From IMG/VR virus record IMGVR_UViG_3300023184_004198, positions 62,001 to 126,000 of that record: a stretch of DNA of 64,000 nt; one strand, 5' to 3'. Numbering within the stretch: position 1 is the first letter of the stretch; the number at the start of each line of letters is the position of its first letter. The notes under the pieces were generated by a model. It saw only the letters and a list, made by a program, of their open reading frames with translations, ran no database searches and was not told where the DNA came from. A program made the translations under genes and the position numbers. Shown one piece after another: positions 1 through 64,000 of this stretch. The DNA is from a virus.

Positions 1-578
1 TCTGTGCCTGCTATTGAGTTGAATGTTACTACAGCATGTACATCATCCAAGGCTTTTTCCACACGATTGGTTTTTCTGTCTGTTCGACTTCGATTGCGTT
101 CACGGATCACAATGGGCCTATCAGTGTGTTGTTTGATAGTGGCAACGGTTTCTGCCAACCAAGTATCCAGCTCTATGTCGTAAAACTTACAAGGCTTTTC
201 ATCTGGAGCAACAATCAGTATTGTGCTGCCGCGTCGACGATTGGCTGCTTCTAATCCCAGTTGGTTCCAACGATCACTGGGCCGCGGTATGACTTGATCA
301 TGTTGCAAATTGTTGGGCACTATTCTATGCCAGTGTTTCCATCCATGCGGATTTTTGAAACTGGGACGATTGCCCAAGTAACCTGAGTCCATGTATCTAA
401 ATGGTCTGTTATCTGCCCAGCACTGTTTGATGATTTTGTGCTTCATTATGCCACGTAGCATGAGTGGCTCTGTGCTGTCCTCGTAACGCCATGACTCCAA
501 TGGAGTAGACTCAACACCAAGTCCATGTGCATACATGTCGATGTATTCGTCATCACCATTCTTGCTCAAAAATATCAT
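1..578 (-). CDS. Putative surface-glycan (KpsS-like) protein, partial
   Basis: The minus-strand reading frame starts with ATG at 578-576 and runs off the left edge, so only about the first 192 residues are present. The C-terminal visible part (a DRPIVIRERNRS-like strand followed by a VHAVVTFNS stretch) resembles the equivalent segment of the gene at 1371-2222. Both look like the capsule-synthesis/glycosyltransferase-like proteins seen in marine T4-like phages. Its ATG overlaps the stop of the upstream glycosyltransferase as ATGA, so the two are probably translationally coupled. The enzymatic role is inferred only from this resemblance and from its neighbours. Confidence 0.6.
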   Translation of the reverse strand, partial: MIFLSKNGDDEYIDMYAHGLGVESTPLESWRYEDSTEPLMLRGIMKHKIIKQCWADNRPFRYMDSGYLGNRPSFKNPHGWKHWHRIVPNNLQHDQVIPRPSDRWNQLGLEAANRRRGSTILIVAPDEKPCKFYDIELDTWLAETVATIKQHTDRPIVIRERNRSRTDRKTNRVEKALDDVHAVVTFNSIAGT

Positions 579-1357
579 CGCCAGTATGTTTCTTTTCTTG
601 GTGCCACTAGATCTGACAAGTTGCTGCGGCCACTGCCTTTGCGTTTGCCTTTAAGATGATCAATATATCCTCCCCAATCACAGTTGATCAAGGGGTGACC
701 CTCGCCCATTTGCAAGTGTGCTGTCCAATTGAGTTCTGCCAGTCCACTGCGAGCTTTTACCGCATCAAACACAAAACTGTCGTGCCATTCTTTCAGAGTA
801 AAGATGCCATTCTCAGCGTCATCATACATGCGTTGAAACTCTGCCAAGAACTTTTGCACAGGTTCTCTGGTTAGATTCATACCGTATAGGCCACATTCAC
901 TGAATTTGTTACTGCGACCTGCATAACACAGTTCACGATCTGCAGGAAAGAACTGATCCAATCGTTGCACAGTGATTGGTGAGTGGCATACCATGTCAGC
1001 GTCCATCCAAATCAACCAGTCTGTTTGGGCATGTTTGGCAGCATGAAATATAGCATACACTTTGTGACTGAATCTCACTGCTTGCCATTTGAATGATTTA
1101 CGTTCGCTACCAGGGCCATTATCGCCATTGGCCTTGGGCACGTTGCGCCATTTGTTTTTGAATGCCACAAGATCAGCACTTGCCCCTTCCAAGTCCAACA
1201 CTTGTAAATTGGGCGCTGATGTTTTAACACGACACCCTTCGGCGTATACTCGGAGCATGACATCCCGGGGCCATGTTTGTAAAAAAGTGTCAATCATGCG
1301 CCGACCGTAGGTATTGTAACCGTCGGCATTAAAAGTGGTAACTACAGTGTATTTCAT
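575..1357 (-). CDS. Glycosyltransferase-like protein with DxD motif
   Basis: A 260-residue protein starting at MKYTVVTTF; an upstream in-frame ATG at 1384 is possible but adds only nine residues. It begins with a short beta strand and has a DADMVC segment near the middle, which fits the DxD metal/nucleotide-sugar motif of GT-A glycosyltransferases. A later HDSFVFDAV stretch is typical of phage GT-A-like proteins. It ends in an ATGA overlap with the next minus-strand gene and is divergent from the gene at 1371. Likely role: transferring a sugar to a phage or host surface glycan. The substrate cannot be read from the sequence. Confidence 0.65.
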   Translation of the reverse strand: MKYTVVTTFNADGYNTYGRRMIDTFLQTWPRDVMLRVYAEGCRVKTSAPNLQVLDLEGASADLVAFKNKWRNVPKANGDNGPGSERKSFKWQAVRFSHKVYAIFHAAKHAQTDWLIWMDADMVCHSPITVQRLDQFFPADRELCYAGRSNKFSECGLYGMNLTREPVQKFLAEFQRMYDDAENGIFTLKEWHDSFVFDAVKARSGLAELNWTAHLQMGEGHPLINCDWGGYIDHLKGKRKGSGRSNLSDLVAPRKETYWR

Positions 1358-1370
1358 AAGCGTATTTACA

Positions 1371-2222
1371 GTGATCAAATCCATAGCCTATTTTCCTGCC
1401 CAGTGTGCGCTAAATTCCAAACCTGTAATGGCAGCGTTTTTGGATTGTTGTCAAGCCGCAGGTATACAAACACAAGAGAATTCCCGGACTGCTGATGCCG
1501 CAGTGATTTGGTCAGTGTTGTGGCACGGTAGGATGCGGCCTAATCAACAGGTGTACGAACACTATCGCAGCCAAAACAAGCCTGTGATTGTGATAGATGT
1601 TGGTGCGCTGTATCGTGGGCAGACTTGGAAATTGGCAGTTAATCATATCACTCGGGATGGGTATTATGGACATTATGACAATTTGGATTGGGGTCGACCC
1701 AGACAATTGCAAATCAGTTTGGCCACACAAGTCAATCCAGGACCAGAAATCATCATTGCCGCACAACATCAAAAAAGTCTACAGGTTGCTGGAATTGGTA
1801 ACATGGAATCATGGGTGTTGATGCAAATTCAACAACTACGTAACTCTACTGATCGTCCCATACGCATACGTGCGCACCCACGTAGTCCACTACGCATGCC
1901 ATACATACCCGACAACGTCACAATAGAAGTTGCACAGCCTGTGGCCAACACTTACGACAACTTTGACATGCACTTCAACTGTCATGCTGTGGTAAATCAC
2001 AACTCAGGTCCAGGCATACAAGCAGGCATTGCAGGATGCAGGCCCATTGTGAGCCATAGCAGTCTAGCATATCCTGTGGCAGTGGGTATGCCTGATATTG
2101 AACAACCCTATGACATAGACAGGGAAACATGGTTGGTACAAATATGCCACACTGAATACACTGTACAAGAACTACGAGAAGGACTATGGCTAAAAAGAAT
2201 CGAGCCCGCACTGACGCAATAA
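1371..2222 (+). CDS. Putative surface-glycan biosynthesis protein (KpsS/glycosyltransferase-B-like)
   Basis: A 283-residue protein. I chose the GTG at 1371 because the sequence from IAYFPAQCALNS onward looks like the natural N-terminus, and an earlier ATG at 1335 would run into the divergent gene. The C-terminal half has RAHPRSP and an AVVNHNSGPGIQAGIAG stretch, reminiscent of the nucleotide-sugar-binding half of capsule polysaccharide synthesis proteins. It is probably paired with the glycosyltransferase that follows, whose start lies inside its 3' end. No catalytic residue assignment is possible. Confidence 0.6.
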   Translation: MIKSIAYFPAQCALNSKPVMAAFLDCCQAAGIQTQENSRTADAAVIWSVLWHGRMRPNQQVYEHYRSQNKPVIVIDVGALYRGQTWKLAVNHITRDGYYGHYDNLDWGRPRQLQISLATQVNPGPEIIIAAQHQKSLQVAGIGNMESWVLMQIQQLRNSTDRPIRIRAHPRSPLRMPYIPDNVTIEVAQPVANTYDNFDMHFNCHAVVNHNSGPGIQAGIAGCRPIVSHSSLAYPVAVGMPDIEQPYDIDRETWLVQICHTEYTVQELREGLWLKRIEPALTQ

Positions 2223-2935
2223 CCAACTGCGCCTGTGTAATACATGGCACTGGTTATGAATGGGTGTACGTGGAAAAACTATACAACATGTTGTCACGTC
2301 ATTTACCTGGTGGTATATGTTTTCATGTTTATACTGAAGCAGATAGGCCAGTGCCACCACACATGATCAAACACTCACTGAAAGAATGGCCCGGTATTGG
2401 TGGGCCAAAACGTGAATGGTGGTACAAGATGCAGTTGTTTAATCCTGAACATCATCAAGGCAACTTGCTGTATTTTGATCTTGATTGTGTGATCATAAAT
2501 GATCTAAGTTGGATACCGGCACTGAGCACAGAATGTTTTTGGACCATACGAGATTTTAGATACCTACAACGCAAAACATATTCAGGTATGAACAGCAGTG
2601 TGATGTGGTGGAATGTTGCCCGACATGCACATGTGTGGCACGAGTTTGATCAATTGGATATCAACAGAACCGTGATAAAATATCCCGGAGATCAAGATTA
2701 TTTGGGAGTGGTAATTGATCCCAATCAACGCAGATATTTTGATCAGCACCATTTACAAAGTTGGCGCTGGCAAGTGAGTGATGGCGGATATAATTTTGCC
2801 ACAAGAAAACCCAATGCACCAGGTGCTGGGGCAAATGCCTACATTGGTGGCGAAACAAGTATATTGGTATTTCATGGCCGTCCTAAGCCGCATGAATGTA
2901 CTAGCGATCCTGTGATTGCAAACAACTGGTGCTAG
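2186..2935 (+). CDS. Glycosyltransferase-like protein (GT-A fold)
   Basis: A 249-residue protein with LLYFDLDCVI near residue 95, a typical DxD motif, and a HGRPKPHE segment close to the C-terminus that fits the metal-binding His of GT8-like enzymes. The ATG at 2186 lies 37 bases inside the preceding gene in another frame, so the two are co-transcribed. Likely acts on the same glycan as its neighbours. The acceptor and sugar donor are unknown. Confidence 0.65.
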   Translation: MAKKNRARTDAITNCACVIHGTGYEWVYVEKLYNMLSRHLPGGICFHVYTEADRPVPPHMIKHSLKEWPGIGGPKREWWYKMQLFNPEHHQGNLLYFDLDCVIINDLSWIPALSTECFWTIRDFRYLQRKTYSGMNSSVMWWNVARHAHVWHEFDQLDINRTVIKYPGDQDYLGVVIDPNQRRYFDQHHLQSWRWQVSDGGYNFATRKPNAPGAGANAYIGGETSILVFHGRPKPHECTSDPVIANNWC

Positions 2936-2936
2936 G

Positions 2937-2982
2937 TAATACTTAGGTAGTACTTGACCAATAATTCCCAATTTGCTATAAT
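2937..2982 (+). promoter_or_regulatory. Sigma-70 promoter with tandem TARTACTT element
   Basis: TTGACC at 2954-2959 and TATAAT at 2977-2982 with an exact 17-base spacer. Two 8-base repeats, TAATACTT (2937-2944) and TAGTACTT (2948-2955), sit 11 bases apart, one helical turn, and the second overlaps the -35 box. The same arrangement recurs at 3220-3265 and 38944-38989. Confidence 0.85.
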
Positions 2983-3012
2983 ACAGGCATACCAAGCAAA
3001 AAGGAGCCAGCA

Positions 3013-3222
3013 ATGGGATATCGTATAGTTGACACCGTGGACATGATGCGTGACAAATATGGTCCTCGCAAGGGACTGGAAGGCCCGTTCAACTTCTCAG
3101 GCCGTGTGTTGTATTATGACAACAAACAGGGTCAATACTACGATCCCGCTACTGACTTCTACGTGGAGCAGGCAGAAATGGACGAGATCAACACCCGCTT
3201 TTTTGAACAGTTCAAAAAGTAA
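3013..3222 (+). CDS. Small conserved hypothetical protein
   Basis: A 69-residue protein (MGYRIVDTVDMM...) preceded by a clear ribosome-binding site, AAAGGAG, and by the promoter at 2954-2982. It is rich in charged and aromatic residues with no signal peptide or membrane segment. The stop codon TAA (3220-3222) is part of the upstream element of the next promoter. I do not recognise a family. Confidence 0.75.
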   Translation: MGYRIVDTVDMMRDKYGPRKGLEGPFNFSGRVLYYDNKQGQYYDPATDFYVEQAEMDEINTRFFEQFKK

Positions 3223-3265
3223 TACTTTTGTAGTACTTGACCATTAATTCAACTTTTGCTATAAT
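3220..3265 (+). promoter_or_regulatory. Sigma-70 promoter with tandem TARTACTT element
   Basis: TTGACC at 3237-3242 and TATAAT at 3260-3265, spacer 17. The repeats TAATACTT (3220-3227) and TAGTACTT (3231-3238) are 11 bases apart, and the first contains the TAA stop of the preceding gene. It drives the AAA ATPase at 3311 after a leader of about 40 bases. Confidence 0.85.
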
Positions 3266-3310
3266 AGAGACATAAACAGTAAACAACAACGCATTTCAAA
3301 GGAGCCAACA

Positions 3311-4339
3311 ATGAGTGCAATTCGTGTTATCAAAGGTGAGTATCGCAACAAACCCGTGCGCAACATCGCTTTCAATCTTGTGTCAGGTTTTCAATCTGGT
3401 GCCAAAGGTAATTTTGTGACAGTAGAAAACAACGGTGCATTTCCCAACTGCCCCGACACCATCCGTATCAAAGTCAACAACATTAGCGACATCGAGTATG
3501 TCAATGGAGATGCAGTGAGCAAAGAAAATACAGTGGCGTTTGCCAAGCCCCCAGTAGAGGCAGAGACAGAAGAACAAATCATGACACGTATTCGTGAGCG
3601 TTTTGACATCTTGCATGAGATGACAAAGGCCTGTGTCAATGGTGACATTCGTGCTATGATTGTCAGCGGCCCTCCTGGCGTTGGTAAATCTTTTGGTGTT
3701 GAACAAGAGATTGAAAAAGCCACACTGTTTGACAAATTGGCAGGCAAGCGTCTCCGTGCCGAAGTTGTAAAAGGTTCAGCAACACCCATTGGCTTGTATC
3801 AAGCCCTGTACAAATATTCCGATGACAATTGTGTGTTGGTGTTTGATGACTGTGACAGCATTCTGCTTGATGATGTGGCATTGAACTTGCTCAAGGGTGC
3901 TCTCGACTCAGGCAAGAAGCGCACCATTTCATGGTTGTCAGAGTCTAGCACTCTGCGTCGTGAAGGCATCCCAGATCGTTTCGAGTTCAAAGGCTCAGTG
4001 ATCTTTATCACTAACTTGAAGTTTGATCAAATGAAATCGCAAAAGTTGCGTGATCACTTGGATGCACTGCAATCACGCTGTCACTATCTTGACTTGACAC
4101 TGGACACCATGCGTGACAAAGTGTTGCGTATCAAGCAGATTGCCAAAGACGGTGTATTGTTTGCAGACTATGATTTTGAACCCTGTGTGCAGGACGAGAT
4201 CATTGAGTTCATGGAAGCAAATCAAAATCGTTTGCGTGAGATGAGTTTGCGTATGGCATTGAAAATTGCAGACTTGCGCAAGAGTTTCTCAGGCAACTGG
4301 AAGCGTCTTGCAGAGACTACATGTATGAAGGCAGCCTAA
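3311..4339 (+). CDS. AAA family ATPase
   Basis: A 342-residue protein with a strong SD (AAAGGAG) and its own promoter. A Walker A motif GPPGVGKS lies near residue 120 and a Walker B-like LVFDDCD near residue 175. A later VIFITNLKFD segment fits sensor 1, followed by a C-terminal helical lid. The first 95 residues form a separate domain of unknown fold. Similar single-domain ATPases are common in T4-like marine phages, with no agreed role. It is followed by two tiny membrane-protein genes and a tandem terminator. Confidence 0.8.
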   Translation: MSAIRVIKGEYRNKPVRNIAFNLVSGFQSGAKGNFVTVENNGAFPNCPDTIRIKVNNISDIEYVNGDAVSKENTVAFAKPPVEAETEEQIMTRIRERFDILHEMTKACVNGDIRAMIVSGPPGVGKSFGVEQEIEKATLFDKLAGKRLRAEVVKGSATPIGLYQALYKYSDDNCVLVFDDCDSILLDDVALNLLKGALDSGKKRTISWLSESSTLRREGIPDRFEFKGSVIFITNLKFDQMKSQKLRDHLDALQSRCHYLDLTLDTMRDKVLRIKQIAKDGVLFADYDFEPCVQDEIIEFMEANQNRLREMSLRMALKIADLRKSFSGNWKRLAETTCMKAA

Positions 4340-4340
4340 C

Positions 4341-4481
4341 ATGATAATTGTAAATTTGCTTTTTGTGTTTGTTAGTGGATACTTTGCCGTGCAGTGTTTC
4401 CAAAAGGGCAATAAATTTTGGGGTTGGTTCAACGTGTTTGCTAGTGCCATGAATGCGGCATCCGTTTTGTTGTATATCTAA
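4341..4481 (+). CDS. Small membrane protein, 46 aa
   Basis: The ATG at 4341 follows the ATPase stop by one base and the frame is open to TAA at 4479-4481. The protein has two hydrophobic stretches (residues about 1-18 and 31-46) around a charged QKGNK turn, which suggests one or two membrane segments. No family recognised. Support comes from tight packing between the ATPase and the next small frame. Confidence 0.5.
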   Translation: MIIVNLLFVFVSGYFAVQCFQKGNKFWGWFNVFASAMNAASVLLYI

Positions 4482-4482
4482 C

Positions 4483-4572
4483 ATGGCTTGGCTTGCTGTC
4501 CTACTGTTGATATTTGCAGGCCATCCTTTGTTAGCATTGATATTGGCATTTTGTATTCTAATAGTTGAATAG
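4483..4572 (+). CDS. Very small hydrophobic protein, 29 aa
   Basis: An ATG one base after the previous stop opens a 29-codon frame that is almost entirely hydrophobic (MAWLAVLLLIFAG... ending VE). It could be a single-pass membrane peptide, or the frame may be fortuitous. It ends seven bases before the first terminator stem, which fits the last gene of this transcription unit. Confidence 0.4.
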   Translation: MAWLAVLLLIFAGHPLLALILAFCILIVE

Positions 4573-4578
4573 GTTTAC

Positions 4579-4639
4579 CCCGGGGATTGGTTGGCTCCGC
4601 CCCGGGTTTTTACACAGGGACTTCGGTCCCTGTTTTTTT
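4579..4639 (+). terminator. Tandem rho-independent terminators
   Basis: First hairpin: CCCGGGG (4579-4585) pairs with CCCCGGG (4600-4606), followed by five T. Second hairpin: ACAGGGAC (4614-4621) and GTCCCTGT (4626-4633) around a TTCG tetraloop, followed by a T tract. Together they separate the ATPase unit from the promoter at 4638. Confidence 0.9.
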
Positions 4640-4666
4640 GACTTTTGTTTGTGAGTGTGCTACTAT
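4638..4666 (+). promoter_or_regulatory. Sigma-70-like promoter, leaderless type
   Basis: TTGACT (4638-4643) and TACTAT (4661-4666), spacer 17, directly after the tandem terminator. The -10 box ends seven bases before the ATG at 4674, so transcription should begin at or next to the start codon. Confidence 0.7.
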
Positions 4667-4673
4667 ATACAAC

Positions 4674-5228
4674 ATGCACTTCGCACCTCCGCAAAAACAA
4701 ATTGTAGTCCAACCCTCTCAAGCACTGTACAAATGGTCCAGCATCTTTAACCGATTGCAAAGAAACTTTTTTACAGAGCCAGTTGAACTTCGGCGTGAGC
4801 GACAAATACGAGATTTTATAACACTCAATGGCTACCAACAGGTACGGTTCAAAACAGACACTGACGTGTTCGGAGATTTGCCCAGAGTAGAGCACAGTGC
4901 TATGGCTGACCTTGTGGTGATAACAGATCAAAAGTTCAGCAGATACCCTTGCCCTGTTATCATTGAAAAGATACAATGGCATTTAGAGCAGTGTCCCGCA
5001 TTGTACTTGTGTTTGAACAGACACTACATCAACATAGACAACAGTTATTATGACACCACGTTGAGCAGTGAGTTTACTGTGGCTATAACACAATGGTTGA
5101 AAAAGAGTTTGCCCGGGGCGGATGTGGTTGACTTGAGTTTGAACTACTTGGACACTGGTCAGCAGTTCACTTGGGCAGTGCCAGATCGACACTATTTTAT
5201 CAGGAAACTCAATGACCAAATTGATTGA
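4674..5228 (+). CDS. Conserved hypothetical protein
   Basis: A 184-residue protein from MHFAPPQKQ. I prefer this ATG to a longer upstream frame because the upstream codons run through the terminator and promoter. No signal peptide or transmembrane segment. It is rich in Tyr, Gln and Asn and alternates short strands and helices. It overlaps the start of the next gene by 17 bases. No family recognised. Confidence 0.7.
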   Translation: MHFAPPQKQIVVQPSQALYKWSSIFNRLQRNFFTEPVELRRERQIRDFITLNGYQQVRFKTDTDVFGDLPRVEHSAMADLVVITDQKFSRYPCPVIIEKIQWHLEQCPALYLCLNRHYINIDNSYYDTTLSSEFTVAITQWLKKSLPGADVVDLSLNYLDTGQQFTWAVPDRHYFIRKLNDQID

Positions 5229-5898
5229 GTTCTTTGATCAACAGCCTGTTAAAACAGATTGGAAAACGCAGTACATCAGATACAGACTGGGCAGACTCAA
5301 GCATCAATATTGGCTATGGAATAGAAAAAATCCTGATCAGGCATTTGTTGATCAGTATGATTATGCTATACTACAGAACTGTCAGCCCGGGCGTACTGTA
5401 TTTTACGCCAGTGCCGGATACTATTTGAAAGACATATGGCCCGAAATACAATCCGTGGAAATGCATCCTGTGGTCCGAACATTTTACCCTGGGGTACATG
5501 TATGCACACGTGAGCAGTTAAAAGACTTGCCTTGGCGTGCAGACAACTTTGCGGTGGTAAACAATCGTGCAGACCATTGGGTCACAGTAGACGGGTTGAC
5601 TGCACATCTTGAACATTATTGCAACGCTATGAATCCAGGATGCAGGGTGTTTTACAGTTTTAGAGACACACAGATACACATCAATAGACTGACCACAGAC
5701 ATGGAATCATTGTTCTTGACATGGGCACAAGGATTAGAGTCCATTGGCTTGCAGTTGGTATGGCACAGTATTGACTTTGATTGCAAGGTGCCAGATCAAA
5801 ATGGCTACTATGATCAACTTGAAAACCCTGACACCACAAACGGCAACTTGAAGTTTTGGTTTGTGTATCAAGGCTTGCCTTGGGAGGTGCAGTTATGA
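5212..5898 (+). CDS. Conserved hypothetical protein, possibly methyltransferase-like
   Basis: A 228-residue protein. A central GRTVFYASAGYYLKDIWP region followed by an acidic/histidine strand (SVEMHP) loosely recalls the first half of a Rossmann methyltransferase, but no clear glycine-rich motif I is present. It ends in an ATGA overlap with the next gene. The function is left open. Confidence 0.6.
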   Translation: MTKLIEFFDQQPVKTDWKTQYIRYRLGRLKHQYWLWNRKNPDQAFVDQYDYAILQNCQPGRTVFYASAGYYLKDIWPEIQSVEMHPVVRTFYPGVHVCTREQLKDLPWRADNFAVVNNRADHWVTVDGLTAHLEHYCNAMNPGCRVFYSFRDTQIHINRLTTDMESLFLTWAQGLESIGLQLVWHSIDFDCKVPDQNGYYDQLENPDTTNGNLKFWFVYQGLPWEVQL

Positions 5899-6419
5899 AC
5901 ATAATCTGTTACACCGGCGGTACATGTGGCGATGTGATCACAGCATTGTTTGACAGCACAGGAACATCTTATCGAGGCAATACTGTGATGATTGCTGACG
6001 ATAGGTCACGGCTCAAAAAGCCACATGAATTTGTCAATGACAAAGACAAGGATCAGTACCTTGTTGAGATAGCCCATAAATATCAATCCATACCCAGCCA
6101 TGATTTAGATTACCATGTGCGCAGGCAGCATGAGTTTATAGGAATCACTGTGCAAGACTGGACTGTGGCATTGTGGGCCGCTCAAAGATTTAAAGATTTA
6201 CATCGTCCGCATGTGTGGACAGAAATGACTGCTGCCTGTGGTGCCGACTCTGTGGAAGACTATGCACAAATGATGTTGGATTTTTCCAATCTTGTTGCAA
6301 CACATACCAGCAAGATCATTACACTAGAATCCATATGTGCAGGCACGGCACTGCTGAATCCTGTGTTGGAAAATGCCAACAAAGATTTTTACAACACCTG
6401 GTTAGAACTACAACTATGA
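5895..6419 (+). CDS. Conserved hypothetical protein upstream of radical SAM gene
   Basis: A 174-residue protein starting MNIICYTGGTCGDV, with ATGA overlaps at both ends, so it is coupled to its neighbours. The N-terminal YTGGTCGD loop after a hydrophobic strand looks like a small nucleotide- or phosphate-binding turn. It is not a full P-loop. Its position immediately before a radical SAM gene suggests a linked role, possibly in peptide or glycan modification, but this is inference. Confidence 0.6.
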   Translation: MNIICYTGGTCGDVITALFDSTGTSYRGNTVMIADDRSRLKKPHEFVNDKDKDQYLVEIAHKYQSIPSHDLDYHVRRQHEFIGITVQDWTVALWAAQRFKDLHRPHVWTEMTAACGADSVEDYAQMMLDFSNLVATHTSKIITLESICAGTALLNPVLENANKDFYNTWLELQL

Positions 6420-7543
6420 CATTTTGTCACGCACCTTGGACCAATTTGGAAATACTCCCCAGTGGAGAAATACTACCTTGTTGTAAATTTGAAAGCCGCA
6501 GTTATCCTCAGACCTTTAACATACAGCACCATACCATAGATGACTACAGACAAAGTGCAATGTTGTCCACAGTCAAACAACAATTTCAGTCAGGTCAGTG
6601 GCCCACAGGCTGTGAACGTTGCCAAATAGAAGAACAAAGTGGAATTGAAAGCAAGCGACAATTGGATTACACGAGATGGCAACACCATTATGACAATTAC
6701 AATCTCAACAGCAATGATTTGCTAACTGTGAGTTTGGCATTGGGCAATACCTGTAACTTAAAATGCATCATCTGCGGCCCGGCTGCATCTAGTAAATGGA
6801 TCAAAGAGTACAAAGATGTTTATAGCATACAGATTCAAAACATTGAAAGTGTTCGAAAAGATTTAATCAACAATATCACTAGCATTGCTCCCGATCTGGT
6901 GCACATAGACATGCATGGCGGCGAGCCCATGTTGTCCAATATAGAACAACATCAAGCATTGTTGGATCATTACATACACACCGGGCAGGCAAAGAATATT
7001 TCTATTCACTACACAACCAATGCCACAATTTTTCCTGATCAAACTTGGCTGGACAGATGGATGCACTTTGCTGAAATTGATTTGCAGTTGAGCATCGATG
7101 GCATAGGTCACCGATATGAATATCTAAGATATCCAGCAGACTGGAGTACATTAGAGAATCATGCTGAACAATATCTACGATTGCAACAGCAACAATCAAA
7201 TATCAAACTCAGTGTGGCACATGCTGTGAGTGCATTCAACATATTTTATATAGAAGAATTTGTAACATGGTGCCAGCAAAAAGGCCTGCCTAGACCTTGG
7301 ATGGGCAAGGTGCATACCGCCGCTTGGCTAAGACCTTCAGTTTGGCCCGAACCGGCCAAGTCAGCCATTGTAAATAAATTACAATCAAGTACAATAGAAG
7401 ATGTGCAAACCTGGGCAAATCTAATGCAGAACACAGATGACAGCAATTTGTTTGATCAATTCAAACAGTTTGTACAACGGCACGATCAATATAGAAATTT
7501 AGATTTTAAAAACACATTCCCAGACTTGGCCCAATACATATGA
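6416..7543 (+). CDS. Radical SAM enzyme with extra N-terminal cysteines
   Basis: A 375-residue protein. The SAM-cluster motif CNLKCIIC (CX3CX2C) follows a N-terminal CHAPW...LPCCKF segment and a CERC pair, which could bind an auxiliary Fe-S cluster. A GGEP motif (DMHGGEPM) and a LSIDGIG strand are typical of radical SAM barrels. I chose the ATG at 6416, which overlaps the previous stop as ATGA, over an earlier frame start at 6215 that would lie inside the preceding gene. The substrate is unknown. Confidence 0.85.
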   Translation: MTFCHAPWTNLEILPSGEILPCCKFESRSYPQTFNIQHHTIDDYRQSAMLSTVKQQFQSGQWPTGCERCQIEEQSGIESKRQLDYTRWQHHYDNYNLNSNDLLTVSLALGNTCNLKCIICGPAASSKWIKEYKDVYSIQIQNIESVRKDLINNITSIAPDLVHIDMHGGEPMLSNIEQHQALLDHYIHTGQAKNISIHYTTNATIFPDQTWLDRWMHFAEIDLQLSIDGIGHRYEYLRYPADWSTLENHAEQYLRLQQQQSNIKLSVAHAVSAFNIFYIEEFVTWCQQKGLPRPWMGKVHTAAWLRPSVWPEPAKSAIVNKLQSSTIEDVQTWANLMQNTDDSNLFDQFKQFVQRHDQYRNLDFKNTFPDLAQYI

Positions 7544-9009
7544 AACGATGCACCATACAAATACGTGATGAAGTAAACATCAAGATTGAAGGTCTAGACT
7601 TGGATGCTCGCAAGGCTCTAGTCAATGCTTTCAAATATGAAAACCCTGCCGCACGTTATTTGCCAGCAGTGCGTTTAGGACGTTGGGATGGCAAGGTAGC
7701 ATATTTCCAACTAGGCGGCTCAACTTATGTGAACTTGCTGCCGGAGATCATGCCTATACTAGAGAAGTTTGACTATGATGTTGAACTGGATGACCAACGA
7801 GACTATTCAAACACATTCAATTTTGAGCAGGTGACTGAAACAAGTTTTGAACATGTGAAGTGGCCCAAGACACATCCGGCCGCAGGCGAGCCCATTATGT
7901 TGCGTGACTATCAAGTGGAGATTGTGAACAACTTCTTGGCCAATCCACAATGCATACAGGAAGTGGCCACAGGTGCAGGTAAGACCATAATGACAGCGGC
8001 ACTAAGCAATGCTGTGGCACCATATGGCCGTAGCATTGTTATTGTACCCAACAAAAGCCTTGTGACGCAGACCGAAGCTGACTATATCAACATGCAACAA
8101 GATGTTGGTGTGTACTTTGGTGACAGAAAAGAATACGGCCGTCAACATACCATATGCACATGGCAGAGCCTAAACAACTTGTTGAAGAACACCAAAGCCG
8201 GAGTAGGCGACTGCACCATTGGTGAGTTCCTAGAAGATGTGGTGTGCGTGATTGTAGACGAAGTACACATGGCCAAGGCAGATGCACTGAAAACCTTGTT
8301 GACAGGTGTCATGGCTAGAGTGCCAATTCGCTGGGGATTAACTGGAACTGTGCCCAAAGAAAAGTTTGAAAGTCAAGCATTACTTGTGAGTCTTGGTCCT
8401 GTAATTGGTAAACTCAGTGCTAGTGAACTACAACAACAAGGTGTGTTAGCCAACTGTCATGTGAACATTGTGCAGTTGATTGATCATGTGGAATACAAAG
8501 ACTATCAAAGTGAGCTCAAATATTTGCTAGAAGAGTCTGGCCGACTGGACACCATGGCGGACCTTGTGCGGCAAGTGAATGAAACAGGCAACACCTTGGT
8601 GCTGGTGGACCGTACCGAGTGCGGTAGGCAACTGGTTGCAAGGCTAGGGGACAAAGCAGTATTTGTTTCAGGTGCCACAAAAGGAACAAAGAGACAAGCA
8701 GAATATGATGAAGTGGCAGATGCAGTTGATAAAATCATTGTAGCAACTTATGGCGTTGCTGCCGTGGGTATTAATATTCCTAGGATTTTTAATCTGGTGC
8801 TTGTGGAGCCTGGTAAGAGTTTTGTGCGGGTGATTCAGTCGATTGGTCGTGGCATACGCAAAGCAGAAGACAAAGACCATGTTCAAATCTGGGACGTGAC
8901 AAGCACTTGTAAGTTTGCCAAGCGTCACTTGACCAAGCGCAAACAGTTCTACCGAGAAGCCAACTATCCTTTCACACAAGAGAAACTGGATTGGATGAAG
9001 TTAGGTTGA
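7540..9009 (+). CDS. uvsW: UvsW-like superfamily 2 DNA/RNA helicase
   Basis: A 489-residue protein, close to the length of T4 UvsW. Walker A ATGAGKT is at residues 143-149, DEVH at 240-243, a GLTGT motif III-like stretch follows, and a C-terminal QSIGRGIR motif VI is present. The first 110 residues match the small N-terminal domain of UvsW-type proteins (RLGRWDGKVAYF). UvsW remodels branched DNA and R-loops during T4 recombination-dependent replication. It overlaps the radical SAM gene by four bases. Confidence 0.93.
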   Translation: MKRCTIQIRDEVNIKIEGLDLDARKALVNAFKYENPAARYLPAVRLGRWDGKVAYFQLGGSTYVNLLPEIMPILEKFDYDVELDDQRDYSNTFNFEQVTETSFEHVKWPKTHPAAGEPIMLRDYQVEIVNNFLANPQCIQEVATGAGKTIMTAALSNAVAPYGRSIVIVPNKSLVTQTEADYINMQQDVGVYFGDRKEYGRQHTICTWQSLNNLLKNTKAGVGDCTIGEFLEDVVCVIVDEVHMAKADALKTLLTGVMARVPIRWGLTGTVPKEKFESQALLVSLGPVIGKLSASELQQQGVLANCHVNIVQLIDHVEYKDYQSELKYLLEESGRLDTMADLVRQVNETGNTLVLVDRTECGRQLVARLGDKAVFVSGATKGTKRQAEYDEVADAVDKIIVATYGVAAVGINIPRIFNLVLVEPGKSFVRVIQSIGRGIRKAEDKDHVQIWDVTSTCKFAKRHLTKRKQFYREANYPFTQEKLDWMKLG

Positions 9010-9034
9010 CTTTTGTCACAAAACAGCGTATTAT
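9006..9034 (+). promoter_or_regulatory. Sigma-70-like promoter, leaderless type
   Basis: TTGACT (9006-9011), spacer 17, TATTAT (9029-9034), then six bases to the ATG at 9041. The -35 box overlaps the uvsW stop codon. The spacing predicts an mRNA starting at the ATG. Confidence 0.7.
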
Positions 9035-9040
9035 AACAAC

Positions 9041-9541
9041 ATGCGAATTTTAACCTTAGACAACATCCATTACGACCTTGACCATTTACCCGAAGAGGTA
9101 GATGACATGAGGTTTGCTATACTAGACAATTCAAATCCACAAGAGCCTGATTATCATTTCATTCCACTAATCTTTTTAGAAAGTTTCAATGCGCCTGCAC
9201 TTGTGCTACGCATTGGAGAGAACACCATCAAGATGCCCATGGATTGGCAGATCCTTATTGGTGAACCTGAAATAGGCGACTTAGAAGTATTGCCCTTGAC
9301 ATCAATCAATGACCGTGGCTTTAGAGTATTCCAGTTCAATCCACTCACCAGTTTCCGTCCGTCATTCCCGGATATTGAAATCTTGGATGTGTATCACGAA
9401 GTGAGTTGGTATGCACCTAAACTAAAGAATGGACAGTTACTTGCTGTGCCCTTGAATGATGAACCAGATCCTGACTGTGTGTACTTTGTCAAAGATGTCA
9501 GTCGCAACTGTGAGATTGTAGACTACAACAAGAGTTGGTAA
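9041..9541 (+). CDS. Conserved T4-like phage hypothetical protein
   Basis: A 166-residue acidic protein (MRILTLDNIHYDLD...) with a LTSINDRGFRVFQFNP stretch and a VYFVKDVSR stretch near the C-terminus. It resembles a protein often found near uvsW in marine T4-like phages, whose function is unknown. No signal peptide or membrane segment. Directly preceded by the promoter at 9006-9034, with no SD visible, which fits leaderless translation. Confidence 0.75.
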   Translation: MRILTLDNIHYDLDHLPEEVDDMRFAILDNSNPQEPDYHFIPLIFLESFNAPALVLRIGENTIKMPMDWQILIGEPEIGDLEVLPLTSINDRGFRVFQFNPLTSFRPSFPDIEILDVYHEVSWYAPKLKNGQLLAVPLNDEPDPDCVYFVKDVSRNCEIVDYNKSW

Positions 9542-9542
9542 C

Positions 9543-9689
9543 ATGCCTTATACTGAACCACAACTGTTTGAAACACTAAATCGTCTAGCGAAGATTTACT
9601 TGGAAAGTTACCCAGAAGATCAGGAAGGCTTGGAACGATTCCTACGCTGGGCACACACTCAATATGGCTACCGGTATGGGAACCCTTAA
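9543..9689 (+). CDS. Small hypothetical protein, 48 aa
   Basis: The ATG one base after the previous stop opens a 48-codon frame to TAA at 9687-9689. The predicted product (MPYTEPQLFETLNRL...) is a helical, charged peptide with aromatic residues near the end. It overlaps the start of the next gene by 26 bases. Codon use and packing support it being real. No family recognised. Confidence 0.6.
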   Translation: MPYTEPQLFETLNRLAKIYLESYPEDQEGLERFLRWAHTQYGYRYGNP

Positions 9690-9975
9690 ACCTGGTGCCA
9701 CTCTCATTTACGAACGTGTGGGCAACGAAGTGTATGCTTATGAGTCTGGTGCTGACCCTAGGACCAGACAGCTTGTGGGCTACAGTTATGATCCTGTAAC
9801 TGGACACCACGTTGACTATGACAAGCGAACTGGTGATGGCCGCCCATTGATAGATCATATCCGGGAAGATAAAATGTGGAACGACATCCGGCGCCTATCT
9901 AAAACCAATCCTGCTTTACAAGATGCCTTGGAACGTGCTATAGTAATATACAAACTAATCAAAGTAGATGAGTGA
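9664..9975 (+). CDS. Conserved phage hypothetical protein
   Basis: A 103-residue protein beginning MATGMGTLKPGATLIYER. The N-terminal strand-rich part (YERVGNEVYAYESGAD) is a pattern recurrent in T4-like marine phages, and the C-terminal 40 residues look helical. It overlaps both neighbours. Function unknown. Confidence 0.7.
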   Translation: MATGMGTLKPGATLIYERVGNEVYAYESGADPRTRQLVGYSYDPVTGHHVDYDKRTGDGRPLIDHIREDKMWNDIRRLSKTNPALQDALERAIVIYKLIKVDE

Positions 9976-10420
9976 TAAACTAAACATTGCCAACGAGATG
10001 CGACAACTGGATCGCAAGAACAGAAACTTCTATCGTGATCTCACAGACGAGGAACGCAAGAAGTTCTCTAACTATCTTATGATTCGTTGGGCATCATGTG
10101 TGGAAGGCTCAAGAGAGATGCAAGAGTTTTATTTGATTTCTACTAACGAGCGATTGAACAAACATTTCTTCAACATCAGTCGGCATCCTGAACTGCAATG
10201 GCTTTGTGCCACTGCCATAAGTCCAGACATGGGCACACCCAGACACAACTGGATCTCGCCCAAGAAGAAAGAAACAGGTGCAGGCGCTAGTGCTGTCAAA
10301 AAACAGTTGGCAGAGTTGTTTCCCACCTACAAAGAAGATGAAATAGCCTTGTTGGCCTCAATGACCACAAAAAAAGAACTTGATCAATACATCCGAGACC
10401 ATGGCAGAGACACTAAGTGA
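9968..10420 (+). CDS. Conserved phage protein, possibly clamp-loader subunit-like
   Basis: A 150-residue basic protein. The central HPELQWLCATAI segment and the C-terminal SAVKKQLAELFPTYKEDEIALL helix resemble small proteins encoded near replication genes in T4-like phages, sometimes labelled clamp-loader (gp62-like) subunits. That link is weak and made from memory of the pattern. Its position among uvsW, primase and helicase genes supports a replication role. Confidence 0.5.
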   Translation: MSDKLNIANEMRQLDRKNRNFYRDLTDEERKKFSNYLMIRWASCVEGSREMQEFYLISTNERLNKHFFNISRHPELQWLCATAISPDMGTPRHNWISPKKKETGAGASAVKKQLAELFPTYKEDEIALLASMTTKKELDQYIRDHGRDTK

Positions 10421-11090
10421 ACTCACTTGCGGCTACTGCAAGAAAACATTCAGACGTGCAGAAAGTCTTGTGGTGCACATGTGCGAGCCCAAGCGCCGCA
10501 GATCAGAACGAGCAGAGCGTGGTGTAGAACTGGGCTTTCAATCCTACTTGAGATTCTATGAGATTGCACAAGGATCGGCCCGACTCAAAACATTTGATGA
10601 CTTTGCAGACTCACCTTACTATCGGGCCTTTGTAAAATTTGGTAGGTATTGCTACAACACTCGAGCAATTAATCCTGCACAGTTCACAGCCTGGTTGCTG
10701 AAACACAACAAGAAAATTGATAACTGGGCTAGTGATAAAATCTATACTGAATATTTGTTGGACTACCTAAAGGTAGAAGCAGTGGCAGATGCACTTGCCC
10801 GAGCAGTGGAGTTTGGCATAGACTGGAGTGAGAAACATTCAGCACCGGCTCATGATTGTTTGCGCTACGGCAGTACACATGCTATGTGCCATGCTATCAC
10901 AACAGGACGCATCAGTCCTTGGGTGATATACAACTCGGAATCAGGACAGAAGTTCCTGGGTGAACTCTCAGCCGACCAAGTGGCCATGATATGGCCTTAC
11001 ATAGATTCAGATGTGTGGCAGAAAAAGTTTTCAGACTATGCCGCAGACGCTGAATACGCAAAACTAATATTGAAACAAGCAGGATGGTAA
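10401..11090 (+). CDS. Zinc-finger conserved phage protein
   Basis: A 229-residue protein starting at the ATG at 10401, twenty bases inside the previous gene. The N-terminus has a C2HC-type zinc knuckle (CGYCKKTF...VVHMC, residues about 10-27) followed by a basic KRRRSERAER stretch. Both suggest nucleic acid or protein binding. The rest is helical and resembles a conserved T4-like marine phage protein of unknown role. Confidence 0.7.
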   Translation: MAETLSELTCGYCKKTFRRAESLVVHMCEPKRRRSERAERGVELGFQSYLRFYEIAQGSARLKTFDDFADSPYYRAFVKFGRYCYNTRAINPAQFTAWLLKHNKKIDNWASDKIYTEYLLDYLKVEAVADALARAVEFGIDWSEKHSAPAHDCLRYGSTHAMCHAITTGRISPWVIYNSESGQKFLGELSADQVAMIWPYIDSDVWQKKFSDYAADAEYAKLILKQAGW

Positions 11091-11091
11091 C

Positions 11092-11445
11092 ATGATAGGA
11101 AACATTGGTCAAACTGGAAAATATATTGCAGTCACCGGCGGTGCCGGTAGTAACTATGTGAACAACAGTAATTACATGAGTGTTGGACAATTACAATACA
11201 ACACCAACAATCAACGACTGGAAATGTACAACGGTACCAGTTGGCAACCGTTAAATCTGGGTCAGTACTATGTTGGATTAAATCCACACGCCGAACTGAT
11301 ACTAGACTGGGCAGATAAAAAAATGCATGAGGAACGAGAAGCACGTGCCATGGCCGAACAGTATCCTGCTGTGGCCGATGCCATGGGTGCTGTTCGTGAA
11401 GCTGAAGAACAATTAAAAACTGTTGTGGCGTTGTGTAGAACATGA
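11092..11445 (+). CDS. Hypothetical protein, virion-like N-terminus
   Basis: A 117-residue protein. The first half is Gly/Asn/Tyr-rich with GQLQYNTNNQRLEMYNGTSW, a motif often found in phage structural proteins and tail-fibre ends. The second half is a charged helix that could form a coiled coil. It ends in an ATGA overlap with the polymerase-like gene. Function unknown. Confidence 0.6.
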   Translation: MIGNIGQTGKYIAVTGGAGSNYVNNSNYMSVGQLQYNTNNQRLEMYNGTSWQPLNLGQYYVGLNPHAELILDWADKKMHEEREARAMAEQYPAVADAMGAVREAEEQLKTVVALCRT

Positions 11446-12020
11446 GTGCAGACATTGACATTGACGTTCCGGATCGTGCAAAGATATTAGAACTGATCCA
11501 GCACACACCTGCCAGGCAAGTGGTGGATGGCCGGCCACGCAAGCACAACTCAGGTATCTACATCACAGACATTCCCCAAGATCCAGAACACGGTTGTGCA
11601 GCCATAGACTACGAAACTGCAGAACAGCGTGGTTATTTCAAAATTGACTTGTTAAACATGAGTGTGTATCAGTTGATCCAAGATCCTGCACACTACGAAG
11701 CCATGTTGTCAGCAACACCTCCATGGTCACGACTGTGGACAGACAGACCCTGGGCCTCTCAGTTGGTTCACGTGGGCAACTACGTGGATTTGATGGTAGC
11801 GATGCAACCTGACTCGATACCTAGGATGGCTGCTTTTATATCAATTATTAGACCGGGCAAGGCACACTTGCAAAGAAAATCGTGGTCGGAAGTGTTTGCT
11901 GAAGTATGGGATGGGGATGAATCGCGTGGGTATACATTTAAAAAGTCACACGCTGTGAGTTATGCGGCCCTGGTGGCCCTGCACATGAACCTGCTCAATC
12001 AAGTCGACGTACCAGTGTAA
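11442..12020 (+). CDS. Miniature DNA polymerase III alpha-like protein
   Basis: A 192-residue protein whose short motifs line up in order with the catalytic region of bacterial DnaE. DIDIDVPDRAKILE (residues 4-17) matches the PDFDIDF catalytic-Asp motif. KHNSGIYI (34-41) matches the HAGGVVI region. GYFKIDLLNM (64-73) matches GLVKFDFLGL, with Asp69 at the third catalytic Asp. SIIRPG (134-139) matches LYRPG. GYTFKKSHAVSYA (163-175) matches GYGFNKSHAAAYA. Full DnaE is about 1,160 residues, so nearly all other domains are missing. It may be an inactive relic, a regulator or a minimal enzyme. Confidence 0.7.
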   Translation: MSADIDIDVPDRAKILELIQHTPARQVVDGRPRKHNSGIYITDIPQDPEHGCAAIDYETAEQRGYFKIDLLNMSVYQLIQDPAHYEAMLSATPPWSRLWTDRPWASQLVHVGNYVDLMVAMQPDSIPRMAAFISIIRPGKAHLQRKSWSEVFAEVWDGDESRGYTFKKSHAVSYAALVALHMNLLNQVDVPV

Positions 12021-12372
12021 TTGATTTACGTTTGATTTTTTTGCGGGCAATATCTATTAGGCTGCACACAGGTCCATGTAAGATTTCAAGATCTTTGTTT
12101 GAGAATGTGCGCAGGGTAAAACGAAATTTTTCCCATTCCCCACGCAAGAATATGTTAATGGGTATGCTACGATTGCTTTCCCACCACCAAGTGTTGGCCA
12201 ACTCTAGAAATTCCAGCTTGTCTTCCTGCGTCAGCACAGCGCCAAAATCGTAGATGGTCGTAACAGCATCGTCCCTGTTTTGAACTACTCCAATATACTC
12301 GTTGCTGGCATACACGCACAGCGTTATAAAGGGGTATTTTTCCGCCAGTTTTTCAAAGATGTTATTACCCAT
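11995..12372 (-). CDS. Conserved hypothetical protein
   Basis: A 125-residue minus-strand protein inside a mostly plus-strand region. It overlaps the tail of the polymerase-like gene by 26 bases. It mixes aromatic strands (FITLCVYASNEYIGVV) and a basic C-terminal helix (ARKKIKRKS). No signal peptide. Its start is 20 bases from the divergent structural gene at 12393. No family recognised. Confidence 0.65.
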   Translation of the reverse strand: MGNNIFEKLAEKYPFITLCVYASNEYIGVVQNRDDAVTTIYDFGAVLTQEDKLEFLELANTWWWESNRSIPINIFLRGEWEKFRFTLRTFSNKDLEILHGPVCSLIDIARKKIKRKSITLVRRLD

Positions 12373-12392
12373 AAATACGTATTGAGGATCCT

Positions 12393-13472
12393 ATGTATTC
12401 AACCACTGCTTACTTATATCAACAAATCATTCGGGTACTTTTGATTGACACCAGTGGTGGATACTTTACTGCGAGGTACGACCCAGTGTACGCAAAAACT
12501 TTAACTGTCAACAAAGGTGTAGACAACGTTTTGTTGTTTGAATTCATCAACCAAGACCAAAAACCTGTGAACGTCACAGGTAGTACATTCAAATTTAGAT
12601 TGCTGAACCAAACAGGCGATGAATTATTGCTTGAAAAAGACATGACTGTACTTAGTGCCAGTTTGGGCCGTGTCAAAGTTGTGTTGGATACTGCTGATAC
12701 TATTAATATTCTTGCGCAACCCGGTAGTTACAGCATTGAACGCACTCAAGGCAACTACGTACAGGCAGCATTCACAGACGACAACGCAGGTGCCCGAGCT
12801 GACTGCGACATTGTGGATTCAATATTGCCACAATTTATGGCCAGCCAACCAGTAACTATTCCCACTATAAACGGCAAAAATTCATGGCCACAACCTGGAC
12901 CGCAATCATGGCCAGATTGGGCGTTGACCCCACAACCACAATCACGCAACTACTTAACTGAATATTACTCAAGTCACATCAATACCACAGGCGCCAGTTT
13001 GACCACAATCAAATATGATCTTGTGCATTACACGGGCACACTCAAAGTGCAGGCTGCACAAGACTACGAAGCCATTTGGGTAGATGTCACAGAAAGTCGC
13101 GAGTACTTTGATGAGTCTGGAACTTTTTACATCAATGTTGTGGGCTTCCATCCCTTGTTGCGTTTGGCTATCAACAACAGCCAAGGTTATGGTGCCACAG
13201 GCAACGCTACAGTGGTCGATGGTGTTGTCACAGGTATTGCAGTGACCAATGCAGGATCAGGTTACATGGCAGCACCTTGTGTTCAGATTTTGGGCAATGG
13301 TGCAGGTGCAACAGCCATTGCTGAACCATTCTCAGGGCCCAGCGGTATTGGCCAAATCACTGTGACAAACGGTGGCTCGGGCTACCTGCCATTGAACTTT
13401 GGCGGTACTGAAGCACAGGCTGTTACTGTGCTGATTACAACTGGTTACGTTACCAATATCTTTTATCGTTAA
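12393..13472 (+). CDS. Phage structural protein, baseplate/fibre-like
   Basis: A 359-residue protein. Residues about 30-120 (KTLTVNKGVDNVLLFEFINQDQ...) look like the Ig-like N-terminal domain of BppU-type upper-baseplate proteins. The rest is Gly/Thr/Ser-rich with two GSGY repeats (TNAGSGYMAAP and TNGGSGYLPLN) typical of receptor-binding or fibre modules. An ATAAATAC sequence lies 14 bases before the ATG and could be a weak late promoter. Likely exposed on the virion. Confidence 0.65.
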   Translation: MYSTTAYLYQQIIRVLLIDTSGGYFTARYDPVYAKTLTVNKGVDNVLLFEFINQDQKPVNVTGSTFKFRLLNQTGDELLLEKDMTVLSASLGRVKVVLDTADTINILAQPGSYSIERTQGNYVQAAFTDDNAGARADCDIVDSILPQFMASQPVTIPTINGKNSWPQPGPQSWPDWALTPQPQSRNYLTEYYSSHINTTGASLTTIKYDLVHYTGTLKVQAAQDYEAIWVDVTESREYFDESGTFYINVVGFHPLLRLAINNSQGYGATGNATVVDGVVTGIAVTNAGSGYMAAPCVQILGNGAGATAIAEPFSGPSGIGQITVTNGGSGYLPLNFGGTEAQAVTVLITTGYVTNIFYR

Positions 13473-13475
13473 CTG

Positions 13476-13504
13476 TTGCTTTGTAACAAGAATCCTGCTA
13501 TACT
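13476..13504 (+). promoter_or_regulatory. Sigma-70-like promoter, leaderless type
   Basis: TTGCTT (13476-13481), spacer 17, TATACT (13499-13504), then six bases to the primase ATG at 13511. There is no SD between the -10 box and the ATG. Confidence 0.6.
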
Positions 13505-13510
13505 GTATAG

Positions 13511-14500
13511 ATGCTTGACATCCTTGCTTATCTACCTGCGAAAAAGAAAACGACACCCAGTGGTTGGTTGAGCTTCAATGCGGTATGCTGTCAGCACAAT
13601 GGCAGTACTAAGGACATTAGAGGACGTGGCGGACTCAAAGTCACAGATCAAAGTTGGAGTTACCACTGTTTTAATTGTGGTTACACAGCAAGTTTTATTT
13701 TGGGACGCAGTGTAATGTTCAAAGCACGACGACTGTTGACTTGGATGGGTGTGCCAGACAACGAAATAGAGATGCTGAATCTTGAAAGCCTGCGTCACCG
13801 GAACATACATGGCATACTCAGTGAACGACAACAGATTTGGAATGCCATTAGCGATATACGATTTGAAGAGTTTGATGACTTGCCACCATTTGCAGAATTG
13901 GTCACACCGGAACTACAATTTCAATGGGACTACCTGCGTTCGAGAAAGGTACCCGAAGACTTTCCTGTGCTCACAGCCGCACAAAACGATGGTGTTAACT
14001 GGGTCAGGCCACAGGTCATTATACCATTTACCTACAACAATGTCATGGTGGGGTGGACTGCTAGGATGTTGGATAAGAAACAACCCAAGTTTATCAGTCA
14101 CAGCCAACCGGGCTATGTGTTTGGCACAGACTTACAACATGCGGATTGGCAGCACGTGATCGTGACAGAAGGCATATTTGATGCACTCAGCATAGGCGGC
14201 CTGGCGGTGATGCACAATACCATAAGTGATCAACAAGCAAGACTGATACGCAGCCTAGGTCGAGACATAATTGTGGTACCAGATCAAGATCAGGCCGGGG
14301 TTGCCTTAATTGACCGTGCAGTAGAACTAGGCTGGGCTGTGAGCATACCTAACTGGCCCGAGGGCTGCAAAGACGTCAATGATGCAGTAATACAATTAGG
14401 CCAGCTTGGAGCCTTGCTAACTATAATGCAATCAAGAGAGACCAGTAGAATCAAAATTGAGTTAAGGAAAAAAGCACTTGTTAAAAGATTACAGCGTTGA
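13511..14500 (+). CDS. DNA primase (T4 gp61-like)
   Basis: A 329-residue protein matching the T4 gp61 primase in length and order. A zinc-binding N-terminus has C26, C27 and H29 followed by C53 and C56 (CFNCG). The Toprim core shows VTEGIFDALS near residue 218 and the acidic PDQDQAG motif near residue 256. It would make RNA primers with the helicase encoded next, whose TTG start lies 23 bases inside this gene. Confidence 0.9.
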   Translation: MLDILAYLPAKKKTTPSGWLSFNAVCCQHNGSTKDIRGRGGLKVTDQSWSYHCFNCGYTASFILGRSVMFKARRLLTWMGVPDNEIEMLNLESLRHRNIHGILSERQQIWNAISDIRFEEFDDLPPFAELVTPELQFQWDYLRSRKVPEDFPVLTAAQNDGVNWVRPQVIIPFTYNNVMVGWTARMLDKKQPKFISHSQPGYVFGTDLQHADWQHVIVTEGIFDALSIGGLAVMHNTISDQQARLIRSLGRDIIVVPDQDQAGVALIDRAVELGWAVSIPNWPEGCKDVNDAVIQLGQLGALLTIMQSRETSRIKIELRKKALVKRLQR

Positions 14501-15899
14501 CGTTCAGCGATTATTTTTAGAAATGATGTTGGAAGATGCACAGAGTTATGTGCGTGTTCAGAACATCTACAACCCACAGAACTTTGACAAAAGTCTACGT
14601 CCTGCGGCTGAGTTTATCAAAGAGCACAGTGACAAACACAAAACACTTCCCGATCGTACACAGATAGCTGCCACCACAGGTATCAAATTACAACCAGTGC
14701 CGGACTTGAACGAAGGACACTTTGACTGGTTCATGGGCGAGTTTGAAAGTTTTACCAAGCGCCAAGAACTAGAACGTGCGATCCTTAAGGCAGCAGACAT
14801 GCTGGAAAAAGGCGACTTTGAGCCTGTGGAGAAACTGATCAAGGATGCTGTGCAGATCAGTTTGACCAAGGACATGGGCACTGACTACTTTGCTGATCCT
14901 AAGACACGTATTGAAAAGTATTTCAACTCTGGTGGACAAGTATCAACAGGGTGGCCACAACTGGATAGGTTGCTGTATGGCGGCTTCAGTAGAGGTGAGT
15001 TAAATATTTTTGCAGGTGGATCTGGTTCAGGCAAGAGCTTGGTTATGATGAATATTGCACTGAACTGGTTGCAACAAGGCTTGAGTGGCGTGTATATCAC
15101 GCTAGAACTTTCAGAAGAACTCACAAGTTTGCGAACAGATGCCATGTTAACAAACATGAGCACCAAGGACATTCGCAAAGACATTGACACCACTGAACTC
15201 AAAGTCAAGTTAGTAGCCAAGAAGTCGGGCAACTATCAAGTCAAAGGCTTGCCGGCACAAAGCAACATCAACGACATACGTGCATATCTAAAAGAGTATC
15301 AAATACAAACAGGCAAAAAAGTAGACTTTGTGATGATTGATTACTTGGACTTGTTGATGCCTGTGAGTGCAAAAGTTTCACCCAATGACTTGTTTGTCAA
15401 AGACAAGTATGTTTCAGAAGAACTGCGCAACTTGGCCAAAGAACTGGGATTCTTAATGGTCACAGCAAGTCAGTTGAATCGAAGTGCTGTAGAAGAAATT
15501 GAATTTGACCACAGTCATATTTCAGGTGGTATTTCAAAGATCAACACAGCAGACAATGTGTTTGGTATCTTTACTAGTCGTGCCATGAAAGAACGCGGCA
15601 AGTATCAGATACAGTGCATGAAGTCTCGAAGCTCGACCGGCGTTGGTCAAAAAATTGATTTGGAGTACAACATTGAAACAATGCGCATTACTGACGAAGG
15701 CGGAGAAGATGGAGACACTTATTCAAAGAAACCATCCGCATCCATCATGGACTCAATCAAAGCCCGCAGTCAAGTTAGCCCGGCTAGTAATGACTCAGAC
15801 AGCCCTCCATGGGACAGTGGTAGTGACGCACCAAAGATCACAGCAGACGTTCAAAGTGCAAAACTAAAACAATTACTAGGAAAGATTAAAACAGGATAA
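14478..15899 (+). CDS. Replicative DNA helicase, DnaB/gp41-like
   Basis: A 473-residue RecA-fold helicase. Walker A GGSGSGKS is at residues 180-187. A hydrophobic strand ending in DYLDLLMP gives Walker B, and a VTASQLNRS segment follows, as in DnaB and gp41. The start is TTG at 14478, preceded by AAGGAA. An ATG start is not available in this frame nearby. The C-terminal 60 residues are Ser/Asp-rich and probably flexible. It should form the primosome with the upstream primase. Confidence 0.9.
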   Translation: MLKDYSVDVQRLFLEMMLEDAQSYVRVQNIYNPQNFDKSLRPAAEFIKEHSDKHKTLPDRTQIAATTGIKLQPVPDLNEGHFDWFMGEFESFTKRQELERAILKAADMLEKGDFEPVEKLIKDAVQISLTKDMGTDYFADPKTRIEKYFNSGGQVSTGWPQLDRLLYGGFSRGELNIFAGGSGSGKSLVMMNIALNWLQQGLSGVYITLELSEELTSLRTDAMLTNMSTKDIRKDIDTTELKVKLVAKKSGNYQVKGLPAQSNINDIRAYLKEYQIQTGKKVDFVMIDYLDLLMPVSAKVSPNDLFVKDKYVSEELRNLAKELGFLMVTASQLNRSAVEEIEFDHSHISGGISKINTADNVFGIFTSRAMKERGKYQIQCMKSRSSTGVGQKIDLEYNIETMRITDEGGEDGDTYSKKPSASIMDSIKARSQVSPASNDSDSPPWDSGSDAPKITADVQSAKLKQLLGKIKTG

Positions 15900-17017
15900 T
15901 GGATAACAATTTATACTGCTCATTAATCCACAAAGGACTTAATTTAGATCTAAGATATTCACCTCCGTTGGCACAACATTGTTGTTTAAGAAACGCACCG
16001 TTTCCAGTTGACGTAACTCAAAATTTTTGGACAAATAAAAATTTTATTGATCTTCGAGAAATCAATCAAAAAAATATTTGGGCGTCAGGTTGTGAAAACT
16101 GCAAATATTTAGAATTATCTGGAGCAGAAAGTTTTCGCACAGGCATGAATTCTGGACTCGGTACAGGAGAATACAATACTTCTGGACCAGAAAGAATTGA
16201 TCTCATGTTTGATATCAGTTGTAATTTGGCCTGTGCTATATGTGGACCACAAGTTAGTAGTACCTGGCAGAAACATCTTAAAGACAATAATTTATGGTAT
16301 CAAGCAATATCTTTGCCCCGTAGTCATCATGATGCAGTTACAGCATTAAAACAATTAGATTTATCTAATTTAAAAATGTTGGTATTTGCCGGTGGAGAAA
16401 CTTTGTTAGGGCAAGCACATTGGAAAGTATGTGAGTGGTTGGCAGATAACGTACCCAACGCCAAACAGCAACTTACTGTGTGTTTTCAAACCAATGGCAC
16501 ACAGCCCATTGACAATAGAAATTATGAATTAATAAACAAATTTCACTTGGTTAAATTACACATAAGTCTTGATGCAGTCGGAGACAGATTTAATTACCTG
16601 CGCTGGCCCGGAGACTGGAGTCAGGTTACTGATAATATCATGCGCATCCGCGAAACTGCTCCTAGTAACACTGTGTTTTTAATTGAAGAAACTTTTAGTA
16701 TTTTTAATCTGTATTATCAAAATGAACTAACAAGTTGGGTAAAAAACAATTTTGCAACCAATAGAGAAGGAGATGTAGTTAATCATACTCAACATTTGGT
16801 TGGCCATGAGTATCTTGACGTAAACAATATTACTCAAGAATATTTTGATGCATTGCAAGGAACTAGTATGATTCATGTTATTTCTCCAGACTGGAAAGAA
16901 AATCCTGATCTTATTAAAACAGCCGTTGAGCAGACTGACAAATTTGATCAAATGAGAAAATTAAATTGGAAAAAAACTTTTCCAGAAGTCGCTGAGTTTT
17001 ATTCTCGATATATTTGA
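15899..17017 (+). CDS. Radical SAM enzyme
   Basis: A 372-residue protein whose ATG shares one base with the helicase stop. It has the CNLACAIC (CX3CX2C) cluster motif at about residue 108, earlier Cys residues in CCLRNAPF and CENCKYL for a possible second cluster, and FAGGETLL matching the GGE motif. The layout resembles the radical SAM genes at 6416 and 40646, so these are probably paralogues. The region from here to 18077 is more A+T-rich than the surrounding genes, which may mark separate acquisition. Substrate unknown. Confidence 0.85.
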   Translation: MDNNLYCSLIHKGLNLDLRYSPPLAQHCCLRNAPFPVDVTQNFWTNKNFIDLREINQKNIWASGCENCKYLELSGAESFRTGMNSGLGTGEYNTSGPERIDLMFDISCNLACAICGPQVSSTWQKHLKDNNLWYQAISLPRSHHDAVTALKQLDLSNLKMLVFAGGETLLGQAHWKVCEWLADNVPNAKQQLTVCFQTNGTQPIDNRNYELINKFHLVKLHISLDAVGDRFNYLRWPGDWSQVTDNIMRIRETAPSNTVFLIEETFSIFNLYYQNELTSWVKNNFATNREGDVVNHTQHLVGHEYLDVNNITQEYFDALQGTSMIHVISPDWKENPDLIKTAVEQTDKFDQMRKLNWKKTFPEVAEFYSRYI

Positions 17018-17027
17018 CTGTGATAAA

Positions 17028-18077
17028 ATGAATAGAATTGTTTCAACTTGGCGGGTTAATACAAAAACTACCAAACTTGAACACATTAATAAATTTTTAC
17101 CCGATGATGTGTTTGTTGTACCTGGTATGGTGTCTGAAAAAATCATGCATGACTGGATAAAAAAATATGGAACACCAGCATATATTGTAATGGATCAGGC
17201 TGGGCATATAAAAATAAATGGATTAGAAATTTATTCTGTACCTTTAAGAGGATTAGCGTTTTCATTTGAAAAATTTGAAAAATTAAATCTACCTAGAGAA
17301 GTAGATACTAATTTTTGCTTTAATTTTTTTATTCACGAAAATTTAAATTCAAACAAATACGCATTGATCAAATTGGTTGAATATTTTGAATTTGATTGTT
17401 TTACCTATATTTTAAACACAGACAAAAAATTTTGCCGGGCACAGACTTTGGTCAGAGATTTGTCAACAATAACTGATGTAGATTTGTTACAAGATTTTCG
17501 TAATAAAATATTAAAACCAATAACTTTGCCACACAAACACAACAAAAACTATGATCAAGGTGCAGATGCTTACATCATACATCAATGGCAAAATAATCTT
17601 GATTTAAATTTTGTTCAAAGTGCGGTTTCTTTGATAAGTGAACCGCATGGTGATTTAACAGCATCTGTTTTTACGGAAAAAACTATTTTTGCAATAATGG
17701 GATTGACTTTTCCAATCTTTGTTGGGGGTGTTGGCAATGCTGACTACCTTAAAAAAGTTGGACTTGATGTGTTTGATGATATCATAGATCACAGTTATCA
17801 ATTTTTGCCAACTCTAGCAGAACGATGTTATTATGCGCTCAAAAATAACATAAAAATTCTAACAGATTTAAATTTGGCAAAACAACTTCGAACAAAAAAT
17901 CTAGATCGATTGCTGAAAAATCGTGATTTATTGTACACTGGAATTTTAATTGATCATGTGTACCAAGTTGTAGACTCTTGGCCTGACACATTAAAGTCAG
18001 TCATAAAGCCTTACTTTGAATTCATACAAAAAGTACAAATTGGAAAAAGCATGCGACTTTATGACTATGTTGATTAA
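17028..18077 (+). CDS. Putative glycosyltransferase-like protein
   Basis: A 349-residue protein. The segment TEKTIFAIMGLTFPIFVGG...YLKKVGLDVFDDIIDHSYQ closely parallels TEKTLRPIACGKPFILAA...YLRRYGFETFAGLIDESYD in the gene at 58102, so both belong to one phage family, probably glycan-related. It is rich in Phe and Asn and A+T-rich like the preceding gene. It converges on the next gene with a four-base overlap of the stops. Confidence 0.55.
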   Translation: MNRIVSTWRVNTKTTKLEHINKFLPDDVFVVPGMVSEKIMHDWIKKYGTPAYIVMDQAGHIKINGLEIYSVPLRGLAFSFEKFEKLNLPREVDTNFCFNFFIHENLNSNKYALIKLVEYFEFDCFTYILNTDKKFCRAQTLVRDLSTITDVDLLQDFRNKILKPITLPHKHNKNYDQGADAYIIHQWQNNLDLNFVQSAVSLISEPHGDLTASVFTEKTIFAIMGLTFPIFVGGVGNADYLKKVGLDVFDDIIDHSYQFLPTLAERCYYALKNNIKILTDLNLAKQLRTKNLDRLLKNRDLLYTGILIDHVYQVVDSWPDTLKSVIKPYFEFIQKVQIGKSMRLYDYVD

Positions 18078-19504
18078 GCGGCAACAGCCTTGATCACAGC
18101 AAAGTTAAACACTGGCTGTTCAGTTGTGGTACCAGATACATCATTAAATGTTATGCTAAAGGTACCGTTGGTCACAGCAGTGACAAATGCATTGTATTTG
18201 TCTGTGCCTGATTTTTGACTTAAAAGAACCACATCACCGGACTGCACAGTGCTGTTGGTCACTATGAATGTTGTATAAGCACTGGTACCGGCTGCTGAAA
18301 CCAGGGTGATTTGCCCTGTGACACGATCAATCTGCACCCCTTGTGTTCGACTAACAGTTTGTGCAACCACAGTACCAGCACCTGTGGCATAACCAATGCC
18401 AGCAGTGGAACTAGAAGATTTAATCATGCCAGGAGACAATAAATTACCACCAGCAATGTTACTAGTAACATTGAGTGCTGAAACTACATTGCCGCTTAGG
18501 CTTAATCCCACTGAGTTTACGTTACCACCTGTGATGTTGCCTACAGCACTGATTGTAGTTCCTGCTACGATAGTTGAACTGGCGTTGAGAGCAGAAATAA
18601 TGTTACCGCTCAAACTTATTGCTGTAGTGTTTACATTACCACCTGTGATGTTGCCAGTGGCACTGATCAGCCCGGCTGTTCTGATATTACCACCAGTAAC
18701 GTTGCCTGTTGCTGTGACTAATCCTGCGGTGTTGATGTTGCCACCAACCACATTTCCTGTGGCTGTCACAGTGCCCACAGAAATATCAGTTAGTGTAACG
18801 TTGCCAAAAATATCTCCAGTGACATACAAGTTGCCGCCAACGCCCAGGCCACCTGCCACAGTCAGCGCACCAGTAACAGCACTGGTAGAAGCAGCAGTAT
18901 TGGCAATGGTCACTGAGTTGGTGTAGTAACTTAGTGGGCGATTCAAATCAAACAGGGTAATTGTAGTGCCGGCATCTGTGGTAACAAACCCAAATTCAAA
19001 TGTGCCAGCGGCTGCAAATGTGATCACATTGGCTGAATATCCTTGTACACCTGTTGTGCCCACACTCACTGCTGAAGGCAAGGTCATTGTGCGATTAGCA
19101 ATGTCAACTATGATTTGCAAACGCAACATGCCCACAGATCCTGCGGCCGGGAAGTTGGTAAAACTCAGGCTGATGTTGCCAGCCATGGCAATGGTTTGAT
19201 AATGCCCGGCTGAATAGTCAATGGCAATAGATCCTGATGTTGCTGCCAGCAGTACTTGTGTGGCAGAAAAATCTTGTATTTTGGCAGCATAGATAAGATT
19301 ATCTGCCATGTTGTTGTCTAGCGTGGTACCAGTCAGTGCGGCTTTGAGCACAACTTTTGATTGCAGATCATCTATTTCATCCTCTGCGTATTGAAAATTT
19401 GTCTTAATATTAGTAAAATTGTCACGCATGCCTTGCGTGTTATTACTGACACCTGCAATGGGATAATTGCCGTCTATGTTATTGGGATTGATCTGACTGG
19501 TCAT
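18074..19504 (-). CDS. Repeat-rich tail fibre or virion structural protein
   Basis: A 476-residue minus-strand protein. Residues about 230-370 carry repeated units of the form ATGNVxGGNIxTAGL and SLSGNVxSALN, the glycine/asparagine-rich pattern of phage fibre shafts. The first 60 residues (NPNNIDGNYPIAGVSNNTQGMRDNF) are a typical phage attachment region. The C-terminus is a compact strand-rich tip. DNA repeats inside this gene explain the long antisense open frame. Confidence 0.75.
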   Translation of the reverse strand: MTSQINPNNIDGNYPIAGVSNNTQGMRDNFTNIKTNFQYAEDEIDDLQSKVVLKAALTGTTLDNNMADNLIYAAKIQDFSATQVLLAATSGSIAIDYSAGHYQTIAMAGNISLSFTNFPAAGSVGMLRLQIIVDIANRTMTLPSAVSVGTTGVQGYSANVITFAAAGTFEFGFVTTDAGTTITLFDLNRPLSYYTNSVTIANTAASTSAVTGALTVAGGLGVGGNLYVTGDIFGNVTLTDISVGTVTATGNVVGGNINTAGLVTATGNVTGGNIRTAGLISATGNITGGNVNTTAISLSGNIISALNASSTIVAGTTISAVGNITGGNVNSVGLSLSGNVVSALNVTSNIAGGNLLSPGMIKSSSSTAGIGYATGAGTVVAQTVSRTQGVQIDRVTGQITLVSAAGTSAYTTFIVTNSTVQSGDVVLLSQKSGTDKYNAFVTAVTNGTFSITFNDVSGTTTEQPVFNFAVIKAVAA

Positions 19505-19573
19505 ACTGGTTCCTTGTATTAGATATTTATTGCAACAGCGATTCCGCTAAATAATCCAAAGGCCCTTGAGCAA

Positions 19574-19822
19574 ATGCAAAAGAAAACTAAAAGCATATTA
19601 GAAGAACTGGACAGTTTGTACATAGAACGTGATCGCAGAGCCATCATAGAAACTCGCGCCAGCAACCTAATTGAAACAGCCATTCGTTTGCTGGAACAAA
19701 TTGACGCTGAATTTTCCGCTGAACAAGCAGAGAATCTTCAGCGCAAACTGCTGAATGCAATCCGTCACAGAGACACCAGCAAGTTCTCACGGTCCGTCAG
19801 GAGAACCAATGCAGATCTTTGA
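19574..19822 (+). CDS. Small coiled-coil hypothetical protein
   Basis: An 82-residue, highly charged and mostly helical protein (EELDSLYIERDRRAIIETRA...), likely a coiled coil. It overlaps the next gene by 14 bases. A TAAATAAT sequence lies about 20 bases before its ATG, facing this way. No family recognised. It opens a run of virion-type genes. Confidence 0.65.
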   Translation: MQKKTKSILEELDSLYIERDRRAIIETRASNLIETAIRLLEQIDAEFSAEQAENLQRKLLNAIRHRDTSKFSRSVRRTNADL

Positions 19823-20663
19823 AATCACTGCTAGAAAATCAGTACAAGAAGCCATCAATCCTGGCGCTGTGGTAGGTGCTCTGGGTTCTAGATTGGCAGC
19901 TTACAATGCTCAAGCAGCCGGACTGAGTGTGCCACATGATTCTGCCAGTGCATATGGTGACATGCGAGCCCAGGCAGCCGCTGCTGCTGATCCACTAATC
20001 AATCAAATGGCTGCAGATGAGTTGGCTCGTTGGAACCAATCACTGGCAAATGCAATGAAATCTGCTGGCGTAAACAGCCCTGGGTCATTGCCACCGGCTA
20101 CTAGACGAGCACTAACAAACAGTTTTTTCAACAGAGTTTTTCAATATTTTCTTGAAGGCAAATTAGGCGATGATTTGACTGTGTTCCCTCAACTGGTTGA
20201 TCGACGATCCAAAGCCGAAGCCAGAACTTTGTTGACTAAATTAAATTCTGCCATAAACTCCATAACCAATTATTATAGTCCTGCATCCACTGCTGCAGGG
20301 CAGTTTCAACAATGGCGGGATCTCAGCAAAGCAACATATGACATGAGATCTCTCATGCAATTCAATCCTGCAGCCGGTTCACAAACACAAGCCATTACAA
20401 AAATGCCTGATATTGTTGTGGGCCCTGGCACATCAAGCAGTGTAAAAATTGGCAGAACCACATTGAATAGCACACCTTTGCACACTGCTGTGGCTGCATT
20501 GATTCGAAAGATACAAGGGTCACCAACAGCACCTGACCCGGTAGTTAGTGTAGATCGCAGAGGAGACGTCGCAATCAACGGCATGCTTTTATCTCCTGGA
20601 GATGCCACTCAAGCCGAATTAATTAGAATTATTAAATCAGAAATTCGGGGGCTAAATCCATGA
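19809..20663 (+). CDS. Hypothetical protein, probable virion component
   Basis: A 284-residue protein starting MQIFEITARKS, with the ATG 14 bases inside the previous gene. It is Ala-, Gln- and Ser-rich, with a helical first half and a C-terminal VVSVDRRGDVAINGMLLSPGDATQ strand pair. Proteins with this start are common in T4-like marine phages without a known role. It overlaps the next gene by four bases. Confidence 0.6.
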   Translation: MQIFEITARKSVQEAINPGAVVGALGSRLAAYNAQAAGLSVPHDSASAYGDMRAQAAAAADPLINQMAADELARWNQSLANAMKSAGVNSPGSLPPATRRALTNSFFNRVFQYFLEGKLGDDLTVFPQLVDRRSKAEARTLLTKLNSAINSITNYYSPASTAAGQFQQWRDLSKATYDMRSLMQFNPAAGSQTQAITKMPDIVVGPGTSSSVKIGRTTLNSTPLHTAVAALIRKIQGSPTAPDPVVSVDRRGDVAINGMLLSPGDATQAELIRIIKSEIRGLNP

Positions 20664-22576
20664 AAAGCCTACGTACACTATTGGAAGGCGGCAATGTATT
20701 CAAAGACGCCGAAGGTCAGCCACTTACTGGACGCATCAATCAAAGTGATGTGCCTGCCACAGTGGCCTGGCTTGAACAACTCACAGGCATTGAATTTCCA
20801 CGCGAACGCTGGTTGGGCAGCACAGGCAAAGCCCCCACTTCCGGAGACATGGATCTTGCAGTAGATGCCAACCAAGTATCAAAAGAACAACTGGCACAGC
20901 GACTAACACAGTGGATTGTGAGCCACAAACTGCCACCCGCAGAATGGATCAAAAAGGGCGGCGAAATACACCTGCGTACTCCCATTCAAGGACGACCTGA
21001 CCTGGGCTATGTACAAACAGACTTCATGTTCTTTCCCAACTTGGACTGGGGCACGTTCTACTACAATCAAGGTGCAGGATCAGCATACAAAGGCATGAAC
21101 CGTGCTGTGTTGATGTCAAGCCTGGCCAAGCACTACGGACTCAAACTGGGCGCCAATGGTGTGTTCAGTAGAACCAGCAATCAATTATTGACCATGGATC
21201 CTGATGAGGCGGCCAAGATGATTCTTGGCCCACGTGCCACAAGAGACAATCTCAGCACAGTGGAAACCATATTTGCCGCCTTGGCTAAAGACAAAGATCG
21301 AGAAGCCAAAATCAAAGACTTCCGTGAGTATCTAACTCGTGAAGGCCTGCAACAACCCGACGCTGTGAAAGAAGATGCAGACACATACTTCCTGGCCCGC
21401 TTGCGTGATAGAATTGTGAACCAAGGCATGCAGCCATTGGTAGAAGCAGAACCTGCAAATCCTTATAGAATTTACGAAGCAGACGAAGGCAACGTAGGTG
21501 GCAGAGCCAAAGGCATTGAACACCTGGAAGACTTGGTGTTTCGCAAAGGTAGCCGTGGTGCTGCTGAAGCACTGGAAATTCTTGATCATGCTGCCGCCAG
21601 TCCCGGTACCACAACTAGCGTGAAATGGGATGGCATGCCTGCTGTGTACTTTGGACGCAAGCCTGACACAGGTGAGTTTGTGCTCACTGACGGTTCGGGA
21701 TTTGAAGCCAAGGGCTATGATGGCTTGGCCACAAGTCCTAGGATGATGGCACAGATTCAAAGCACACGCAAAGGCGACAGATCAGGACTTATTCAAACCT
21801 ATGCTGCATTGTGGCCCATGTTGGAAGCAGCCCTGCCCACCAACTTCCGTGGCTATGTGCAAGGTGACTTGTTGTACATGAACACCCCGCCCTTGGAAGC
21901 AGGCAACTATGTGTTCAAGCCCAACACTGTGCAATATCGTATTCCTGCCAAGACCTCATTGGGACAACGCATAGGCAACAGCGAAGTTGGCATTGCCATG
22001 CACACTATGTACTCAGATGCAGGAGAACCCAAGCAGCCACTGAAACGTGTGCAGTTCAATGACGTCCCGGGTTTGTTGTTGATTGAACCCATATTTGCCA
22101 AAGAAATGGCTCCCAACACTGATCTGGTCAAGCAAATCAAATCCGTGATACGCAACCAAGGAGCCGCAATTGATATCTTGTTCAATCCTGCTGAACTAAA
22201 AAGACAACAACTAACAGACTTGGCAAAACTGTGTGTAGACTACATTAATTTTAGAATCAAACAGCCTGGAGGTAGTTTTGACAACTTGTTGTCAGGTTTT
22301 GGCGACTGGCTGCAAACCAAGGTCACTCCACGTAAATTTGCCAACATTGTAGAATACTTGCAGAGCCCTACTTCAAACACACAAGGCATGGCAGCAGCAT
22401 TTACATTGTTTTTGTTGTTGCACGATTTGAAGTTAGATGTACTGCGCCAATTGGATTTAAAAGACCCCGGGCACGAAGGCTGGGTCATGGCCACCCCTGC
22501 AGGCTACAGCAAAGCGGTAAATAGATTTGACTTTACAGCAAGAAATGCGGCTAGAAATAATCCTGAACAGGGCTGA
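20660..22576 (+). CDS. Two-domain nucleotidyltransferase/ligase-like protein
   Basis: A 638-residue protein. The N-terminal domain has LGSTGK (residues 52-57) and GDMDLAVD (62-69), the GS...DxD signature of Pol-beta-type nucleotidyltransferases. The second half has VKWDG at residues 321-325, a KxDG motif as in DNA/RNA ligases and capping enzymes, followed by GSGFEAKGYDG. Homologues in marine T4-like phages are usually annotated as hypothetical. It lies among virion genes but looks enzymatic. RNA repair or tRNA modification is possible but not demonstrated. Confidence 0.65.
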   Translation: MKSLRTLLEGGNVFKDAEGQPLTGRINQSDVPATVAWLEQLTGIEFPRERWLGSTGKAPTSGDMDLAVDANQVSKEQLAQRLTQWIVSHKLPPAEWIKKGGEIHLRTPIQGRPDLGYVQTDFMFFPNLDWGTFYYNQGAGSAYKGMNRAVLMSSLAKHYGLKLGANGVFSRTSNQLLTMDPDEAAKMILGPRATRDNLSTVETIFAALAKDKDREAKIKDFREYLTREGLQQPDAVKEDADTYFLARLRDRIVNQGMQPLVEAEPANPYRIYEADEGNVGGRAKGIEHLEDLVFRKGSRGAAEALEILDHAAASPGTTTSVKWDGMPAVYFGRKPDTGEFVLTDGSGFEAKGYDGLATSPRMMAQIQSTRKGDRSGLIQTYAALWPMLEAALPTNFRGYVQGDLLYMNTPPLEAGNYVFKPNTVQYRIPAKTSLGQRIGNSEVGIAMHTMYSDAGEPKQPLKRVQFNDVPGLLLIEPIFAKEMAPNTDLVKQIKSVIRNQGAAIDILFNPAELKRQQLTDLAKLCVDYINFRIKQPGGSFDNLLSGFGDWLQTKVTPRKFANIVEYLQSPTSNTQGMAAAFTLFLLLHDLKLDVLRQLDLKDPGHEGWVMATPAGYSKAVNRFDFTARNAARNNPEQG

Positions 22577-22589
22577 TTTTTACCGTTTG

Positions 22590-22597
22590 TATAAATA
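22590..22597 (+). promoter_or_regulatory. T4-type late promoter TATAAATA
   Basis: An exact TATAAATA, the T4 late -10 element read by the phage sigma factor gp55, lies 44 bases before the ATG of the structural gene at 22642, with an AAGGAAA ribosome-binding site further down. No -35 box is seen, as expected for a late promoter. Confidence 0.7.
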
Positions 22598-22641
22598 AAA
22601 GCAGGTCCACCGAGACCACTTAACCCTAAAGGAAATTTATC

Positions 22642-23049
22642 ATGGCACAATTTACAAAAGTAAATGGAACTACACAACCAGTATTTGCACTGGACGTTGC
22701 TAACGGCAGTATCTCTGGCACAGCCAACGTTGCGGCTCAAGGCCCAGTTCAAATTCAAGGTCCAAAACTGGACTTCTTCACACTCACAGCCAACGCTGCC
22801 CTTACCAATGCTGGTAACGTCAACGGTTACTTGAACAATGTGTTGCAAGCAATCCAACAAACTGGTACTATCGCTATCTATCAAGCCGGCGCAACTGCTG
22901 GTACAATTAGTTTGGCTATCTACCCAACTGGTGCTTACACTACTGCTACTTTGGTTACTGCTGCTCAAACAGCCAACGCCACAGGCGGTGTAAACATTGG
23001 TATCCCAACTGCCAACGTTAGCGCAACTGCAAGTTTCACTAACCTGTAA
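22642..23049 (+). CDS. Virion structural protein
   Basis: A 135-residue protein with Ala, Thr, Gly and Asn making up most of it, few charges and no Cys. This is typical of a decoration or tail protein. It has its own late promoter, a strong SD (AAAGGAAA) and a strong terminator right after it, a layout expected of an abundantly made virion protein. Codon choice is also more regular than in the neighbours. Confidence 0.75.
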   Translation: MAQFTKVNGTTQPVFALDVANGSISGTANVAAQGPVQIQGPKLDFFTLTANAALTNAGNVNGYLNNVLQAIQQTGTIAIYQAGATAGTISLAIYPTGAYTTATLVTAAQTANATGGVNIGIPTANVSATASFTNL

Positions 23050-23068
23050 TCAGTTTAGTTCTAACCCA

Positions 23069-23101
23069 ACCCTGGACGTAAAAAATCCAGGGTTTCTTTT
23101 T
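23069..23101 (+). terminator. Rho-independent terminator
   Basis: ACCCTGGA (23069-23076) pairs with TCCAGGGT (23086-23093) around a nine-base loop and is followed by TTCTTTTT. It ends the transcript of the structural gene at 22642. Confidence 0.9.
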
Positions 23102-23120
23102 GGCGTTAAATATGCACATA

Positions 23121-23564
23121 ATGAAAGTCTTGTGCCGCACCCTTTTTGATTGTACCTATACTGGTGTCACAGGACATTTCCGTGCCCAACAACTGCCTTA
23201 TACCACCAAAGGTGGACTACATCTAGAAACTGTAGAAGACTGGAATCGAGCCAGAAACCAACAGCGCAACTGGGAAAGTCTAGTACAAATTATCAGTCTA
23301 CGAACTCAACCTATGAATGTAGTGCTGCCAAAGAAACAAAAAGACGGTTGGCATTTTGAGTTTGAAGTAGAAGCCGAAGGGGTACTCAGCAGCGATGCTG
23401 GCAGCGATGATCTAGCAGGACTCATAAGCGATTGTGAGGGCGTACCCATGGTCACCGGCCTGGATGAAGCAGAAGTTATAACTGCTACACTGCATGCTCA
23501 AGGCACCAATCAAAACATTTGGTTTACTGCCATAAATACGTCATTGGAGCCTGACCATGGTTGA
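23121..23564 (+). CDS. Conserved phage hypothetical protein
   Basis: A 147-residue protein starting MKVLCRTLFDCTYTGVTGHFR. The ATG at 23121 is preferred over an upstream TTG. The N-terminal TLFDCTxTGVTGHFR pattern recurs in marine T4-like phages, next to tail-type genes. A TTAAATAT motif lies eight bases upstream. Function unknown. Confidence 0.7.
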   Translation: MKVLCRTLFDCTYTGVTGHFRAQQLPYTTKGGLHLETVEDWNRARNQQRNWESLVQIISLRTQPMNVVLPKKQKDGWHFEFEVEAEGVLSSDAGSDDLAGLISDCEGVPMVTGLDEAEVITATLHAQGTNQNIWFTAINTSLEPDHG

Positions 23565-23823
23565 CACCACTGACATTGAAAAGAAAAGTCTCGAAGCCCA
23601 CGTTGAGTTATGTGCTGAACGTTACCGCATGCTGGAACTCAAGGTGGAGACTGTGGAAAAAGAAATATCTGAAGTCAAATACATGGTGACCGAAGTGCAT
23701 GGCATTGTGCGAAAAATGGGCGAAAAACGCAACGACCAACTGATCGCCTGGGGCATAGGTATTATTGGTGCGCTGTTGGGTGTTGTGGGTTGGCTGGCCA
23801 CTCACTATGTAAAAACACTATGA
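23557..23823 (+). CDS. XhlA-like coiled-coil membrane protein, holin candidate
   Basis: An 88-residue protein. Residues 1-58 form a charged heptad-like helix and residues about 63-83 form one membrane segment (AWGIGIIGALLGVVGWLATH), ending in a short basic tail. This matches the layout of the haemolysin XhlA family, some members of which act with holins. It overlaps both neighbours (ATGA at the 3' end). Assignment is by architecture only. Confidence 0.6.
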   Translation: MVDTTDIEKKSLEAHVELCAERYRMLELKVETVEKEISEVKYMVTEVHGIVRKMGEKRNDQLIAWGIGIIGALLGVVGWLATHYVKTL

Positions 23824-24272
23824 CCCGTGATCAAAAACTAGAACGCTTTGCCGAGCGTGAGCTCAAACGTGTGTACACTGAACTCATCATAGATGATGAA
23901 CATGGTGGATATGTGGCATTTGGCCGCTATCATTTGCGCCCCGAACACTCAGGCTTTGCTGTGTATCACAGCGATGATCTTGTGAGCACGTTTAGTAGTA
24001 AAAAAACAGCCATGTCATGGTGTGTTGCTGATCATTTGCAACAGTATCGACTGGCGCAAAATATTCGAATATTAGACAACAAAAAACAGTCACTCACTGC
24101 TGACATCCATTGCCGTCGTGGGCAAGCAGATCGTAGCAACAGACCCGAATTTCGTGAAATGGTGCGCACCAAACTCGCACCCAAAATTGAAAACCTTATC
24201 CTGCTGAATCAAGAACTTGAAAAATGTTTAAATTCGGCTAAATATCTACAACTAAGAGGATTTGCCAAATGA
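23820..24272 (+). CDS. Conserved hypothetical protein
   Basis: A 150-residue protein starting MTRDQKLERF. The first part (GGYVAFGRYHLRPEHSGFAVYH...FSSKKTAMSWC) reads as a small strand-rich domain and the rest as two charged helices. ATGA overlaps at both ends show co-translation with the membrane protein and the next gene. No family recognised. Confidence 0.65.
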   Translation: MTRDQKLERFAERELKRVYTELIIDDEHGGYVAFGRYHLRPEHSGFAVYHSDDLVSTFSSKKTAMSWCVADHLQQYRLAQNIRILDNKKQSLTADIHCRRGQADRSNRPEFREMVRTKLAPKIENLILLNQELEKCLNSAKYLQLRGFAK

Positions 24273-25210
24273 AATTAAACGAACTGGCCACACCAAAAAA
24301 GAGCCGCCAAGTATCCAAAGTATTCGAAAGTTATTTTGGTACAAAAATGCCTGTGAACCGACTCACAGTGCGTGAAGCACAGGCCATGCTGAAACGTGTG
24401 CGTGGTGTTATTGCCGAACATCAGCGTAGTACAACTCGTCACACCAGTGAGCGTAACCCTGCTTACTTGAAATTGGTAATGATGGAACAAGCACTGGCAC
24501 ATCGTATAAGTGAAGAACAGGTTCCAATTCCGCCTACTTCATCTAGTACTAATACCAATCCCAGCACCAGTACTGCTACCACACCTCCTCCAACAGGCAG
24601 CCAAGGCACTGTAGACATTAAAGATCCTAAGATGGCTCAGGCATTAAAGAAAAGCGCATCCGGACAAACTCTTACACCAGACGAACAAAAAATGGTAGCC
24701 GGTCAAGCAATGATGGCCGCTGAAAGCCGTTTGCGTAGAGCGTATCAATTCTTGAAAGAATCAGAAGTGCAACAGGCTCAAGTTGTGTTGGCTGCACAAG
24801 ACATGGTAGACAAAATGCAAAGCATGTTGGAAGACACAACAGAAATGCAATTCAAAGAACTGCCTGCACTAGTTGATTCAATCCGCAATCAAATTGGCAT
24901 GGAACAAGCCACACAGTTTAACACTGATGTCACTGGTGCATTGCAAGGCCTTGTACAAAACCTTCAAGGCGCCAAGCAACAGTTAGAAACAGCATTGGGC
25001 GTGGTAACTGGTCAACCAGCTGCATTGGACACCAGTATGGCAGCCAGTGGCATGCCAGGCGCAGTTCCTCCCCCAGGTCCTGAATTAGGTGCCGACGAAA
25101 TGGCTGGCATGGCCGCAGGTGAAGTTGACGGTGGAGTGCCTCCTGTGGGTGCTGACCTTGAAACCGGCGCACCTGCACCCAAAGCAGCATTGGGCCGAGC
25201 ACGTAGATAA
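24269..25210 (+). CDS. Hypothetical protein, probable virion or assembly factor
   Basis: A 313-residue protein. The N-terminus (VSKVFESYFGTKMPVNRLT...RNPAYLKLVMMEQAL) resembles a conserved T4-like marine phage protein. A low-complexity Ser/Thr/Pro stretch at about residues 88-112 is followed by long helices rich in Gln, Ala and Met, and a Pro/Gly/Ala-rich tail. This composition suits a scaffold or tail-associated protein. It shares one base with the next gene. Confidence 0.6.
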   Translation: MKLNELATPKKSRQVSKVFESYFGTKMPVNRLTVREAQAMLKRVRGVIAEHQRSTTRHTSERNPAYLKLVMMEQALAHRISEEQVPIPPTSSSTNTNPSTSTATTPPPTGSQGTVDIKDPKMAQALKKSASGQTLTPDEQKMVAGQAMMAAESRLRRAYQFLKESEVQQAQVVLAAQDMVDKMQSMLEDTTEMQFKELPALVDSIRNQIGMEQATQFNTDVTGALQGLVQNLQGAKQQLETALGVVTGQPAALDTSMAASGMPGAVPPPGPELGADEMAGMAAGEVDGGVPPVGADLETGAPAPKAALGRARR

Positions 25211-25566
25211 TGAGAATCGACGAAGTCGAATCAGAAAAACCACTGGATCCAAATAAATTAATGGGTTTGGTGGATTTTCTTTCAGGCCGTGCTGACGATG
25301 AAAATGCACAAAAGCAAATCAGTACTGCCGCCTTTATATCCGCTGCTCGTAGTTTGGGATTTCCAGTCAGCGAAAAAAACATTGTTAGCATAGTGAGTCA
25401 GCCTCCGTTGGATGCAGTGTTAGAACCCATGGATCCACAAAATCCCAAAGTAATCAAATACAAAGGTGCAGCACCTGATTTACCAACCAAAATGCCTGTA
25501 AACAAAGCACAAGACATTGTGGCGTCGGCAGCCAAATCCGCTATGCAACGCGGAAAAAACAAATAA
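25210..25566 (+). CDS. Hypothetical protein
   Basis: A 118-residue mainly helical protein with a Pro-rich centre and a basic C-terminus (SAMQRGKNK). It starts on the last base of the previous stop. It is the last gene before the IscU promoter. No family recognised. Confidence 0.6.
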   Translation: MRIDEVESEKPLDPNKLMGLVDFLSGRADDENAQKQISTAAFISAARSLGFPVSEKNIVSIVSQPPLDAVLEPMDPQNPKVIKYKGAAPDLPTKMPVNKAQDIVASAAKSAMQRGKNK

Positions 25567-25576
25567 CCATTTTTCA

Positions 25577-25605
25577 TTGACACATATCAGTAAATACGCT
25601 ATAAT
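25577..25605 (+). promoter_or_regulatory. Sigma-70 promoter of the iscU operon
   Basis: TTGACA (25577-25582), spacer 17, TATAAT (25600-25605), with GGGAGAA as ribosome-binding site before the ATG at 25623. Both boxes match the consensus exactly, so expression by host RNA polymerase early in infection is likely. Confidence 0.85.
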
Positions 25606-25622
25606 AAGCGGGAGAACATCAC

Positions 25623-26015
25623 ATGGCCTATTCAGAAAAAGTAATTGATCACTATGAAAATCCACGCAATGTGGGCAAGTTTGAAATTGACGACACAATT
25701 GGCACAGGCATGGTGGGCGCACCTGCCTGTGGCGACGTAATGAAATTGCAAATCAAAGTTGAAGATGGAATTATAACAGATGCCAGGTTCAAAACATACG
25801 GATGCGGAAGTGCGATTGCCTCATCCTCTCTTGTTACCGAGTGGGTTAAAGGACGAACGCTTGACCAAGCAGCAGCTCTTAAAAATTCAGAGATTGCTCA
25901 GGAACTCGCACTGCCACCAGTCAAGATTCATTGTTCTATTCTTGCTGAAGATGCTATACGAGCAGCCGTAGAAGACTACAGAAAAAAACATGCTGATACC
26001 CTTTCAGCAACATAA
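25623..26015 (+). CDS. iscU: IscU-type Fe-S cluster scaffold
   Basis: A 130-residue protein, full IscU length. The three cluster-binding cysteines are present as ACGD (C36), GCGSA (C61) and HCSI (C104), together with D38 and H103. The LPPVK motif recognised by the chaperone HscA is kept at residues 97-101. Host IscS would supply sulphur. It leads an operon with a radical SAM gene, which overlaps its 3' end by 26 bases, and IscA. An intact IscU on a phage is unusual and suggests demand for Fe-S clusters during infection. Confidence 0.92.
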   Translation: MAYSEKVIDHYENPRNVGKFEIDDTIGTGMVGAPACGDVMKLQIKVEDGIITDARFKTYGCGSAIASSSLVTEWVKGRTLDQAAALKNSEIAQELALPPVKIHCSILAEDAIRAAVEDYRKKHADTLSAT

Positions 26016-27690
26016 AAAATTAAAAATATTATTTTATCATGCTGGCGGTCACACAGCCTGGCTGTATCCGGCCGCACTTCAGTTAAAAACATACATTGAT
26101 TTATTTTATTCTGATATCTCCAATCATTTGGATTGGTTGATACCGTTGCAACAAGAAGTCACGGACGAAGAGCTGATACAACATATCAATCAAACTGATG
26201 CAGACATATTATGTACCAGTCATTATCTTTGGAATCATGCATTTTTAACTCGGCAAATAGCCGCAGTCAAATCTCGATGTAAAAATACATTGAAAATAAT
26301 TGCAGGTGGTCCAAGTATTGATGTAAACAACAATACAGAATTTTTTGATCAATATCCCAGTATTGATTATGCAGTGTACGGTGCAGGTGAACAAGCATTT
26401 GCAGACATTGTAAATCACTTGGTGTTTCAAACACCATTGATTGCGTTCAACACTTCTAACTGCGGTTGGAAAAATCACAACACTGGTAAAACCATTGTGG
26501 CTGACTACAAGTTTGTAAAAATGATAGAAACCAGTCCGTTTGTACATAATCGAGACTTGTTCACAGCCATGGTCGCTGATGCCAAGAAAAAACATGCACC
26601 GGTATGGCTTCCATATACTCTTACCAGGGGGTGTCCATATTCGTGTACATTTTGTGATTGGAACAGTGGACTTGGCAACAAAGTGTCAAGAAGAAAAAAC
26701 ACATATCAGCAAGAAATTGATTTGTTCCAACAACTGGGAGTCACAAACATATATTTGTCAGATGCCAATGTTGGACAGTACACAGAAGATGTTGAAATGA
26801 TTGAATATTTTGCAGAAAAAAATATCAAAGAAAATGCAGGGTTTCATGTTGGTGGGAATTTTAGTAAACTCAAAAAAGAAAACAATCTAAAAATATTCAA
26901 TGTCATGGCACAAGGTCGTTTGGTCAATAAAACTTTGAATTTTTCAGTGCAGGATATCAACAAGCAGGTATTAGACAACATTGATCGTCCTGATGTTGGG
27001 TGGGATGTGCATGTTGCCATGGCTGACGAATTACGCAATCGATATCCGCATTTGATTGTCAAAGCACAATTGATCTATGGATTGCCAGGACAGACACCTG
27101 CATCTTGGCGGCAAACTCTTGATCAAGTAACACAACAAAAGATTTTGCCTGTGATTTTTTTAAACGAGCCATTGCCTGCCAGTCCAGCCATATACGATCC
27201 AGAATATCAACGTAAATTCCAGTACGAGTATGTTTATAGCAACAGAATGCTTGGTACTGTTTATTCAAGTAAAATTCCAAAAAAAAGCAATTCCTTTAGT
27301 CAACAAGATCTTGTGCAGATGAATTTGTTGTCTGCAATGTATCTGGCACTTAGTGCTATTAATTTTGCTTTGCACGAAAATCATGCTGAGTTATTAAACA
27401 TTTCTTGTATTGTTGATAAATTTTTAACCAGTGACCATTACCAAGGTCTTTACAATAATCTTTATCATAACTGGACTGTAGAAAATAATTTTTACTATAC
27501 AATCGACTTTTCTGGCAAGCCTGCACAGATTCCTGACTTGACGTTGGGATTGCATTTGGCCAAGGACCCGCATTTTTTAAAATATGTGTCAACTTTTCTT
27601 TCTGAAAATGAACGCCGTAAATTTTTAAAAATAGCAATTAAATCTGAGTTTCAAAAAATGATAGATGAAATCCACTCAGATGTTGATTAA
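25990..27690 (+). CDS. B12-binding-type radical SAM enzyme
   Basis: A 566-residue protein. The first 150 residues look like a cobalamin-binding Rossmann domain (ADILCTSHYLW...IIAGGPSID...DYAVYGAGEQAF), although I see no DxHxxG His ligand. The radical SAM motif is RGCPYSCTFCDW (CX3CX2C) near residue 217. A YGLPGQTPASW stretch fits the later barrel. The order resembles BchE-like enzymes that methylate or cyclise unactivated carbons. It lies between iscU and iscA, which could supply and repair its clusters. Confidence 0.85.
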   Translation: MLIPFQQHKKLKILFYHAGGHTAWLYPAALQLKTYIDLFYSDISNHLDWLIPLQQEVTDEELIQHINQTDADILCTSHYLWNHAFLTRQIAAVKSRCKNTLKIIAGGPSIDVNNNTEFFDQYPSIDYAVYGAGEQAFADIVNHLVFQTPLIAFNTSNCGWKNHNTGKTIVADYKFVKMIETSPFVHNRDLFTAMVADAKKKHAPVWLPYTLTRGCPYSCTFCDWNSGLGNKVSRRKNTYQQEIDLFQQLGVTNIYLSDANVGQYTEDVEMIEYFAEKNIKENAGFHVGGNFSKLKKENNLKIFNVMAQGRLVNKTLNFSVQDINKQVLDNIDRPDVGWDVHVAMADELRNRYPHLIVKAQLIYGLPGQTPASWRQTLDQVTQQKILPVIFLNEPLPASPAIYDPEYQRKFQYEYVYSNRMLGTVYSSKIPKKSNSFSQQDLVQMNLLSAMYLALSAINFALHENHAELLNISCIVDKFLTSDHYQGLYNNLYHNWTVENNFYYTIDFSGKPAQIPDLTLGLHLAKDPHFLKYVSTFLSENERRKFLKIAIKSEFQKMIDEIHSDVD

Positions 27691-27699
27691 ATATTTTCT

Positions 27700-28023
27700 A
27701 TGATAACCATAACTGATCAGGCTCGAAACAAAATTCAAAAATTAGTAACACTCAAAGGTTACGCTGGCATACGACTGGGTGTGAAAACCACAGGTTGCTC
27801 TGGACTGGCTTATGTGTTAGAATACGTTAAAGAATACATACCTGATGAAAGCACAATAAACTATGCTCAAAATGAGTTTTGTGTGCTGGTAGATAAAAAA
27901 CATGATGTGTACTTGCGAGGTACGCAAGTAGACTATGTACGGCAAGGCCTCAACGAAGGTTTTGAATTTTCAAACCCCAATGAACGTGACCGCTGCGGCT
28001 GCGGAGAAAGTTTTAGAGTTTAA
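27700..28023 (+). CDS. iscA: IscA/HesB A-type Fe-S carrier
   Basis: A 107-residue protein with the three conserved cysteines C33 (TTGCSG), C99 and C101 (CGCGESF). Length and layout match IscA. A-type carriers hand clusters from IscU to target enzymes. It sits ten bases after the radical SAM gene. The next gene's start lies inside its last 44 bases. Confidence 0.92.
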   Translation: MITITDQARNKIQKLVTLKGYAGIRLGVKTTGCSGLAYVLEYVKEYIPDESTINYAQNEFCVLVDKKHDVYLRGTQVDYVRQGLNEGFEFSNPNERDRCGCGESFRV

Positions 28024-28741
28024 CGTGTTAAACCCCAGATTTGATTACCAACCTGTTCCCCGTGTCACAATTGAAGGCAAGAGATATTATGCCACTCCTG
28101 ATGGCAATAAACTGCCGTCGGTCACAACCATACTTGACAAGACCAAAAGTGAGGAAAGTAAAAAAGCACTACAAAACTGGCGTGCTAGAGTTGGTGCAGA
28201 ACAAGCACAGGCCATTACCACAGAAGCAGCCAATCGCGGCACAAGAATGCACACGTATCTTGAGCAGTATGTCAAGGAGGGTGCAATCAAGGATCGTGGT
28301 ACAAATCCTTTTAGTTGGGCAAGCCATGCCATGGCTCAAAAAGTCGTAGAGCATGGGTTGAAGAATGTGAATGAATTCTGGGGTATTGAAGTTCCGTTGT
28401 ATTTCCCCCGGGTATATGCAGGTACTACAGATGGCGCGGGCATACACTTGAACGAAGAAGCCATCCTGGATTACAAACAAACCAACAAGCCCAAAAAACG
28501 TGAGTGGATTGATGACTACTTTGTGCAGTTGTGCGCCTATGCTGAAGCACACAATGAACTGCACGGTACAAAGATCAAAAAAGGTGTAGTTTTGATGTGT
28601 GTTAAACCCACGCTAGACGAACAAATGAACATGATCACACAGCCCGAATACCAAGAATTTGTGCTAGAGGGCCGGGAGTTTGAGAAGTATCGCGACTTGT
28701 GGTGGAAAAAGGTCGAACAGTATTACTTGCTAAATATGTGA
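27980..28741 (+). CDS. PD-(D/E)XK-family exonuclease (Cas4/RecB-like)
   Basis: A 253-residue protein from the ATG at 27980; an earlier ATG at 27935 would overlap iscA further. Motifs of the PD-(D/E)XK nuclease fold are visible. AGTTDGAG gives the catalytic Asp, and AILDYKQT gives the D...K pair. An upstream GTRMHTYLEQY helix carries a His as in exonuclease-type members. It probably processes DNA ends during replication or host DNA breakdown. There is no CxxC cluster of the Cas4 type. Confidence 0.8.
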   Translation: MNVTAAAAEKVLEFNVLNPRFDYQPVPRVTIEGKRYYATPDGNKLPSVTTILDKTKSEESKKALQNWRARVGAEQAQAITTEAANRGTRMHTYLEQYVKEGAIKDRGTNPFSWASHAMAQKVVEHGLKNVNEFWGIEVPLYFPRVYAGTTDGAGIHLNEEAILDYKQTNKPKKREWIDDYFVQLCAYAEAHNELHGTKIKKGVVLMCVKPTLDEQMNMITQPEYQEFVLEGREFEKYRDLWWKKVEQYYLLNM

Positions 28742-28760
28742 TACCTCAAGGAATCACACT

Positions 28761-30512
28761 GTGGCAATCGTACAAATATCAAGAATTACCGCCCGCAAGG
28801 GTCTACAAGAAGACTTACCTCAGCCCTTGGCTGGTGCTGAACTGGGCTGGGCAGTAGATGATCGTAGACTGTTTATTGGCAATGGTGCACTGGAAGAAGG
28901 TGCACCTGTCGTTGGTAACACTGAGATTTTGACTGAATTTTCAGACATCCTAAGTTTCGCTGGTCAATACACTTACAAAGGTGAAGCAGCAGGATACACT
29001 GCACAAACAGGTGCCACCCCTGGCAGTCCAATTTCACAGAGTGTACAAAGTAGACTGGACAGTTACGCAGTGGTCACGGACTTTGGTGCCATGGGTGATG
29101 GAGTCACAGATGACACCGCAGCCATCAATCGCGCACTGTATCAGTTGTTTTGTGTACAAAACAACGTTGCAGTTCGACGCAGTTTGTTTTTCCCTGCTGG
29201 AAACTACATAGTCACAGACACAATAAAAATTCCTCCTTACGCTAGACTATATGGAGAAGGCGCCAATAGTTCAATCATTAACTTTTCAGTACAGAATTGG
29301 GCGGCCAACACTGCTTATGCTCAAAGCACACTGGTTTATTATGTGCCTACTACTACCTATTATCGAAGCATTGTCCCAGTGCCTGCTACAGGTATTACAA
29401 TTTCAAATGCGTTGTATTGGGCAGCCGAATCACTGCCAAGTTATGTGGTACAAACTGCTGACAGTTTGCAACAAACTGGCGTGAACATTGCTACCAATGG
29501 TGCTACGCCGCCTAAAAATATTGAAGTATCCAGTATGGCCATTGTGACTGATCAACTAAACAATGCACTGTTGGTTGAAAATGCGCAAGAATGTTCTTTT
29601 AGCAACATGGACTTTACTGGACCGTTGACTGTTGCTGACCTTACTACTTCTGTGGATGGCACAGTGGCAATTGATTGGTCTAGTACTGTGAGTTTACCAT
29701 GCAAACAGATAAATTTTGACAACTGTAAATTCTCAGGATTTACCTATAGCATGAGCACTGAACAACAAATTCAAGGATCGGTAATAAGCAACGGGTATTT
29801 TGATACATTGTATCAAGGGGCAATTTTAGGTGGTGCCAGTCCCAGCAACGGTGGACCCACTGGTGTAAAATTCTTAGGCAATGTGTTTGACAACATCTAT
29901 GAAGAAGGTATCTATATCAATGGTGTGAGTTTGAATGCCACTGGCTACAATATATTTTATAATGTGGGCAATCACTTCAACGGAACCACCAGTCCTGCAT
30001 CCGCAGTGATCACAATTGATGCCATTAACAATATCAGTGTTGGTGATATGTTTCAACGTACCACTGCGTACAGTGGCACTTATCCTAGAATCAAAATTTT
30101 CAATGCTGCCACACAAACTGTTCCTGCCAGCATTGGGGTCGACAGTGCGGCACAAATTCAAATGGGCAGTTTTGTAAGAGAAACTGGCACACAAGCAACA
30201 CTGAGTGCCGGCGCCACAGCCAGTACATTGTTCACCGTAAGTTCAGCTCAGATCAAAGCGTTTAGTATGGATTACACCATTGTTGTAGAAACATCAGTGA
30301 GAACAGGTACATTAACGGTGGTCAATGACGCTGATGACTCAGCCGGCGACGGATTGAGTTACACCGATGACTATGTTCAAAACTCAGACACTGATATTAC
30401 GTTGGCGGTCACTGATGTTGGCAGCACAATGACGGTGTTGTACACATCCAGTGCCACTAGAGCCGCTGGCAAAATTTATTACAGTTTAACACACCTGGGT
30501 CGTAGTTATTAA
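28761..30512 (+). CDS. Tail spike with pectate-lyase-type beta-helix
   Basis: A 583-residue protein beginning with GTG (28761) after AAGGAA. The N-terminus (VQISRITARKGLQEDLPQPLAGAELGWAVDDRRLFIGNG) is a typical phage attachment domain. From about residue 105 the DFGAMGDGVTDDTAAINRAL motif opens a pectate-lyase-like right-handed beta-helix, the fold of many capsule- or LPS-degrading spikes. The C-terminal part is strand-rich. Likely binds and possibly cleaves a host surface glycan. Confidence 0.85.
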   Translation: MAIVQISRITARKGLQEDLPQPLAGAELGWAVDDRRLFIGNGALEEGAPVVGNTEILTEFSDILSFAGQYTYKGEAAGYTAQTGATPGSPISQSVQSRLDSYAVVTDFGAMGDGVTDDTAAINRALYQLFCVQNNVAVRRSLFFPAGNYIVTDTIKIPPYARLYGEGANSSIINFSVQNWAANTAYAQSTLVYYVPTTTYYRSIVPVPATGITISNALYWAAESLPSYVVQTADSLQQTGVNIATNGATPPKNIEVSSMAIVTDQLNNALLVENAQECSFSNMDFTGPLTVADLTTSVDGTVAIDWSSTVSLPCKQINFDNCKFSGFTYSMSTEQQIQGSVISNGYFDTLYQGAILGGASPSNGGPTGVKFLGNVFDNIYEEGIYINGVSLNATGYNIFYNVGNHFNGTTSPASAVITIDAINNISVGDMFQRTTAYSGTYPRIKIFNAATQTVPASIGVDSAAQIQMGSFVRETGTQATLSAGATASTLFTVSSAQIKAFSMDYTIVVETSVRTGTLTVVNDADDSAGDGLSYTDDYVQNSDTDITLAVTDVGSTMTVLYTSSATRAAGKIYYSLTHLGRSY

Positions 30513-30517
30513 AACAC

Positions 30518-30943
30518 ATGTGGCCTAGAGACTTCAGTGAGCGGCTGGAGAGTTGGACCGAGTTAAGACAACAATGTTCTACACTGGATCCAGAGCCTGC
30601 TCTATTCAAAATCAATGCCTGGTGGTTCCAAACTCCTTGGACTGCTTACCATTTGCACTGGGATGATCAAAAGGATTGGCCTGATCCTTGGCAATTATTG
30701 AGTGACAACATCTACTGCCCGGTTGCTAGAGGGCTGGGAATCATGTATACTATTGCTATGCTAGACCGTGCGGATATGCAGGATGCCTGCATGATTGAGT
30801 ATCAAAGCGACAATTTAGTCCTTGTGGCTCAAGAGAAATATATACTGAATTGGGATCCTGATCAAGTCGTAAATATCAGCCTGGGACGATCAAAACCCAG
30901 GCGGCATGTCAGTCAAGAACAAGTAAAACAAAAAATTCGTTAG
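30518..30943 (+). CDS. Conserved phage hypothetical protein
   Basis: A 141-residue Trp-rich protein (NAWWFQTPWTAYHLHWDDQKDWPDPW). It sits directly upstream of nrdA, as similar proteins do in T4-like marine phages. No signal peptide. The C-terminal tail is basic. Its role is not known to me. Confidence 0.7.
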   Translation: MWPRDFSERLESWTELRQQCSTLDPEPALFKINAWWFQTPWTAYHLHWDDQKDWPDPWQLLSDNIYCPVARGLGIMYTIAMLDRADMQDACMIEYQSDNLVLVAQEKYILNWDPDQVVNISLGRSKPRRHVSQEQVKQKIR

Positions 30944-30949
30944 GATAAA

Positions 30950-33271
30950 ATGAAAAGCATCACAGTTGTAAAGCGTAGTGGGCATAGAGAACCGCTCGCC
31001 TTGGAAAAATGGCAGGCACAAATTGCCAAAGTATGTGCAGGCATAGCAGACGTTAGCCAGAGCATGGTAGAAATCAAAGCACAGTTGCATTTTTATGATG
31101 GCATCAGTACCAAAGAAATTGACGGCATTACCTTACGTGCTATTGTGGATTTAATTGACGTAGAATCAAACCCAGATGTGGGGCATACCAATTACCAATA
31201 TGTAGCAGGCAAGCAACGACTCAGTATGTTACGCAAAGATGTATATGGCTCATACGATCCTCCGCACTTGTATGAGATCGTGAAAACCAACGTGGCCACT
31301 GGCCTGTACACACCTGAATTACTGGAGTGGTACAGTGAGGACGACTGGAATCGCATGAACGACATGATTGACCATGACAAAGATGAGTCATACAGTTATG
31401 CCGCCGTGGAACAACTGATTGAAAAATATCTAGTAAAAAATCGTAGCACAGGACAAATATATGAAACTCCGCAAGTTAGATACATGGTGGCCGCGGCTAC
31501 AGTCTTTCACAAAGAAGAGCCTAACACGGCTAGAATGCGTTATATCAAAGAATATTACACTGCCGCAAGTGATGGGCTTTTCACTTTGGCAACTCCTGTG
31601 CTTGCTGGTCTTGGTACTCCTACTAAGCAATTTAGCAGTTGCGTTCTTATCCGATCCGATGATGACCTCGATAGTATATTTGCCAGCGGTGAGATGATGG
31701 CCAAGTATGCCAGCAAACGTGCTGGCATTGGACTAGAGATAGGACGTTTGCGTCCGCTAGGTTCACCCATTCGCGGTGGCGAAATCATGCACACAGGTAT
31801 GATTCCATTCCTTAAGAAGTGGTTTGGTGACCTACGCAGTTGTTCACAAGGAGGTATTAGAAATGCTTCGGCTACGGTTTTTTATCCCATATGGCATCTA
31901 CAATTTGATGACCTTATCGTTCTTAAAAACAACCAAGGTACAGAAGAGACCCGGGTACGACACATGGATTATGGTGTCGTGTTATCTGCATTCTTCTGGC
32001 GCCGTTTTAAGAACAAGGAAAACATCACGTTCTTCGACCCCAATCAGGTACCTGACCTTTATGAAGCCTTCTATAAAGACACTGCCCTTTTCGAAACACT
32101 ATATGTAAAATACGAAAAAGACAGCAGCCTGCGCAAGAAAACCATGGCTGCAGAAGAAGTGTTCAAGTCAGGCATTCTTAAAGAGCGCACTGACACTGGA
32201 CGCATTTACTTGGTATTCATTGACAATGTAATGAACCAAGGTCCATTCAATCCTGAATATCATACCATTTACCAGAGTAACCTTTGCTGTGAAATACTTC
32301 TTCCTACTAAACCCTTTAAACGTCTGGATGACCGTGATGGTCGTATCGCTCTTTGCACACTGGGCTCAATCAACTGGGGTGCGTTCCGTAATCCAGAAGA
32401 CATGCGTCGGGCTTGTCGCATACTTCAGCGTAGCCTGTGTAACATTCTTGATTATCAAGACTTTCTCTCCATCCAGTCTCAACTATCCAACGACGAGATC
32501 CAGCCCTTGGGCATTGGAATCACCAACCTTGCCTATTGGCATGCCAAACGCAGCCTCCGTTACGGAGAACGAGACGCCTTGGCTGAAGTCAAGACGTGGA
32601 TGGAACATCAAGCCTACTACCTGACCGAAGCCACAGTTGAACTGGCTAAAGAACGTGGGCGTTGCAAGGACTCAGACAAAACACGATACGGACAAGGTGT
32701 GTTTCCTTGGGAACTACGTGCTGAAGGTGTGAACGAACTCACAGACTTCACACCTGATCCAGGTCTGGATTGGAATACCTTGCGTGGCAACATGCAAGCC
32801 TATGGTGTACGCAATGCCACGCTGATGGCAGTGGCGCCTGTAGAATCCAGCAGTGTTGTTATCAATTCAACCAATGGCATCGAAATGCCCATGAGTTTGA
32901 TCTCAGTAAAAGAAAGCAAAGCCGGCAGCCTTACGCAAGTTGTGCCTGAGTATCACAGACTCAAGAACAAATATCAACTGATGTGGGCACAACAAGATTG
33001 CATTGGTTATTTGAAAACAGCCGCTGTGTTGGCAGCATACATTGACCAATCCATCTCAACCAACACATTTTACAATCCTGCACACTTTGCAGATCGCAAA
33101 GTACCTACCACACTGATTGCTAAAAATTTAATGCAAGCACACCACTGGGGTATCAAAACATTCTATTACAGCCTAATCAACAAACAAGGTGCCAAGGCTG
33201 CTAAAGAAGAAACACCACTAGAAGTCATAGACTTTGATGATGTAGAAGACTGCGAATCTTGTAAACTATAA
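30950..33271 (+). CDS. nrdA: Ribonucleotide reductase, class I large subunit
   Basis: A 773-residue protein. Active-site residues are present: C231 (SSCVL), N444/C446/E448 (NLCCE), C469 (ALCTLGSIN), and a C-terminal CESCKL pair (C768, C771) for reduction by glutaredoxin. The N-terminal ATP-cone region is short. It converts ribonucleotides to deoxyribonucleotides with NrdB at 34188. A PRMT-like gene lies between them, and a glutaredoxin gene follows at 35535. Confidence 0.95.
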   Translation: MKSITVVKRSGHREPLALEKWQAQIAKVCAGIADVSQSMVEIKAQLHFYDGISTKEIDGITLRAIVDLIDVESNPDVGHTNYQYVAGKQRLSMLRKDVYGSYDPPHLYEIVKTNVATGLYTPELLEWYSEDDWNRMNDMIDHDKDESYSYAAVEQLIEKYLVKNRSTGQIYETPQVRYMVAAATVFHKEEPNTARMRYIKEYYTAASDGLFTLATPVLAGLGTPTKQFSSCVLIRSDDDLDSIFASGEMMAKYASKRAGIGLEIGRLRPLGSPIRGGEIMHTGMIPFLKKWFGDLRSCSQGGIRNASATVFYPIWHLQFDDLIVLKNNQGTEETRVRHMDYGVVLSAFFWRRFKNKENITFFDPNQVPDLYEAFYKDTALFETLYVKYEKDSSLRKKTMAAEEVFKSGILKERTDTGRIYLVFIDNVMNQGPFNPEYHTIYQSNLCCEILLPTKPFKRLDDRDGRIALCTLGSINWGAFRNPEDMRRACRILQRSLCNILDYQDFLSIQSQLSNDEIQPLGIGITNLAYWHAKRSLRYGERDALAEVKTWMEHQAYYLTEATVELAKERGRCKDSDKTRYGQGVFPWELRAEGVNELTDFTPDPGLDWNTLRGNMQAYGVRNATLMAVAPVESSSVVINSTNGIEMPMSLISVKESKAGSLTQVVPEYHRLKNKYQLMWAQQDCIGYLKTAAVLAAYIDQSISTNTFYNPAHFADRKVPTTLIAKNLMQAHHWGIKTFYYSLINKQGAKAAKEETPLEVIDFDDVEDCESCKL

Positions 33272-33273
33272 TC

Positions 33274-34191
33274 ATGAAATTTTTAGATCGTGTTGATTTT
33301 GAAAATCACGATGGGGTATATCTCTCCATGTTAAATGACGTTGCCCGAAATCATTTTTATGACCAAATACTCACTGAAGTTTGTGATCAGCACTGTGTAG
33401 AGATTGGATTTGGTACTGGATTGTTGAGTATGTTGGCATTAAAACATGGAGCCCGTAGTATTGTGGCTTATGAGTCGGACCCTGATCGATATCAAATGGG
33501 TTGCGAAATACTTAAAATGATGAGATTAAAAAACAACCAAATTTTGTTGCTTAATCAACGTTATGATCATACTTGTATGAATCATGCCGATGTTGTGTTT
33601 ACTGAAACAGTAGACAACAACATCTGGGGAGAAGGACTTTACAATAGTCTCCCCAGAAGTGTAGACAAGAAATTTTTGCCTGGACAATATTTTTTAGAAA
33701 TTCACACAGCACCAGTATCAATAGAAGTTGCTGTTAAATTAATGCAAGCTCATGAAAAAAATCAATTTGCACCAGGGGTAGATGTTAACCCGCAGTTTGT
33801 ATCTTGTATTAATCTTTTGTTATCAAAAAAATATCAAAAATCAATCAAAACAAAAGTTGAATTGCCTCAAGGAATCATTGAATTGTCATCACAAATAATC
33901 TACAAAGACTGGATAACAAATAAAACCTTTGCAGGAAGATATGTTGTTGATGCTAATGCAACTTTTGTAGACAATCCTGTTCGAGAACTTCAAGTAGAAA
34001 CATTTGATCAACCAATATTGATTGTGCCCAGAGCAGGCATGCAACATGGCAGTCATATCCTTTATCTAGATTCGGGTCACTGGGGACTGCCATCAAGCCC
34101 TGCTGTAATAAACTTGCCAAACAGTAAGGTAACAATTTTGCATGATCTGCACACAGGAAAAATTTCATATACAACAAAGGAAAAAACATGA
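33274..34191 (+). CDS. PRMT-like SAM-dependent methyltransferase
   Basis: A 305-residue protein. The start (YLSMLNDVARNHFYDQI) resembles the N-terminal helix of protein arginine methyltransferases. VEIGFGTGLLSM is motif I, and VAYESDP ends with the acidic residue that binds SAM ribose. FTETVDNNIWGEG supplies the double-E residues (E111 and E120) characteristic of PRMTs. A C-terminal beta-barrel-like domain follows. It is placed between nrdA and nrdB, overlapping nrdB by four bases. The target is unknown. Confidence 0.75.
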   Translation: MKFLDRVDFENHDGVYLSMLNDVARNHFYDQILTEVCDQHCVEIGFGTGLLSMLALKHGARSIVAYESDPDRYQMGCEILKMMRLKNNQILLLNQRYDHTCMNHADVVFTETVDNNIWGEGLYNSLPRSVDKKFLPGQYFLEIHTAPVSIEVAVKLMQAHEKNQFAPGVDVNPQFVSCINLLLSKKYQKSIKTKVELPQGIIELSSQIIYKDWITNKTFAGRYVVDANATFVDNPVRELQVETFDQPILIVPRAGMQHGSHILYLDSGHWGLPSSPAVINLPNSKVTILHDLHTGKISYTTKEKT

Positions 34192-35300
34192 GCCAAGCAC
34201 AATATAACCTAGCCACCAAAACTGATTACCTACATCGCAAGATGTTTTTGGATCCTGCAGGACCTGTCACAATCCAACGCTTTGAAGAAGTCAAGTACAA
34301 CAAACTTGTCAAGTTCGAACAAGAAGCACGTGGATTCTTTTGGATCCCTGAAGAAGTGTCGCTTACCAAAGATGCTAACGACTTCAAAGATGCGTCAGAC
34401 ACTGTGAAGCACATCTTTACATCAAACTTGTTGCGTCAAACAGCACTAGACAGTTTGCAAGGTCGTGGCCCAGCACAGGTGTTTACTCCTGTTGTGGGTA
34501 TCCCCGAACTGGAAGCATTGATGTACAACTGGAGTTTCTTTGAAACCAACATCCACAGTCGTTCATACAGTCACATCATTCGCAACATCTACAATGTGCC
34601 CAAGGATGTGTTCAACACCATTCATGACACACAAGAGATTGTGGACATGGCATCAAGTGTGGGCCGGTACTACGACGAATTACACAGAATAAATTGCCAT
34701 AAAGAACTTAGCAGTGAAATGACAGGCATGGTTCGTGAAGAAAAACATATCAAGGCAATTTGGTTGGCACTCAATGCCAGTTATGCACTAGAGGCATTCC
34801 GCTTCATGGTATCATTTGCCACAAGCCTGGCCATGGTAGAGAACCGTATCTTTATTGGCAACGGCAACATCATCAGCCTGATCTTGCAAGATGAAATCCT
34901 GCACAAGGACTGGACTGCTTGGATGATCAATCAAGTGGTCAAGGAAGATTCTCGATTTGCTGCTGCCAAGGCCGAATGCGAAGCCGAAGTGTACCAAATG
35001 TACTTGGATGTAATACGTGAAGAAAAAGCCTGGGCAGACTACCTGTTCAAGCTAGGTCCTGTAATTGGACTCAATGCACCGATTCTCAAAGACTTTGTGG
35101 ACTACACAGCAGTGGGCGCACTCAAAGAAATTGGTATCAAGTACCTGGAGCCTGCACCGCGTAGCACACCAATTCCTTGGTTTATGAAGCACGTGGACAC
35201 GTCAAAGAAACAAACTGCACTGCAAGAGAATGAATCAACTAACTATGTTATCGGCGTCATGAGTGATCAACTGGACTACGACGAATTACCCAATTTATAA
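34188..35300 (+). CDS. nrdB: Ribonucleotide reductase, class I small subunit
   Basis: A 370-residue protein. Diiron ligands by comparison with E. coli NrdB are D88, E119, H123, E202, E236 and H239. The radical tyrosine is Y127 in HSRSYSHI. The first Glu-His pair is spaced ExxxH (ETNIH) rather than the E. coli ExxH. The C-terminus (SDQLDYDELPNL) is the tail that docks onto NrdA. SD AAGGAAAA precedes the ATG. Confidence 0.94.
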   Translation: MSQAQYNLATKTDYLHRKMFLDPAGPVTIQRFEEVKYNKLVKFEQEARGFFWIPEEVSLTKDANDFKDASDTVKHIFTSNLLRQTALDSLQGRGPAQVFTPVVGIPELEALMYNWSFFETNIHSRSYSHIIRNIYNVPKDVFNTIHDTQEIVDMASSVGRYYDELHRINCHKELSSEMTGMVREEKHIKAIWLALNASYALEAFRFMVSFATSLAMVENRIFIGNGNIISLILQDEILHKDWTAWMINQVVKEDSRFAAAKAECEAEVYQMYLDVIREEKAWADYLFKLGPVIGLNAPILKDFVDYTAVGALKEIGIKYLEPAPRSTPIPWFMKHVDTSKKQTALQENESTNYVIGVMSDQLDYDELPNL

Positions 35301-35310
35301 AAGGAAAAAT

Positions 35311-35538
35311 ATGTACAAACCCAATACTGCAATAAGAGATTCTGAAGACTTTCAGAACATTCGCAACGTGATGCAAAAGTTTGAACGCATTGAAGAAAAG
35401 AATCGCTGTCTGCGAGTGCAATTTTTAGACTGGTTGTCAGTGAAAATGCACGCCTGGGCAGATGGTGTCAAAGCCATGTCAGATCGAATTGATTCACCAT
35501 GTGTTATTAAAATAGAACCCAAAAGGAAAACCAAATGA
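35311..35538 (+). CDS. Small hypothetical protein
   Basis: A 75-residue charged, helical protein starting at the ATG at 35311 after AAGGAAAA. It lies between nrdB and the glutaredoxin gene and overlaps the latter by four bases, so it is likely part of the nucleotide-reduction operon. No family recognised. Confidence 0.65.
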   Translation: MYKPNTAIRDSEDFQNIRNVMQKFERIEEKNRCLRVQFLDWLSVKMHAWADGVKAMSDRIDSPCVIKIEPKRKTK

Positions 35539-35756
35539 AAGCCATAGTATGGTCCAAAGACCAATGCGCCTTCTGCGAACAAGCCAAGGGCTTGTTGGAA
35601 ATGAAAGGCATCGAATATGAAGTACGCAATATCTCACAAGATTGGACACGTGAACAATTGTTGGAGTCAGTGCCCACTGCACGATCAGTACCACAGATAT
35701 TCTTAGATGACGAGTATGTGGGCGGATTTCAGGAACTGCGCCAAAGGTTGATGTAA
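35535..35756 (+). CDS. Glutaredoxin
   Basis: A 73-residue protein with the CAFC redox motif (residues 11-14) after the first strand, the cis-proline region SVPQIF, and GGFQELRQ at the end, all as in short glutaredoxins and NrdH. It probably reduces the C-terminal cysteines of NrdA. Its stop overlaps the next start (TAATG). Confidence 0.93.
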   Translation: MKAIVWSKDQCAFCEQAKGLLEMKGIEYEVRNISQDWTREQLLESVPTARSVPQIFLDDEYVGGFQELRQRLM

Positions 35757-36361
35757 TGCCACAATTCACATCTGATTGGTTCAGCAATGCACTGGTCAAT
35801 TTTGATTACATCTCCAACTACTTACAAAAACAAAAAACAGTTGATAGCATACTAGAAATAGGCAGCCATGAAGGCCGCAGTACCTGCTGGATGTTGCAAA
35901 ACATGTTGGCAGACACAGGCACAATTACCTGTATTGATCCATTTGCTGATCGTCCTGTGACAGCATTTGCACTGGATTCAATTCCCGAAGATCGCAGCAT
36001 TGAACAAATTTTTCGTGCCAACACAGCAGAAGTTAAAAAGCCTGGACAAACTGTAGAAGTGCATGCCAACATGAGTTTTCCGGCACTGGCACAACTTATT
36101 GTGGATCAACGTCAATATGACTTTGTCTATGTGGACGGCAGCCACAACGCAGATGATGCCTTGGCAGATGCTGTGATGTGTTTTGGTTTGTTGCGCCCAG
36201 GCGGTGTGATGTTGTTTGACGACTACCTGTGGGAAGATGATCAGCACTATTTGGGTCGTTGCAAACAAAGTATTGATGCCTTTGTGAACATGTTTTATCA
36301 CAGGCTCAAGTTAGGGTTGGTAAATTATCAGTTGGCAATAGTTAAAAAGGAACTAGAATGA
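35756..36361 (+). CDS. Class I SAM-dependent methyltransferase (Methyltransf_24-like)
   Basis: A 201-residue protein. ILEIGSHEGRSTCWM is motif I, TCIDPFAD provides the acidic residue after strand 2, and DFVYVDGSHNADDAL followed by LLRPGGVMLFDDY is typical of the Methyltransf_24 family, often acting on sugars or natural products. It overlaps the next gene by four bases. The substrate is unknown. Confidence 0.85.
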   Translation: MPQFTSDWFSNALVNFDYISNYLQKQKTVDSILEIGSHEGRSTCWMLQNMLADTGTITCIDPFADRPVTAFALDSIPEDRSIEQIFRANTAEVKKPGQTVEVHANMSFPALAQLIVDQRQYDFVYVDGSHNADDALADAVMCFGLLRPGGVMLFDDYLWEDDQHYLGRCKQSIDAFVNMFYHRLKLGLVNYQLAIVKKELE

Positions 36362-36657
36362 AAGTCGAAGCAGGAAAAACATACACCATGCGCATGGGCT
36401 ATGGTGAAGAGATTGTGGCAAAAATTGTTGAAGTCTGGGGCGAACAATATGTATTGAGCAAGCCTGTGGCAGTGGTGCCCGGACAGCAAGGCATACAGTT
36501 GATGAACTCGCTGTTTACCGCAGACCCTGAGGAAAACGTCACGGTAAATATATCTAGTATAGCAATGATTGCCCCTGTGCGTGAAGATGTTGGGGACAGT
36601 TATTTGGAAGCCACAACAGGCATCAAGCCTGTGCGCAGTAAAATCTTAATGGGATAA
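36358..36657 (+). CDS. Small conserved hypothetical protein
   Basis: A 99-residue mostly beta protein (GKTYTMRMGYGEEIVAKIVEVWGEQYVLSKP), possibly a small barrel such as an SH3- or Sm-like fold. It sits one base upstream of the PAAR gene. No clear family assignment. Confidence 0.6.
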   Translation: MKVEAGKTYTMRMGYGEEIVAKIVEVWGEQYVLSKPVAVVPGQQGIQLMNSLFTADPEENVTVNISSIAMIAPVREDVGDSYLEATTGIKPVRSKILMG

Positions 36658-36658
36658 C

Positions 36659-36943
36659 ATGCCAGCAGTACAACGACAAGGTGATCCAAACGGTGCAGGT
36701 GGAGTCAACACTTCCGGTGTGGCTTCTGTGCGTGTGAATGGTCGTCCCATTGTCATACCCGGTATTTCAGTCACTCCACATCCCTGTTGTGGACAACCTG
36801 GCTGTGGTATACACTGTTCAGCAGTGACCGCAGGAGGGTCGGGCACAGTACGTGCTGGTGGAAACCCAGTCATACGTGATGGTGATAGTGATACTTGTGG
36901 ACACAGTCGTGTGGCAGGTTCTAGCACAGTGAGAGCAGCATAA
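36659..36943 (+). CDS. PAAR-domain spike-tip protein
   Basis: A 94-residue protein with the PAAR hallmarks: PAVQRQGDP at the start, repeated short Gly-rich strands (VRVNGRPI, VRAGGNPVIRDGD), and Cys/His residues (HPCCGQPGCGIHC) that could bind the metal at the tip. PAAR proteins cap the T4-type puncturing device. It is followed directly by baseplate-type genes. Confidence 0.88.
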   Translation: MPAVQRQGDPNGAGGVNTSGVASVRVNGRPIVIPGISVTPHPCCGQPGCGIHCSAVTAGGSGTVRAGGNPVIRDGDSDTCGHSRVAGSSTVRAA

Positions 36944-38097
36944 TGGCAGAATCAACAGCAACACCTTTACAACTCACAGCAGGTGTGGGATTTTATTCAG
37001 GCAATGCCATCACTGCCAACACCCAGTTGGCCAACAGTATAGCCAGTTACAATGCTCTTGCACCTATAGCCAATTTAATCTACACCATTGGGCAAGCCAC
37101 AAGCAATGTGGGACTCAGCATCAGTGCAGGTACAATTGCCAATCTCAAGAGTCTAGGCGCTAATGTTGCAGGCAACTATTGTCCTGCCCTAGGCGATTCA
37201 GTGCCTAGCAATGTATCGTGGACTGTGGGCAACGCAGGCTATGCCACTAGCATAACCACAGCAGCCAGTACCTATTTGGGGTCAGGAGATTTTGGTAAAT
37301 TTGCACAGGCATTTGGTGCCGCACAAGGGTATATTAGCCTCACAAATAACGTCATCAATAGTGCAGTCAATGTCAACAGCACAGACTATCTTGGTCCCAC
37401 ATTCTCTAACATGAATAATTTGATCACAGGCGACATAGCACAGGTTAATTTAGCATTTCCTGCATTTGGTGCCGACTTGGCCAAAATTGGATGTGCAATC
37501 AAATTTTCTAGATCAGAACTGATTGGTACTCCTTCGGGATTGCTGCAGAATTTAGCCGAATGTGGTAATATATTAAATGGCTCAACACCTTGTGTGACTG
37601 TTGCATTAAAAGCAGAAGGATTGACAGATCAAAATATTTCAGATCTAGTAAACAACAATGTACAAAATTTGTTTAATCCTGATGGACTCAGTCAGAATCA
37701 ATTTAACACACTGCAAAAACGTGCGTATCCTGCACTGGTCAATGTAACAGGAACGTGTTTGCAAGATGTGTTAAACATATTGGATTGTACATTGCCCAAC
37801 ATAGAAACCATGGCAGACTTGTTGAATCCTGCAAAACTATTTCCCACCAGTTTTAGCAGTTTGACACTGCCCACTCCTAACGGTCCTGTGTTGATATACG
37901 ATACCAACGGTGCAGTGAATTCTGTTATAACACCTATATTGAATTCAGGATCTATAACTCCCACAGGTTGTGACGAATTGGCTAAGATTATTCCCCCAGC
38001 CAATGCTGCCGCAAGTCGTGCATTGCAAATTTCATTTCAGCAGATCAAAGGCATCTCAGGGGTAACCACACAACAACTGGCAGCAATACTACAATGA
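36943..38097 (+). CDS. Baseplate or tail-associated structural protein
   Basis: A 384-residue protein with Asn/Ala/Ser/Thr-rich sequence and several Cys. It starts on the last base of the PAAR stop. Large proteins of this composition directly after PAAR are conserved in T4-like marine phages and probably form part of the baseplate. I do not see enzyme motifs. Confidence 0.65.
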   Translation: MAESTATPLQLTAGVGFYSGNAITANTQLANSIASYNALAPIANLIYTIGQATSNVGLSISAGTIANLKSLGANVAGNYCPALGDSVPSNVSWTVGNAGYATSITTAASTYLGSGDFGKFAQAFGAAQGYISLTNNVINSAVNVNSTDYLGPTFSNMNNLITGDIAQVNLAFPAFGADLAKIGCAIKFSRSELIGTPSGLLQNLAECGNILNGSTPCVTVALKAEGLTDQNISDLVNNNVQNLFNPDGLSQNQFNTLQKRAYPALVNVTGTCLQDVLNILDCTLPNIETMADLLNPAKLFPTSFSSLTLPTPNGPVLIYDTNGAVNSVITPILNSGSITPTGCDELAKIIPPANAAASRALQISFQQIKGISGVTTQQLAAILQ

Positions 38098-38939
38098 CCA
38101 CACTAGCACAAACAGCAGCCGAAACGGCAGCATATTCACAACGACTAGGCACACTCAAAGGACTGGATTTAGTAGCCAATACTACTACACCTGTACCTGC
38201 CGCAGTGGCAACATATTATGCCACCAACTTGGCCAAAGGGTCAGGTCCTAATGGCACTTATTTGACCACAGACTTTTTTGGTTCGGCAGCCGGCATTCCT
38301 TATAATACTGACTTGACTTCTGTGACTTCAATAATCACAGCACAACTGGCTGCTGGTACACTGACCGCACTCAACACAATATATTCACAAATGGTCAGTG
38401 TTGTAACCAGTGCCTACGGAACTCCGCCTGCAATTACAATTCCGTCAGGTCCTGCCGCCGGCTTGTATGCCACATATGATTCAGCATTGACAGCATTGAT
38501 CACTGCCGCGGATGCTGCCATTGGCACGGCCATCACTGCCATGGGAACGGCCACCACTACCTTGAATACTGCCTGGACTGAAATGACCAAGCACAGTGCC
38601 AACGAAGCCACGTTCCAAACTCAAGCAAGTATCAACTACGCCACGCTGACCTCTGGTGCCCAACTTCCCATCACTGCTTTTATTCCTGCATTGGCCGGTT
38701 ACGGACAAGAAACACAGGAAGGCATGGCAGCACAGTTTTTGGAAAGCATTGCCAACACTGCCAACCAGTACGGTCAGGCCATGGTGGGTGCGCTACGCGA
38801 AGGTCGCAACACTGCTGGTATCAATGCCATTGGTTTAAAAGCAGATAATGATGTGCCTCAGTTGCCCAATGCAGTGCCACCACAGGCCGCACTGAGCGGC
38901 AGTGAATACACACCCGCAGAAGCACGGGCACTGGTGTAA
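38094..38939 (+). CDS. Virion structural protein
   Basis: A 281-residue Ala/Thr-rich protein, likely helical, overlapping the previous gene by four bases. The C-terminal part (AQFLESIANTANQYGQAMVGALREGRNTAGI) looks like a tail/baseplate interaction helix. It is the last gene of the PAAR block, and a new promoter follows within 25 bases of the stop. Confidence 0.65.
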   Translation: MTTLAQTAAETAAYSQRLGTLKGLDLVANTTTPVPAAVATYYATNLAKGSGPNGTYLTTDFFGSAAGIPYNTDLTSVTSIITAQLAAGTLTALNTIYSQMVSVVTSAYGTPPAITIPSGPAAGLYATYDSALTALITAADAAIGTAITAMGTATTTLNTAWTEMTKHSANEATFQTQASINYATLTSGAQLPITAFIPALAGYGQETQEGMAAQFLESIANTANQYGQAMVGALREGRNTAGINAIGLKADNDVPQLPNAVPPQAALSGSEYTPAEARALV

Positions 38940-38943
38940 AAAG

Positions 38944-38989
38944 TAGTACTTTTGTAGTACTTGACCAAAAATTGCCCTTGTGCTATAAT
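38944..38989 (+). promoter_or_regulatory. Sigma-70 promoter with tandem TAGTACTT element
   Basis: TTGACC (38961-38966), spacer 17, TATAAT (38984-38989). Two perfect TAGTACTT repeats (38944-38951, 38955-38962) are 11 bases apart. It is the third member of this promoter family, with the ATG of a 47-codon frame five bases after the -10 box. Confidence 0.85.
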
Positions 38990-38994
38990 ACAGC

Positions 38995-39138
38995 ATGAAC
39001 AGGGTAAATCAATTTAAACACAAAGTATTACTGGCATACTATCGTACTAAGTTTACGGTAGCAGAATTGCTGGTGATTGCAGTGTTCACAATTTGGTTGA
39101 CCAAAAATTCCGTTTTGTATATAATAGAGTTATTGTAG
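38995..39138 (+). CDS. Small membrane protein, 47 aa
   Basis: The ATG at 38995 follows the -10 box by five bases and the frame stops at TAG (39136-39138). The product has a basic N-terminus and one hydrophobic helix (residues about 21-35, VAELLVIAVFTIWL). The last codons overlap the next promoter (39097-39125). It may be a leaderless small membrane protein or a regulatory reading frame. Confidence 0.5.
   Translation: MNRVNQFKHKVLLAYYRTKFTVAELLVIAVFTIWLTKNSVLYIIELL
39097..39125 (+). promoter_or_regulatory. Sigma-70 promoter inside a small reading frame
   Basis: TTGACC (39097-39102), spacer 17, TATAAT (39120-39125), followed by a leader and AAAAGGAG before the ATG at 39155. The promoter lies within the last codons of the preceding 47-codon frame. 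Confidence 0.8.
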
Positions 39139-39154
39139 TAAAAAGGAGTTCAAG

Positions 39155-39430
39155 ATGTTTTACATTGTCGCAAGAGGAACTGGACTTATTGTAACAGATG
39201 GTCCCAACAGAACCCGTGCTTACAAAACTTTCGGTGCCGCCCGCGCCACACGAACACGCCTGTGCCGCAAAGCAGGTTGGTCAGCGGATGAACTCAGCAT
39301 CGTGGACACCAAGCACTACAAACCCAAGATGGTCACACGTACCAATCTCATGACAGGGCAAGAGTATGAAGAGGATGTTAACACCCCCAACTTTTGCTCA
39401 CCCGCCAGCGAATCTTTTTGGAGCATGTAA
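39155..39430 (+). CDS. Small basic hypothetical protein
   Basis: A 91-residue protein with a strong SD (AAAAGGAGTT) and an Arg/Lys-rich centre (RAYKTFGAARATRTRLCRKAGW), which could bind nucleic acid. It is the first gene of a run of small genes likely expressed early. No family recognised. Confidence 0.65.
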   Translation: MFYIVARGTGLIVTDGPNRTRAYKTFGAARATRTRLCRKAGWSADELSIVDTKHYKPKMVTRTNLMTGQEYEEDVNTPNFCSPASESFWSM

Positions 39431-39432
39431 TC

Positions 39433-39717
39433 ATGGAACAACTCACTCAAATTCAACAAATCAATTCAGCAATCATGTTTGGTAGTTTTACTGACACTGA
39501 ACTCAGTAGCATACTCAGTGCCGTGCAGTATGCCAAGGCTCAACTTCGCAAAGAAAAAATTCGTAGTTTCACCAAAGGTGACACAGTGAAGTTTCACAGC
39601 ACCAAACGTGGCATCACTGTGACAGGTACTGTGACCAAGGTTGCCATCAAGTATGTCACAGTCAAAGACGGTGCCATGCTGTGGCGTGTGCCAGCCAACA
39701 TGCTGGAGGCCGCATAA
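39433..39717 (+). CDS. Small hypothetical protein with KOW/SH3-like C-terminus
   Basis: A 94-residue protein from the ATG at 39433. The second half (GDTVKFHSTKRGITVTGTVTKVAIKYVTVKDG) reads as a small beta barrel of the KOW/SH3 kind. Its stop overlaps the next start. Possible nucleic-acid binding, by inference only. Confidence 0.6.
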   Translation: MEQLTQIQQINSAIMFGSFTDTELSSILSAVQYAKAQLRKEKIRSFTKGDTVKFHSTKRGITVTGTVTKVAIKYVTVKDGAMLWRVPANMLEAA

Positions 39718-39935
39718 TGAATGAATGGATATTGATCATTGCCTTTATCAGCCCTGGTGGCAATTTCATAGACAAGGTGCCCGTGACCATGCCCACTAAG
39801 ACTGCTTGTGAACGTGCAATCAAAAACTTGCCTAAAAAAGGCGAGCACCCAATGGGGGTACAGTACCGAGGCCTGTGTGTTACACAAGCACATTGGAATG
39901 GTACTGAGCCAATGAAAAATGTTCCACTTGACTAA
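39717..39935 (+). CDS. Small hypothetical protein with hydrophobic N-terminus
   Basis: A 72-residue protein. The first 20 residues (MNEWILIIAFISPGGNFI) are hydrophobic and could be a signal or membrane anchor, and a Cys pair (ACERAIKNL and RGLCVT) could form a disulphide in the periplasm. Overlaps the previous gene by one base. No family recognised. Confidence 0.6.
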   Translation: MNEWILIIAFISPGGNFIDKVPVTMPTKTACERAIKNLPKKGEHPMGVQYRGLCVTQAHWNGTEPMKNVPLD

Positions 39936-39944
39936 GGACTCAAA

Positions 39945-40103
39945 ATGACATTCCGACGCTGGTGTCAAATCATGTGGCAAGAGCATTGTGATGAAATCAT
40001 GACATGGACAGGCAACAACCCCCAGTACCTGTCAAAACAATATTTTGAAACATACAAATGGTGGCTCCGCAGAGAGTACCGAGCAAGAGGAGTAAAGCAA
40101 TGA
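39945..40103 (+). CDS. Small Trp-rich hypothetical protein, 52 aa
   Basis: The ATG at 39945, after AAGGACT, opens a 52-codon frame ending TGA at 40101-40103. The product (MTFRRWCQIMWQEH...) is Trp-, Arg- and Tyr-rich. It overlaps the next gene by four bases (ATGA), which supports it being real. No family recognised. Confidence 0.55.
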   Translation: MTFRRWCQIMWQEHCDEIMTWTGNNPQYLSKQYFETYKWWLRREYRARGVKQ

Positions 40104-40225
40104 AACGTTTTAGAGATCCTAAATTTTTTGAAGCATTTTTGATATTTTTTATCATCCAACCTTTGCTGTTCTTTTACTGTATGTTTGTGTTTTTCTACGC
40201 AGTGTATCAAAGTATTTGGGGGTGA
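40100..40225 (+). CDS. Single-pass membrane protein, 41 aa
   Basis: The ATG at 40100 overlaps the previous stop. The 41-residue product has a basic start (MKRFRDPK) and then one continuous Phe-rich hydrophobic segment (residues about 9-36). Likely a small inner-membrane protein. Function unknown. Confidence 0.55.
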   Translation: MKRFRDPKFFEAFLIFFIIQPLLFFYCMFVFFYAVYQSIWG

Positions 40226-40226
40226 T

Positions 40227-40649
40227 ATGGGACTAGACATGTACGCATACGTGGCCGCCCGGGCAGGCCAGCAAGATGAATTTTACGAAGGTGCCGAGTA
40301 TGATGCAGACTCAGGCGAATTTGTAAATCCTGCTGTCAACAAACCGCGTCAAATTTGTTATTGGCGCAAACATCCCAACTTGCATGGCTGGATGGAACGC
40401 CTGTGGAATCAACGCAATGGCGGTGATAATGATGCTAACAACTTCAACGGCATTGAACTAGAACTCACTGCTGAAGATTTAGACAACTTGGAATATGACG
40501 TGCAAAACGATCGACTGCCGGCAACGTCAGGATTCTTTTTTGGCGATGGTGCAGACGATTACTATAAACCCAGTGATCTAAAATTTATTCAAGAAGCGCG
40601 GGCAGAACTGTTCTTTGGGCTAAAGGTGTTTTACAACTCAAGCTGGTGA
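40227..40649 (+). CDS. Conserved phage hypothetical protein
   Basis: A 140-residue acidic protein starting MGLDMYAY, a start shared by many phage and bacterial proteins of unknown function. A RKHPNLHGWMERLW motif follows, and the C-terminal LKVFYNSSW is strand-like. Overlaps the following GTG start by four bases. Confidence 0.7.
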   Translation: MGLDMYAYVAARAGQQDEFYEGAEYDADSGEFVNPAVNKPRQICYWRKHPNLHGWMERLWNQRNGGDNDANNFNGIELELTAEDLDNLEYDVQNDRLPATSGFFFGDGADDYYKPSDLKFIQEARAELFFGLKVFYNSSW

Positions 40650-42193
40650 GTACCAATAAGTATCTAATGTTTGATAAAAAGATTTTATGTCTTGGAAACA
40701 ATGATGAGGACACCGATACCAGGACATCACAACTGGCTGAACAAAACAACACAATTAATCACGGATTATTTGCCGACCCTCTTTTTGTTCCTACTAATTT
40801 TGGATTTTATCATACTTCGATCTTAGATCTTTCATTTGGTGAAATAATTGATGTTGCAAAATACTTTGATCAGATTATCTTTTTTGATCAACCAGTAGCA
40901 CAATGGTCACACTGGAAACCCATGTTGTCTTCTTACAAGGTTATGTTGCAATTAGACAGCATGGGTTACAATACCTTGTACAAAGATAATGTTAACATTG
41001 AAAAATACACAATGTTTTATTCAATGTTAGAACAAAATAAAAGTTTTTGCATATACCCTTGGATAAACATAGTAGAAGAGAATGGAGATTTAAATCTTTG
41101 TGCTCGTAGTCGTAAAAAAGTTACAACGATTAAACAATTAAAAAACTGGCAGACTGATCCCGAATTTACTAGTATAAGACAAAAAATGTTGGCCGGAGAA
41201 ACTTTGCCAGATCATTGTGCTTACTGCTACAATCTTGAACGACAAGGTGTAGAAAGTTACAGACAGTTTGAAACAAAAGAATGGATCAGCAAACTGGACA
41301 TTACCAGTGTAGACGACTTAAATCACATTGACAAACCTTATTATTATGAAGTGCGACTCAGTAACAAATGTAACTTGCAATGTCGTGGATGCAATCCTGC
41401 TTACAGTCATTTGATAGGCGAAGAGTTTATAAAACACAATATTGTCCACCCAGCACCATGGAAATTTAATTCTTATCGATATTCTGATCTAGGAATGGTA
41501 GACATTGACAAACTAGACAGTCGTACTAGAGTTTACTTGACAGGGGGCGAACCGTCTATCATGGCCGAAGTATTGCAGTTTATGAAAACTTGTATCGATA
41601 ATAATCGGGTGGATTTTGACTTTACTCTTGGTACCAATGCTTTCAAGTTTAGTGCCAAATTTTTTGAATTGTGCAGTCATTTTACTAATATGAATTTTTC
41701 AGTAAGCATAGATGGAGTTGGAAAAGTAAATGATTATTGGAGATGGGGCAGTGACTGGGAGACTATCATCAGCAACATTCGTAGACTACAAGATCAAGGA
41801 CACACCGTTAGTATAAATTGTGTACCTGGTATCTACAATGTCGCTAATTTGCATCTATTGTATGAATTCTTAGACAGAGAGTTCCCGCAAGTTGGCATTT
41901 ACTTGCAAATAAATCAAATTGCATTTATGTCGCCTTACAATCACCCCAACGTTGATTTAGTAATTGAATCAATGCGCAGATGTCAACAGACCAAAACTTA
42001 TTACACAGATGGCAAAAGTAACCGAACCACAATTGATTCTTTATTAGCATATTATGTTAATAACCCGGTTGTAGATTTACAAAATCTCAAATTATTTTTT
42101 GAATACAACGATCAGTTAGACCGCGCCCGAAATGTTCATTTAGGGGACTATATACCCGAATTGGAAGCCTGTAGAAAACTCATTGACCAATAA
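40646..42193 (+). CDS. Radical SAM enzyme with N-terminal accessory domain
   Basis: A 515-residue protein starting with GTG (40646), which overlaps the previous stop. The first 130 residues are an extra domain not seen in the shorter paralogues. FCIYPW, LCARSR and CAYC cysteines may hold another cluster, and the radical SAM motif is CNLQCRGC (CX3CX2C) near residue 250, with LTGGEPS as the GGE motif. It has the same overall plan as the proteins at 6416 and 15899. Confidence 0.85.
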   Translation: MSTNKYLMFDKKILCLGNNDEDTDTRTSQLAEQNNTINHGLFADPLFVPTNFGFYHTSILDLSFGEIIDVAKYFDQIIFFDQPVAQWSHWKPMLSSYKVMLQLDSMGYNTLYKDNVNIEKYTMFYSMLEQNKSFCIYPWINIVEENGDLNLCARSRKKVTTIKQLKNWQTDPEFTSIRQKMLAGETLPDHCAYCYNLERQGVESYRQFETKEWISKLDITSVDDLNHIDKPYYYEVRLSNKCNLQCRGCNPAYSHLIGEEFIKHNIVHPAPWKFNSYRYSDLGMVDIDKLDSRTRVYLTGGEPSIMAEVLQFMKTCIDNNRVDFDFTLGTNAFKFSAKFFELCSHFTNMNFSVSIDGVGKVNDYWRWGSDWETIISNIRRLQDQGHTVSINCVPGIYNVANLHLLYEFLDREFPQVGIYLQINQIAFMSPYNHPNVDLVIESMRRCQQTKTYYTDGKSNRTTIDSLLAYYVNNPVVDLQNLKLFFEYNDQLDRARNVHLGDYIPELEACRKLIDQ

Positions 42194-42211
42194 TTCCCAA
42201 AGTGTTATAAT
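42183..42211 (+). promoter_or_regulatory. Sigma-70 promoter upstream of DNA ligase
   Basis: TTGACC (42183-42188), spacer 17, TATAAT (42206-42211). It overlaps the last codons of the radical SAM gene. The -10 box ends six bases before the ATG of an 8-codon frame. Confidence 0.85.
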
Positions 42212-42217
42212 ATAGAT

Positions 42218-42244
42218 ATGTTGCAACAATTCAAGGGCATGTAA
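42218..42244 (+). CDS. 8-codon upstream reading frame of the ligase gene
   Basis: ATG at 42218 six bases after the -10 box, then codons for MLQQFKGM and TAA at 42242-42244. The ligase ATG is four bases further on, and the only SD-like sequence for it (AAGGGC) lies inside this frame. Translation of the mini-frame could place ribosomes for ligase initiation. It may instead be coincidental. Confidence 0.4.
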   Translation: MLQQFKGM

Positions 42245-42248
42245 ATAT

Positions 42249-43622
42249 ATGAATGACATTGATTTCACACAAAAACAATTCAACGGTGTATCTGTGGCAG
42301 CCGATTGGATAAGAGATCTTGAAGCTTCAGATAGTCGTTTGCACAAAGAACGAGTGATTGAAAAAGCCTTGATGGCAGCCAAATTGGGCAGTGCCAATGC
42401 GCAGTGTTTCTTATTCAACTGCTATCAAGCCTACAATCCTTTCTATACATTTCATGTGAAACAAGTGCCTGAGAGTTCGGGCATCGAACATGCACCCAAC
42501 CCTTGGCCTGTGTTTTGGGGCTTGCTGGAAGGACTGCGCACACGATCATTCTCTGGACATCGTGCCCGAGATGCTATTGTGGAATGCATGAAGCAGTTTG
42601 ATAGTTTGGAATGGAACAATCTCTGCAGACGTGTGCTGATCAAAGACCTGCGCTGTGGTATCAGTGAGAAAACACTGAACAAGGTGCTGGGTAAAACAGA
42701 GTGGAAGATTCCTGTGTTTACTTGTCAGCTGGCGCAAGACTCAACAGACCAACCCAAAAAATTAAAAGGCATCAAACGCTTGGAATGCAAGTTGGATGGT
42801 GTGCGTGTGTTGGCAGTAGTGCAAGGCACCAGCGTTACACTGTACAGTCGCAATGGCAAAGAGTTTGAAAACTTTCCGCAGATTGCTCAAGCCATAGAAG
42901 ACAATCGCAAGGCATTTTTTCAAATTCCACATGGCGGTCGTTTTGTATTGGACGGTGAAATTGTGGGAGAGAGTTTTCAGAAGTTGATGAAACAAGCACA
43001 TCGCAAATCGGATGCTGTCACCGACGGTATGGTGTACCATGTGTTTGACATCATACCGTTTGACAGTTTTTTGGAAGGCCACTACAATGCACAACAATAC
43101 AAACGCATTGAGATGTTGGAACGTTTGCGTCCCTTGTTGCCCGCAGACGGTCCCATCCAAATCATGAACGGCTTAGAAGTGGACCTGGACACAGCCGAAG
43201 GACATGACATCATGCAACGCTATGCTGAGGCCGCTGTGGAAGGTGGTTTTGAAGGCATCATGATCAAGAGCATGGATGCCCCATACTTGTGCAAACGTAC
43301 CGATTACTGGATGAAATGGAAACCCACGATCACAGTTGATCTCAACATTGTGGGCTTTGAAGAAGGCACAGGTCGCAATGCCAACCGGCTGGGTGCTATA
43401 ATCTGCGAAGGAGATGACAATGGAAGACATATCCGTGTTAATGTTGGTAGTGGCCTGTCTGATAGCGATAGGGATGAGTATTGGCACAGTCGGGATCTTC
43501 TTCTTGGGCACTTGGTTGAAGTGCAGGCTGACGCAGTTACTCAAAACCAAGACGGATCATACAGTTTGAGATTTCCAAGATTTTTGCGTTTCAGAGATTT
43601 TGAAGCCGGAGAAAAAGTTTGA
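42249..43622 (+). CDS. ATP-dependent DNA ligase (T4 gp30-like)
   Basis: A 457-residue protein. The adenylated lysine lies in ECKLDGVR (KxDG, about residue 180), with LYSRNGKEF (motif Ia/III region), LDGEIVG, EGIMIKS and WMKWKPT (motif V) following in order. It seals nicks in replicating phage DNA. The next gene starts with TTG at 43619, overlapping its stop. Confidence 0.93.
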   Translation: MNDIDFTQKQFNGVSVAADWIRDLEASDSRLHKERVIEKALMAAKLGSANAQCFLFNCYQAYNPFYTFHVKQVPESSGIEHAPNPWPVFWGLLEGLRTRSFSGHRARDAIVECMKQFDSLEWNNLCRRVLIKDLRCGISEKTLNKVLGKTEWKIPVFTCQLAQDSTDQPKKLKGIKRLECKLDGVRVLAVVQGTSVTLYSRNGKEFENFPQIAQAIEDNRKAFFQIPHGGRFVLDGEIVGESFQKLMKQAHRKSDAVTDGMVYHVFDIIPFDSFLEGHYNAQQYKRIEMLERLRPLLPADGPIQIMNGLEVDLDTAEGHDIMQRYAEAAVEGGFEGIMIKSMDAPYLCKRTDYWMKWKPTITVDLNIVGFEEGTGRNANRLGAIICEGDDNGRHIRVNVGSGLSDSDRDEYWHSRDLLLGHLVEVQADAVTQNQDGSYSLRFPRFLRFRDFEAGEKV

Positions 43623-44026
43623 AGTATTTTGCATATGGAATGAACACCAATTTGGATGAAATGGCTGCCCGATGTCCGGGCGCTGTTTGTCTGGGCCCAG
43701 CATGGATCAATGACTATGCCCTGGTGTTCCGCTATTTTGCAGACATTGAACCCTCGCCTGGCAACTGGTGTGATGGTGTGCTGTGGGAAATCACAGATGA
43801 CAACTTGGCAGCACTAGATCGACTGGAAGGTTATCCTTGGCACTACACACGTTTCACGGTTGTTGTGCATACTGACCGCGGAGCAGACACTGCATTGGTG
43901 TATCAAATGACAGACCAGTCCTATGAACAGTCACCCAGCGGCCACTATTACAACATGGTAGCAGAAGGCTATGAGCAGAACAGTGTGCCCACAGATCAAC
44001 TTGTTGCAACATTGGAACTACAATGA
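43619..44026 (+). CDS. Gamma-glutamylcyclotransferase-like protein
   Basis: A 135-residue protein beginning with TTG. YFAYGMNTN near the N-terminus matches the YGSN-type glycine loop of the GGCT/AIG2 fold, and the LDRLEGYPWHY segment carries the expected catalytic Glu. Family members act on gamma-glutamyl amines or glutathione. Co-transcribed with DNA ligase. Its substrate here is unknown. Confidence 0.75.
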   Translation: MKYFAYGMNTNLDEMAARCPGAVCLGPAWINDYALVFRYFADIEPSPGNWCDGVLWEITDDNLAALDRLEGYPWHYTRFTVVVHTDRGADTALVYQMTDQSYEQSPSGHYYNMVAEGYEQNSVPTDQLVATLELQ

Positions 44027-44310
44027 TCAATTTAAAATTTGCAATTGAGTATCCTTTGACCAGGGTGTCATTCAACCACATTTTCAATCGTGTTTGGAGT
44101 ACGCCATTCAAACACAAATATCTTGAATTGGAAGTATTTCAAGACTGTGAAAATCTATTGCATTTTAATTTTGATTGGAAAACTAGATGCGACCATGCAG
44201 GCGTTAGATTAGAATTGGGGGTATTTGGCTACGAGGTTGAATTACACTTCTACGATACCCGCCATTGGAACTACACCACTAACACTTGGGAGACACCGGA
44301 TGGACACTGA
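44023..44310 (+). CDS. Small hypothetical protein
   Basis: A 95-residue protein rich in Phe, His and Tyr, overlapping the previous gene by four bases and the next by 11. No signal peptide. Strand-rich C-terminal half (GVFGYEVELHFYDTRHWNY). No family recognised. Confidence 0.65.
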   Translation: MINLKFAIEYPLTRVSFNHIFNRVWSTPFKHKYLELEVFQDCENLLHFNFDWKTRCDHAGVRLELGVFGYEVELHFYDTRHWNYTTNTWETPDGH

Positions 44311-44458
44311 TATGAAATGGTATGCGATTGTGATGATTGTTATTATTGGTGCACCATTAGCAGGCATGGCTCTTAAAGAGTACCAAGACAGCCAATGCCG
44401 CATTGAAGCCATTCGTGCCAACATGGAAGCAGACAAAATCGCACAAGTATGTAAATAA
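44300..44458 (+). CDS. Small membrane protein, 52 aa
   Basis: Starts at the ATG at 44300 (or at 44312). One hydrophobic segment (residues about 7-24, YAIVMIVIIGAPLAGMAL) is followed by a charged helical tail ending in VCK. Probably membrane-anchored. No family recognised. Confidence 0.55.
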   Translation: MDTDMKWYAIVMIVIIGAPLAGMALKEYQDSQCRIEAIRANMEADKIAQVCK

Positions 44459-44468
44459 TGGAAATGCT

Positions 44469-45329
44469 GTGACTGAGCAATATAACACATCAGGGAGATT
44501 GTATACATTTGGGTGTAGCATGACCCAATATCGCTGGCCTACTTGGGCAGACATTATTGGAACATGTTGGAACGAATTTGAAAATTGGGGACGAACTGGC
44601 GCAGGCAATCAATATATTTTTAATTCTGTAATAGAATGTGATGCCAGAAATAATTTTAACAGCAACGATACAATATTAATAATGTGGAGCGGCATAGCAC
44701 GAATTGATTATTATCAATTCAATGCATGGGGGCATATAGTTTCAAGATTTCCAGACAAAAACAATCCAGATTACCCAGTTTGTTGTCCCGACGGCTACGA
44801 AATTTTAAATTTTGCGTATATGCGGGCGATTGAAGAATTTCTAAAATCTAAAAAAGTTACGTTTAAGATGATGTCTTGGCACCCATACAAATCCTCATCC
44901 GACGCATACAATTTATATTCAAACACCATTAACAATATTGATGTAATATACTTTGATAAAAAACCAGTATTTGTTAAAAATGACCAAATGGTAGATGTAT
45001 TGACAAAAGAATTGTATGATAGGTTGTATGGCCCTGATTGGCCATCGTTGCGCGACATACAAAATAATTCGTATAATACTACCCCAGAAATTCAAATTGA
45101 AATAAACGAATTTTTAGAATTATTAAAACAAGACAAAAGATTAAACATTCTCAACAATGAAGGCGATTCGCACCCAACACCATTGTCGCATCTCAAAGCC
45201 ACTCAAAACACTTTTAAAAATTTAACTATTTCAGACAGCACTGTTGACTGGATAAAAAATATTAATCACGAATTACTGAATGGCAATACAATAAGTTTTA
45301 ACAAACACATTCCAAAACATAGATTATGA
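44469..45329 (+). CDS. SGNH-hydrolase-like protein
   Basis: A 286-residue protein, probably starting at GTG 44469; upstream codons lie within the previous gene. TFGCSMTQ (block I Ser17), WGRTGAGNQY (Gly/Asn oxyanion blocks), IMWSGIARID and a C-terminal DSHPTPLSH (Asp-x-His pair) follow in the order of SGNH/GDSL esterases. Might remove acetyl groups from a surface glycan. It is strongly A+T-rich, like the radical SAM block at 15899. Confidence 0.7.
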   Translation: MTEQYNTSGRLYTFGCSMTQYRWPTWADIIGTCWNEFENWGRTGAGNQYIFNSVIECDARNNFNSNDTILIMWSGIARIDYYQFNAWGHIVSRFPDKNNPDYPVCCPDGYEILNFAYMRAIEEFLKSKKVTFKMMSWHPYKSSSDAYNLYSNTINNIDVIYFDKKPVFVKNDQMVDVLTKELYDRLYGPDWPSLRDIQNNSYNTTPEIQIEINEFLELLKQDKRLNILNNEGDSHPTPLSHLKATQNTFKNLTISDSTVDWIKNINHELLNGNTISFNKHIPKHRL

Positions 45330-45793
45330 CCAAGAAAATCTTTTATGAAAAGGTTGGGAGAAAATATGTACCTGTGCATGAGTATGATGAGTACCTCATG
45401 GATGGCCTACCTTATGGCAATCATTTGATCATGTGCTACCCTGGCGGAAAGAGCACACGCTATAATATTGATCCTGCCCTGGCACCCATGATAGCGGCCG
45501 GACGTGTGGCTGAAGACAACATGAGTGAGGCTGTGCGTGATGCCAGTGCCATGCGTCCACGCCAGCATCCACTTACCCAAAAACAACAACAGGCTTGGCA
45601 ACGGTTGAACAAGGCCCTGGGCGATGACGTCTACACCATTGAAATTGCCAGTGCCAGAGAAATTGTTGATGCTGGCATCAAGGCCATGCAAAAGGAAGCC
45701 CAGCAATTATTAACCAATCCTGCTGTGAAACTGGCCTACGAGCAGTTTCTCCTTGTGTGCGAATTAACTAAAAAACAAGTTGACAACGCCTAG
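45326..45793 (+). CDS. Conserved hypothetical protein
   Basis: A 155-residue protein (MTKKIFYEKVGRKYVPVHEYDEYLMDG...). The first half is strand-rich with a YPGGKSTRYN loop, and the second half has charged helices. It overlaps the SGNH gene by four bases. The following promoter's -35 box lies in its last codons. Confidence 0.65.
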   Translation: MTKKIFYEKVGRKYVPVHEYDEYLMDGLPYGNHLIMCYPGGKSTRYNIDPALAPMIAAGRVAEDNMSEAVRDASAMRPRQHPLTQKQQQAWQRLNKALGDDVYTIEIASAREIVDAGIKAMQKEAQQLLTNPAVKLAYEQFLLVCELTKKQVDNA

Positions 45794-45808
45794 CAGTCGC
45801 AGTATAAT
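45780..45808 (+). promoter_or_regulatory. Consensus sigma-70 promoter of the structured leader
   Basis: TTGACA (45780-45785), spacer 17, TATAAT (45803-45808), both exact consensus. Expected start of transcription is near 45815, which opens about 190 bases with no convincing gene before the ATG at 46007. Confidence 0.85.
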
Positions 45809-45814
45809 CACTGT

Positions 45815-46000
45815 GCATGACCAGGGAGGTGGGTTGTTTAATGGGCACTGTAGGAATAGATCTGTAACCGGTCCTGCCGTGCGCCGTGGCATCAGAAACG
45901 TAAATCCCGTAGGATGAGACACTGGCTAGATCTGGCAACAGATCAAAACACTGGCTGGTACCCAGTGGAGTATGCCTTGTAGATAAAAACAGTGAGAAGG
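45815..46000 (+). ncRNA. Structured 5' leader or small RNA, unassigned
   Basis: This stretch of about 190 bases has no credible gene (only a 16-codon frame at 45817) but is full of hairpins. GCAC...AGGA (45845-45855) pairs with TCCT...GTGC (45872-45882). ATCC/GGAT flank 45904-45914. GATCTG (45929-45934) and CAGATC (45939-45944) close a GCAA tetraloop. CACTGG (45949-45954) pairs with CCAGTG (45962-45967). AGATCTG occurs twice and ACACTGGCT occurs twice, so alternative pairings are possible, as in a riboswitch. It matches no known RNA family that I recognise. Confidence 0.55.
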
Positions 46001-46006
46001 ATAGCA

Positions 46007-46324
46007 ATGTCTGTTGAAATTGAAACCTCTGCGTCGAGCACGTTTGAATCCCTTGACTCTCTTAGATCAACGCCCTTGGTCATGCACCGTATTCAGGTTG
46101 AGTTGCGTGATATCAAAGTCTGGTATGCAGTAATACGTGAACTCAATCAGGCCTTTGGTGTCAACAACTGGAAGGGTCAAAATCATGTTCGACGTCGCCT
46201 GGAAGACCTGATCTGGAACGACAGCAAAACTCTCTGGGTTTGGTTTGATGTTCCAGATGAGAAGATTGCCACCTGGTTGGCCGTTAAACTAGCCGTCACA
46301 GTTCGTGTACCACCCAATAAATAA
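46007..46324 (+). CDS. Hypothetical protein downstream of structured leader
   Basis: A 105-residue protein starting at the ATG at 46007 after GAGAAGG. The sequence (MHRIQVELRDIKVWYAVIRELNQAFG...) is strand-helix mixed with several Trp. No signal peptide. If the leader is regulatory, this gene and the membrane protein that follows five bases later would be its targets. Confidence 0.65.
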   Translation: MSVEIETSASSTFESLDSLRSTPLVMHRIQVELRDIKVWYAVIRELNQAFGVNNWKGQNHVRRRLEDLIWNDSKTLWVWFDVPDEKIATWLAVKLAVTVRVPPNK

Positions 46325-46328
46325 ATCT

Positions 46329-47873
46329 ATGTTCCTCAGTTATTTTACACTATTAACCGCTCTTTCATTGAGCGTGGTCGCGGCCTGGTACAGTATACTG
46401 GGCCTTACTGCTATTTTTGCATCAGCAGTGATTCCCATCATCATCATGGGATCAATTCTGGAAGTGGCCAAGGTCACTGTCACAGTATGGCTGCACGAAT
46501 ATTGGCCACGGTGCCGACTGCTGATGAAGATATATCTTGTGCCGGCTGTGGGCATGCTCATGGTGATCACCTCAATGGGCATCTTTGGTTTCCTATCAAA
46601 GGCACACAGTGATCAAAATTTAATCAGCGGCGATGTAATAAGCCGAATTGCAATATATGATGAAAAGATCAAGACCCAGAAGGACAATATTGAAGCGAAC
46701 CGTCGGGCACTTAAACAGATGGATGAGGGAGTGGACTCGGTATTGGGTCGCTCAACAGATGAAAAAGGTGCCGACAAAGCTGTGGCTCTCAGAAAAGCCC
46801 AGCAGAAAGAGCGTGGTAGACTTCAAAGTGAAATACTACAGTCGCAGAAGTCCATTGCGGAACTTAACGATGCCCGTGCGCCTATTGCCGCCGAGGTACG
46901 TAAAGTCGAAGCAGAAGTTGGGCCAATTAAGTATATTGCGGCGTTCATCTACGGCGACAACCCGGACGCCAACTTACTAGAACGTGCTGTGCGTTGGGTG
47001 ATCATCATACTTGTGGTGGTGTTTGATCCACTAGCCATCATGATGGTGTTGGCCGCCACAGAGAGTTTGAAATGGGAACGTGAACGCAGATTGCAACCTG
47101 CCTATGAACCCGACGATGGTCCACTGACTGAAGAGCAAATTGACCAACTGCGTGAGATGGCGGAATCAGAATTGCCCCAAGGCGAAACAGTGACCACCAG
47201 TCACCTATTTGATGAAGAATCAACGGATCCACACCCACCTGGTTGGATGTACGGTGATTTGAAATCGCATCCACTGAATGAACAAGAAGTTGAAGAGGTT
47301 GTAGAAGAGTTTGATCGTGCTAGACATGCATACTTAGATGGATTTGACCATTTCAAAGATCTCAAACCTGTTGTGGCGCCCAAAAATGACATTGAACCTG
47401 TGGTGTTTAATCCAGAATATTTAAATGCACTGGCACAAGAGTCTGAATCAGATGACCATGATGATCCCAGAATACGAGCTGCCATCAAACAATGGAAGAG
47501 TGAAAATCCAGATCGTACCATCAAAGAAGAACGTGCCAAACTTGCTCGTGGAAAAATTGATCAATTGCCTTGGATGAGTTTGATAGCAGACAATGATCTA
47601 GGCAGAGAACCCACATCAGGATTTGGTATTGTTTTCCCAGCCAATCCAGTCAAAGGCGACACATTCATGCGTGTTGATCGCATGCCCAATGTGCTGTACA
47701 AATTCAACGGGCATCACTGGATTATTACAGACAAAAATTTAACTGATAACTACACATATGATGATGCATATATTGAGCATTTGATTGCACAGCTCACAAG
47801 CGGTGAATATGATCCAGACATGCTGAGTGATGCTGAAGCAGATGCTATTGCTCGTCGCGTAAAACCAATTTAA
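46329..47873 (+). CDS. Large membrane protein with coiled-coil centre
   Basis: A 514-residue protein. Three hydrophobic segments in the first 95 residues, a charged helical region at about 100-215, another membrane segment at about 220-245, and an acidic Glu/Asp-rich tail ending in a small globular domain (FGIVFPANPVKGDTFMRVD...). Similar multi-domain membrane proteins occur in T4-like marine phages with unknown role. Two bases separate it from clpX. Confidence 0.75.
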   Translation: MFLSYFTLLTALSLSVVAAWYSILGLTAIFASAVIPIIIMGSILEVAKVTVTVWLHEYWPRCRLLMKIYLVPAVGMLMVITSMGIFGFLSKAHSDQNLISGDVISRIAIYDEKIKTQKDNIEANRRALKQMDEGVDSVLGRSTDEKGADKAVALRKAQQKERGRLQSEILQSQKSIAELNDARAPIAAEVRKVEAEVGPIKYIAAFIYGDNPDANLLERAVRWVIIILVVVFDPLAIMMVLAATESLKWERERRLQPAYEPDDGPLTEEQIDQLREMAESELPQGETVTTSHLFDEESTDPHPPGWMYGDLKSHPLNEQEVEEVVEEFDRARHAYLDGFDHFKDLKPVVAPKNDIEPVVFNPEYLNALAQESESDDHDDPRIRAAIKQWKSENPDRTIKEERAKLARGKIDQLPWMSLIADNDLGREPTSGFGIVFPANPVKGDTFMRVDRMPNVLYKFNGHHWIITDKNLTDNYTYDDAYIEHLIAQLTSGEYDPDMLSDAEADAIARRVKPI

Positions 47874-47875
47874 AC

Positions 47876-49087
47876 ATGAAATCACCCGAAACCCTAGACA
47901 ACTGTAGTTTTTGCGGCAAGCACAAAGATTCAGTGGCCAAACTTATTGTGGGCAGTGAAGTCTCAATCTGCAATGAGTGTGTGGACTTGTGCCAGACCTT
48001 GCTCAAAGAAGAGCTGCCGATCAAGACCAAAGACGCCACTGACGAAACTTTGGACCCACGTGCCATCAAAGACCATTTGGACCAATATGTGATCGGACAA
48101 GATCATGCCAAGATGGTGTTGAGTGTGGCCATTGCCAATCACTACAAACGCATCGCTAATGCGGATCCTGATACCGAAATTGAAAAAGCCAACATTCTTA
48201 TGTTGGGCCCTACAGGTTCGGGCAAAACCTTGCTGGCTAGAACAGTGGCACGTTATTTGGATGTGCCGTTTGTGATTGCAGATGCCACCAGTTTGACCGA
48301 AGCAGGCTATGTGGGCGATGATGTAGAAAGTTTGATCACGCGGTTGTACACAGCCGCTGGTGGCGATGTAGAAAAAACACAACGTGGTATTGTGTTTATT
48401 GATGAAATTGACAAGATCAGTCGCCGTAGCGAGAGTGCCAGTATCACCCGAGATGTGTCAGGTGAAGGTGTACAACAGGCTCTGCTCAAATTGGTAGAAG
48501 GTACCAAGTGCAGAATTACCCCACAAGGTGGCCGCAAGCATCCGGCAGGAGATACTGTGGAAATTGACACAGCCAATATTTTGTTTATTGCAGGCGGTGC
48601 GTTTGTGGGACTGGACAATATTGTAAAAAGCCGTGTAAAAGGTACCAGCATTGGATTCTCAGCACAAGTAGTAGCAGACAACACCAATATCACCTTGGAT
48701 AAAACCACACCCGAAGATTTGATCAAGTTTGGCATGATCCCAGAATTTGTAGGACGTTTCCCCAGCTGGGTAGCCTTGGCAGAACTCAGCAAAGCAGACT
48801 TGGTGCGTATACTGCAGGATGTCAAGCACAGTTATGTCAGTCAATATCAATGGATATTCAAACGTGATCAAGTTGAGTTGAAATTCAGCCTAGACAGCCT
48901 GGACTTGATTGCAGAGCGCACCATTGCCAATAAGACTGGTGCTAGAGGTTTGCACTCAGAACTAGAGCGTGTGCTATTACCACACATGTATAATTTAACA
49001 CGTTATCGCAAGGGCGGAATTCAGGCCTTGAATATCAATACTGACCTGGTAAATAATCCTGAATCACTTCGGGAAATAAATGAGTAA
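47876..49087 (+). CDS. clpX: ClpX-type AAA+ unfoldase
   Basis: A 403-residue, full-length ClpX. Zinc-binding domain C10/C13/C32/C35, Walker A GPTGSGKT (111-118), pore loop GYVG (144-147), Walker B IVFIDEID, RKH-type loop GGRKHP (218-223) and the IGF motif (259-261) that docks onto ClpP. No clpP is present in the window, so it would work with host ClpP or as a stand-alone unfoldase. It overlaps the bS21 gene by eight bases. Confidence 0.94.
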   Translation: MKSPETLDNCSFCGKHKDSVAKLIVGSEVSICNECVDLCQTLLKEELPIKTKDATDETLDPRAIKDHLDQYVIGQDHAKMVLSVAIANHYKRIANADPDTEIEKANILMLGPTGSGKTLLARTVARYLDVPFVIADATSLTEAGYVGDDVESLITRLYTAAGGDVEKTQRGIVFIDEIDKISRRSESASITRDVSGEGVQQALLKLVEGTKCRITPQGGRKHPAGDTVEIDTANILFIAGGAFVGLDNIVKSRVKGTSIGFSAQVVADNTNITLDKTTPEDLIKFGMIPEFVGRFPSWVALAELSKADLVRILQDVKHSYVSQYQWIFKRDQVELKFSLDSLDLIAERTIANKTGARGLHSELERVLLPHMYNLTRYRKGGIQALNINTDLVNNPESLREINE

Positions 49088-49304
49088 ACCACACGCTAGA
49101 TCAGTATTAGTACAAGATAACAATGTTGAAAAAGCCCTGCGCAAGTTCAAGAAAAAAGTGCAGAATTCCGGCATACTAAATGATATTAGAGAGCGTGAAT
49201 TCTACACCAAACCCACCACTGCTAGAAAGCTCAAACGCAGTGCCGCTCGAAATCGCTGGCGCAAATACATTGAAGGTCAACAACTCCCGCCCCGCACACA
49301 CTAA
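49080..49304 (+). CDS. rpsU: Ribosomal protein bS21 homologue
   Basis: A 74-residue basic protein with the bS21 signature NVEKALRKFKKKVQNSGIL followed by REREFYTKPTTARKLKR and an AARNRWRK end. bS21 helps the 30S subunit bind mRNA leaders and is a known cargo of large aquatic phages. Its start lies eight bases inside clpX, so the two are translated together. Confidence 0.9.
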   Translation: MSKPHARSVLVQDNNVEKALRKFKKKVQNSGILNDIREREFYTKPTTARKLKRSAARNRWRKYIEGQQLPPRTH

Positions 49305-49318
49305 ATTTTCCAAATATT

Positions 49319-49378
49319 TTGACACAGAATGAAATTTGTGTTATAAATATACTTGTAGCGCCGATGGTCGGGCTACAA
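49319..49378 (+). promoter_or_regulatory. hsp20 promoter and 5' hairpin
   Basis: TTGACA (49319-49324), spacer 17, TATAAA (49342-49347). The -10 region also reads TATAAATA, the T4 late element, so both polymerase forms may use it. The transcript starts near a hairpin: TTGTAGC (49353-49359) with GCTACAA (49372-49378), plus CCG/CGG. This would protect the 5' end. The ribosome-binding site AAAGGAG is outside it. Confidence 0.7.
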
Positions 49379-49414
49379 TTCAAAAGTCATCTTGCTTAAT
49401 AAAGGAGAAAACAA

Positions 49415-49873
49415 ATGACAAAAACTCTAACCCTTCGCAGTTTCGATCTTCCCGCAATTCACAAATTTGGTATCGGTTTCGATAACCTGTTTGATGATCT
49501 CATGCGTGTCAACGCTCAACAAAGCAATACCAACTATCCGCCCTATGACATTGTGCAAGTCAATGATGACGAGTACATGATTTCATTGGCAGTGGCCGGT
49601 TTTGGGCCTGACAACTTGAGCGTGACCAAGGACAAAAAGACCCTGGTAGTGGAAGGCAAACACAGTCGCGAGACTGTGGACAACGAAGACGCCACAGCAA
49701 AATACTTGCACAAAGGCATCAGCGAGCGCAGTTTCCGCAGGGAATTTACCTTGGCTGATCACGTGGAAATCAGCAATGCACATCTTGAACTGGGCATACT
49801 CAGCATTCACTTGAAACGTGAAGTGCCTGAAGAGGCCAAGCCAAAGACCATTGCGATTACCTACAAAGAGTAA
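49415..49873 (+). CDS. Small heat-shock protein (Hsp20/IbpA-like)
   Basis: A 152-residue protein with an alpha-crystallin domain. YPPYDIVQVNDDEYMISLAVAGFGPDNLSV opens it, and SFRREFTLADHVEISNAHLELGILSIHLKR closes it with the conserved A/G-x-L-like turn. Hsp20 proteins hold unfolded proteins; phage versions are common in T4-like marine phages. Strong SD and own promoter. Confidence 0.92.
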   Translation: MTKTLTLRSFDLPAIHKFGIGFDNLFDDLMRVNAQQSNTNYPPYDIVQVNDDEYMISLAVAGFGPDNLSVTKDKKTLVVEGKHSRETVDNEDATAKYLHKGISERSFRREFTLADHVEISNAHLELGILSIHLKREVPEEAKPKTIAITYKE

Positions 49874-49888
49874 TATAATGTAAATACA

Positions 49889-49910
49889 GTGGCAGCAATC
49901 CTGCTGCCAC
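49889..49910 (+). other. Intergenic hairpin between hsp20 and clpS
   Basis: GTGGCAGCA (49889-49897) and TGCTGCCAC (49902-49910) form a perfect 9-base-pair stem with a four-base loop. No T tract follows, so it is not a standard terminator. It could be an RNA-processing or mRNA-stability element. Confidence 0.6.
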
Positions 49911-49932
49911 TAATTGTAAGCAAGGAATAGAA

Positions 49933-50244
49933 ATGGCACAGAGCGATACACGCACACGAATCAAACCATCAGAGGCTGTTCAAGAGCCTCCCATGTTCAA
50001 AGTTATCTATTTGAATGATAACCAAACCACAATGGATTTTGTGGTGGACAGTTTGATTGAATACTTTGATTACACTCCCGAGACTGCTGAACAAATAACC
50101 ATTGATATTCATCAAGCAGGTCAGGCCACAGTGGCAGTGTTGCCTTATGAAGTTGCTGAACAAAAAGGCATTGAAGTCACACTCAGCGCACGTTCACAAA
50201 GTTATCCACTGCAAATCAAACTAGAACCTGAAACGGTAAATTAA
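49933..50244 (+). CDS. clpS: ClpS adaptor protein
   Basis: A 103-residue protein. VIYLNDNQTTMDFVVDSL matches the ClpS NDDxTPMxFV motif, with N28, D29 and M34 kept and the second Asp replaced by Asn (N30). H60 matches the N-end-binding His. ClpS delivers N-end-rule substrates to ClpAP, and in E. coli it blocks ssrA substrates. With ClpX nearby it suggests redirection of host proteolysis. It converges on the next gene with four bases of overlap. Confidence 0.88.
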   Translation: MAQSDTRTRIKPSEAVQEPPMFKVIYLNDNQTTMDFVVDSLIEYFDYTPETAEQITIDIHQAGQATVAVLPYEVAEQKGIEVTLSARSQSYPLQIKLEPETVN

Positions 50245-51029
50245 TCGTCTATCACAATGCGTCGTGGATGATACACATACTGACGCCATTCAGTGTCTCC
50301 CCGACCCCTGCAGTTGTTGACAAAACGCACACCTTGACGTATTTGATCCACACTTCCATGATAGTGTCCAAAGCACCAGGTGTGCAATTTCTTTTCAGTG
50401 TCTGCACTCAGAGCTCGCATCATGAATCCATTGCCCATGGTATTGAAGCGTAGAGTATCAGCAAGTCCAATATCGTGTGCAATCAAACTTGAATTAGGAA
50501 CAGTGTGTGTTACACAAACAATTTTCTTGACGTCATGATGAGTTTGCAGTCGTTTAATACTAGTAGTCATATAAGTGGCATCTGTGGTGGCCAGGCGGCC
50601 CACAGTTTTGGCAACTTGAGCTGTGACCTGACATTGATCTTGAAACCACAATGATGTTTGTTCTGCATCTATGCTGGAATCAAGATTGTAGGTCCACCAA
50701 CCATTGGTACCTACCACAGCCACCCCATCAACTACAACCACATTATCTTGTAAAAATACTATGTTGGGTATTTTTCTTATTCTACGAGCAAGTTCAGCAT
50801 AACTGGCATTTAGATCATCGTAATAATAACGATGCTCATCGTTGCCATCTACATAGAACACAGCCTGATAGCACTGGCCAAGATGACGCAATGTGTTCAT
50901 TACAATTTCTCGATCTCGTGCAAGATCGCCAGCCACAATACAGTAAGGACTGGTGGCCAAGCCAGTCCAATCAAATTCTGGCCAAGTTTCTGCATGTAAA
51001 TCAGAAATTAAATCAAATGCAACACTCAT
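50241..51029 (-). CDS. Calcineurin-like metallophosphoesterase
   Basis: A 262-residue protein with SDLHAE (DxH), VAGDLAR (GD), VDGNDEH (GNxE; the usual His is Asp), VTHTVPN and FGHYHG in the order of metal-dependent phosphoesterases. It differs from the PlcP protein at 53925 in length and motifs. Its start codon is 24 bases from the divergent gene at 51054. The substrate is unknown. Confidence 0.85.
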   Translation of the reverse strand: MSVAFDLISDLHAETWPEFDWTGLATSPYCIVAGDLARDREIVMNTLRHLGQCYQAVFYVDGNDEHRYYYDDLNASYAELARRIRKIPNIVFLQDNVVVVDGVAVVGTNGWWTYNLDSSIDAEQTSLWFQDQCQVTAQVAKTVGRLATTDATYMTTSIKRLQTHHDVKKIVCVTHTVPNSSLIAHDIGLADTLRFNTMGNGFMMRALSADTEKKLHTWCFGHYHGSVDQIRQGVRFVNNCRGRGDTEWRQYVYHPRRIVIDD

Positions 51030-51053
51030 GATACATATTTAAAAGGATTACAC

Positions 51054-51407
51054 ATGAACATTATATTTGGAGACGCCTTAGACACACTGCCAGACAACTA
51101 CACTGTGCTGGAGTTAGATACATTTGTATTTCCTCCCGAAGGTGAAAAACGCACCAGTTATTGTGTAGTTGAAAAAGTGCCGTTGGGAGATTTTCCATTG
51201 ATGGAAGCCTATATCAAAGTACATGCTGACATGATGCAGGCCTATCGAGATCAAAACTGGGATTATTGTTTGCATGCCATCAAAGGGCTAACAGGGCGTT
51301 GGAATGGTGAACTAGATAGTTTTTACAGTAATTTGTTGCAACGTGTTGAAAACTATCAGGCCAACCCACCAGGTGCTGATTACACCGGCTTTATTGACAG
51401 ACGTTGA
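51054..51407 (+). CDS. Conserved phage hypothetical protein
   Basis: A 117-residue protein with AAAAGGA before the ATG. A central Tyr/Asp/Trp-rich helix (MQAYRDQNWDYCLHAIKGLTGRWNGELDSFYS) recurs in marine T4-like phages. It converges on the aminotransferase gene with a 28-base overlap. Function unknown. Confidence 0.7.
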   Translation: MNIIFGDALDTLPDNYTVLELDTFVFPPEGEKRTSYCVVEKVPLGDFPLMEAYIKVHADMMQAYRDQNWDYCLHAIKGLTGRWNGELDSFYSNLLQRVENYQANPPGADYTGFIDRR

Positions 51408-52546
51408 AGTCCAGTTTTTAATTGATCAAAGTATTGATCGTCGGCAGTCAATGGTGCAAATACTTTGACACTGTTGAATCCGGGCAATGATGCTGCAAAT
51501 CCCACATTGTTAAGATCACTCAAAGAAATCTCTCTATCAAAATCGTAGGTGCGGTAAGTATTGGCACCTCGAGAATTCAAATCCAGTTCATCAGCAATGG
51601 CCTGCAGTCTACTTTCAATTTCGGGCACATGCGGCAACAACAATCGAATCTGTTGGGTAGCACTCAAAGCAGCAGCCACACCGGCCATGTTGGGTTGCCA
51701 AGTATGCCCATGTGCCCAGGACTGTATGTTCAAAGTAGATCTAACTGCTTCAGTACACACTGCGGCACCCAAGGGACTATACCCACCTGTGAGTGATTTG
51801 CCAATGGCACAAATGTCAGGTTGAATACCATAAGGCTCATAGCCAAACAAGGTACCATTTGTGCCCCAACAAAAAGCCACGTCGTCCACAATCATCAACA
51901 CATTGTTTTCTGTGCAAATGGCACGTAGATCTTGCCAGAACTTGGTGCTGTAAGGTGCCATGGTCACTGCCCAACTCACAGTTTCCAACAACACACATCC
52001 AATGTCAGTGTGTTGTTTTAACTGTGCTCGTATCTTGTTTAGAGTTAATTGTTCTTGTCCATGTTGTTGATATGTATATTGCCAATTGGGACTGTCTATC
52101 AACACAGCACGACCCAGTCCAGGATACTCACCACGCAGATGTTTGGCCAGCATGGTAGTACCATGATAACTCATTGAGAAACTCAATATCTTGTCACGTG
52201 ATTCACCACGTGCGGCCCAGTAACTGTCGTTCATAGCAATAGCCGCTTCTACAGCATCTGACCCACTCACAGCCCAGGTCACCGCAGCCCAGTTGCCAGA
52301 TTTGCAAATTTCATGAACCAATGTGTTATTCGGTTCAGCAGTCTCGCCTGTGTTGCCACGAATGAAATTTATGGAGTTGCTAGACACTGCATCAGCAATG
52401 GCGTGATTGCCATAGCCCAAGATGTAGGCCATGTTGCCACATTGTATATCTACATGTGTTTCACCATTGGAATATTCCACCCAGTATCCGTGTGTACGAG
52501 TTACTGTTTTTTCCTGCTCGCCAGGACTCCAATACTTTATTTCCAT
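51380..52546 (-). CDS. Class III PLP aminotransferase (glutamate-semialdehyde aminomutase-like)
   Basis: A 388-residue protein. SGSDAVEAAI is the cofactor-phosphate region, SYHG and VDDVAF (Asp binding the pyridine nitrogen) follow, and GKSLTGGYSPLGA carries the PLP lysine. The fold and order fit class III enzymes such as GSAM, slightly shorter than the bacterial type. It could act on amino sugars or amino acids. It is in the same direction as the lipid-remodelling operon but 30 bases after a small secreted-protein gene. Confidence 0.85.
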   Translation of the reverse strand: MEIKYWSPGEQEKTVTRTHGYWVEYSNGETHVDIQCGNMAYILGYGNHAIADAVSSNSINFIRGNTGETAEPNNTLVHEICKSGNWAAVTWAVSGSDAVEAAIAMNDSYWAARGESRDKILSFSMSYHGTTMLAKHLRGEYPGLGRAVLIDSPNWQYTYQQHGQEQLTLNKIRAQLKQHTDIGCVLLETVSWAVTMAPYSTKFWQDLRAICTENNVLMIVDDVAFCWGTNGTLFGYEPYGIQPDICAIGKSLTGGYSPLGAAVCTEAVRSTLNIQSWAHGHTWQPNMAGVAAALSATQQIRLLLPHVPEIESRLQAIADELDLNSRGANTYRTYDFDREISLSDLNNVGFAASLPGFNSVKVFAPLTADDQYFDQLKTGLQRLSIKPV

Positions 52547-52576
52547 GCTGATATATAGCAGGGAAAACTGGGCAGT

Positions 52577-52867
52577 TTAAATTTCAGGCTTGCTACTGGT
52601 CTCGCCTGCACCCAATACACAAGCCATGCTGGCATCATATTCAATCATGGTCCATGAGCGAGTTTCTTTGTTGACCAACAAGGTAACGTGTGTTCCTGTT
52701 GTAGTTTTGCCCACCCACAACGGGCTTTCCTGAAAGTTGATCAAAAAGTAATTCATCACGCTTTGTGCGTCAGAGCATTTTAACTGCTTTTGCATGTCGA
52801 CAATTTGCTGGGCGTGGGCTATAAGGCTGGTTAGGCAGAATAACAACGCCACCGAGGTCTTTTTCAT
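52577..52867 (-). CDS. Small secreted conserved phage protein
   Basis: A 96-residue protein starting MKKTSVALLFCLTSLIAHAQ, a Sec signal peptide with cleavage expected after AHA, and SD AGGAGAA. The mature part has two Cys (LKCSDA and MACVLGAGE) that may form a disulphide. Proteins with WTMIEYD...ACVLGAGE occur in other marine phages, function unknown. It is downstream of agt by 25 bases and may be Pho-regulated with it. Confidence 0.7.
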   Translation of the reverse strand: MKKTSVALLFCLTSLIAHAQQIVDMQKQLKCSDAQSVMNYFLINFQESPLWVGKTTTGTHVTLLVNKETRSWTMIEYDASMACVLGAGETSSKPEI

Positions 52868-52892
52868 AGTGGCTTCTCCTGTTGCATATTTA

Positions 52893-53891
52893 TTACACAA
52901 CAGGTACCAAATTGTCCCTAAAAATTTCCCAAGCACGATCCCAGTTCCATCGTTTACTACCATCCCAGACACGATGTCTTGGCAAGAACAAACAATCTGT
53001 TACCGCTTGTTTTAAGTAAGGATTCATGCAGCCTGTGATGCCTTCATCAATGACATCAAGTGGTCCTGTAGCAGGATATGCAGCCACTGGTGTGCCACAG
53101 GCCATGGCTTCAATCATGACAATACCAAATGTTTCCCACTGACTGGGGAACACAAACACATCTGCTAGATTGTAATAGTATGCTAGATCTGCACCTGTTT
53201 TGAAGCCCACAAACTCTACATCAGGATAACGTGCCTCAAGTTCTGCTCGATATGGCCCGTCGCCCACCATGATCTTGCGTGAATTGGGATAACTCATGGC
53301 ACAGAAGTCATCTAAGTTTTTTTCCTTGCTGACTCGCGACACACAAACCAGCGTGGTCTTGTCATTGGGTAGTCGTTCTCTGGGATAAAATATTTCACGA
53401 TCTACACCACGTGTCCATGATACAATTTCCCCATCAAACCCATGTTCTTTCAACTCCTTGACCATGGTATCTGTGGTGGTCAACACCTTACCTGAGTGCT
53501 TGTGAAACCAACGCACTAGAGGCCAAGTAAGGGCTTCAGGAATGCCAAATAGTTTTCTAAGTCCTTCTGGAAACTTAGTATGATAAGCAGTATTGTACCT
53601 ATAATGGTGTTTGTCAAGATATTGTCTAACACGCAGACCAATAGGACCCTCCGTGGCGATATGGATATGATCCGGACGGATCTCCTCAAATATCTTGCCC
53701 AGGTTCCGGGGAAAGGCAATCTTGACTTCGTTGTAGCCAGGGCAATCAACATAGCGGAACCTCCCGGGATCAAGATATACAATACGATAGTTGTCCCGAA
53801 CCGCACACGCCTCAATATTTTTGTAAGTGGTAACCACGCCATTGATTTGATCCGGTAAATTGTCTGTGACTATTAGGATTGTTTTTGACAT
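52893..53891 (-). CDS. agt: Agt-type diacylglycerol glycosyltransferase (GT4-like)
   Basis: A 332-residue GT-B glycosyltransferase. TDNLPDQINGVVTTY (9-23), HIHIATEGPIG (75-85), AYHTKFPE (102-109), VGDGPYR (209-215) and EX7E as ETFGIVMIE (253-261) match bacterial lipid glycosyltransferases that make glycosyl- and glucuronosyl-diacylglycerols under phosphate starvation. It lies 33 bases after plcP in one operon, as in plcP-agt pairs of Agrobacterium and marine bacteria. The identification rests on motif similarity plus operon context; GT4 enzymes acting on other acceptors cannot be excluded. Confidence 0.8.
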   Translation of the reverse strand: MSKTILIVTDNLPDQINGVVTTYKNIEACAVRDNYRIVYLDPGRFRYVDCPGYNEVKIAFPRNLGKIFEEIRPDHIHIATEGPIGLRVRQYLDKHHYRYNTAYHTKFPEGLRKLFGIPEALTWPLVRWFHKHSGKVLTTTDTMVKELKEHGFDGEIVSWTRGVDREIFYPRERLPNDKTTLVCVSRVSKEKNLDDFCAMSYPNSRKIMVGDGPYRAELEARYPDVEFVGFKTGADLAYYYNLADVFVFPSQWETFGIVMIEAMACGTPVAAYPATGPLDVIDEGITGCMNPYLKQAVTDCLFLPRHRVWDGSKRWNWDRAWEIFRDNLVPVV

Positions 53892-53924
53892 TGGCCTGTT
53901 ACCTTGAACGTTTTGAATTTTAAA

Positions 53925-54797
53925 TCATATCGCATGGTCGCTAACACTTGTTCGCAACTGGCTTGATTTGGGAAAACTAATTCTATTCTTCCGGGTTGAT
54001 CTTGCGGATTCGTTGTGTGTACTGCTATCAATATCATCAACCACATTGTCGTTCTCCCGAGTCCAGGTCACAATTTCCCAACGGCCATCATGATGCTCTA
54101 CCAAGGCAGTGCATGATTCTACCCAGTCGCCGTCATTCATATACACTATGCCATCAATCTCTTTTATTTCAGCATGATGTATGTGACCGCATATGACACC
54201 GTCAAACCCACGCTTACGACAGTAATCAGCAAGATTGTGTTCAAAGTGAAATATAAAATCTACTGCTTTTTTGACCCGGTGTTTAAGGAACAGGCTAAGG
54301 CTAAAGTAACCAAAACCCATACGATGCCGTATCCAATTAATACGAGTATTGAGTCCAAGAATGAAATCATATGCTTTGTCTCCTAACATTGCCAACCACG
54401 GTGCCAGTCTAGTGATGCCGTCAAACAAGTCGCCATGCACCACCAAGTAGTGTTTGTTATCGACCCCAATATGTTCGACTTGATTTACAACTTCAATCAA
54501 GCCCAGGCCAATGCCATATTGCATGAACGGTCTTAAAAACTCGTCGTGATTACCAGCCACATATACAACACGAGTACCACGTTTGCTATGACCCAGAACG
54601 CGGCGAATGACATTGGTATGACTTTGTTTCCACCGCCACTTGTTTTGTTTGATTTTCCAAGCATCAATTATGTCTCCTACAAGATATAGGGTTTCGCAGG
54701 TGTTGTGTTTGAGGAAGTTGTTGAGTTTGTCAGCCTGGCTGTCCTTGGTGCCAAGATGAACATCGCTGATAAAAATACTGCGATAAATTTTTTGCAT
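53925..54797 (-). CDS. plcP: PlcP-type phospholipase C (calcineurin fold)
   Basis: A 290-residue metallophosphoesterase. Metal ligands: D12/H14 (SDVHLG), D42 (GDIID), N83/H84 (GNHDE), H121 (HGD), H205/H207 (GHIHHA). The full run YLVGDIIDAWKIK...RWKQSHTNVIR and NDGDWVESCTALVEHHDG is the PlcP pattern rather than that of the shorter LpxH, with which this family is often confused. PlcP hydrolyses membrane phospholipids to diacylglycerol. It is followed by agt and preceded by a Pho box. The -10 box ends five bases before the ATG. Confidence 0.85.
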   Translation of the reverse strand: MQKIYRSIFISDVHLGTKDSQADKLNNFLKHNTCETLYLVGDIIDAWKIKQNKWRWKQSHTNVIRRVLGHSKRGTRVVYVAGNHDEFLRPFMQYGIGLGLIEVVNQVEHIGVDNKHYLVVHGDLFDGITRLAPWLAMLGDKAYDFILGLNTRINWIRHRMGFGYFSLSLFLKHRVKKAVDFIFHFEHNLADYCRKRGFDGVICGHIHHAEIKEIDGIVYMNDGDWVESCTALVEHHDGRWEIVTWTRENDNVVDDIDSSTHNESARSTRKNRISFPKSSQLRTSVSDHAI

Positions 54798-54802
54798 GTA
54801 TT

Positions 54803-54836
54803 ATTTAAATCTATATGTGTTACAGTAACATTACAA
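54803..54836 (-). promoter_or_regulatory. Pho box promoter of plcP-agt
   Basis: Reading on the minus strand: TTGTAAT (54836-54830), four bases, CTGTAAC (54825-54819), then exactly ten bases and TTAAAT (54808-54803) as the -10 box. This is the 7-4-7 PhoB-box layout with the -10 element placed as in PhoB-activated promoters. The mRNA would start at or next to the plcP ATG. Confidence 0.85.
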
Positions 54837-54851
54837 ATTGCCATCACATAA

Positions 54852-55523
54852 ATGTGTAATATGTTAGCACATAAATACCCTGTGAAACCCACTATAGCCC
54901 TTTTCATCTATGATCCCAAATGCTCAGTCCAATGTGGAAATGGAATGATACAAGCATTGAGTCCTTACTACAACTTTAAACTGTTTTCAAAAAATCGTGT
55001 GGAGAATGTGTTTTTTGATGATGTAGACATGGTTGCTGTACCTGGTGGCATTGGTGACGCAGATACCTTCAAACAACTGTTCCGAAACAACGGTGACCGT
55101 GTGCGCAGATTCATTGCTGACGGTGGTAGATATCTGGGCATTTGCATGGGCGCATACTGGGCAGGAAGCCACTACCTCAATGTGTTAGACGGTGTAGATG
55201 CTGTACAATATTTAAAACGTCCAGGCACAGACACTCGCAGACCACATGCTAAAAATATGAGCGTGACCTGGCGCGGGCAACCAGAACACATGTTCTGGTA
55301 TGACGGGTGTGCCTTGGTGGGCGATACCACAAAGTTTGAAACAGTAGCCACTTATGTCAATGGTGATGCCATGGCCATTTATCAAAATAGAATAGGGTTG
55401 ATAGGCTGCCATCCCGAAGCAGTCAAGTTTTGGTATGATGGATATTCATGGATGCGCAGGCACTGGGCAGGTGGACATCATCATTTGTTACAGGAGTTTA
55501 CTGACCAACTCATGCGGTCGTAA
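54852..55523 (+). CDS. Class I glutamine-amidotransferase-like protein (BPL_N type)
   Basis: A 223-residue protein divergent from plcP. GICMGAYWAG carries the nucleophile Cys, and GCHPEAVKFW carries the His-Glu pair, as in class I glutaminases and the BPL_N domain. VPGGIGD and an Asp/Asn-rich loop support that fold. The start may be ATG 54852 or 54861. The Pho box between it and plcP could affect both. Its substrate is unknown. Confidence 0.8.
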   Translation: MCNMLAHKYPVKPTIALFIYDPKCSVQCGNGMIQALSPYYNFKLFSKNRVENVFFDDVDMVAVPGGIGDADTFKQLFRNNGDRVRRFIADGGRYLGICMGAYWAGSHYLNVLDGVDAVQYLKRPGTDTRRPHAKNMSVTWRGQPEHMFWYDGCALVGDTTKFETVATYVNGDAMAIYQNRIGLIGCHPEAVKFWYDGYSWMRRHWAGGHHHLLQEFTDQLMRS

Positions 55524-55545
55524 AAAAAGGCCCTTTCGGACCTTT
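55522..55545 (-). terminator. Rho-independent terminator of the porin gene
   Basis: On the minus strand AAAGGTCC (55545-55538) and GGGCCTTT (55533-55526) pair around a GAAA tetraloop and are followed by a T run. It also overlaps the stop of the plus-strand gene, whose end it might also define. Confidence 0.9.
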
Positions 55546-55603
55546 AGTACTGGTTACGAGTTCCAGCGCCGCTCAATCGTTGCGGTCGGTTTATCTAATG
55601 ATA

Positions 55604-56740
55604 TTAGAAGCGGTATTGCACACCAACTGCCACAGCCTGTTGTTTGTACTTGCTGTCAGCATAGGTTGATCCATCACCATTGGGAACCCAACGATCATAG
55701 ATTGTGAATGGGCTTACAGCACCACTTGCACGGTTAGCAACAACGTAGTCAACAAACACTTGTGTGCGCTTGCTGAAGTCATAAGTTGCACCAACGGCAG
55801 TCATTTTCACATCGTCTTTGCCAGCAGTGATTTTGTCTTGCACATTGTAGTAACCAGCATTTACGCCAACGTTGGCGTTGACTTTGTACTTGGCACCAAC
55901 AAAGTATGTGTTGGCATCAGTCTTGCCATCTGCCTTGCTGGAACTTGAGTAGAAAGTGGTCTGTGCCGTGGGGTTTCGAGTTTGTGCATAGCCTGCGTTT
56001 ACAGTCAGTGCAGGAGTTACAGCATACTTTGCGGCAACCAAGTCAATTTTCTCACTAATAACAGTGGTGCTCAAACGCAATTCTGAATGAGTGTATGCCA
56101 AAGCAAGATCGCCAGCAGTGTAAGTACCACCTAGGTTGTAGCTCTTTTTGTAGTCGTTGTTGTCTAACTGATTACCAAAGCTGTAGGCACCGTCTAACAC
56201 CAGGCCACCAAAGCTGGGGGAAGTGTAACGAACCATGTTGTCAAAGCGGCTCACACCTGAACCACCGTAAAAACCAGCGTAACGTGCAATGGGTTTCAAG
56301 CCACCAAAGTTCCAGTTGCTACGTGAATCAAATTCATCAGCCACTGTGTACAAATGTGTTTTGCCACGGCCTAGCTTGACTTCACCAAAGCTGCCTGACA
56401 AGGCCACGTTGGCTTCACGGTCAAACAAGGTGCTTGAACCTGTGCCGCCTGTGCCCGAGTCTTTACCAGCGCCGCCAGTGCGCAGGCTCATGTTGCCTTC
56501 CAGGGTCAGTGTGGCTTTCAAGCCATCGCCTAGGTCTTCTGAACTCTTGATACCAAAACGGTTGCTGTTGTGCAACTGTTCGCCCAGACCTTGGAATGTG
56601 CTGTCGCTGCTGGAAAACCCAGAACCACTGACAATACCAGCACCAGCAACACCGTAAAGTTGTGTGCTTTGTGCCTGTGCCGTGCCAGCAGTGATGCCAG
56701 CGGCCAACAGCGTGGCTAAAACAATTTTCGTAAATTTCAT
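55604..56740 (-). CDS. Outer-membrane porin (betaproteobacterial Gram_neg_porin type)
   Basis: A 378-residue protein starting MKFTKIVLATLLAAG, a signal peptide cleaved after TAQA. QSTQLYGVAGAGIV opens a series of alternating beta strands, and the chain ends in VQYRF, the terminal Phe needed for outer-membrane insertion. Sequence style is that of Burkholderiales porins. SD AGGAGA precedes ATG 56740. It has a sigma-70 promoter and a terminator, so it is a single-gene unit beside pstS. A porin on a phage is unusual; it could raise nutrient influx. Confidence 0.9.
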   Translation of the reverse strand: MKFTKIVLATLLAAGITAGTAQAQSTQLYGVAGAGIVSGSGFSSSDSTFQGLGEQLHNSNRFGIKSSEDLGDGLKATLTLEGNMSLRTGGAGKDSGTGGTGSSTLFDREANVALSGSFGEVKLGRGKTHLYTVADEFDSRSNWNFGGLKPIARYAGFYGGSGVSRFDNMVRYTSPSFGGLVLDGAYSFGNQLDNNDYKKSYNLGGTYTAGDLALAYTHSELRLSTTVISEKIDLVAAKYAVTPALTVNAGYAQTRNPTAQTTFYSSSSKADGKTDANTYFVGAKYKVNANVGVNAGYYNVQDKITAGKDDVKMTAVGATYDFSKRTQVFVDYVVANRASGAVSPFTIYDRWVPNGDGSTYADSKYKQQAVAVGVQYRF

Positions 56741-56768
56741 AGAATCTCCTTTTTTCATTTACTTTCCT

Positions 56769-56796
56769 AGTATAACATATTATGTAGTTTTGTCAA
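56769..56796 (-). promoter_or_regulatory. Sigma-70 promoter of the porin gene
   Basis: On the minus strand TTGACA (56796-56791), spacer 16, TATACT (56774-56769), then a 28-base leader with AGGAGA to ATG 56740. No Pho box is seen here. Confidence 0.75.
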
Positions 56797-56807
56797 GTCC
56801 ACACAAT

Positions 56808-57824
56808 TTATTTCTTGATTTGTGTCCAAACATCACTGCGGATGCGATCAGTCACTGCTTTTGGTAGCGGGACATAATCAAGGTCAGTGGCCAGTTTACC
56901 ACCATTCGCAAATGCCCAATCAAAGAATTTTACAACTTCTTGACTGGTTTTGGAATTTTTAGGTTCACGGTACATCAAAATAAAAGTTGCACCTGTGATG
57001 GGCCAGGTTTGATCGCCCTTTTGATTCACAAGACTGATGCCCATGCCTGGTGTTGAAAACCAATCTGCTCCTGCGGCAGCAGCCGCAAATGTCAAATCAT
57101 CTGGCTCTACGTATTTACCATTACGATTTTGCAGTCGAACATGAGTCATTTTGTTTTTCTTGGCGTATGCATATTCCACATAACCAATTGAATTTTTTAC
57201 ACGACTCACATTGGCAGCAACACCTTCATTGCCTTTGCCTCCCACTGATGTGGCAGCAGGCCATTTCACAGCGGCACCTTTGCCCACTTGTTCTTTCCAG
57301 ATTGGACTAACTTCACTCAAGTAGTCAGTGAAGATAAATGTTGTACCCGAACCGTCTGCACGATGTACAATGGTAATAGGCTCGTCGGGCAATTTGGCCT
57401 TTGGATTCAATTCTTGAATGCGTTTGTCGTTCCATACCACAATGTGACCAACAAAGATCTTGGCCAGCACTTCACCGGTCAACTGTAACTCACCAGGCTT
57501 GACGCCTTCTACATTGATCACTGGCACAACGCCGCCTAACACTGTGGGAAACTGTACCAAGCCAGCGGCTGTTAATTCATCACCTTTTAGCGGTGCATCT
57601 GTGGCACCGAAATCCACTGTGGCCGCTTTGATCTGTTTAACTCCACCTGAACTACCAATACTTTGATAGTTTAATTCTACACCAGATTTGTCCTTATATA
57701 CTTCACTCCACTTGCTATAAATGGGAAAGGGGAAGGTTGCACCTGCCCCTGTTATTGTTTCTGCGTTTGCTTGTGGGCTCATCAGATACAATGACGCCAC
57801 TATCACTGCCAGTACTTTTTTCAT
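56808..57824 (-). CDS. pstS: Phosphate ABC transporter substrate-binding protein PstS
   Basis: A 338-residue protein from ATG 57824 (AAGGA eight bases upstream). Signal peptide MKKVLAVIVASLYLMSPQANA, then ITGAGATFPFPIYSKW, IGSSGGVKQIKA, DFGATDAPL and HRADGSGTTFIFTDYL, the phosphate-binding motifs of PstS. It binds phosphate in the periplasm for the host PstCAB permease. A Pho box precedes it. Host-like PstS is known in cyanophages and pelagiphages. Confidence 0.95.
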   Translation of the reverse strand: MKKVLAVIVASLYLMSPQANAETITGAGATFPFPIYSKWSEVYKDKSGVELNYQSIGSSGGVKQIKAATVDFGATDAPLKGDELTAAGLVQFPTVLGGVVPVINVEGVKPGELQLTGEVLAKIFVGHIVVWNDKRIQELNPKAKLPDEPITIVHRADGSGTTFIFTDYLSEVSPIWKEQVGKGAAVKWPAATSVGGKGNEGVAANVSRVKNSIGYVEYAYAKKNKMTHVRLQNRNGKYVEPDDLTFAAAAAGADWFSTPGMGISLVNQKGDQTWPITGATFILMYREPKNSKTSQEVVKFFDWAFANGGKLATDLDYVPLPKAVTDRIRSDVWTQIKK

Positions 57825-57861
57825 GTGTTTTTCCTTTATGAACGTGCGATTGCACACAAAT

Positions 57862-57895
57862 ATTTAAACACAAAGATGTTACAGTATTGTTACAG
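57862..57895 (-). promoter_or_regulatory. Pho box promoter of pstS
   Basis: On the minus strand CTGTAAC (57895-57889), four bases, CTGTAAC (57884-57878), ten bases, then TTAAAT (57867-57862). The repeats are identical and the spacing equals that at plcP. The box overlaps the stop codon of the upstream small gene. The leader to ATG 57824 is about 30 bases. Confidence 0.9.
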
Positions 57896-58042
57896 TGGTT
57901 TGGTTTTTTTGTTCTTTTTGTCAGGGCCAGTTGCTTTGGCCTCTTCCATCATTTTTTCACTAGCAGGACTACTACGATGGGGGTGTGAATGATATTTTTG
58001 TACAGGAGGATGTTTTGGTGGACTACGTTTAAACCAACTCAT
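57890..58042 (-). CDS. Small basic hypothetical protein, 50 aa
   Basis: Starts at ATG 58042 after AAGGAAAC and ends at TAA 57892-57890. It has a Pro/His-rich N-terminal half (SWFKRSPPKHPPVQKYHSHPH) and a Lys-rich end. Small proteins beginning MSWFK occur in related marine phages. Its last codons contain the upstream part of the pstS Pho box. Function unknown. Confidence 0.6.
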   Translation of the reverse strand: MSWFKRSPPKHPPVQKYHSHPHRSSPASEKMMEEAKATGPDKKNKKTKPL

Positions 58043-58101
58043 GCGTGTTTCCTTTGCAGGTTAAGATACTTAGTGTGTGCGTTTGAAATATAAACTCCAG
58101 T

Positions 58102-59307
58102 TTAATTTTGTTGTAGCAATCGGCGAATTGCAACTCGATGATGACTTGTGCGGTGTTGATTCATAGTGATCATGGCTTGGTTTAGATTTGTTTTGTATTC
58201 ATTTATAACTTGATCAGCCAATCCATTGAAAAAGTGTTGTTTGTTGCGCTGTGCAATCTCGTGCAGTTTTGCATACAGTACTTGTTTAGCCGCAGTGTCA
58301 AGAGCAGCAATTCTTTTCATCTCTGCCACAATAGCATCTAGCCTATGCTGGCTGTCAATTATAGTATCATAGGACTCATCAATCAATCCTGCAAATGTTT
58401 CAAATCCGTACCGTCGCAAATATTCCAAACTGCCAGGTGTGGCCGCCAGTATAAATGGTTTGCCACAGGCAATGGGTCGCAGAGTTTTTTCTGTGAGATG
58501 CCAGCGTGAATCATCAAACACAGTTTCTAGTACAACTTCTATTCCAGTTTGTGTGTAATCTTGGCTGACATAGTCTGCACTGGCATTAGCAGTAGCAGAT
58601 GTTGGGGGCAAATGTTGGTCAAGAGCAAAATTGACAATTTGCAAATTTTTATTTTTGAAAACATGTTGGGTGTAATGTTGCCCATCAATGGGATTGAATT
58701 TAATCTGCACATGGTCCAACAACCTTTGATTTACCAATTGTTCAGTAAAATACAATCGATACTCTCTGGTGCCTGACCATGCTCGATTGTACACCAAAAA
58801 GTCTTGTTTGATGTTGTTCAAATCAAAATGCAGTGTTGGATCATGTTCGGCATATCTAAACCAATCCAGGGCAATCACTGCATGACTCCAGTAGTACACT
58901 GGCACAAAACCATGCTGAGAATACCTGTCCACTTGCACACTGTTAAGTTCAGAGTGCAATAACATAGTAAGATCAAATTGATTGGCAATTTGCATGGCAC
59001 CTCTGAGATTTTGATTGGCCATGTAGTCCAATATTGAATCAGTTAGCCAATCATCAAACTGCCAAACGGTGCAGATCTTTGTTGCTCGTTGTTTTAGTTG
59101 TTGGTAAGAATAAAATGCAAAATCCAAGGGTTCTTGATCATGGCACAGTAATGGAGCATGATGCAAAAACTCATGATGTGAGTAATCTAACCATGGTATC
59201 AAATTATCTAAATTTCTTGAGCCATGTGGTGCCCAGCCATAAATTAGTAAATCATGGTTGACACAGTCATCCAAATAGTGATATAATCTGTCTAAAGGAA
59301 CACTCAT
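58102..59307 (-). CDS. Putative glycosyltransferase-like protein
   Basis: A 401-residue protein from ATG 59307, which abuts the divergent ATG at 59308 as CATATG. An in-frame ATG at 59379 would overlap the neighbour. The segment TEKTLRPIACGKPFILAATPG...YLRRYGFETFAGLIDESYD parallels the gene at 17028 and resembles the donor-binding half of GT-B glycosyltransferases. Probably glycan-related. No catalytic residue is assigned. Confidence 0.6.
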   Translation of the reverse strand: MSVPLDRLYHYLDDCVNHDLLIYGWAPHGSRNLDNLIPWLDYSHHEFLHHAPLLCHDQEPLDFAFYSYQQLKQRATKICTVWQFDDWLTDSILDYMANQNLRGAMQIANQFDLTMLLHSELNSVQVDRYSQHGFVPVYYWSHAVIALDWFRYAEHDPTLHFDLNNIKQDFLVYNRAWSGTREYRLYFTEQLVNQRLLDHVQIKFNPIDGQHYTQHVFKNKNLQIVNFALDQHLPPTSATANASADYVSQDYTQTGIEVVLETVFDDSRWHLTEKTLRPIACGKPFILAATPGSLEYLRRYGFETFAGLIDESYDTIIDSQHRLDAIVAEMKRIAALDTAAKQVLYAKLHEIAQRNKQHFFNGLADQVINEYKTNLNQAMITMNQHRTSHHRVAIRRLLQQN

Positions 59308-60549
59308 ATGAAAAAAATTGGTTTTATTGGGATCGGCAAACTGGGTCTCGATTGTGCAGAAGTCATGGCTGAAAAGCATGAAGTGCGTGGTTACGATATT
59401 TACCCACGAACCAGCGACTCAGTAAAAGTCTGCGACATCAACGAGTTAGTGAATGAAAGCGAATGGATTTTTATCGCTGTGCCCACACCACATGCCGAAG
59501 GCTACGATGGATCGGTACCAAGTTCACACATGGAACCTAGAGACTTTGGACATGATGCTGTGATTGATGCCATCAAGAATGTAAACCGGTATGCAACCAC
59601 ACCCAAAAAGGTTGTACTAATCTCTACAGTGTTGCCTGGCACCACACGCAAACATTTTTATCCACTGCTGGATAGCAAGCATCAGTTTTTGTACAATCCT
59701 TACCTCATTGCCATGGGCAGTGTGAAGTGGGACATGGTCAATCCTGAAATGGTCATGATTGGCACAGAAGATGGCAACCCCAATGCTCTAGCAGGTGAAC
59801 TGATCGACTTGTACAAGACCATCATGCAAAATGATCCACGCTATGAAATTGGCACCTGGGACGAATGCGAAGCCATCAAGATCTTCTACAACACATTTAT
59901 TTCAGCCAAGGTTGGTCTTGTGAACATGATTCAAGACTTTGCCTTGCGTATTGGCAACATCAATGTGGACGTTGTGACAGATGCACTAGCACGTAGCACC
60001 ATGCGTATCATGGGACCCAAATACATGACAGCAGGCATGGGCGATGCAGGTGCTTGCCATCCTCGAGACAACATTGCCTTGCGTTGGTTGGCCAAGGAAT
60101 ACAACATTGGCTACGACTTGTTTGACACTGTGATGCATGCTCGTGAGGTGCAGGCCAAGAACTTGGCCATGTACTTGTTGGACCTGTCAGTAATGCACGA
60201 CAACTTGCCTATTGTGATTCACGGCAAAGCCTACAAGCCTGATGTAGAGTACTGCATTGGCTCATACTCAACACTTGTGGGACACTACATTGAACAAGAA
60301 GGTCGCAAGGTTGTTTATGTTGACCCGCTTGCTGATGATCCTACCAATGTGGTTGAAAACGTGGACACACCTGCAATCTTTTTGTGGGCACACAACCGCA
60401 AGATCACTTATGAATACACAGGTGATCAATTAGACACACAACCCTACTGCGACATCAAGCCTGGCAGCATCATTGTCGATCCATGGCGCAAACTCAAATC
60501 AACCCCTGAGGTAGAAGTTGTCCACTACGGTAACACCCGAGTTCATTAA
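59308..60549 (+). CDS. UDP-glucose/GDP-mannose 6-dehydrogenase-like protein
   Basis: A 413-residue protein. GFIGIGKLGLDCA is the NAD-binding loop, FIAVPTPH and STVLPGTT follow, NTFISAKVGLVNM holds the catalytic Lys/Asn, and GDAGACHPRDN holds the catalytic Cys. The usual GGxCFPKD is changed to GACHPRD. This fold oxidises a sugar nucleotide to the uronic acid, for example UDP-glucose to UDP-glucuronate. SD AAAGGAA. Could feed either a surface glycan or, together with Agt, glucuronosyl lipids. Confidence 0.85.
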   Translation: MKKIGFIGIGKLGLDCAEVMAEKHEVRGYDIYPRTSDSVKVCDINELVNESEWIFIAVPTPHAEGYDGSVPSSHMEPRDFGHDAVIDAIKNVNRYATTPKKVVLISTVLPGTTRKHFYPLLDSKHQFLYNPYLIAMGSVKWDMVNPEMVMIGTEDGNPNALAGELIDLYKTIMQNDPRYEIGTWDECEAIKIFYNTFISAKVGLVNMIQDFALRIGNINVDVVTDALARSTMRIMGPKYMTAGMGDAGACHPRDNIALRWLAKEYNIGYDLFDTVMHAREVQAKNLAMYLLDLSVMHDNLPIVIHGKAYKPDVEYCIGSYSTLVGHYIEQEGRKVVYVDPLADDPTNVVENVDTPAIFLWAHNRKITYEYTGDQLDTQPYCDIKPGSIIVDPWRKLKSTPEVEVVHYGNTRVH

Positions 60550-61045
60550 ATATCATATCCCAGTGTTTTGGGATGATGAATACAAACGGCTGGATTATGT
60601 CAATGAATCATTTAATGATCCAGCCAGTGTTGAACTGTGGACCAGTCAAGGCTATGCCAATCAGTTCACTGGTGACATGTGCGACATGCGCGGCCAACAA
60701 CCGCGATGGAACCGAACATTCTTAGACATCTATCGTGAAATGGGCTGGCAAGACATAGGCACCAGTTATTACAGAATGAACACTGGTACAGTGTTGCCTA
60801 TGCATCAAGACCTGTATGTGCGCTATGTCAAACTTTTTAATCTACAGGGCAAAGAACATCGCATACGCAGAGCCATTGTGTTTTTGGATGACTGGAAATC
60901 AGGACACTACTTTGAAGGTGCCCAAGCACCAGTCACACAATGGAAAGCCGGTGACGTGATTGAATGGATGTATGATGCACCGCACATGGCGGCCAACATT
61001 GGGCCCGAACCCCGATACACACTACAAATAACAGGATGGGTATGA
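60518..61045 (+). CDS. 2-oxoglutarate/Fe(II) oxygenase-like protein
   Basis: A 175-residue protein starting with TTG (60518), 32 bases inside the previous gene. VLPMHQDLYVRYV provides HxD, and PHMAANIGPEPRYTLQI provides the distal His and the Arg that binds 2-oxoglutarate. AIVFLDDWKSGHYFEG resembles the aspartyl-hydroxylase type. The end overlaps the amidinotransferase start (ATGA). The substrate is unknown. Confidence 0.7.
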   Translation: MSTTVTPEFIKYHIPVFWDDEYKRLDYVNESFNDPASVELWTSQGYANQFTGDMCDMRGQQPRWNRTFLDIYREMGWQDIGTSYYRMNTGTVLPMHQDLYVRYVKLFNLQGKEHRIRRAIVFLDDWKSGHYFEGAQAPVTQWKAGDVIEWMYDAPHMAANIGPEPRYTLQITGWV

Positions 61046-61962
61046 TTAGCACATACAACGAGTGGGATCCACTCAAACGGGCGGTGGTGGGTCGTGCTGA
61101 CACTGCCAACTGGCCTGTAAACGATCCAGTGTTCAAGAACGAGGGAGAGAAAACCACTTGGAAAGAAACGCCAGTGCCCGCAGGGCCAGTGCCACAGTGG
61201 ATCATTGATGAAGCCAATGAAGATCTTGACATATTGACTCGTACCTTAGAAGGCCTGGGTGTGCAGGTAGAACGCCCAGATCCTTGTTTGAACTTTCAAA
61301 CACATGACGGGCTCAGCGCCTACTGCCCCAGAGATCGATTGCTAGTGTACGGATCAACCATTGTGAATCCTGTGATGATGTATCCGTGCAGGGACATGGA
61401 AGCACAATGCTACTATGACATCATTGACGAAGCCGAACACTACCTGCACATGCCCAGACATGAAGGCATGGTACTGGAGGCAGCCAATGTGTGCAGACTC
61501 AATGATGCTTGGTTGGTGCTGGAATCAGCAGGCGGCAATAGAGCAGCCTTGAATTGGTTGCGTGAACAGTTTCCCCAAGTCAAGATCGAAATGTGCAACT
61601 TCTATGCTGGTGTGCATATTGATTCAACCATTGTGCCCATACGCGAAGGCTTGGTGCTGTTGAATGGCACCAGGGTAAACGAATCCAATTGTCCCGAAGT
61701 GTTCCGTTCGTGGGACAAGATCTATGTGGATGATGTAGTAGCACAAGGATTCTATCAGTATCCGTATGCATCAAAATGGGTTGGTATGAACATGTTGGCT
61801 GTGGATCCAAATACAGTTATTATGGACCGAAACCAACCCAACCTAATCAAACAGTTAGAACAACGTGGGTTCACAGTGATTCCGTTGGAATTACGCCACA
61901 GTCGCACCTTGGGTGGTGGATTCCACTGTGTTACACTGGATTTGGTACGAGAATCCAGTTGA
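61042..61962 (+). CDS. Amidinotransferase-like protein (glycine amidinotransferase family)
   Basis: A 306-residue protein. STYNEWDPLKRAVVGRAD, IIDEANEDLD and VERPDPCLNF match the start of AGAT-type enzymes. Later HIDSTIVPI gives the catalytic His and GGGFHCVTLD gives the nucleophile Cys. Such enzymes move an amidino group from arginine to an amine. It is shorter than vertebrate AGAT and follows an oxygenase-like gene. Possible role in making a modified guanidino compound. Confidence 0.8.
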   Translation: MISTYNEWDPLKRAVVGRADTANWPVNDPVFKNEGEKTTWKETPVPAGPVPQWIIDEANEDLDILTRTLEGLGVQVERPDPCLNFQTHDGLSAYCPRDRLLVYGSTIVNPVMMYPCRDMEAQCYYDIIDEAEHYLHMPRHEGMVLEAANVCRLNDAWLVLESAGGNRAALNWLREQFPQVKIEMCNFYAGVHIDSTIVPIREGLVLLNGTRVNESNCPEVFRSWDKIYVDDVVAQGFYQYPYASKWVGMNMLAVDPNTVIMDRNQPNLIKQLEQRGFTVIPLELRHSRTLGGGFHCVTLDLVRESS

Positions 61963-61987
61963 CCAATAAAGGCTGTTCATGTATAAT
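61959..61987 (+). promoter_or_regulatory. Sigma-70 promoter of uvdE, leaderless type
   Basis: TTGACC (61959-61964), spacer 17, TATAAT (61982-61987), then six bases to ATG 61994. This supports ATG 61994 rather than an in-frame ATG at 61979 that overlaps the promoter. Confidence 0.8.
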
Positions 61988-61993
61988 ACACAC

Positions 61994-63022
61994 ATGACTA
62001 CACCTAGAATTGGCTTTTGTTGCAAGTGGCTAAATGATCCCGCCGAATGTGGCGGCATGAAAGTCAATGCAGTGGACCGTGACTTAAACGGCAGATCAAC
62101 TACTATGAGGTGGCTCCGCGAGCATGCGGGCGAAGCCGAACAACGTCAGTGGGACATCATGAACCACAATGCTCGTGCGGCTGTGCTCCTTATTGAGCGT
62201 GTGGCCACACTGCCCCCTGAACGCAGAATGGTACGACTGGGCAGTGAAATGCTACAAGGCTACACTGAACCATCGTGGATTGACTGGTGGCAACGCCAGG
62301 AGATACAAGACCACTGTGCAAAGATCTTTGCACCCATTGGCGAGACTGCCCGACGTCTTGGTGTACGCATATCGTTCCATCCCGGACAGTTTTGTGTGCT
62401 GGCATCAGAGTCAGATGAAATTGTAGAACGCAGTATATTAGAGTTTGAATATCATGCAGACATGGCACGGTGGATGGGCTATGGCACGTCGTGGCATGAT
62501 CATGGTTTCAAGATCAATGTGCATTTGTCAGGCAAAGGCGGGCCTGAGAAATTCTTACGCACTCTGGGTAGACTCACACCCGAGGCGAGGAACTTAATCG
62601 CTATCGAGAATGATGAGATATCAAATGGCCTGGATACTGTTTTGCTTGTGGCTGAGCATGTTGCTCTTACGTTGGACGTCCATCACCACTGGATCAACTC
62701 CGGCGAATACATCACCCCTAGCGACCCTAGGGCACAGCGTGTCGTGGAGTCTTGGCGCGGTGTTCGTCCTGTACTTCACTACAGTGTTAGTCGTGAAGAC
62801 GTTTTGGTTGGTCACGATGACAGAACTAGACCCGATTTGGCTGACCTTCTTGCTAGAGGCTTTAAAAAGCAAAAGCTCCGCGCTCACAGCGATTTCATGT
62901 GGAACCATGCTGTGAATGACTGGGCATTGACTTTCGCTGACCAGTGGGACATACAAGTAGAGGCCAAAGGAAAAAATCTTGCTTCAGAGCAGTTGTACCA
63001 ACAATGGAGACAAAATGTATAA
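61994..63022 (+). CDS. uvdE: UV-damage endonuclease UvdE/UvsE
   Basis: A 342-residue TIM-barrel nuclease starting MTTPRIGFCCKWL. RISFHPGQFCVL, INVHLSGKGG, AIENDEI, TLDVHHHWIN and HSDFMWN supply the metal ligands seen in UVDE (His, Glu, Asp). It nicks DNA 5' of UV photoproducts and would repair sunlight damage in surface water. It has its own promoter and sits between two amidinotransferase-type genes; its stop overlaps the next start. Confidence 0.92.
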   Translation: MTTPRIGFCCKWLNDPAECGGMKVNAVDRDLNGRSTTMRWLREHAGEAEQRQWDIMNHNARAAVLLIERVATLPPERRMVRLGSEMLQGYTEPSWIDWWQRQEIQDHCAKIFAPIGETARRLGVRISFHPGQFCVLASESDEIVERSILEFEYHADMARWMGYGTSWHDHGFKINVHLSGKGGPEKFLRTLGRLTPEARNLIAIENDEISNGLDTVLLVAEHVALTLDVHHHWINSGEYITPSDPRAQRVVESWRGVRPVLHYSVSREDVLVGHDDRTRPDLADLLARGFKKQKLRAHSDFMWNHAVNDWALTFADQWDIQVEAKGKNLASEQLYQQWRQNV

Positions 63023-64000
63023 CGTATACCAACACTGGGATCCACTCAAAGTTTGTGTAGTAGGAAAATCATATCCGCCTGAGTTTTATTCTTGGATTAC
63101 CAAACCTGCTGTGCGAAGTTTGTTTGAAAAAATAGCCATCGAAACCGAAGAAGATTATCAAGTCATTATTAAAAAATTAAAAAGTTTTGGTGTAGAAGTA
63201 TTGAGACCTAACTTGCCTGCGAATTCATTTGTCAATGGTCAATTTGTAATGCCTCCAATGACTCCACGCGATGATACTGTTATGATTGGTGAAACATTCT
63301 ATTCTAAATTTAACTGGCACGAGGCTTCGTTTGAAGGTTTTTATAACAATGTCAAAGATACAAGCTGGCCAGAATGTGATTCTATTGAAAAGTTTTATCA
63401 TTTACCAAAACACATCCGAGACGAGTGTATTCAAGTACACAACATGCACAAATTTTTAGCTCGACACAAAAATATCAACGGAAATAACAGCAATGTGTAT
63501 CAAGATATTTTTGATCATGTTACATCTATTGGAAATCGTTTTGTAGAAGGTGCAGATTTAATTATCAACGGTGCCATGGTCACACGAATTGGTCGGGATT
63601 TGTATTTTGGAACAAAAAATTATGTAGAAGATCCATTTCGTATTATACAAGCAGTAGAAAAAGAATTTCCAGATAACAGAACTCATGTCGTTAATACTGG
63701 TGGTCATTCTGATGGAACTTATTGTCCTGTGTGCCCGGGTTTGATCATTAGTTTGTATGATGTGCCCACCTATGCTGACACCTTTCCGGACTGGGAAGTT
63801 GTGTATCTACCTGCTCAGGGATTTGATGCATTTGAAGACTTCATGGATCTCAAAGCCAAAAACAAAGGTAAATGGTGGATTCCAGGTTTTGAAAAAAACC
63901 AAGATGTCATTGACACTGTGGAAACTTGGCTAGGACATTGGACCGGCTATGTTGAAGAAACTGTATTTGATGTCAACATGTTGATCATTGATCCAAAAAA
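63015..64000 (+). CDS. Amidinotransferase-superfamily protein, partial (right edge)
   Basis: The ATG at 63015 overlaps the uvdE stop by eight bases and the frame is open to the window end (328 codons). YNVYQHWDPLKVCVVGK, VEVLRPNL and VMPPMTPRDDTVMIGE match the N-terminal half of the amidinotransferase/DDAH pentein fold, and VVNTGGHSDGTYCP looks like a His-containing active-site loop. The final Cys region is missing. It is more A+T-rich than uvdE. It may be a second amidinotransferase or a dimethylarginine/arginine hydrolase. Confidence 0.7.
   Translation, partial: MYNVYQHWDPLKVCVVGKSYPPEFYSWITKPAVRSLFEKIAIETEEDYQVIIKKLKSFGVEVLRPNLPANSFVNGQFVMPPMTPRDDTVMIGETFYSKFNWHEASFEGFYNNVKDTSWPECDSIEKFYHLPKHIRDECIQVHNMHKFLARHKNINGNNSNVYQDIFDHVTSIGNRFVEGADLIINGAMVTRIGRDLYFGTKNYVEDPFRIIQAVEKEFPDNRTHVVNTGGHSDGTYCPVCPGLIISLYDVPTYADTFPDWEVVYLPAQGFDAFEDFMDLKAKNKGKWWIPGFEKNQDVIDTVETWLGHWTGYVEETVFDVNMLIIDPK

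Follow-up and report, generated by a model that had tools for sequence, protein, structure and literature searches.

In a 64 kb window of viral DNA (the whole stretch that was analysed, part of a 212,614-base virus record), an exact consensus promoter is followed by about 190 bases of hairpin-rich sequence before the next gene, which raises the question of what this stretch encodes and how it acts. An earlier note, made from the letters of the window alone, had proposed a riboswitch or a small RNA. The features that define the locus are as follows (positions in the window).

45780-45808, + strand: sigma-70 consensus promoter TTGACA-17-TATAAT, exact match (-35 box TTGACA 45780-45785, -10 box TATAAT 45803-45808, spacer 17 bases); at least 11/12 matches in 71 of 77 homologous loci
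45815-46006, + strand: leader RNA, a new structured RNA family; 173 bits and E 8e-41 with covariance model R1 (the search set includes sequences from which R1 was built), 95.6% of cells paired in the set of 78 leaders
45996-46001, + strand: Shine-Dalgarno sequence GAAGGA, 1 base after the end of helix P5; AAGG invariant in alignment A3
46007-46324, + strand: ORF105, 105 residues, with relatives in viral contigs
46329-47873, + strand: ORF514, the next operon gene, with a hydrophobic N-terminal part; found immediately after ORF105 in 143 of 147 loci, some contigs being counted twice

Homologous leaders and the covariance model

The promoter boxes had been called exact, and this holds: they match the consensus at 12/12 positions in the window, as they do in 64 of the 77 homologous loci, with 11/12 in 7 more. 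A putative transcription start lies roughly 7 bases downstream of the -10 box. The window also carries six copies of TTGACC-17-TATAAT, all on the + strand (2954, 3237, 38961, 39097, 42183, and 61959), and, at 25577 and 59258, further promoters with exact TTGACA and TATAAT boxes; judging from these sigma-70 promoters, the phage seems reliant on those of its host.

Taken alone, the stretch is uninformative with respect to folding energy, which we discarded as evidence (-51.6 kcal/mol, compared with -53.8 ± 4.5 for shuffles; z = +0.48). As the earlier note had suspected, no known family was recognized: a search of Rfam release 15 with the window gave no match at gathering or relaxed thresholds, apart from one chance snoRNA match (E 0.71), and 13 homologous loci gave none at E ≤ 1. 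Given this z-score and the absence of an Rfam match, the question could not be decided from one sequence alone. No description of the leader RNA was found in the openly licensed literature, and ARAGORN detected no tRNA or tmRNA. Many relatives carry GUAGUYYAAUGG (45836-45844 in the window), which forms the 5' strand of helix P2 with its flank and resembles a tRNA D-arm; this identity was rejected, since ARAGORN finds no tRNA there and the strand pairs elsewhere, in P2.

A search of viral contigs for ORF105 yielded 31 loci, all with the same promoter and with a similar leader at a near-equal distance. DNA patterns and protein profiles extended the set to 78 distinct leaders from uncultured phages (in one search of viral contigs, 80 of the 201 ORF105 relatives found were kept), many of which are only ~70% identical to the leader of the window. 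From 43 representatives below 93% identity (mean pairwise identity 73%, minimum 62%) we built the covariance model R1, which recovers 78/78 leaders with E below 1e-27. A later set of 33 loci, including some contigs already seen, matches R1 throughout; two of its members, L343 and L337, had been held out of the model and reach 126 and 137 bits, respectively. In bacterial and archaeal genomes, the 34 matches to the core pattern do not exceed the number expected by chance according to our own estimate, and none of them scores with R1. Among described phages, no relative of the leader or of ORF105 was found.

The conserved fold

The fold was first read by eye from the alignment and tested afterwards. 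It consists of the following parts.

45815-45975, + strand: P1, GCAU 45815-45818 with AUGC 45972-45975; 99.7% of cells paired, almost invariant
45823-45830, + strand: J1/2, purine-rich and Shine-Dalgarno-like, AGGGAGGU here and AAAGAGAU or AAGGAGAU elsewhere; conserved in alignment A3
45831-45908, + strand: P2', GGG 45831-45833 with CCC 45906-45908, extended by U45834-A45904; 97.8% paired
45836-45899, + strand: P2, GUUU 45836-45839 with AAAC 45896-45899; 98.7% paired, 4/4 pairs changed on both sides
45843-45885, + strand: P3 hairpin, G45843-C45885 and stem 45850-45854 with 45873-45877; 5/5 stem pairs compensated
45858-45872, + strand: P3 apical loop with palindromes AGATCT 45858-45863 and ACCGGT 45867-45872; ends and centre covary
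45890-45916, + strand: P4, a possible pseudoknot with P2, CAUC 45890-45893 with GAUG 45913-45916; weak
45920-45994, + strand: P5, outer part CACUG 45920-45924 with CAGUG 45990-45994, inner part CUA 45926-45928 with UAG 45980-45982
45929-45944, + strand: P6 hairpin GAUCUG-GCAA-CAGAUC, GNRA-type; 5/6 pairs compensated
45949-45967, + strand: P7 hairpin CACUGG-CUGGUAC-CCAGUG, with conserved GAGUAUGC after it; 97.6% of cells paired, three compensated pairs

The hairpin-rich RNA seen in the single sequence corresponds to a conserved fold, whose shape has been kept more strictly than its letters as far as the ribosome-binding site. It has seven helices with 34 pairs, and 95.6% of cells over the 78 leaders are paired, a count that leans towards the model because the alignment was fitted to its structure. 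When the 3' strands are shifted by 1-3 bases, the paired share falls to 31-47%. The earlier note had suggested looking for compensatory changes in homologous leaders, and these are abundant, with 314 doubly compensated cells, whereas shuffles give 87 ± 10 and slid strands 9-40; P2', P2, P3, P6, and P7 each contain several compensated pairs. In P2', single relatives show GGG/CCC, GAG/CUC, GUG/CAC, AUG/CAU, and CGG/CCG, and the pair types include GC, UA, AU, and GU.

Unmodelled pairs and held-out sequences are free of the alignment bias, and strand-swap tests have less of it. Our own phylogeny-aware test, a stricter one in which substitutions are redistributed along a tree, gave three pairs with E < 0.05 and two more at 0.05, all five of them inside or adjoining the proposed helices. 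One of these five, U45834-A45904, which alternates with C-G, had not been proposed beforehand; the top covarying pair is 45931-45942 in P6. Since aligners misplace P5, this helix was tested by strand swapping rather than by column counting: strands from the same sequence gave 9.35 for the inner part and 10.93 for the outer part, compared with 6.91 ± 0.26 and 8.80 ± 0.34, respectively, for strands from other sequences. P1, which closes the RNA near its 5' end and crosses P5, and P4, the two helices that give rise to the pseudoknots, are nearly invariant and, for this reason, scarcely tested by covariation; in P4 the core CA/UG does not vary and the next pair is formed in 47% of the representatives. 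Several unpaired segments are also conserved, i.e. CAAAAC, GUAUGC, and AAAUC..GUAGG.

As expected of a structured leader, the fold is conserved with compensatory changes and lies in a 5' UTR, on the same strand as one gene and at a near-fixed distance from it. On the basis of this comparison, the stretch represents a new RNA family within a known kind of element, the structured phage mRNA leader, and its palindromic loop is unusual; the evidence beyond chance is that of the homologues and not of the single sequence. The covariation of the family is unusually clear, its distinct forms from uncultured phages number at least 78, and Rfam 15 has no entry for it. GOLLD, ROOL, and OLE are several times longer than the leader of the window and are already in Rfam; to our knowledge, they are not leaders running into a Shine-Dalgarno sequence. 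These ornate bacterial or phage-associated RNAs form RNA-only homo-oligomers (PMC12286853). Orphan motifs such as the phage-borne manA and wcaG are, like the leader of the window, conserved structured 5' leader RNAs recognized by comparative sequence analysis only, some of them in phages (PMC2864571), whereas the RNA of the window matches no Rfam model and precedes a single protein family, ORF105.

The leader could instead have been conserved as a coding sequence, in particular for the 16-codon frame at 45817. The view that it holds no credible gene was confirmed, as only chance frames of ≤79 aa are present. The frame at the 5' end varies in length among relatives (6-62 codons) and lacks an ATG in 3/78, so that the 16-codon frame is not what is conserved and the conserved short reading frame typical of a leader-peptide attenuator was not found. 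Within 45817-45830 of the window, and in relatives, J1/2 resembles a Shine-Dalgarno sequence, AAGGAG or AGGGAGG, closely 3' of the AUG of P1; this is why the 5' frames of most relatives start with M-x-[KR]-E-[IVM], even though they vary greatly in length.

The earlier note had based its switch on repeats that are indeed present, AGATCTG at 45858-45864 and 45928-45934 with CAGATC at 45939-45944, and ACACTGGCT at 45919-45927 and 45948-45956 with CCAGTG at 45962-45967, as is the GCAA tetraloop at 45935-45938. The switch pairings themselves did not survive the comparison. For AGATCTG/CAGATC, the alternative is paired in 48.0% of cells compared with 92.5% for the local hairpin, and full Watson-Crick complementarity between the P3 loop and the 3' strand of the GNRA hairpin exists in only 3/78 leaders; for ACACTGGCT/CCAGTG, the values are 68.6% and 97.6%, respectively. 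Neither proposed alternative therefore provides the two mutually exclusive conserved pairings expected of a riboswitch, and on comparative grounds the repeats are a local coincidence of the lineage of the window.

ORF105, its operon and proposed translational control

Every copy of the RNA with enough downstream sequence precedes an ORF105 gene, and searches away from ORF105 gave no real match. Conversely, the RNA was flagged in 79 of 81 distinct upstream regions of ORF105 relatives, the remaining two being a contig that begins within the gene and a case of a misassigned start, where the leader is in fact visible in the DNA upstream. The RNA is single copy, with one strong match per genome in the record of the window and in 12 large records. 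The operon order is ORF105-ORF514-clpX, with clpX nearby in most loci, whereas 55 of 154 loci lack the upstream neighbour of the window (the counts on 147 and 154 loci come from two fetches, with some contigs counted twice).

Described phages do contain relatives of ORF514. In Salicola phage SCTP-2 (L348), the order is ORF514-clpX-clpS (window 46329-50244), but neither ORF105 nor the RNA is present, which makes both of them apparent lineage-specific additions at the head of the operon. In Acinetobacter phage Aci01-1, a weak match (E = 3) with a 207-base gap upstream is not a homologue and has no RNA; similarly, in Xanthomonas phage XacN1 and Stenotrophomonas phage RAS14, the small genes that precede ORF514 relatives are distinct from ORF105, and no RNA is found there.

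ORF105 is predicted to adopt an alpha/beta fold preceded by ~20 disordered residues, with an AlphaFold core pLDDT of about 90, and is slightly basic (pI 8.1). It has no match in Pfam, a library of curated models, no significant Foldseek match in the PDB or BFVD, and no recognizable RNA-binding domain. The copy in the window has no PHROGs match; PHROGs 5720 and 14214 cover parts of some relatives (best E 1e-4). In one relative (L054, near 7300-7700), ORF105 carries an in-frame deletion, with SLDYSTKEWY replacing the SLDSLEITPLVMHRIWFQLHSTKEWY of close relatives, and the leader is intact.

These associations bear on the possibility that the RNA is a free-standing small RNA merely positioned before ORF105. 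Its own strong promoter and a fold closed from P1 to P1 would suit such a molecule. However, we found no terminator-like site on the + strand between the RNA and ORF105, the 3' strand of P5 ends only 1 base from the Shine-Dalgarno sequence here and 1-3 bases in relatives, and the RNA is never found without ORF105. As P5 runs up to the Shine-Dalgarno sequence with no terminator before the gene, the small RNA of the earlier note is very unlikely as an independent molecule.

We favour, as fairly probable, a 5' leader of the ORF105-ORF514-clpX operon in large uncultured phages that exerts cis-acting control of translation initiation. The host sigma-70 RNA polymerase would start at the consensus promoter and the leader would fold while emerging; because a single base separates the end of P5 from the Shine-Dalgarno sequence, the state of P5 and of the crossing P1, formed or not, would set how well the 30S subunit lands. 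The fold would in this way control translation initiation of ORF105 and of the genes behind it, and we infer that it represses or gates translation. Since the Shine-Dalgarno sequence is unpaired in the conserved fold, any occlusion would have to be steric.

The same arrangement could belong to a constitutive element, in which the fold protects the 5' end of the mRNA or gives the ribosome a standby site that serves strong expression, without any regulation. The near-consensus promoter, the closure of the 5' end by P1 almost at the first base, the invariant and unpaired Shine-Dalgarno sequence, and the Shine-Dalgarno-like J1/2 are all consistent with this role. We nevertheless regard it as improbable, as the constraint on sequence and structure is far above the need of a stability hairpin or a standby site, and the conserved loops and junctions would be left unexplained.

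A given riboswitch class is usually found in front of several metabolic genes, whereas ORF105 is the only gene ever found downstream of this RNA. A fold that binds a small molecule and is coupled to P5 and the Shine-Dalgarno sequence would account for the complexity of the structure, the conserved unpaired bases, and the helix adjoining the Shine-Dalgarno sequence. J1/2 might also pair, as an alternative, with the 5' strand of P5, which points in the same direction; this coupling is weak (z 4.4), occurs in some lineages only, and is hardly present in the lineage of the window, and, as noted above, the pairings proposed earlier are not conserved. No alternative fold conserved in all lineages was found, and a switch thus remains a candidate only. 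The exclusive link to a single gene makes the riboswitch less likely, and we consider it doubtful.

If cis-acting control does respond to a signal, our first guess, a tentative one that we hold well short of probable, is that ORF105 binds its own leader; a small molecule seems unlikely as the signal, and the control may also operate with none. Autogenous control is suggested by the exclusive one-to-one link of the leader with ORF105, the linkage that an autogenous operator would have, by the slightly basic charge of the protein, and by a precedent, the T4 gene 32 leader, whose pseudoknot is the operator for that gene's own product, gp32 (PMC3014915). Both are phage mRNA leaders with a pseudoknot (here a possible one) upstream of the ribosome-binding site of one gene (PMC3014915). 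The T4 element, however, combines a small 5' pseudoknot with an A+U-rich stretch, whereas the present leader has ~180 bases and about seven helices; gene 32 RNA binds its own product, whereas binding by ORF105 is a guess only, and no relationship in sequence or structure was found between the two elements. The one-to-one link with a small protein at the head of a clpX operon makes binding of ORF105 to the leader directly testable.

Palindromes in the P3 loop

One or two self-complementary sites are present in the apical loop of P3. Unexpectedly, 35 of 39 distinct loops hold a palindrome with 6 bases or more, compared with 7.7 ± 2.4 expected from a simple base shuffle, the loops being related by descent. 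The palindromes differ between lineages, with AGATCT, ATCGAT, TAGCTA, or GCTAGC at the first site and ACCGGT, CCTAGG, CCCGGG, or CTCGAG at the second. Self-complementarity is therefore kept while the sequence changes, which is the behaviour expected of a kissing loop. At the second site, positions 1-6, 2-5, and 3-4 covary; as 2-5 and 3-4 are unable to pair inside one loop, pairing between two molecules is the natural explanation. These changing yet self-complementary loops suggest kissing-loop dimers.

In such a dimer, two leaders would kiss through their P3 loops and RNA concentration would matter, a behaviour that could be combined with cis-regulation. Besides the exchanged palindromes and the covariation at the second site, dimerization is favoured by a short-loop lineage in which CCTAGG is retained within a loop of nine bases, arranged as in known palindromic kissing loops (PMC7357161). 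Against it, 4 of the 39 loop types have no 6-base palindrome, a small hairpin with a palindromic tetraloop can explain part of the first site, and both the shuffled expectation and the shared descent of the loops weaken the contrast. On balance, dimerization is possible though unlikely. A further step, which we consider quite unlikely, would be a new RNA class in which leader copies kiss and translation of the operon depends on the amount of its own mRNA, i.e. an RNA-only concentration sensor in a 5' UTR.

If true, dimerization here would be an uncommon case of natural RNA dimerization in a bacterial or phage mRNA leader. The HIV-1 dimerization site and the oskar 3' UTR, both palindromic kissing-loop RNAs, likewise present a six-base self-complementary sequence in an apical loop (PMC7357161), whereas here the putative dimer palindrome lies in the mRNA leader of a DNA phage and its sequence is exchanged between lineages.

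Follow-up and report, generated by a model that had tools for sequence, protein, structure and literature searches.

The PlcP-Agt pathway is already known in bacteria, as is phage pstS under PhoB control in cyanophages. Among the closest described systems is the Pseudomonas aeruginosa operon PA3219-PA3218 (PMC8528852), which the locus analysed here resembles in gene order, tight spacing, possession of a Pho box and protein families (52% and 37% identity). The P. aeruginosa operon is chromosomal, however, and the viral one differs from it in a glycosyltransferase (GT) that forms its own clade and lacks a C-terminal extension, in a promoter that has the hexamer TAAATA, and in a plcP start codon located at the predicted transcript start. 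The type 2 arrangement of SAR11, Erythrobacter and other marine bacteria (PMC4796936) likewise has plcP followed by an agt homologue under Pho-box control, but these are cellular genes, and the product of the SAR11 Agt is MGDG and GADG (PMC4796936). A phage phosphate gene under host PhoB has a precedent in the pstS of P-SSM2, going by the account of it in the S-PM2d study (PMC10976474); in that account the gene serves phosphate uptake in cyanobacteria, whereas the present phage adds a membrane-lipid operon. PlcP-family genes are also carried by Pelagibacter phage Mosig EXVC030M and Synechococcus phage S-SRM01 (46% and 36% identity), where they are annotated as UDP-2,3-diacylglucosamine hydrolase/diphosphatase and, unlike the present gene, have no Agt match in the collection searched; in Mosig, the gene lies beside one annotated as a putative phosphate ABC transporter.

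In the open-access literature searched, we found no report of a viral plcP or of a virus rewriting host membrane lipids to save phosphorus, and the phage plcP-agt combination, the exchange of GT4 for GT2 and the promoter architecture described below were absent from it as well. Lipid remodelling in infected cells at low phosphorus has been described as little known (PMC12282109), and an extensive survey of metabolic genes in ocean viruses left out those on glycosyltransferase-bearing contigs (PMC11360552), an exclusion that could hide a plcP-agt operon.

The stretch under study (the window, 64,000 nucleotides) comprises bases 62001-126000 of a 212,614-bp IMG/VR virus record. A preliminary description of it had reported a PlcP-type phosphoesterase followed 33 bases later by an Agt-type transferase, and both open reading frames are present where it placed them, on the minus strand, with plcP first, a 33-bp gap and then the GT gene. 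We consider it highly probable that the pair is a phage-borne phosphate-starvation operon that converts phospholipid to glycolipid and frees phosphorus for the phage. The genes on which this proposal rests are as follows.

53925..54797, minus strand: plcP-like gene, metallophosphoesterase of 290 aa (identity, ligands, tree, NCBIfam control, dN/dS, AF2 model)
52893..53891, minus strand: agt-like gene, GT4 glycosyltransferase of 332 aa with EX7E at 253-261 (identity, tree, dN/dS, AF2)
56808..57857, minus strand: pstS, periplasmic phosphate-binding protein (PRK10918, 417 bits against a cut-off of 339; TIGR00975, 382 bits against a cut-off of 205)
55604..56758, minus strand: Gram-negative porin gene, between pstS and plcP (Porin_4, E 3.8e-43)

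We assign the phage to the T4-related large myoviruses, of freshwater type and with a bacterial host. The record contains T4-type genes for replication, ribonucleotide reductase and tail sheath, and the window also encodes a UvsW-type helicase, a DnaB-type helicase, a primase and ribonucleotide reductase. The DnaB-like helicase and the tail sheath are 49.7% and 38% identical, respectively, to those of Pseudomonas phage PA5oct and its relatives. Host contamination as the source of the operon was ruled out: the contig is that of a virus and has T4-type genes, and many other viral contigs carry the operon too.

Identity of the viral hydrolase and glycosyltransferase

The hydrolase carries the metallophosphoesterase signature (DxH, GDxxD, GNHD, H and GHxH ligands), including the complete ligand set listed in the preliminary description (D12, H14, D42, N83, H84, H121, H205 and H207), and these eight residues are invariant in an alignment of 30 viral and bacterial homologues. 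The protein shares 52% identity with a P. aeruginosa PlcP in the plcP-agt arrangement (L083) and 44% with a Sinorhizobium meliloti PlcP (L082), which is sinR-linked and adjoins acyl-homoserine-lactone synthase/LuxR genes. Between the P. aeruginosa PlcP and the characterised PlcPs of S. meliloti and Phaeobacter, identity is 46-47% (PMC8528852); published PlcPs thus differ among themselves as much as the window PlcP differs from them. The gene is under purifying selection (dN/dS 0.04-0.11). Its AlphaFold (AF2) model has a sound core (mean pLDDT 74) and a C-terminal tail, residues 255-290 approximately, that is predicted to be disordered.

An LpxH-like hydrolase acting with a lipopolysaccharide (LPS)-core or O-antigen glycosyltransferase, which would modify lipid A or surface sugars and mask receptors, would draw on the same superfamilies, and GenBank calls phage PlcPs "UDP-2,3-diacylglucosamine" enzymes. 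The nearest solved fold to the window protein is also LpxH, at 16-21% identity; this match is consistent with a common superfamily, and no PlcP structure was among the solved-fold matches. On the two NCBIfam LpxH equivalog models, however, the window protein falls far short of the cut-offs (43 bits where 134 are required, 36 where 190 are), much as the S. meliloti and P. aeruginosa PlcPs do (38-55 bits), whereas Escherichia coli LpxH scores 364-389. In a quick tree, the viral PlcPs group together next to those of proteobacteria, and LpxH, represented by one row, sits on a branch of ~10 changes per column. Clustering with LpxH, which the preliminary description had named as a refuting outcome, was therefore not seen for the hydrolase.

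The transferase has the predicted EX7E motif as E253-x7-E261, where bacterial Agts have D-x7-E, and it shares many alignment columns with those enzymes, the region of the catalytic motif included. Pfam, the motif, the structural model and matches to GT4 structures all place it in GT4 with an (E/D)X7E motif. The AF2 model is confident (pLDDT 92.4), and its structural neighbours are GT4 enzymes that include BshA, MshA and the lipid mannosyltransferase PimA. Identity to bacterial Agts that adjoin plcP is 36-44%, and the best matches in a plasmid collection include plcP-linked GTs of Sphingomonas, Roseomonas gilardii, Methylobacterium and P. aeruginosa (37-41% identity). NCBIfam profile matches are weak and resemble those of genuine Agt1. 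As with plcP, dN/dS values (0.05-0.19) indicate purifying selection. In a tree rooted on WaaG and WaaB, the viral GTs group with plcP-adjacent Agts (97% SH-aLRT), apart from WaaG/WaaB, so the second gene likewise escapes the refuting outcome, here clustering with LPS glycosyltransferases; because the Agt side also takes in Agt2 and an Acinetobacter GT, this split excludes only WaaG and WaaB.

Together, the profile controls and both trees led us to reject an LpxH and LPS-transferase identity for the pair, and with a Pho box in front of the genes as a further argument we consider such a lipid A-modifying system extremely improbable. From sequence, synteny, trees and control profile scores, we identify the hydrolase as PlcP rather than LpxH and the transferase as an Agt-like enzyme rather than an LPS transferase. 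Cleavage of phospholipid to diacylglycerol by the viral PlcP and transfer of sugar to diacylglycerol by the viral GT are their putative activities.

Pairing of plcP with glycosyltransferase genes among viruses

Relatives of the window PlcP are present in at least 596 viral stretches and relatives of the GT in 437. Any GT gene is adjacent to plcP in 102 of the 107 non-redundant viral plcP loci that have enough downstream sequence: a GT4 in 82, a GT2 (assigned by Pfam) in the same slot in 20, and neither in the remaining five. The 82:20 ratio is biased towards GT4, because the loci were drawn from PlcP and GT4 searches. The distance between plcP and the GT4 gene is strongly conserved among viral loci. 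The GT2 proteins that replace the Agt-like GT4 are short, 238-247 aa (L013, L016, L019, L034, L052 and others), and some are encoded behind a Pho box. The transferase slot is therefore exchangeable.

In the GT tree, a long stem (2.0 changes per column) leads to the viral clade, whose acceptor or sugar could therefore differ from those of bacterial Agts. Thus PlcP might act as proposed while the GT uses another acceptor or an unusual sugar, making some other phosphorus-free lipid or a surface glycan, and the replacement of GT4 by GT2 at about a fifth of the loci would suit such a divergence. The predominant linkage of GT4 to a diacylglycerol-producing enzyme argues against it, as do the columns shared with bacterial Agts around the catalytic motif and the Agt1-like behaviour of the profile matches, and we regard a different acceptor or sugar as quite improbable. 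We favour the Agt reaction on diacylglycerol.

The statement in the preliminary description that no well-described phage has this pair holds, as we found none; the pair is nevertheless frequent among contigs of uncultivated viruses, well beyond this one phage. Only five of 50,697 phage records contain plcP, those of Mosig and S-SRM01 among them. The combination with Agt is absent from these 50,697 records, in which GT relatives reach at most 34% identity and occur in records other than those with plcP. The best 80 bacterial relatives of the viral PlcP are all PlcP homologues, and ~50 of these are directly followed by an Agt homologue. The closest "bacterial" PlcP (62% identity) comes from a 3.7-kb contig in a Hyphomonas MAG (L169), which is perhaps a mis-binned phage fragment.

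Pho boxes, TAAATA elements and the predicted start of the plcP message

The preliminary description had placed a Pho box ahead of both genes. We located this box, and a second one ahead of pstS, each followed by a TAAATA element.

54819..54836, minus strand: Pho box TTGTAATGTTACTGTAAC of the plcP-agt operon, from a pattern scan and kept in viral relatives
54802..54807, minus strand: TAAATA, a -10-type element, exactly 11 nt past the Pho box and 4 nt ahead of the plcP ATG
57878..57895, minus strand: second Pho box CTGTAACAATACTGTAAC, upstream of pstS, from a pattern scan
57861..57866, minus strand: TAAATA element, 11 nt past the pstS Pho box

Sites that match the pattern YTGTAAYNNNNYTGTAAY occur exactly twice in the 212,614-bp record, both times in the window, where 0.01 would be expected from dinucleotide shuffles. 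Since the pattern was derived from regions upstream of viral plcP, the site at pstS is independent confirmation of the Pho box. A slightly wider pattern has 60 sites in 1.15 Mb of non-redundant viral loci, versus one for the reversed pattern, and 53 of the 60 lie ahead of plcP (34) or pstS (19). TAAATA starts exactly 11 nt past the site in 46 of the 60 and at 21-22 nt, one repeat period further, in nine more. The sites have the anatomy of Pho promoters, with two 7-bp direct repeats, an 11-bp period and a -10 element ~10-11 bp downstream. Pho promoters show such geometry, and PhoB replaces the -35 contact. With two sites against 0.01 expected in the window, and 60 against one in relatives, a chance Pho box was ruled out. 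The strict pattern is absent upstream of plcP in approximately two thirds of related viral loci, which may use looser boxes. Scored by itself, the CTGTCAT consensus is only modestly enriched ahead of viral plcP (mean best score 9.0 versus 7.7 in shuffled sequence). No PhoB-type regulator with PF00486 was detected in the phage, suggesting that host PhoB, through predicted binding to the box, probably turns plcP-agt on.

Large genes of this phage, that for the tail sheath among them, are also preceded by TAAATA more often than by permuted hexamers, and TAAATA may therefore be a late promoter element of the phage. T4 late promoters have the sequence TATAAATA. The plcP ATG lies 4-8 nt past TAAATA in 30 of the 34 viral plcP promoters that have both elements, and none has a Shine-Dalgarno-like motif. 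We therefore predict a leaderless plcP message, one that starts no more than ~2 bases from its start codon. The window copy of plcP has an in-frame stop ahead of its ATG. Viral pstS genes under the same promoter type mostly have a normal leader with an AAGGA-type motif, and the pstS of this phage probably starts at the ATG at 57824, which has an AAAGGA Shine-Dalgarno sequence, and not at the GTG at 57857.

A broader proposal, which we put forward tentatively and with real doubt, is that T4-related phages, as a widespread group, built a small Pho regulon of their own, in which host PhoB acts on a late-type (TAAATA) phage promoter rather than a host sigma-70 promoter, the plcP message is leaderless, GT4 and GT2 are exchangeable and phospholipid is mined for virion phosphorus.

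Proposed phosphorus salvage, likely host and further genes of the window

Computation shows what the two genes are, that they form an operon, what promoter pattern they have, and that they are conserved and under selection. Beyond these, we infer PhoB binding, both enzyme activities, glycolipid formation and a benefit to the phage, as follows. In a host short of phosphate, host PhoB would bind the Pho box and turn on plcP-agt jointly with phage pstS. PlcP, as a metal-dependent phospholipase C, would then convert membrane phospholipid to diacylglycerol and a phosphoalcohol, and Agt would transfer a sugar from a UDP-sugar onto the diacylglycerol. In this way glycolipid would maintain the bulk of the membrane, and the freed phosphorus could go into phage nucleic acid. 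A small cell has roughly several million phospholipids, and one 212-kb genome contains, by a rough estimate, ~425,000 phosphorus atoms; partial replacement of phospholipid could therefore pay for several virions. The promoter pattern is the basis for the early steps of this mechanism; for the enzymatic steps, the basis is homology to enzymes that have been tested by experiment (PMC4796936, PMC8528852). Against salvage, PlcP releases phosphoalcohols and not free phosphate, and phage Pho-box predictions can fail in experiment, as with S-PM2d (PMC10976474).

Conversion of phospholipid to glycolipid could also be real and yet benefit the phage mainly in another way: by blocking a second phage, by changing envelope stability or fluidity, or through upkeep of the starved membrane after host shut-off. 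Operon anatomy would be identical in that case, lipid renovation has been discussed or reported to alter phage attachment (PMC9938194, PMC9804370), and virocells remodel their membranes at low phosphorus (PMC12282109). The fact that plcP-agt and pstS share the genome's only two Pho boxes of this pattern points instead to phosphate supply, as do two isolated phages that have plcP without agt, one of them with the gene beside a putative phosphate transporter gene. We therefore think a different main benefit unlikely, though it deserves some weight, and prefer phosphorus salvage. Phage genes for phosphate uptake are known; plcP-agt suggests that phosphorus is salvaged from the infected cell's membrane for new virions. 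If this is true, viruses partly set membrane lipid composition in phosphate-poor waters. The operon also connects phage transcription with host PhoB in a way that can be tested.

The host is likely a Burkholderiales bacterium. Among ~400 Burkholderiales genomes, in a sample that consisted almost wholly of that order, the best match to phage PstS is the PstS of a family with small genomes (1.1-2.3 Mb), at up to 71% identity. Ten of 26 genomes of this family encode their own PlcP, which in some cases shares a contig with pstS. Boxes near pstS and plcP in the family are looser and gave no match to the strict viral pattern, so the pattern does not identify the host. The phage record contains no tRNA genes, precluding a host call by tRNA.

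Several further genes of the window were noted. The porin encoded between pstS and plcP possibly serves outer-membrane uptake. A BPL_N/DJ-1-like protein (54852-55523) is encoded divergently from plcP, and its relatives occur near viral plcP or agt in 69 of 165 loci (a redundant set). A protein of the UDP-glucose/GDP-mannose dehydrogenase family (59308-60549) could provide UDP-glucuronate; a dedicated UDP-GlcA supply by this enzyme is unsupported, as it is seldom found near plcP in relatives (five loci). A class III aminotransferase (51380-52546) is BioA/ArgD-like and scores under the equivalog cut-offs, and a UvdE-type UV endonuclease is encoded at 61979-63022. Genes for an IscU/NifU-type Fe-S scaffold (25623-26015; IscU/NifU Pfam E 2.9e-52) and an IscA-type protein (27700-28023) flank one for a B12-binding radical SAM protein (25990-27690). 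Finally, a cluster at 47876-50244 encodes ClpX with a zinc finger, an Hsp20-like small heat-shock protein and a ClpS-like protein (the last two recognised by reading the sequence), and it is possible that this cluster redirects host proteolysis.
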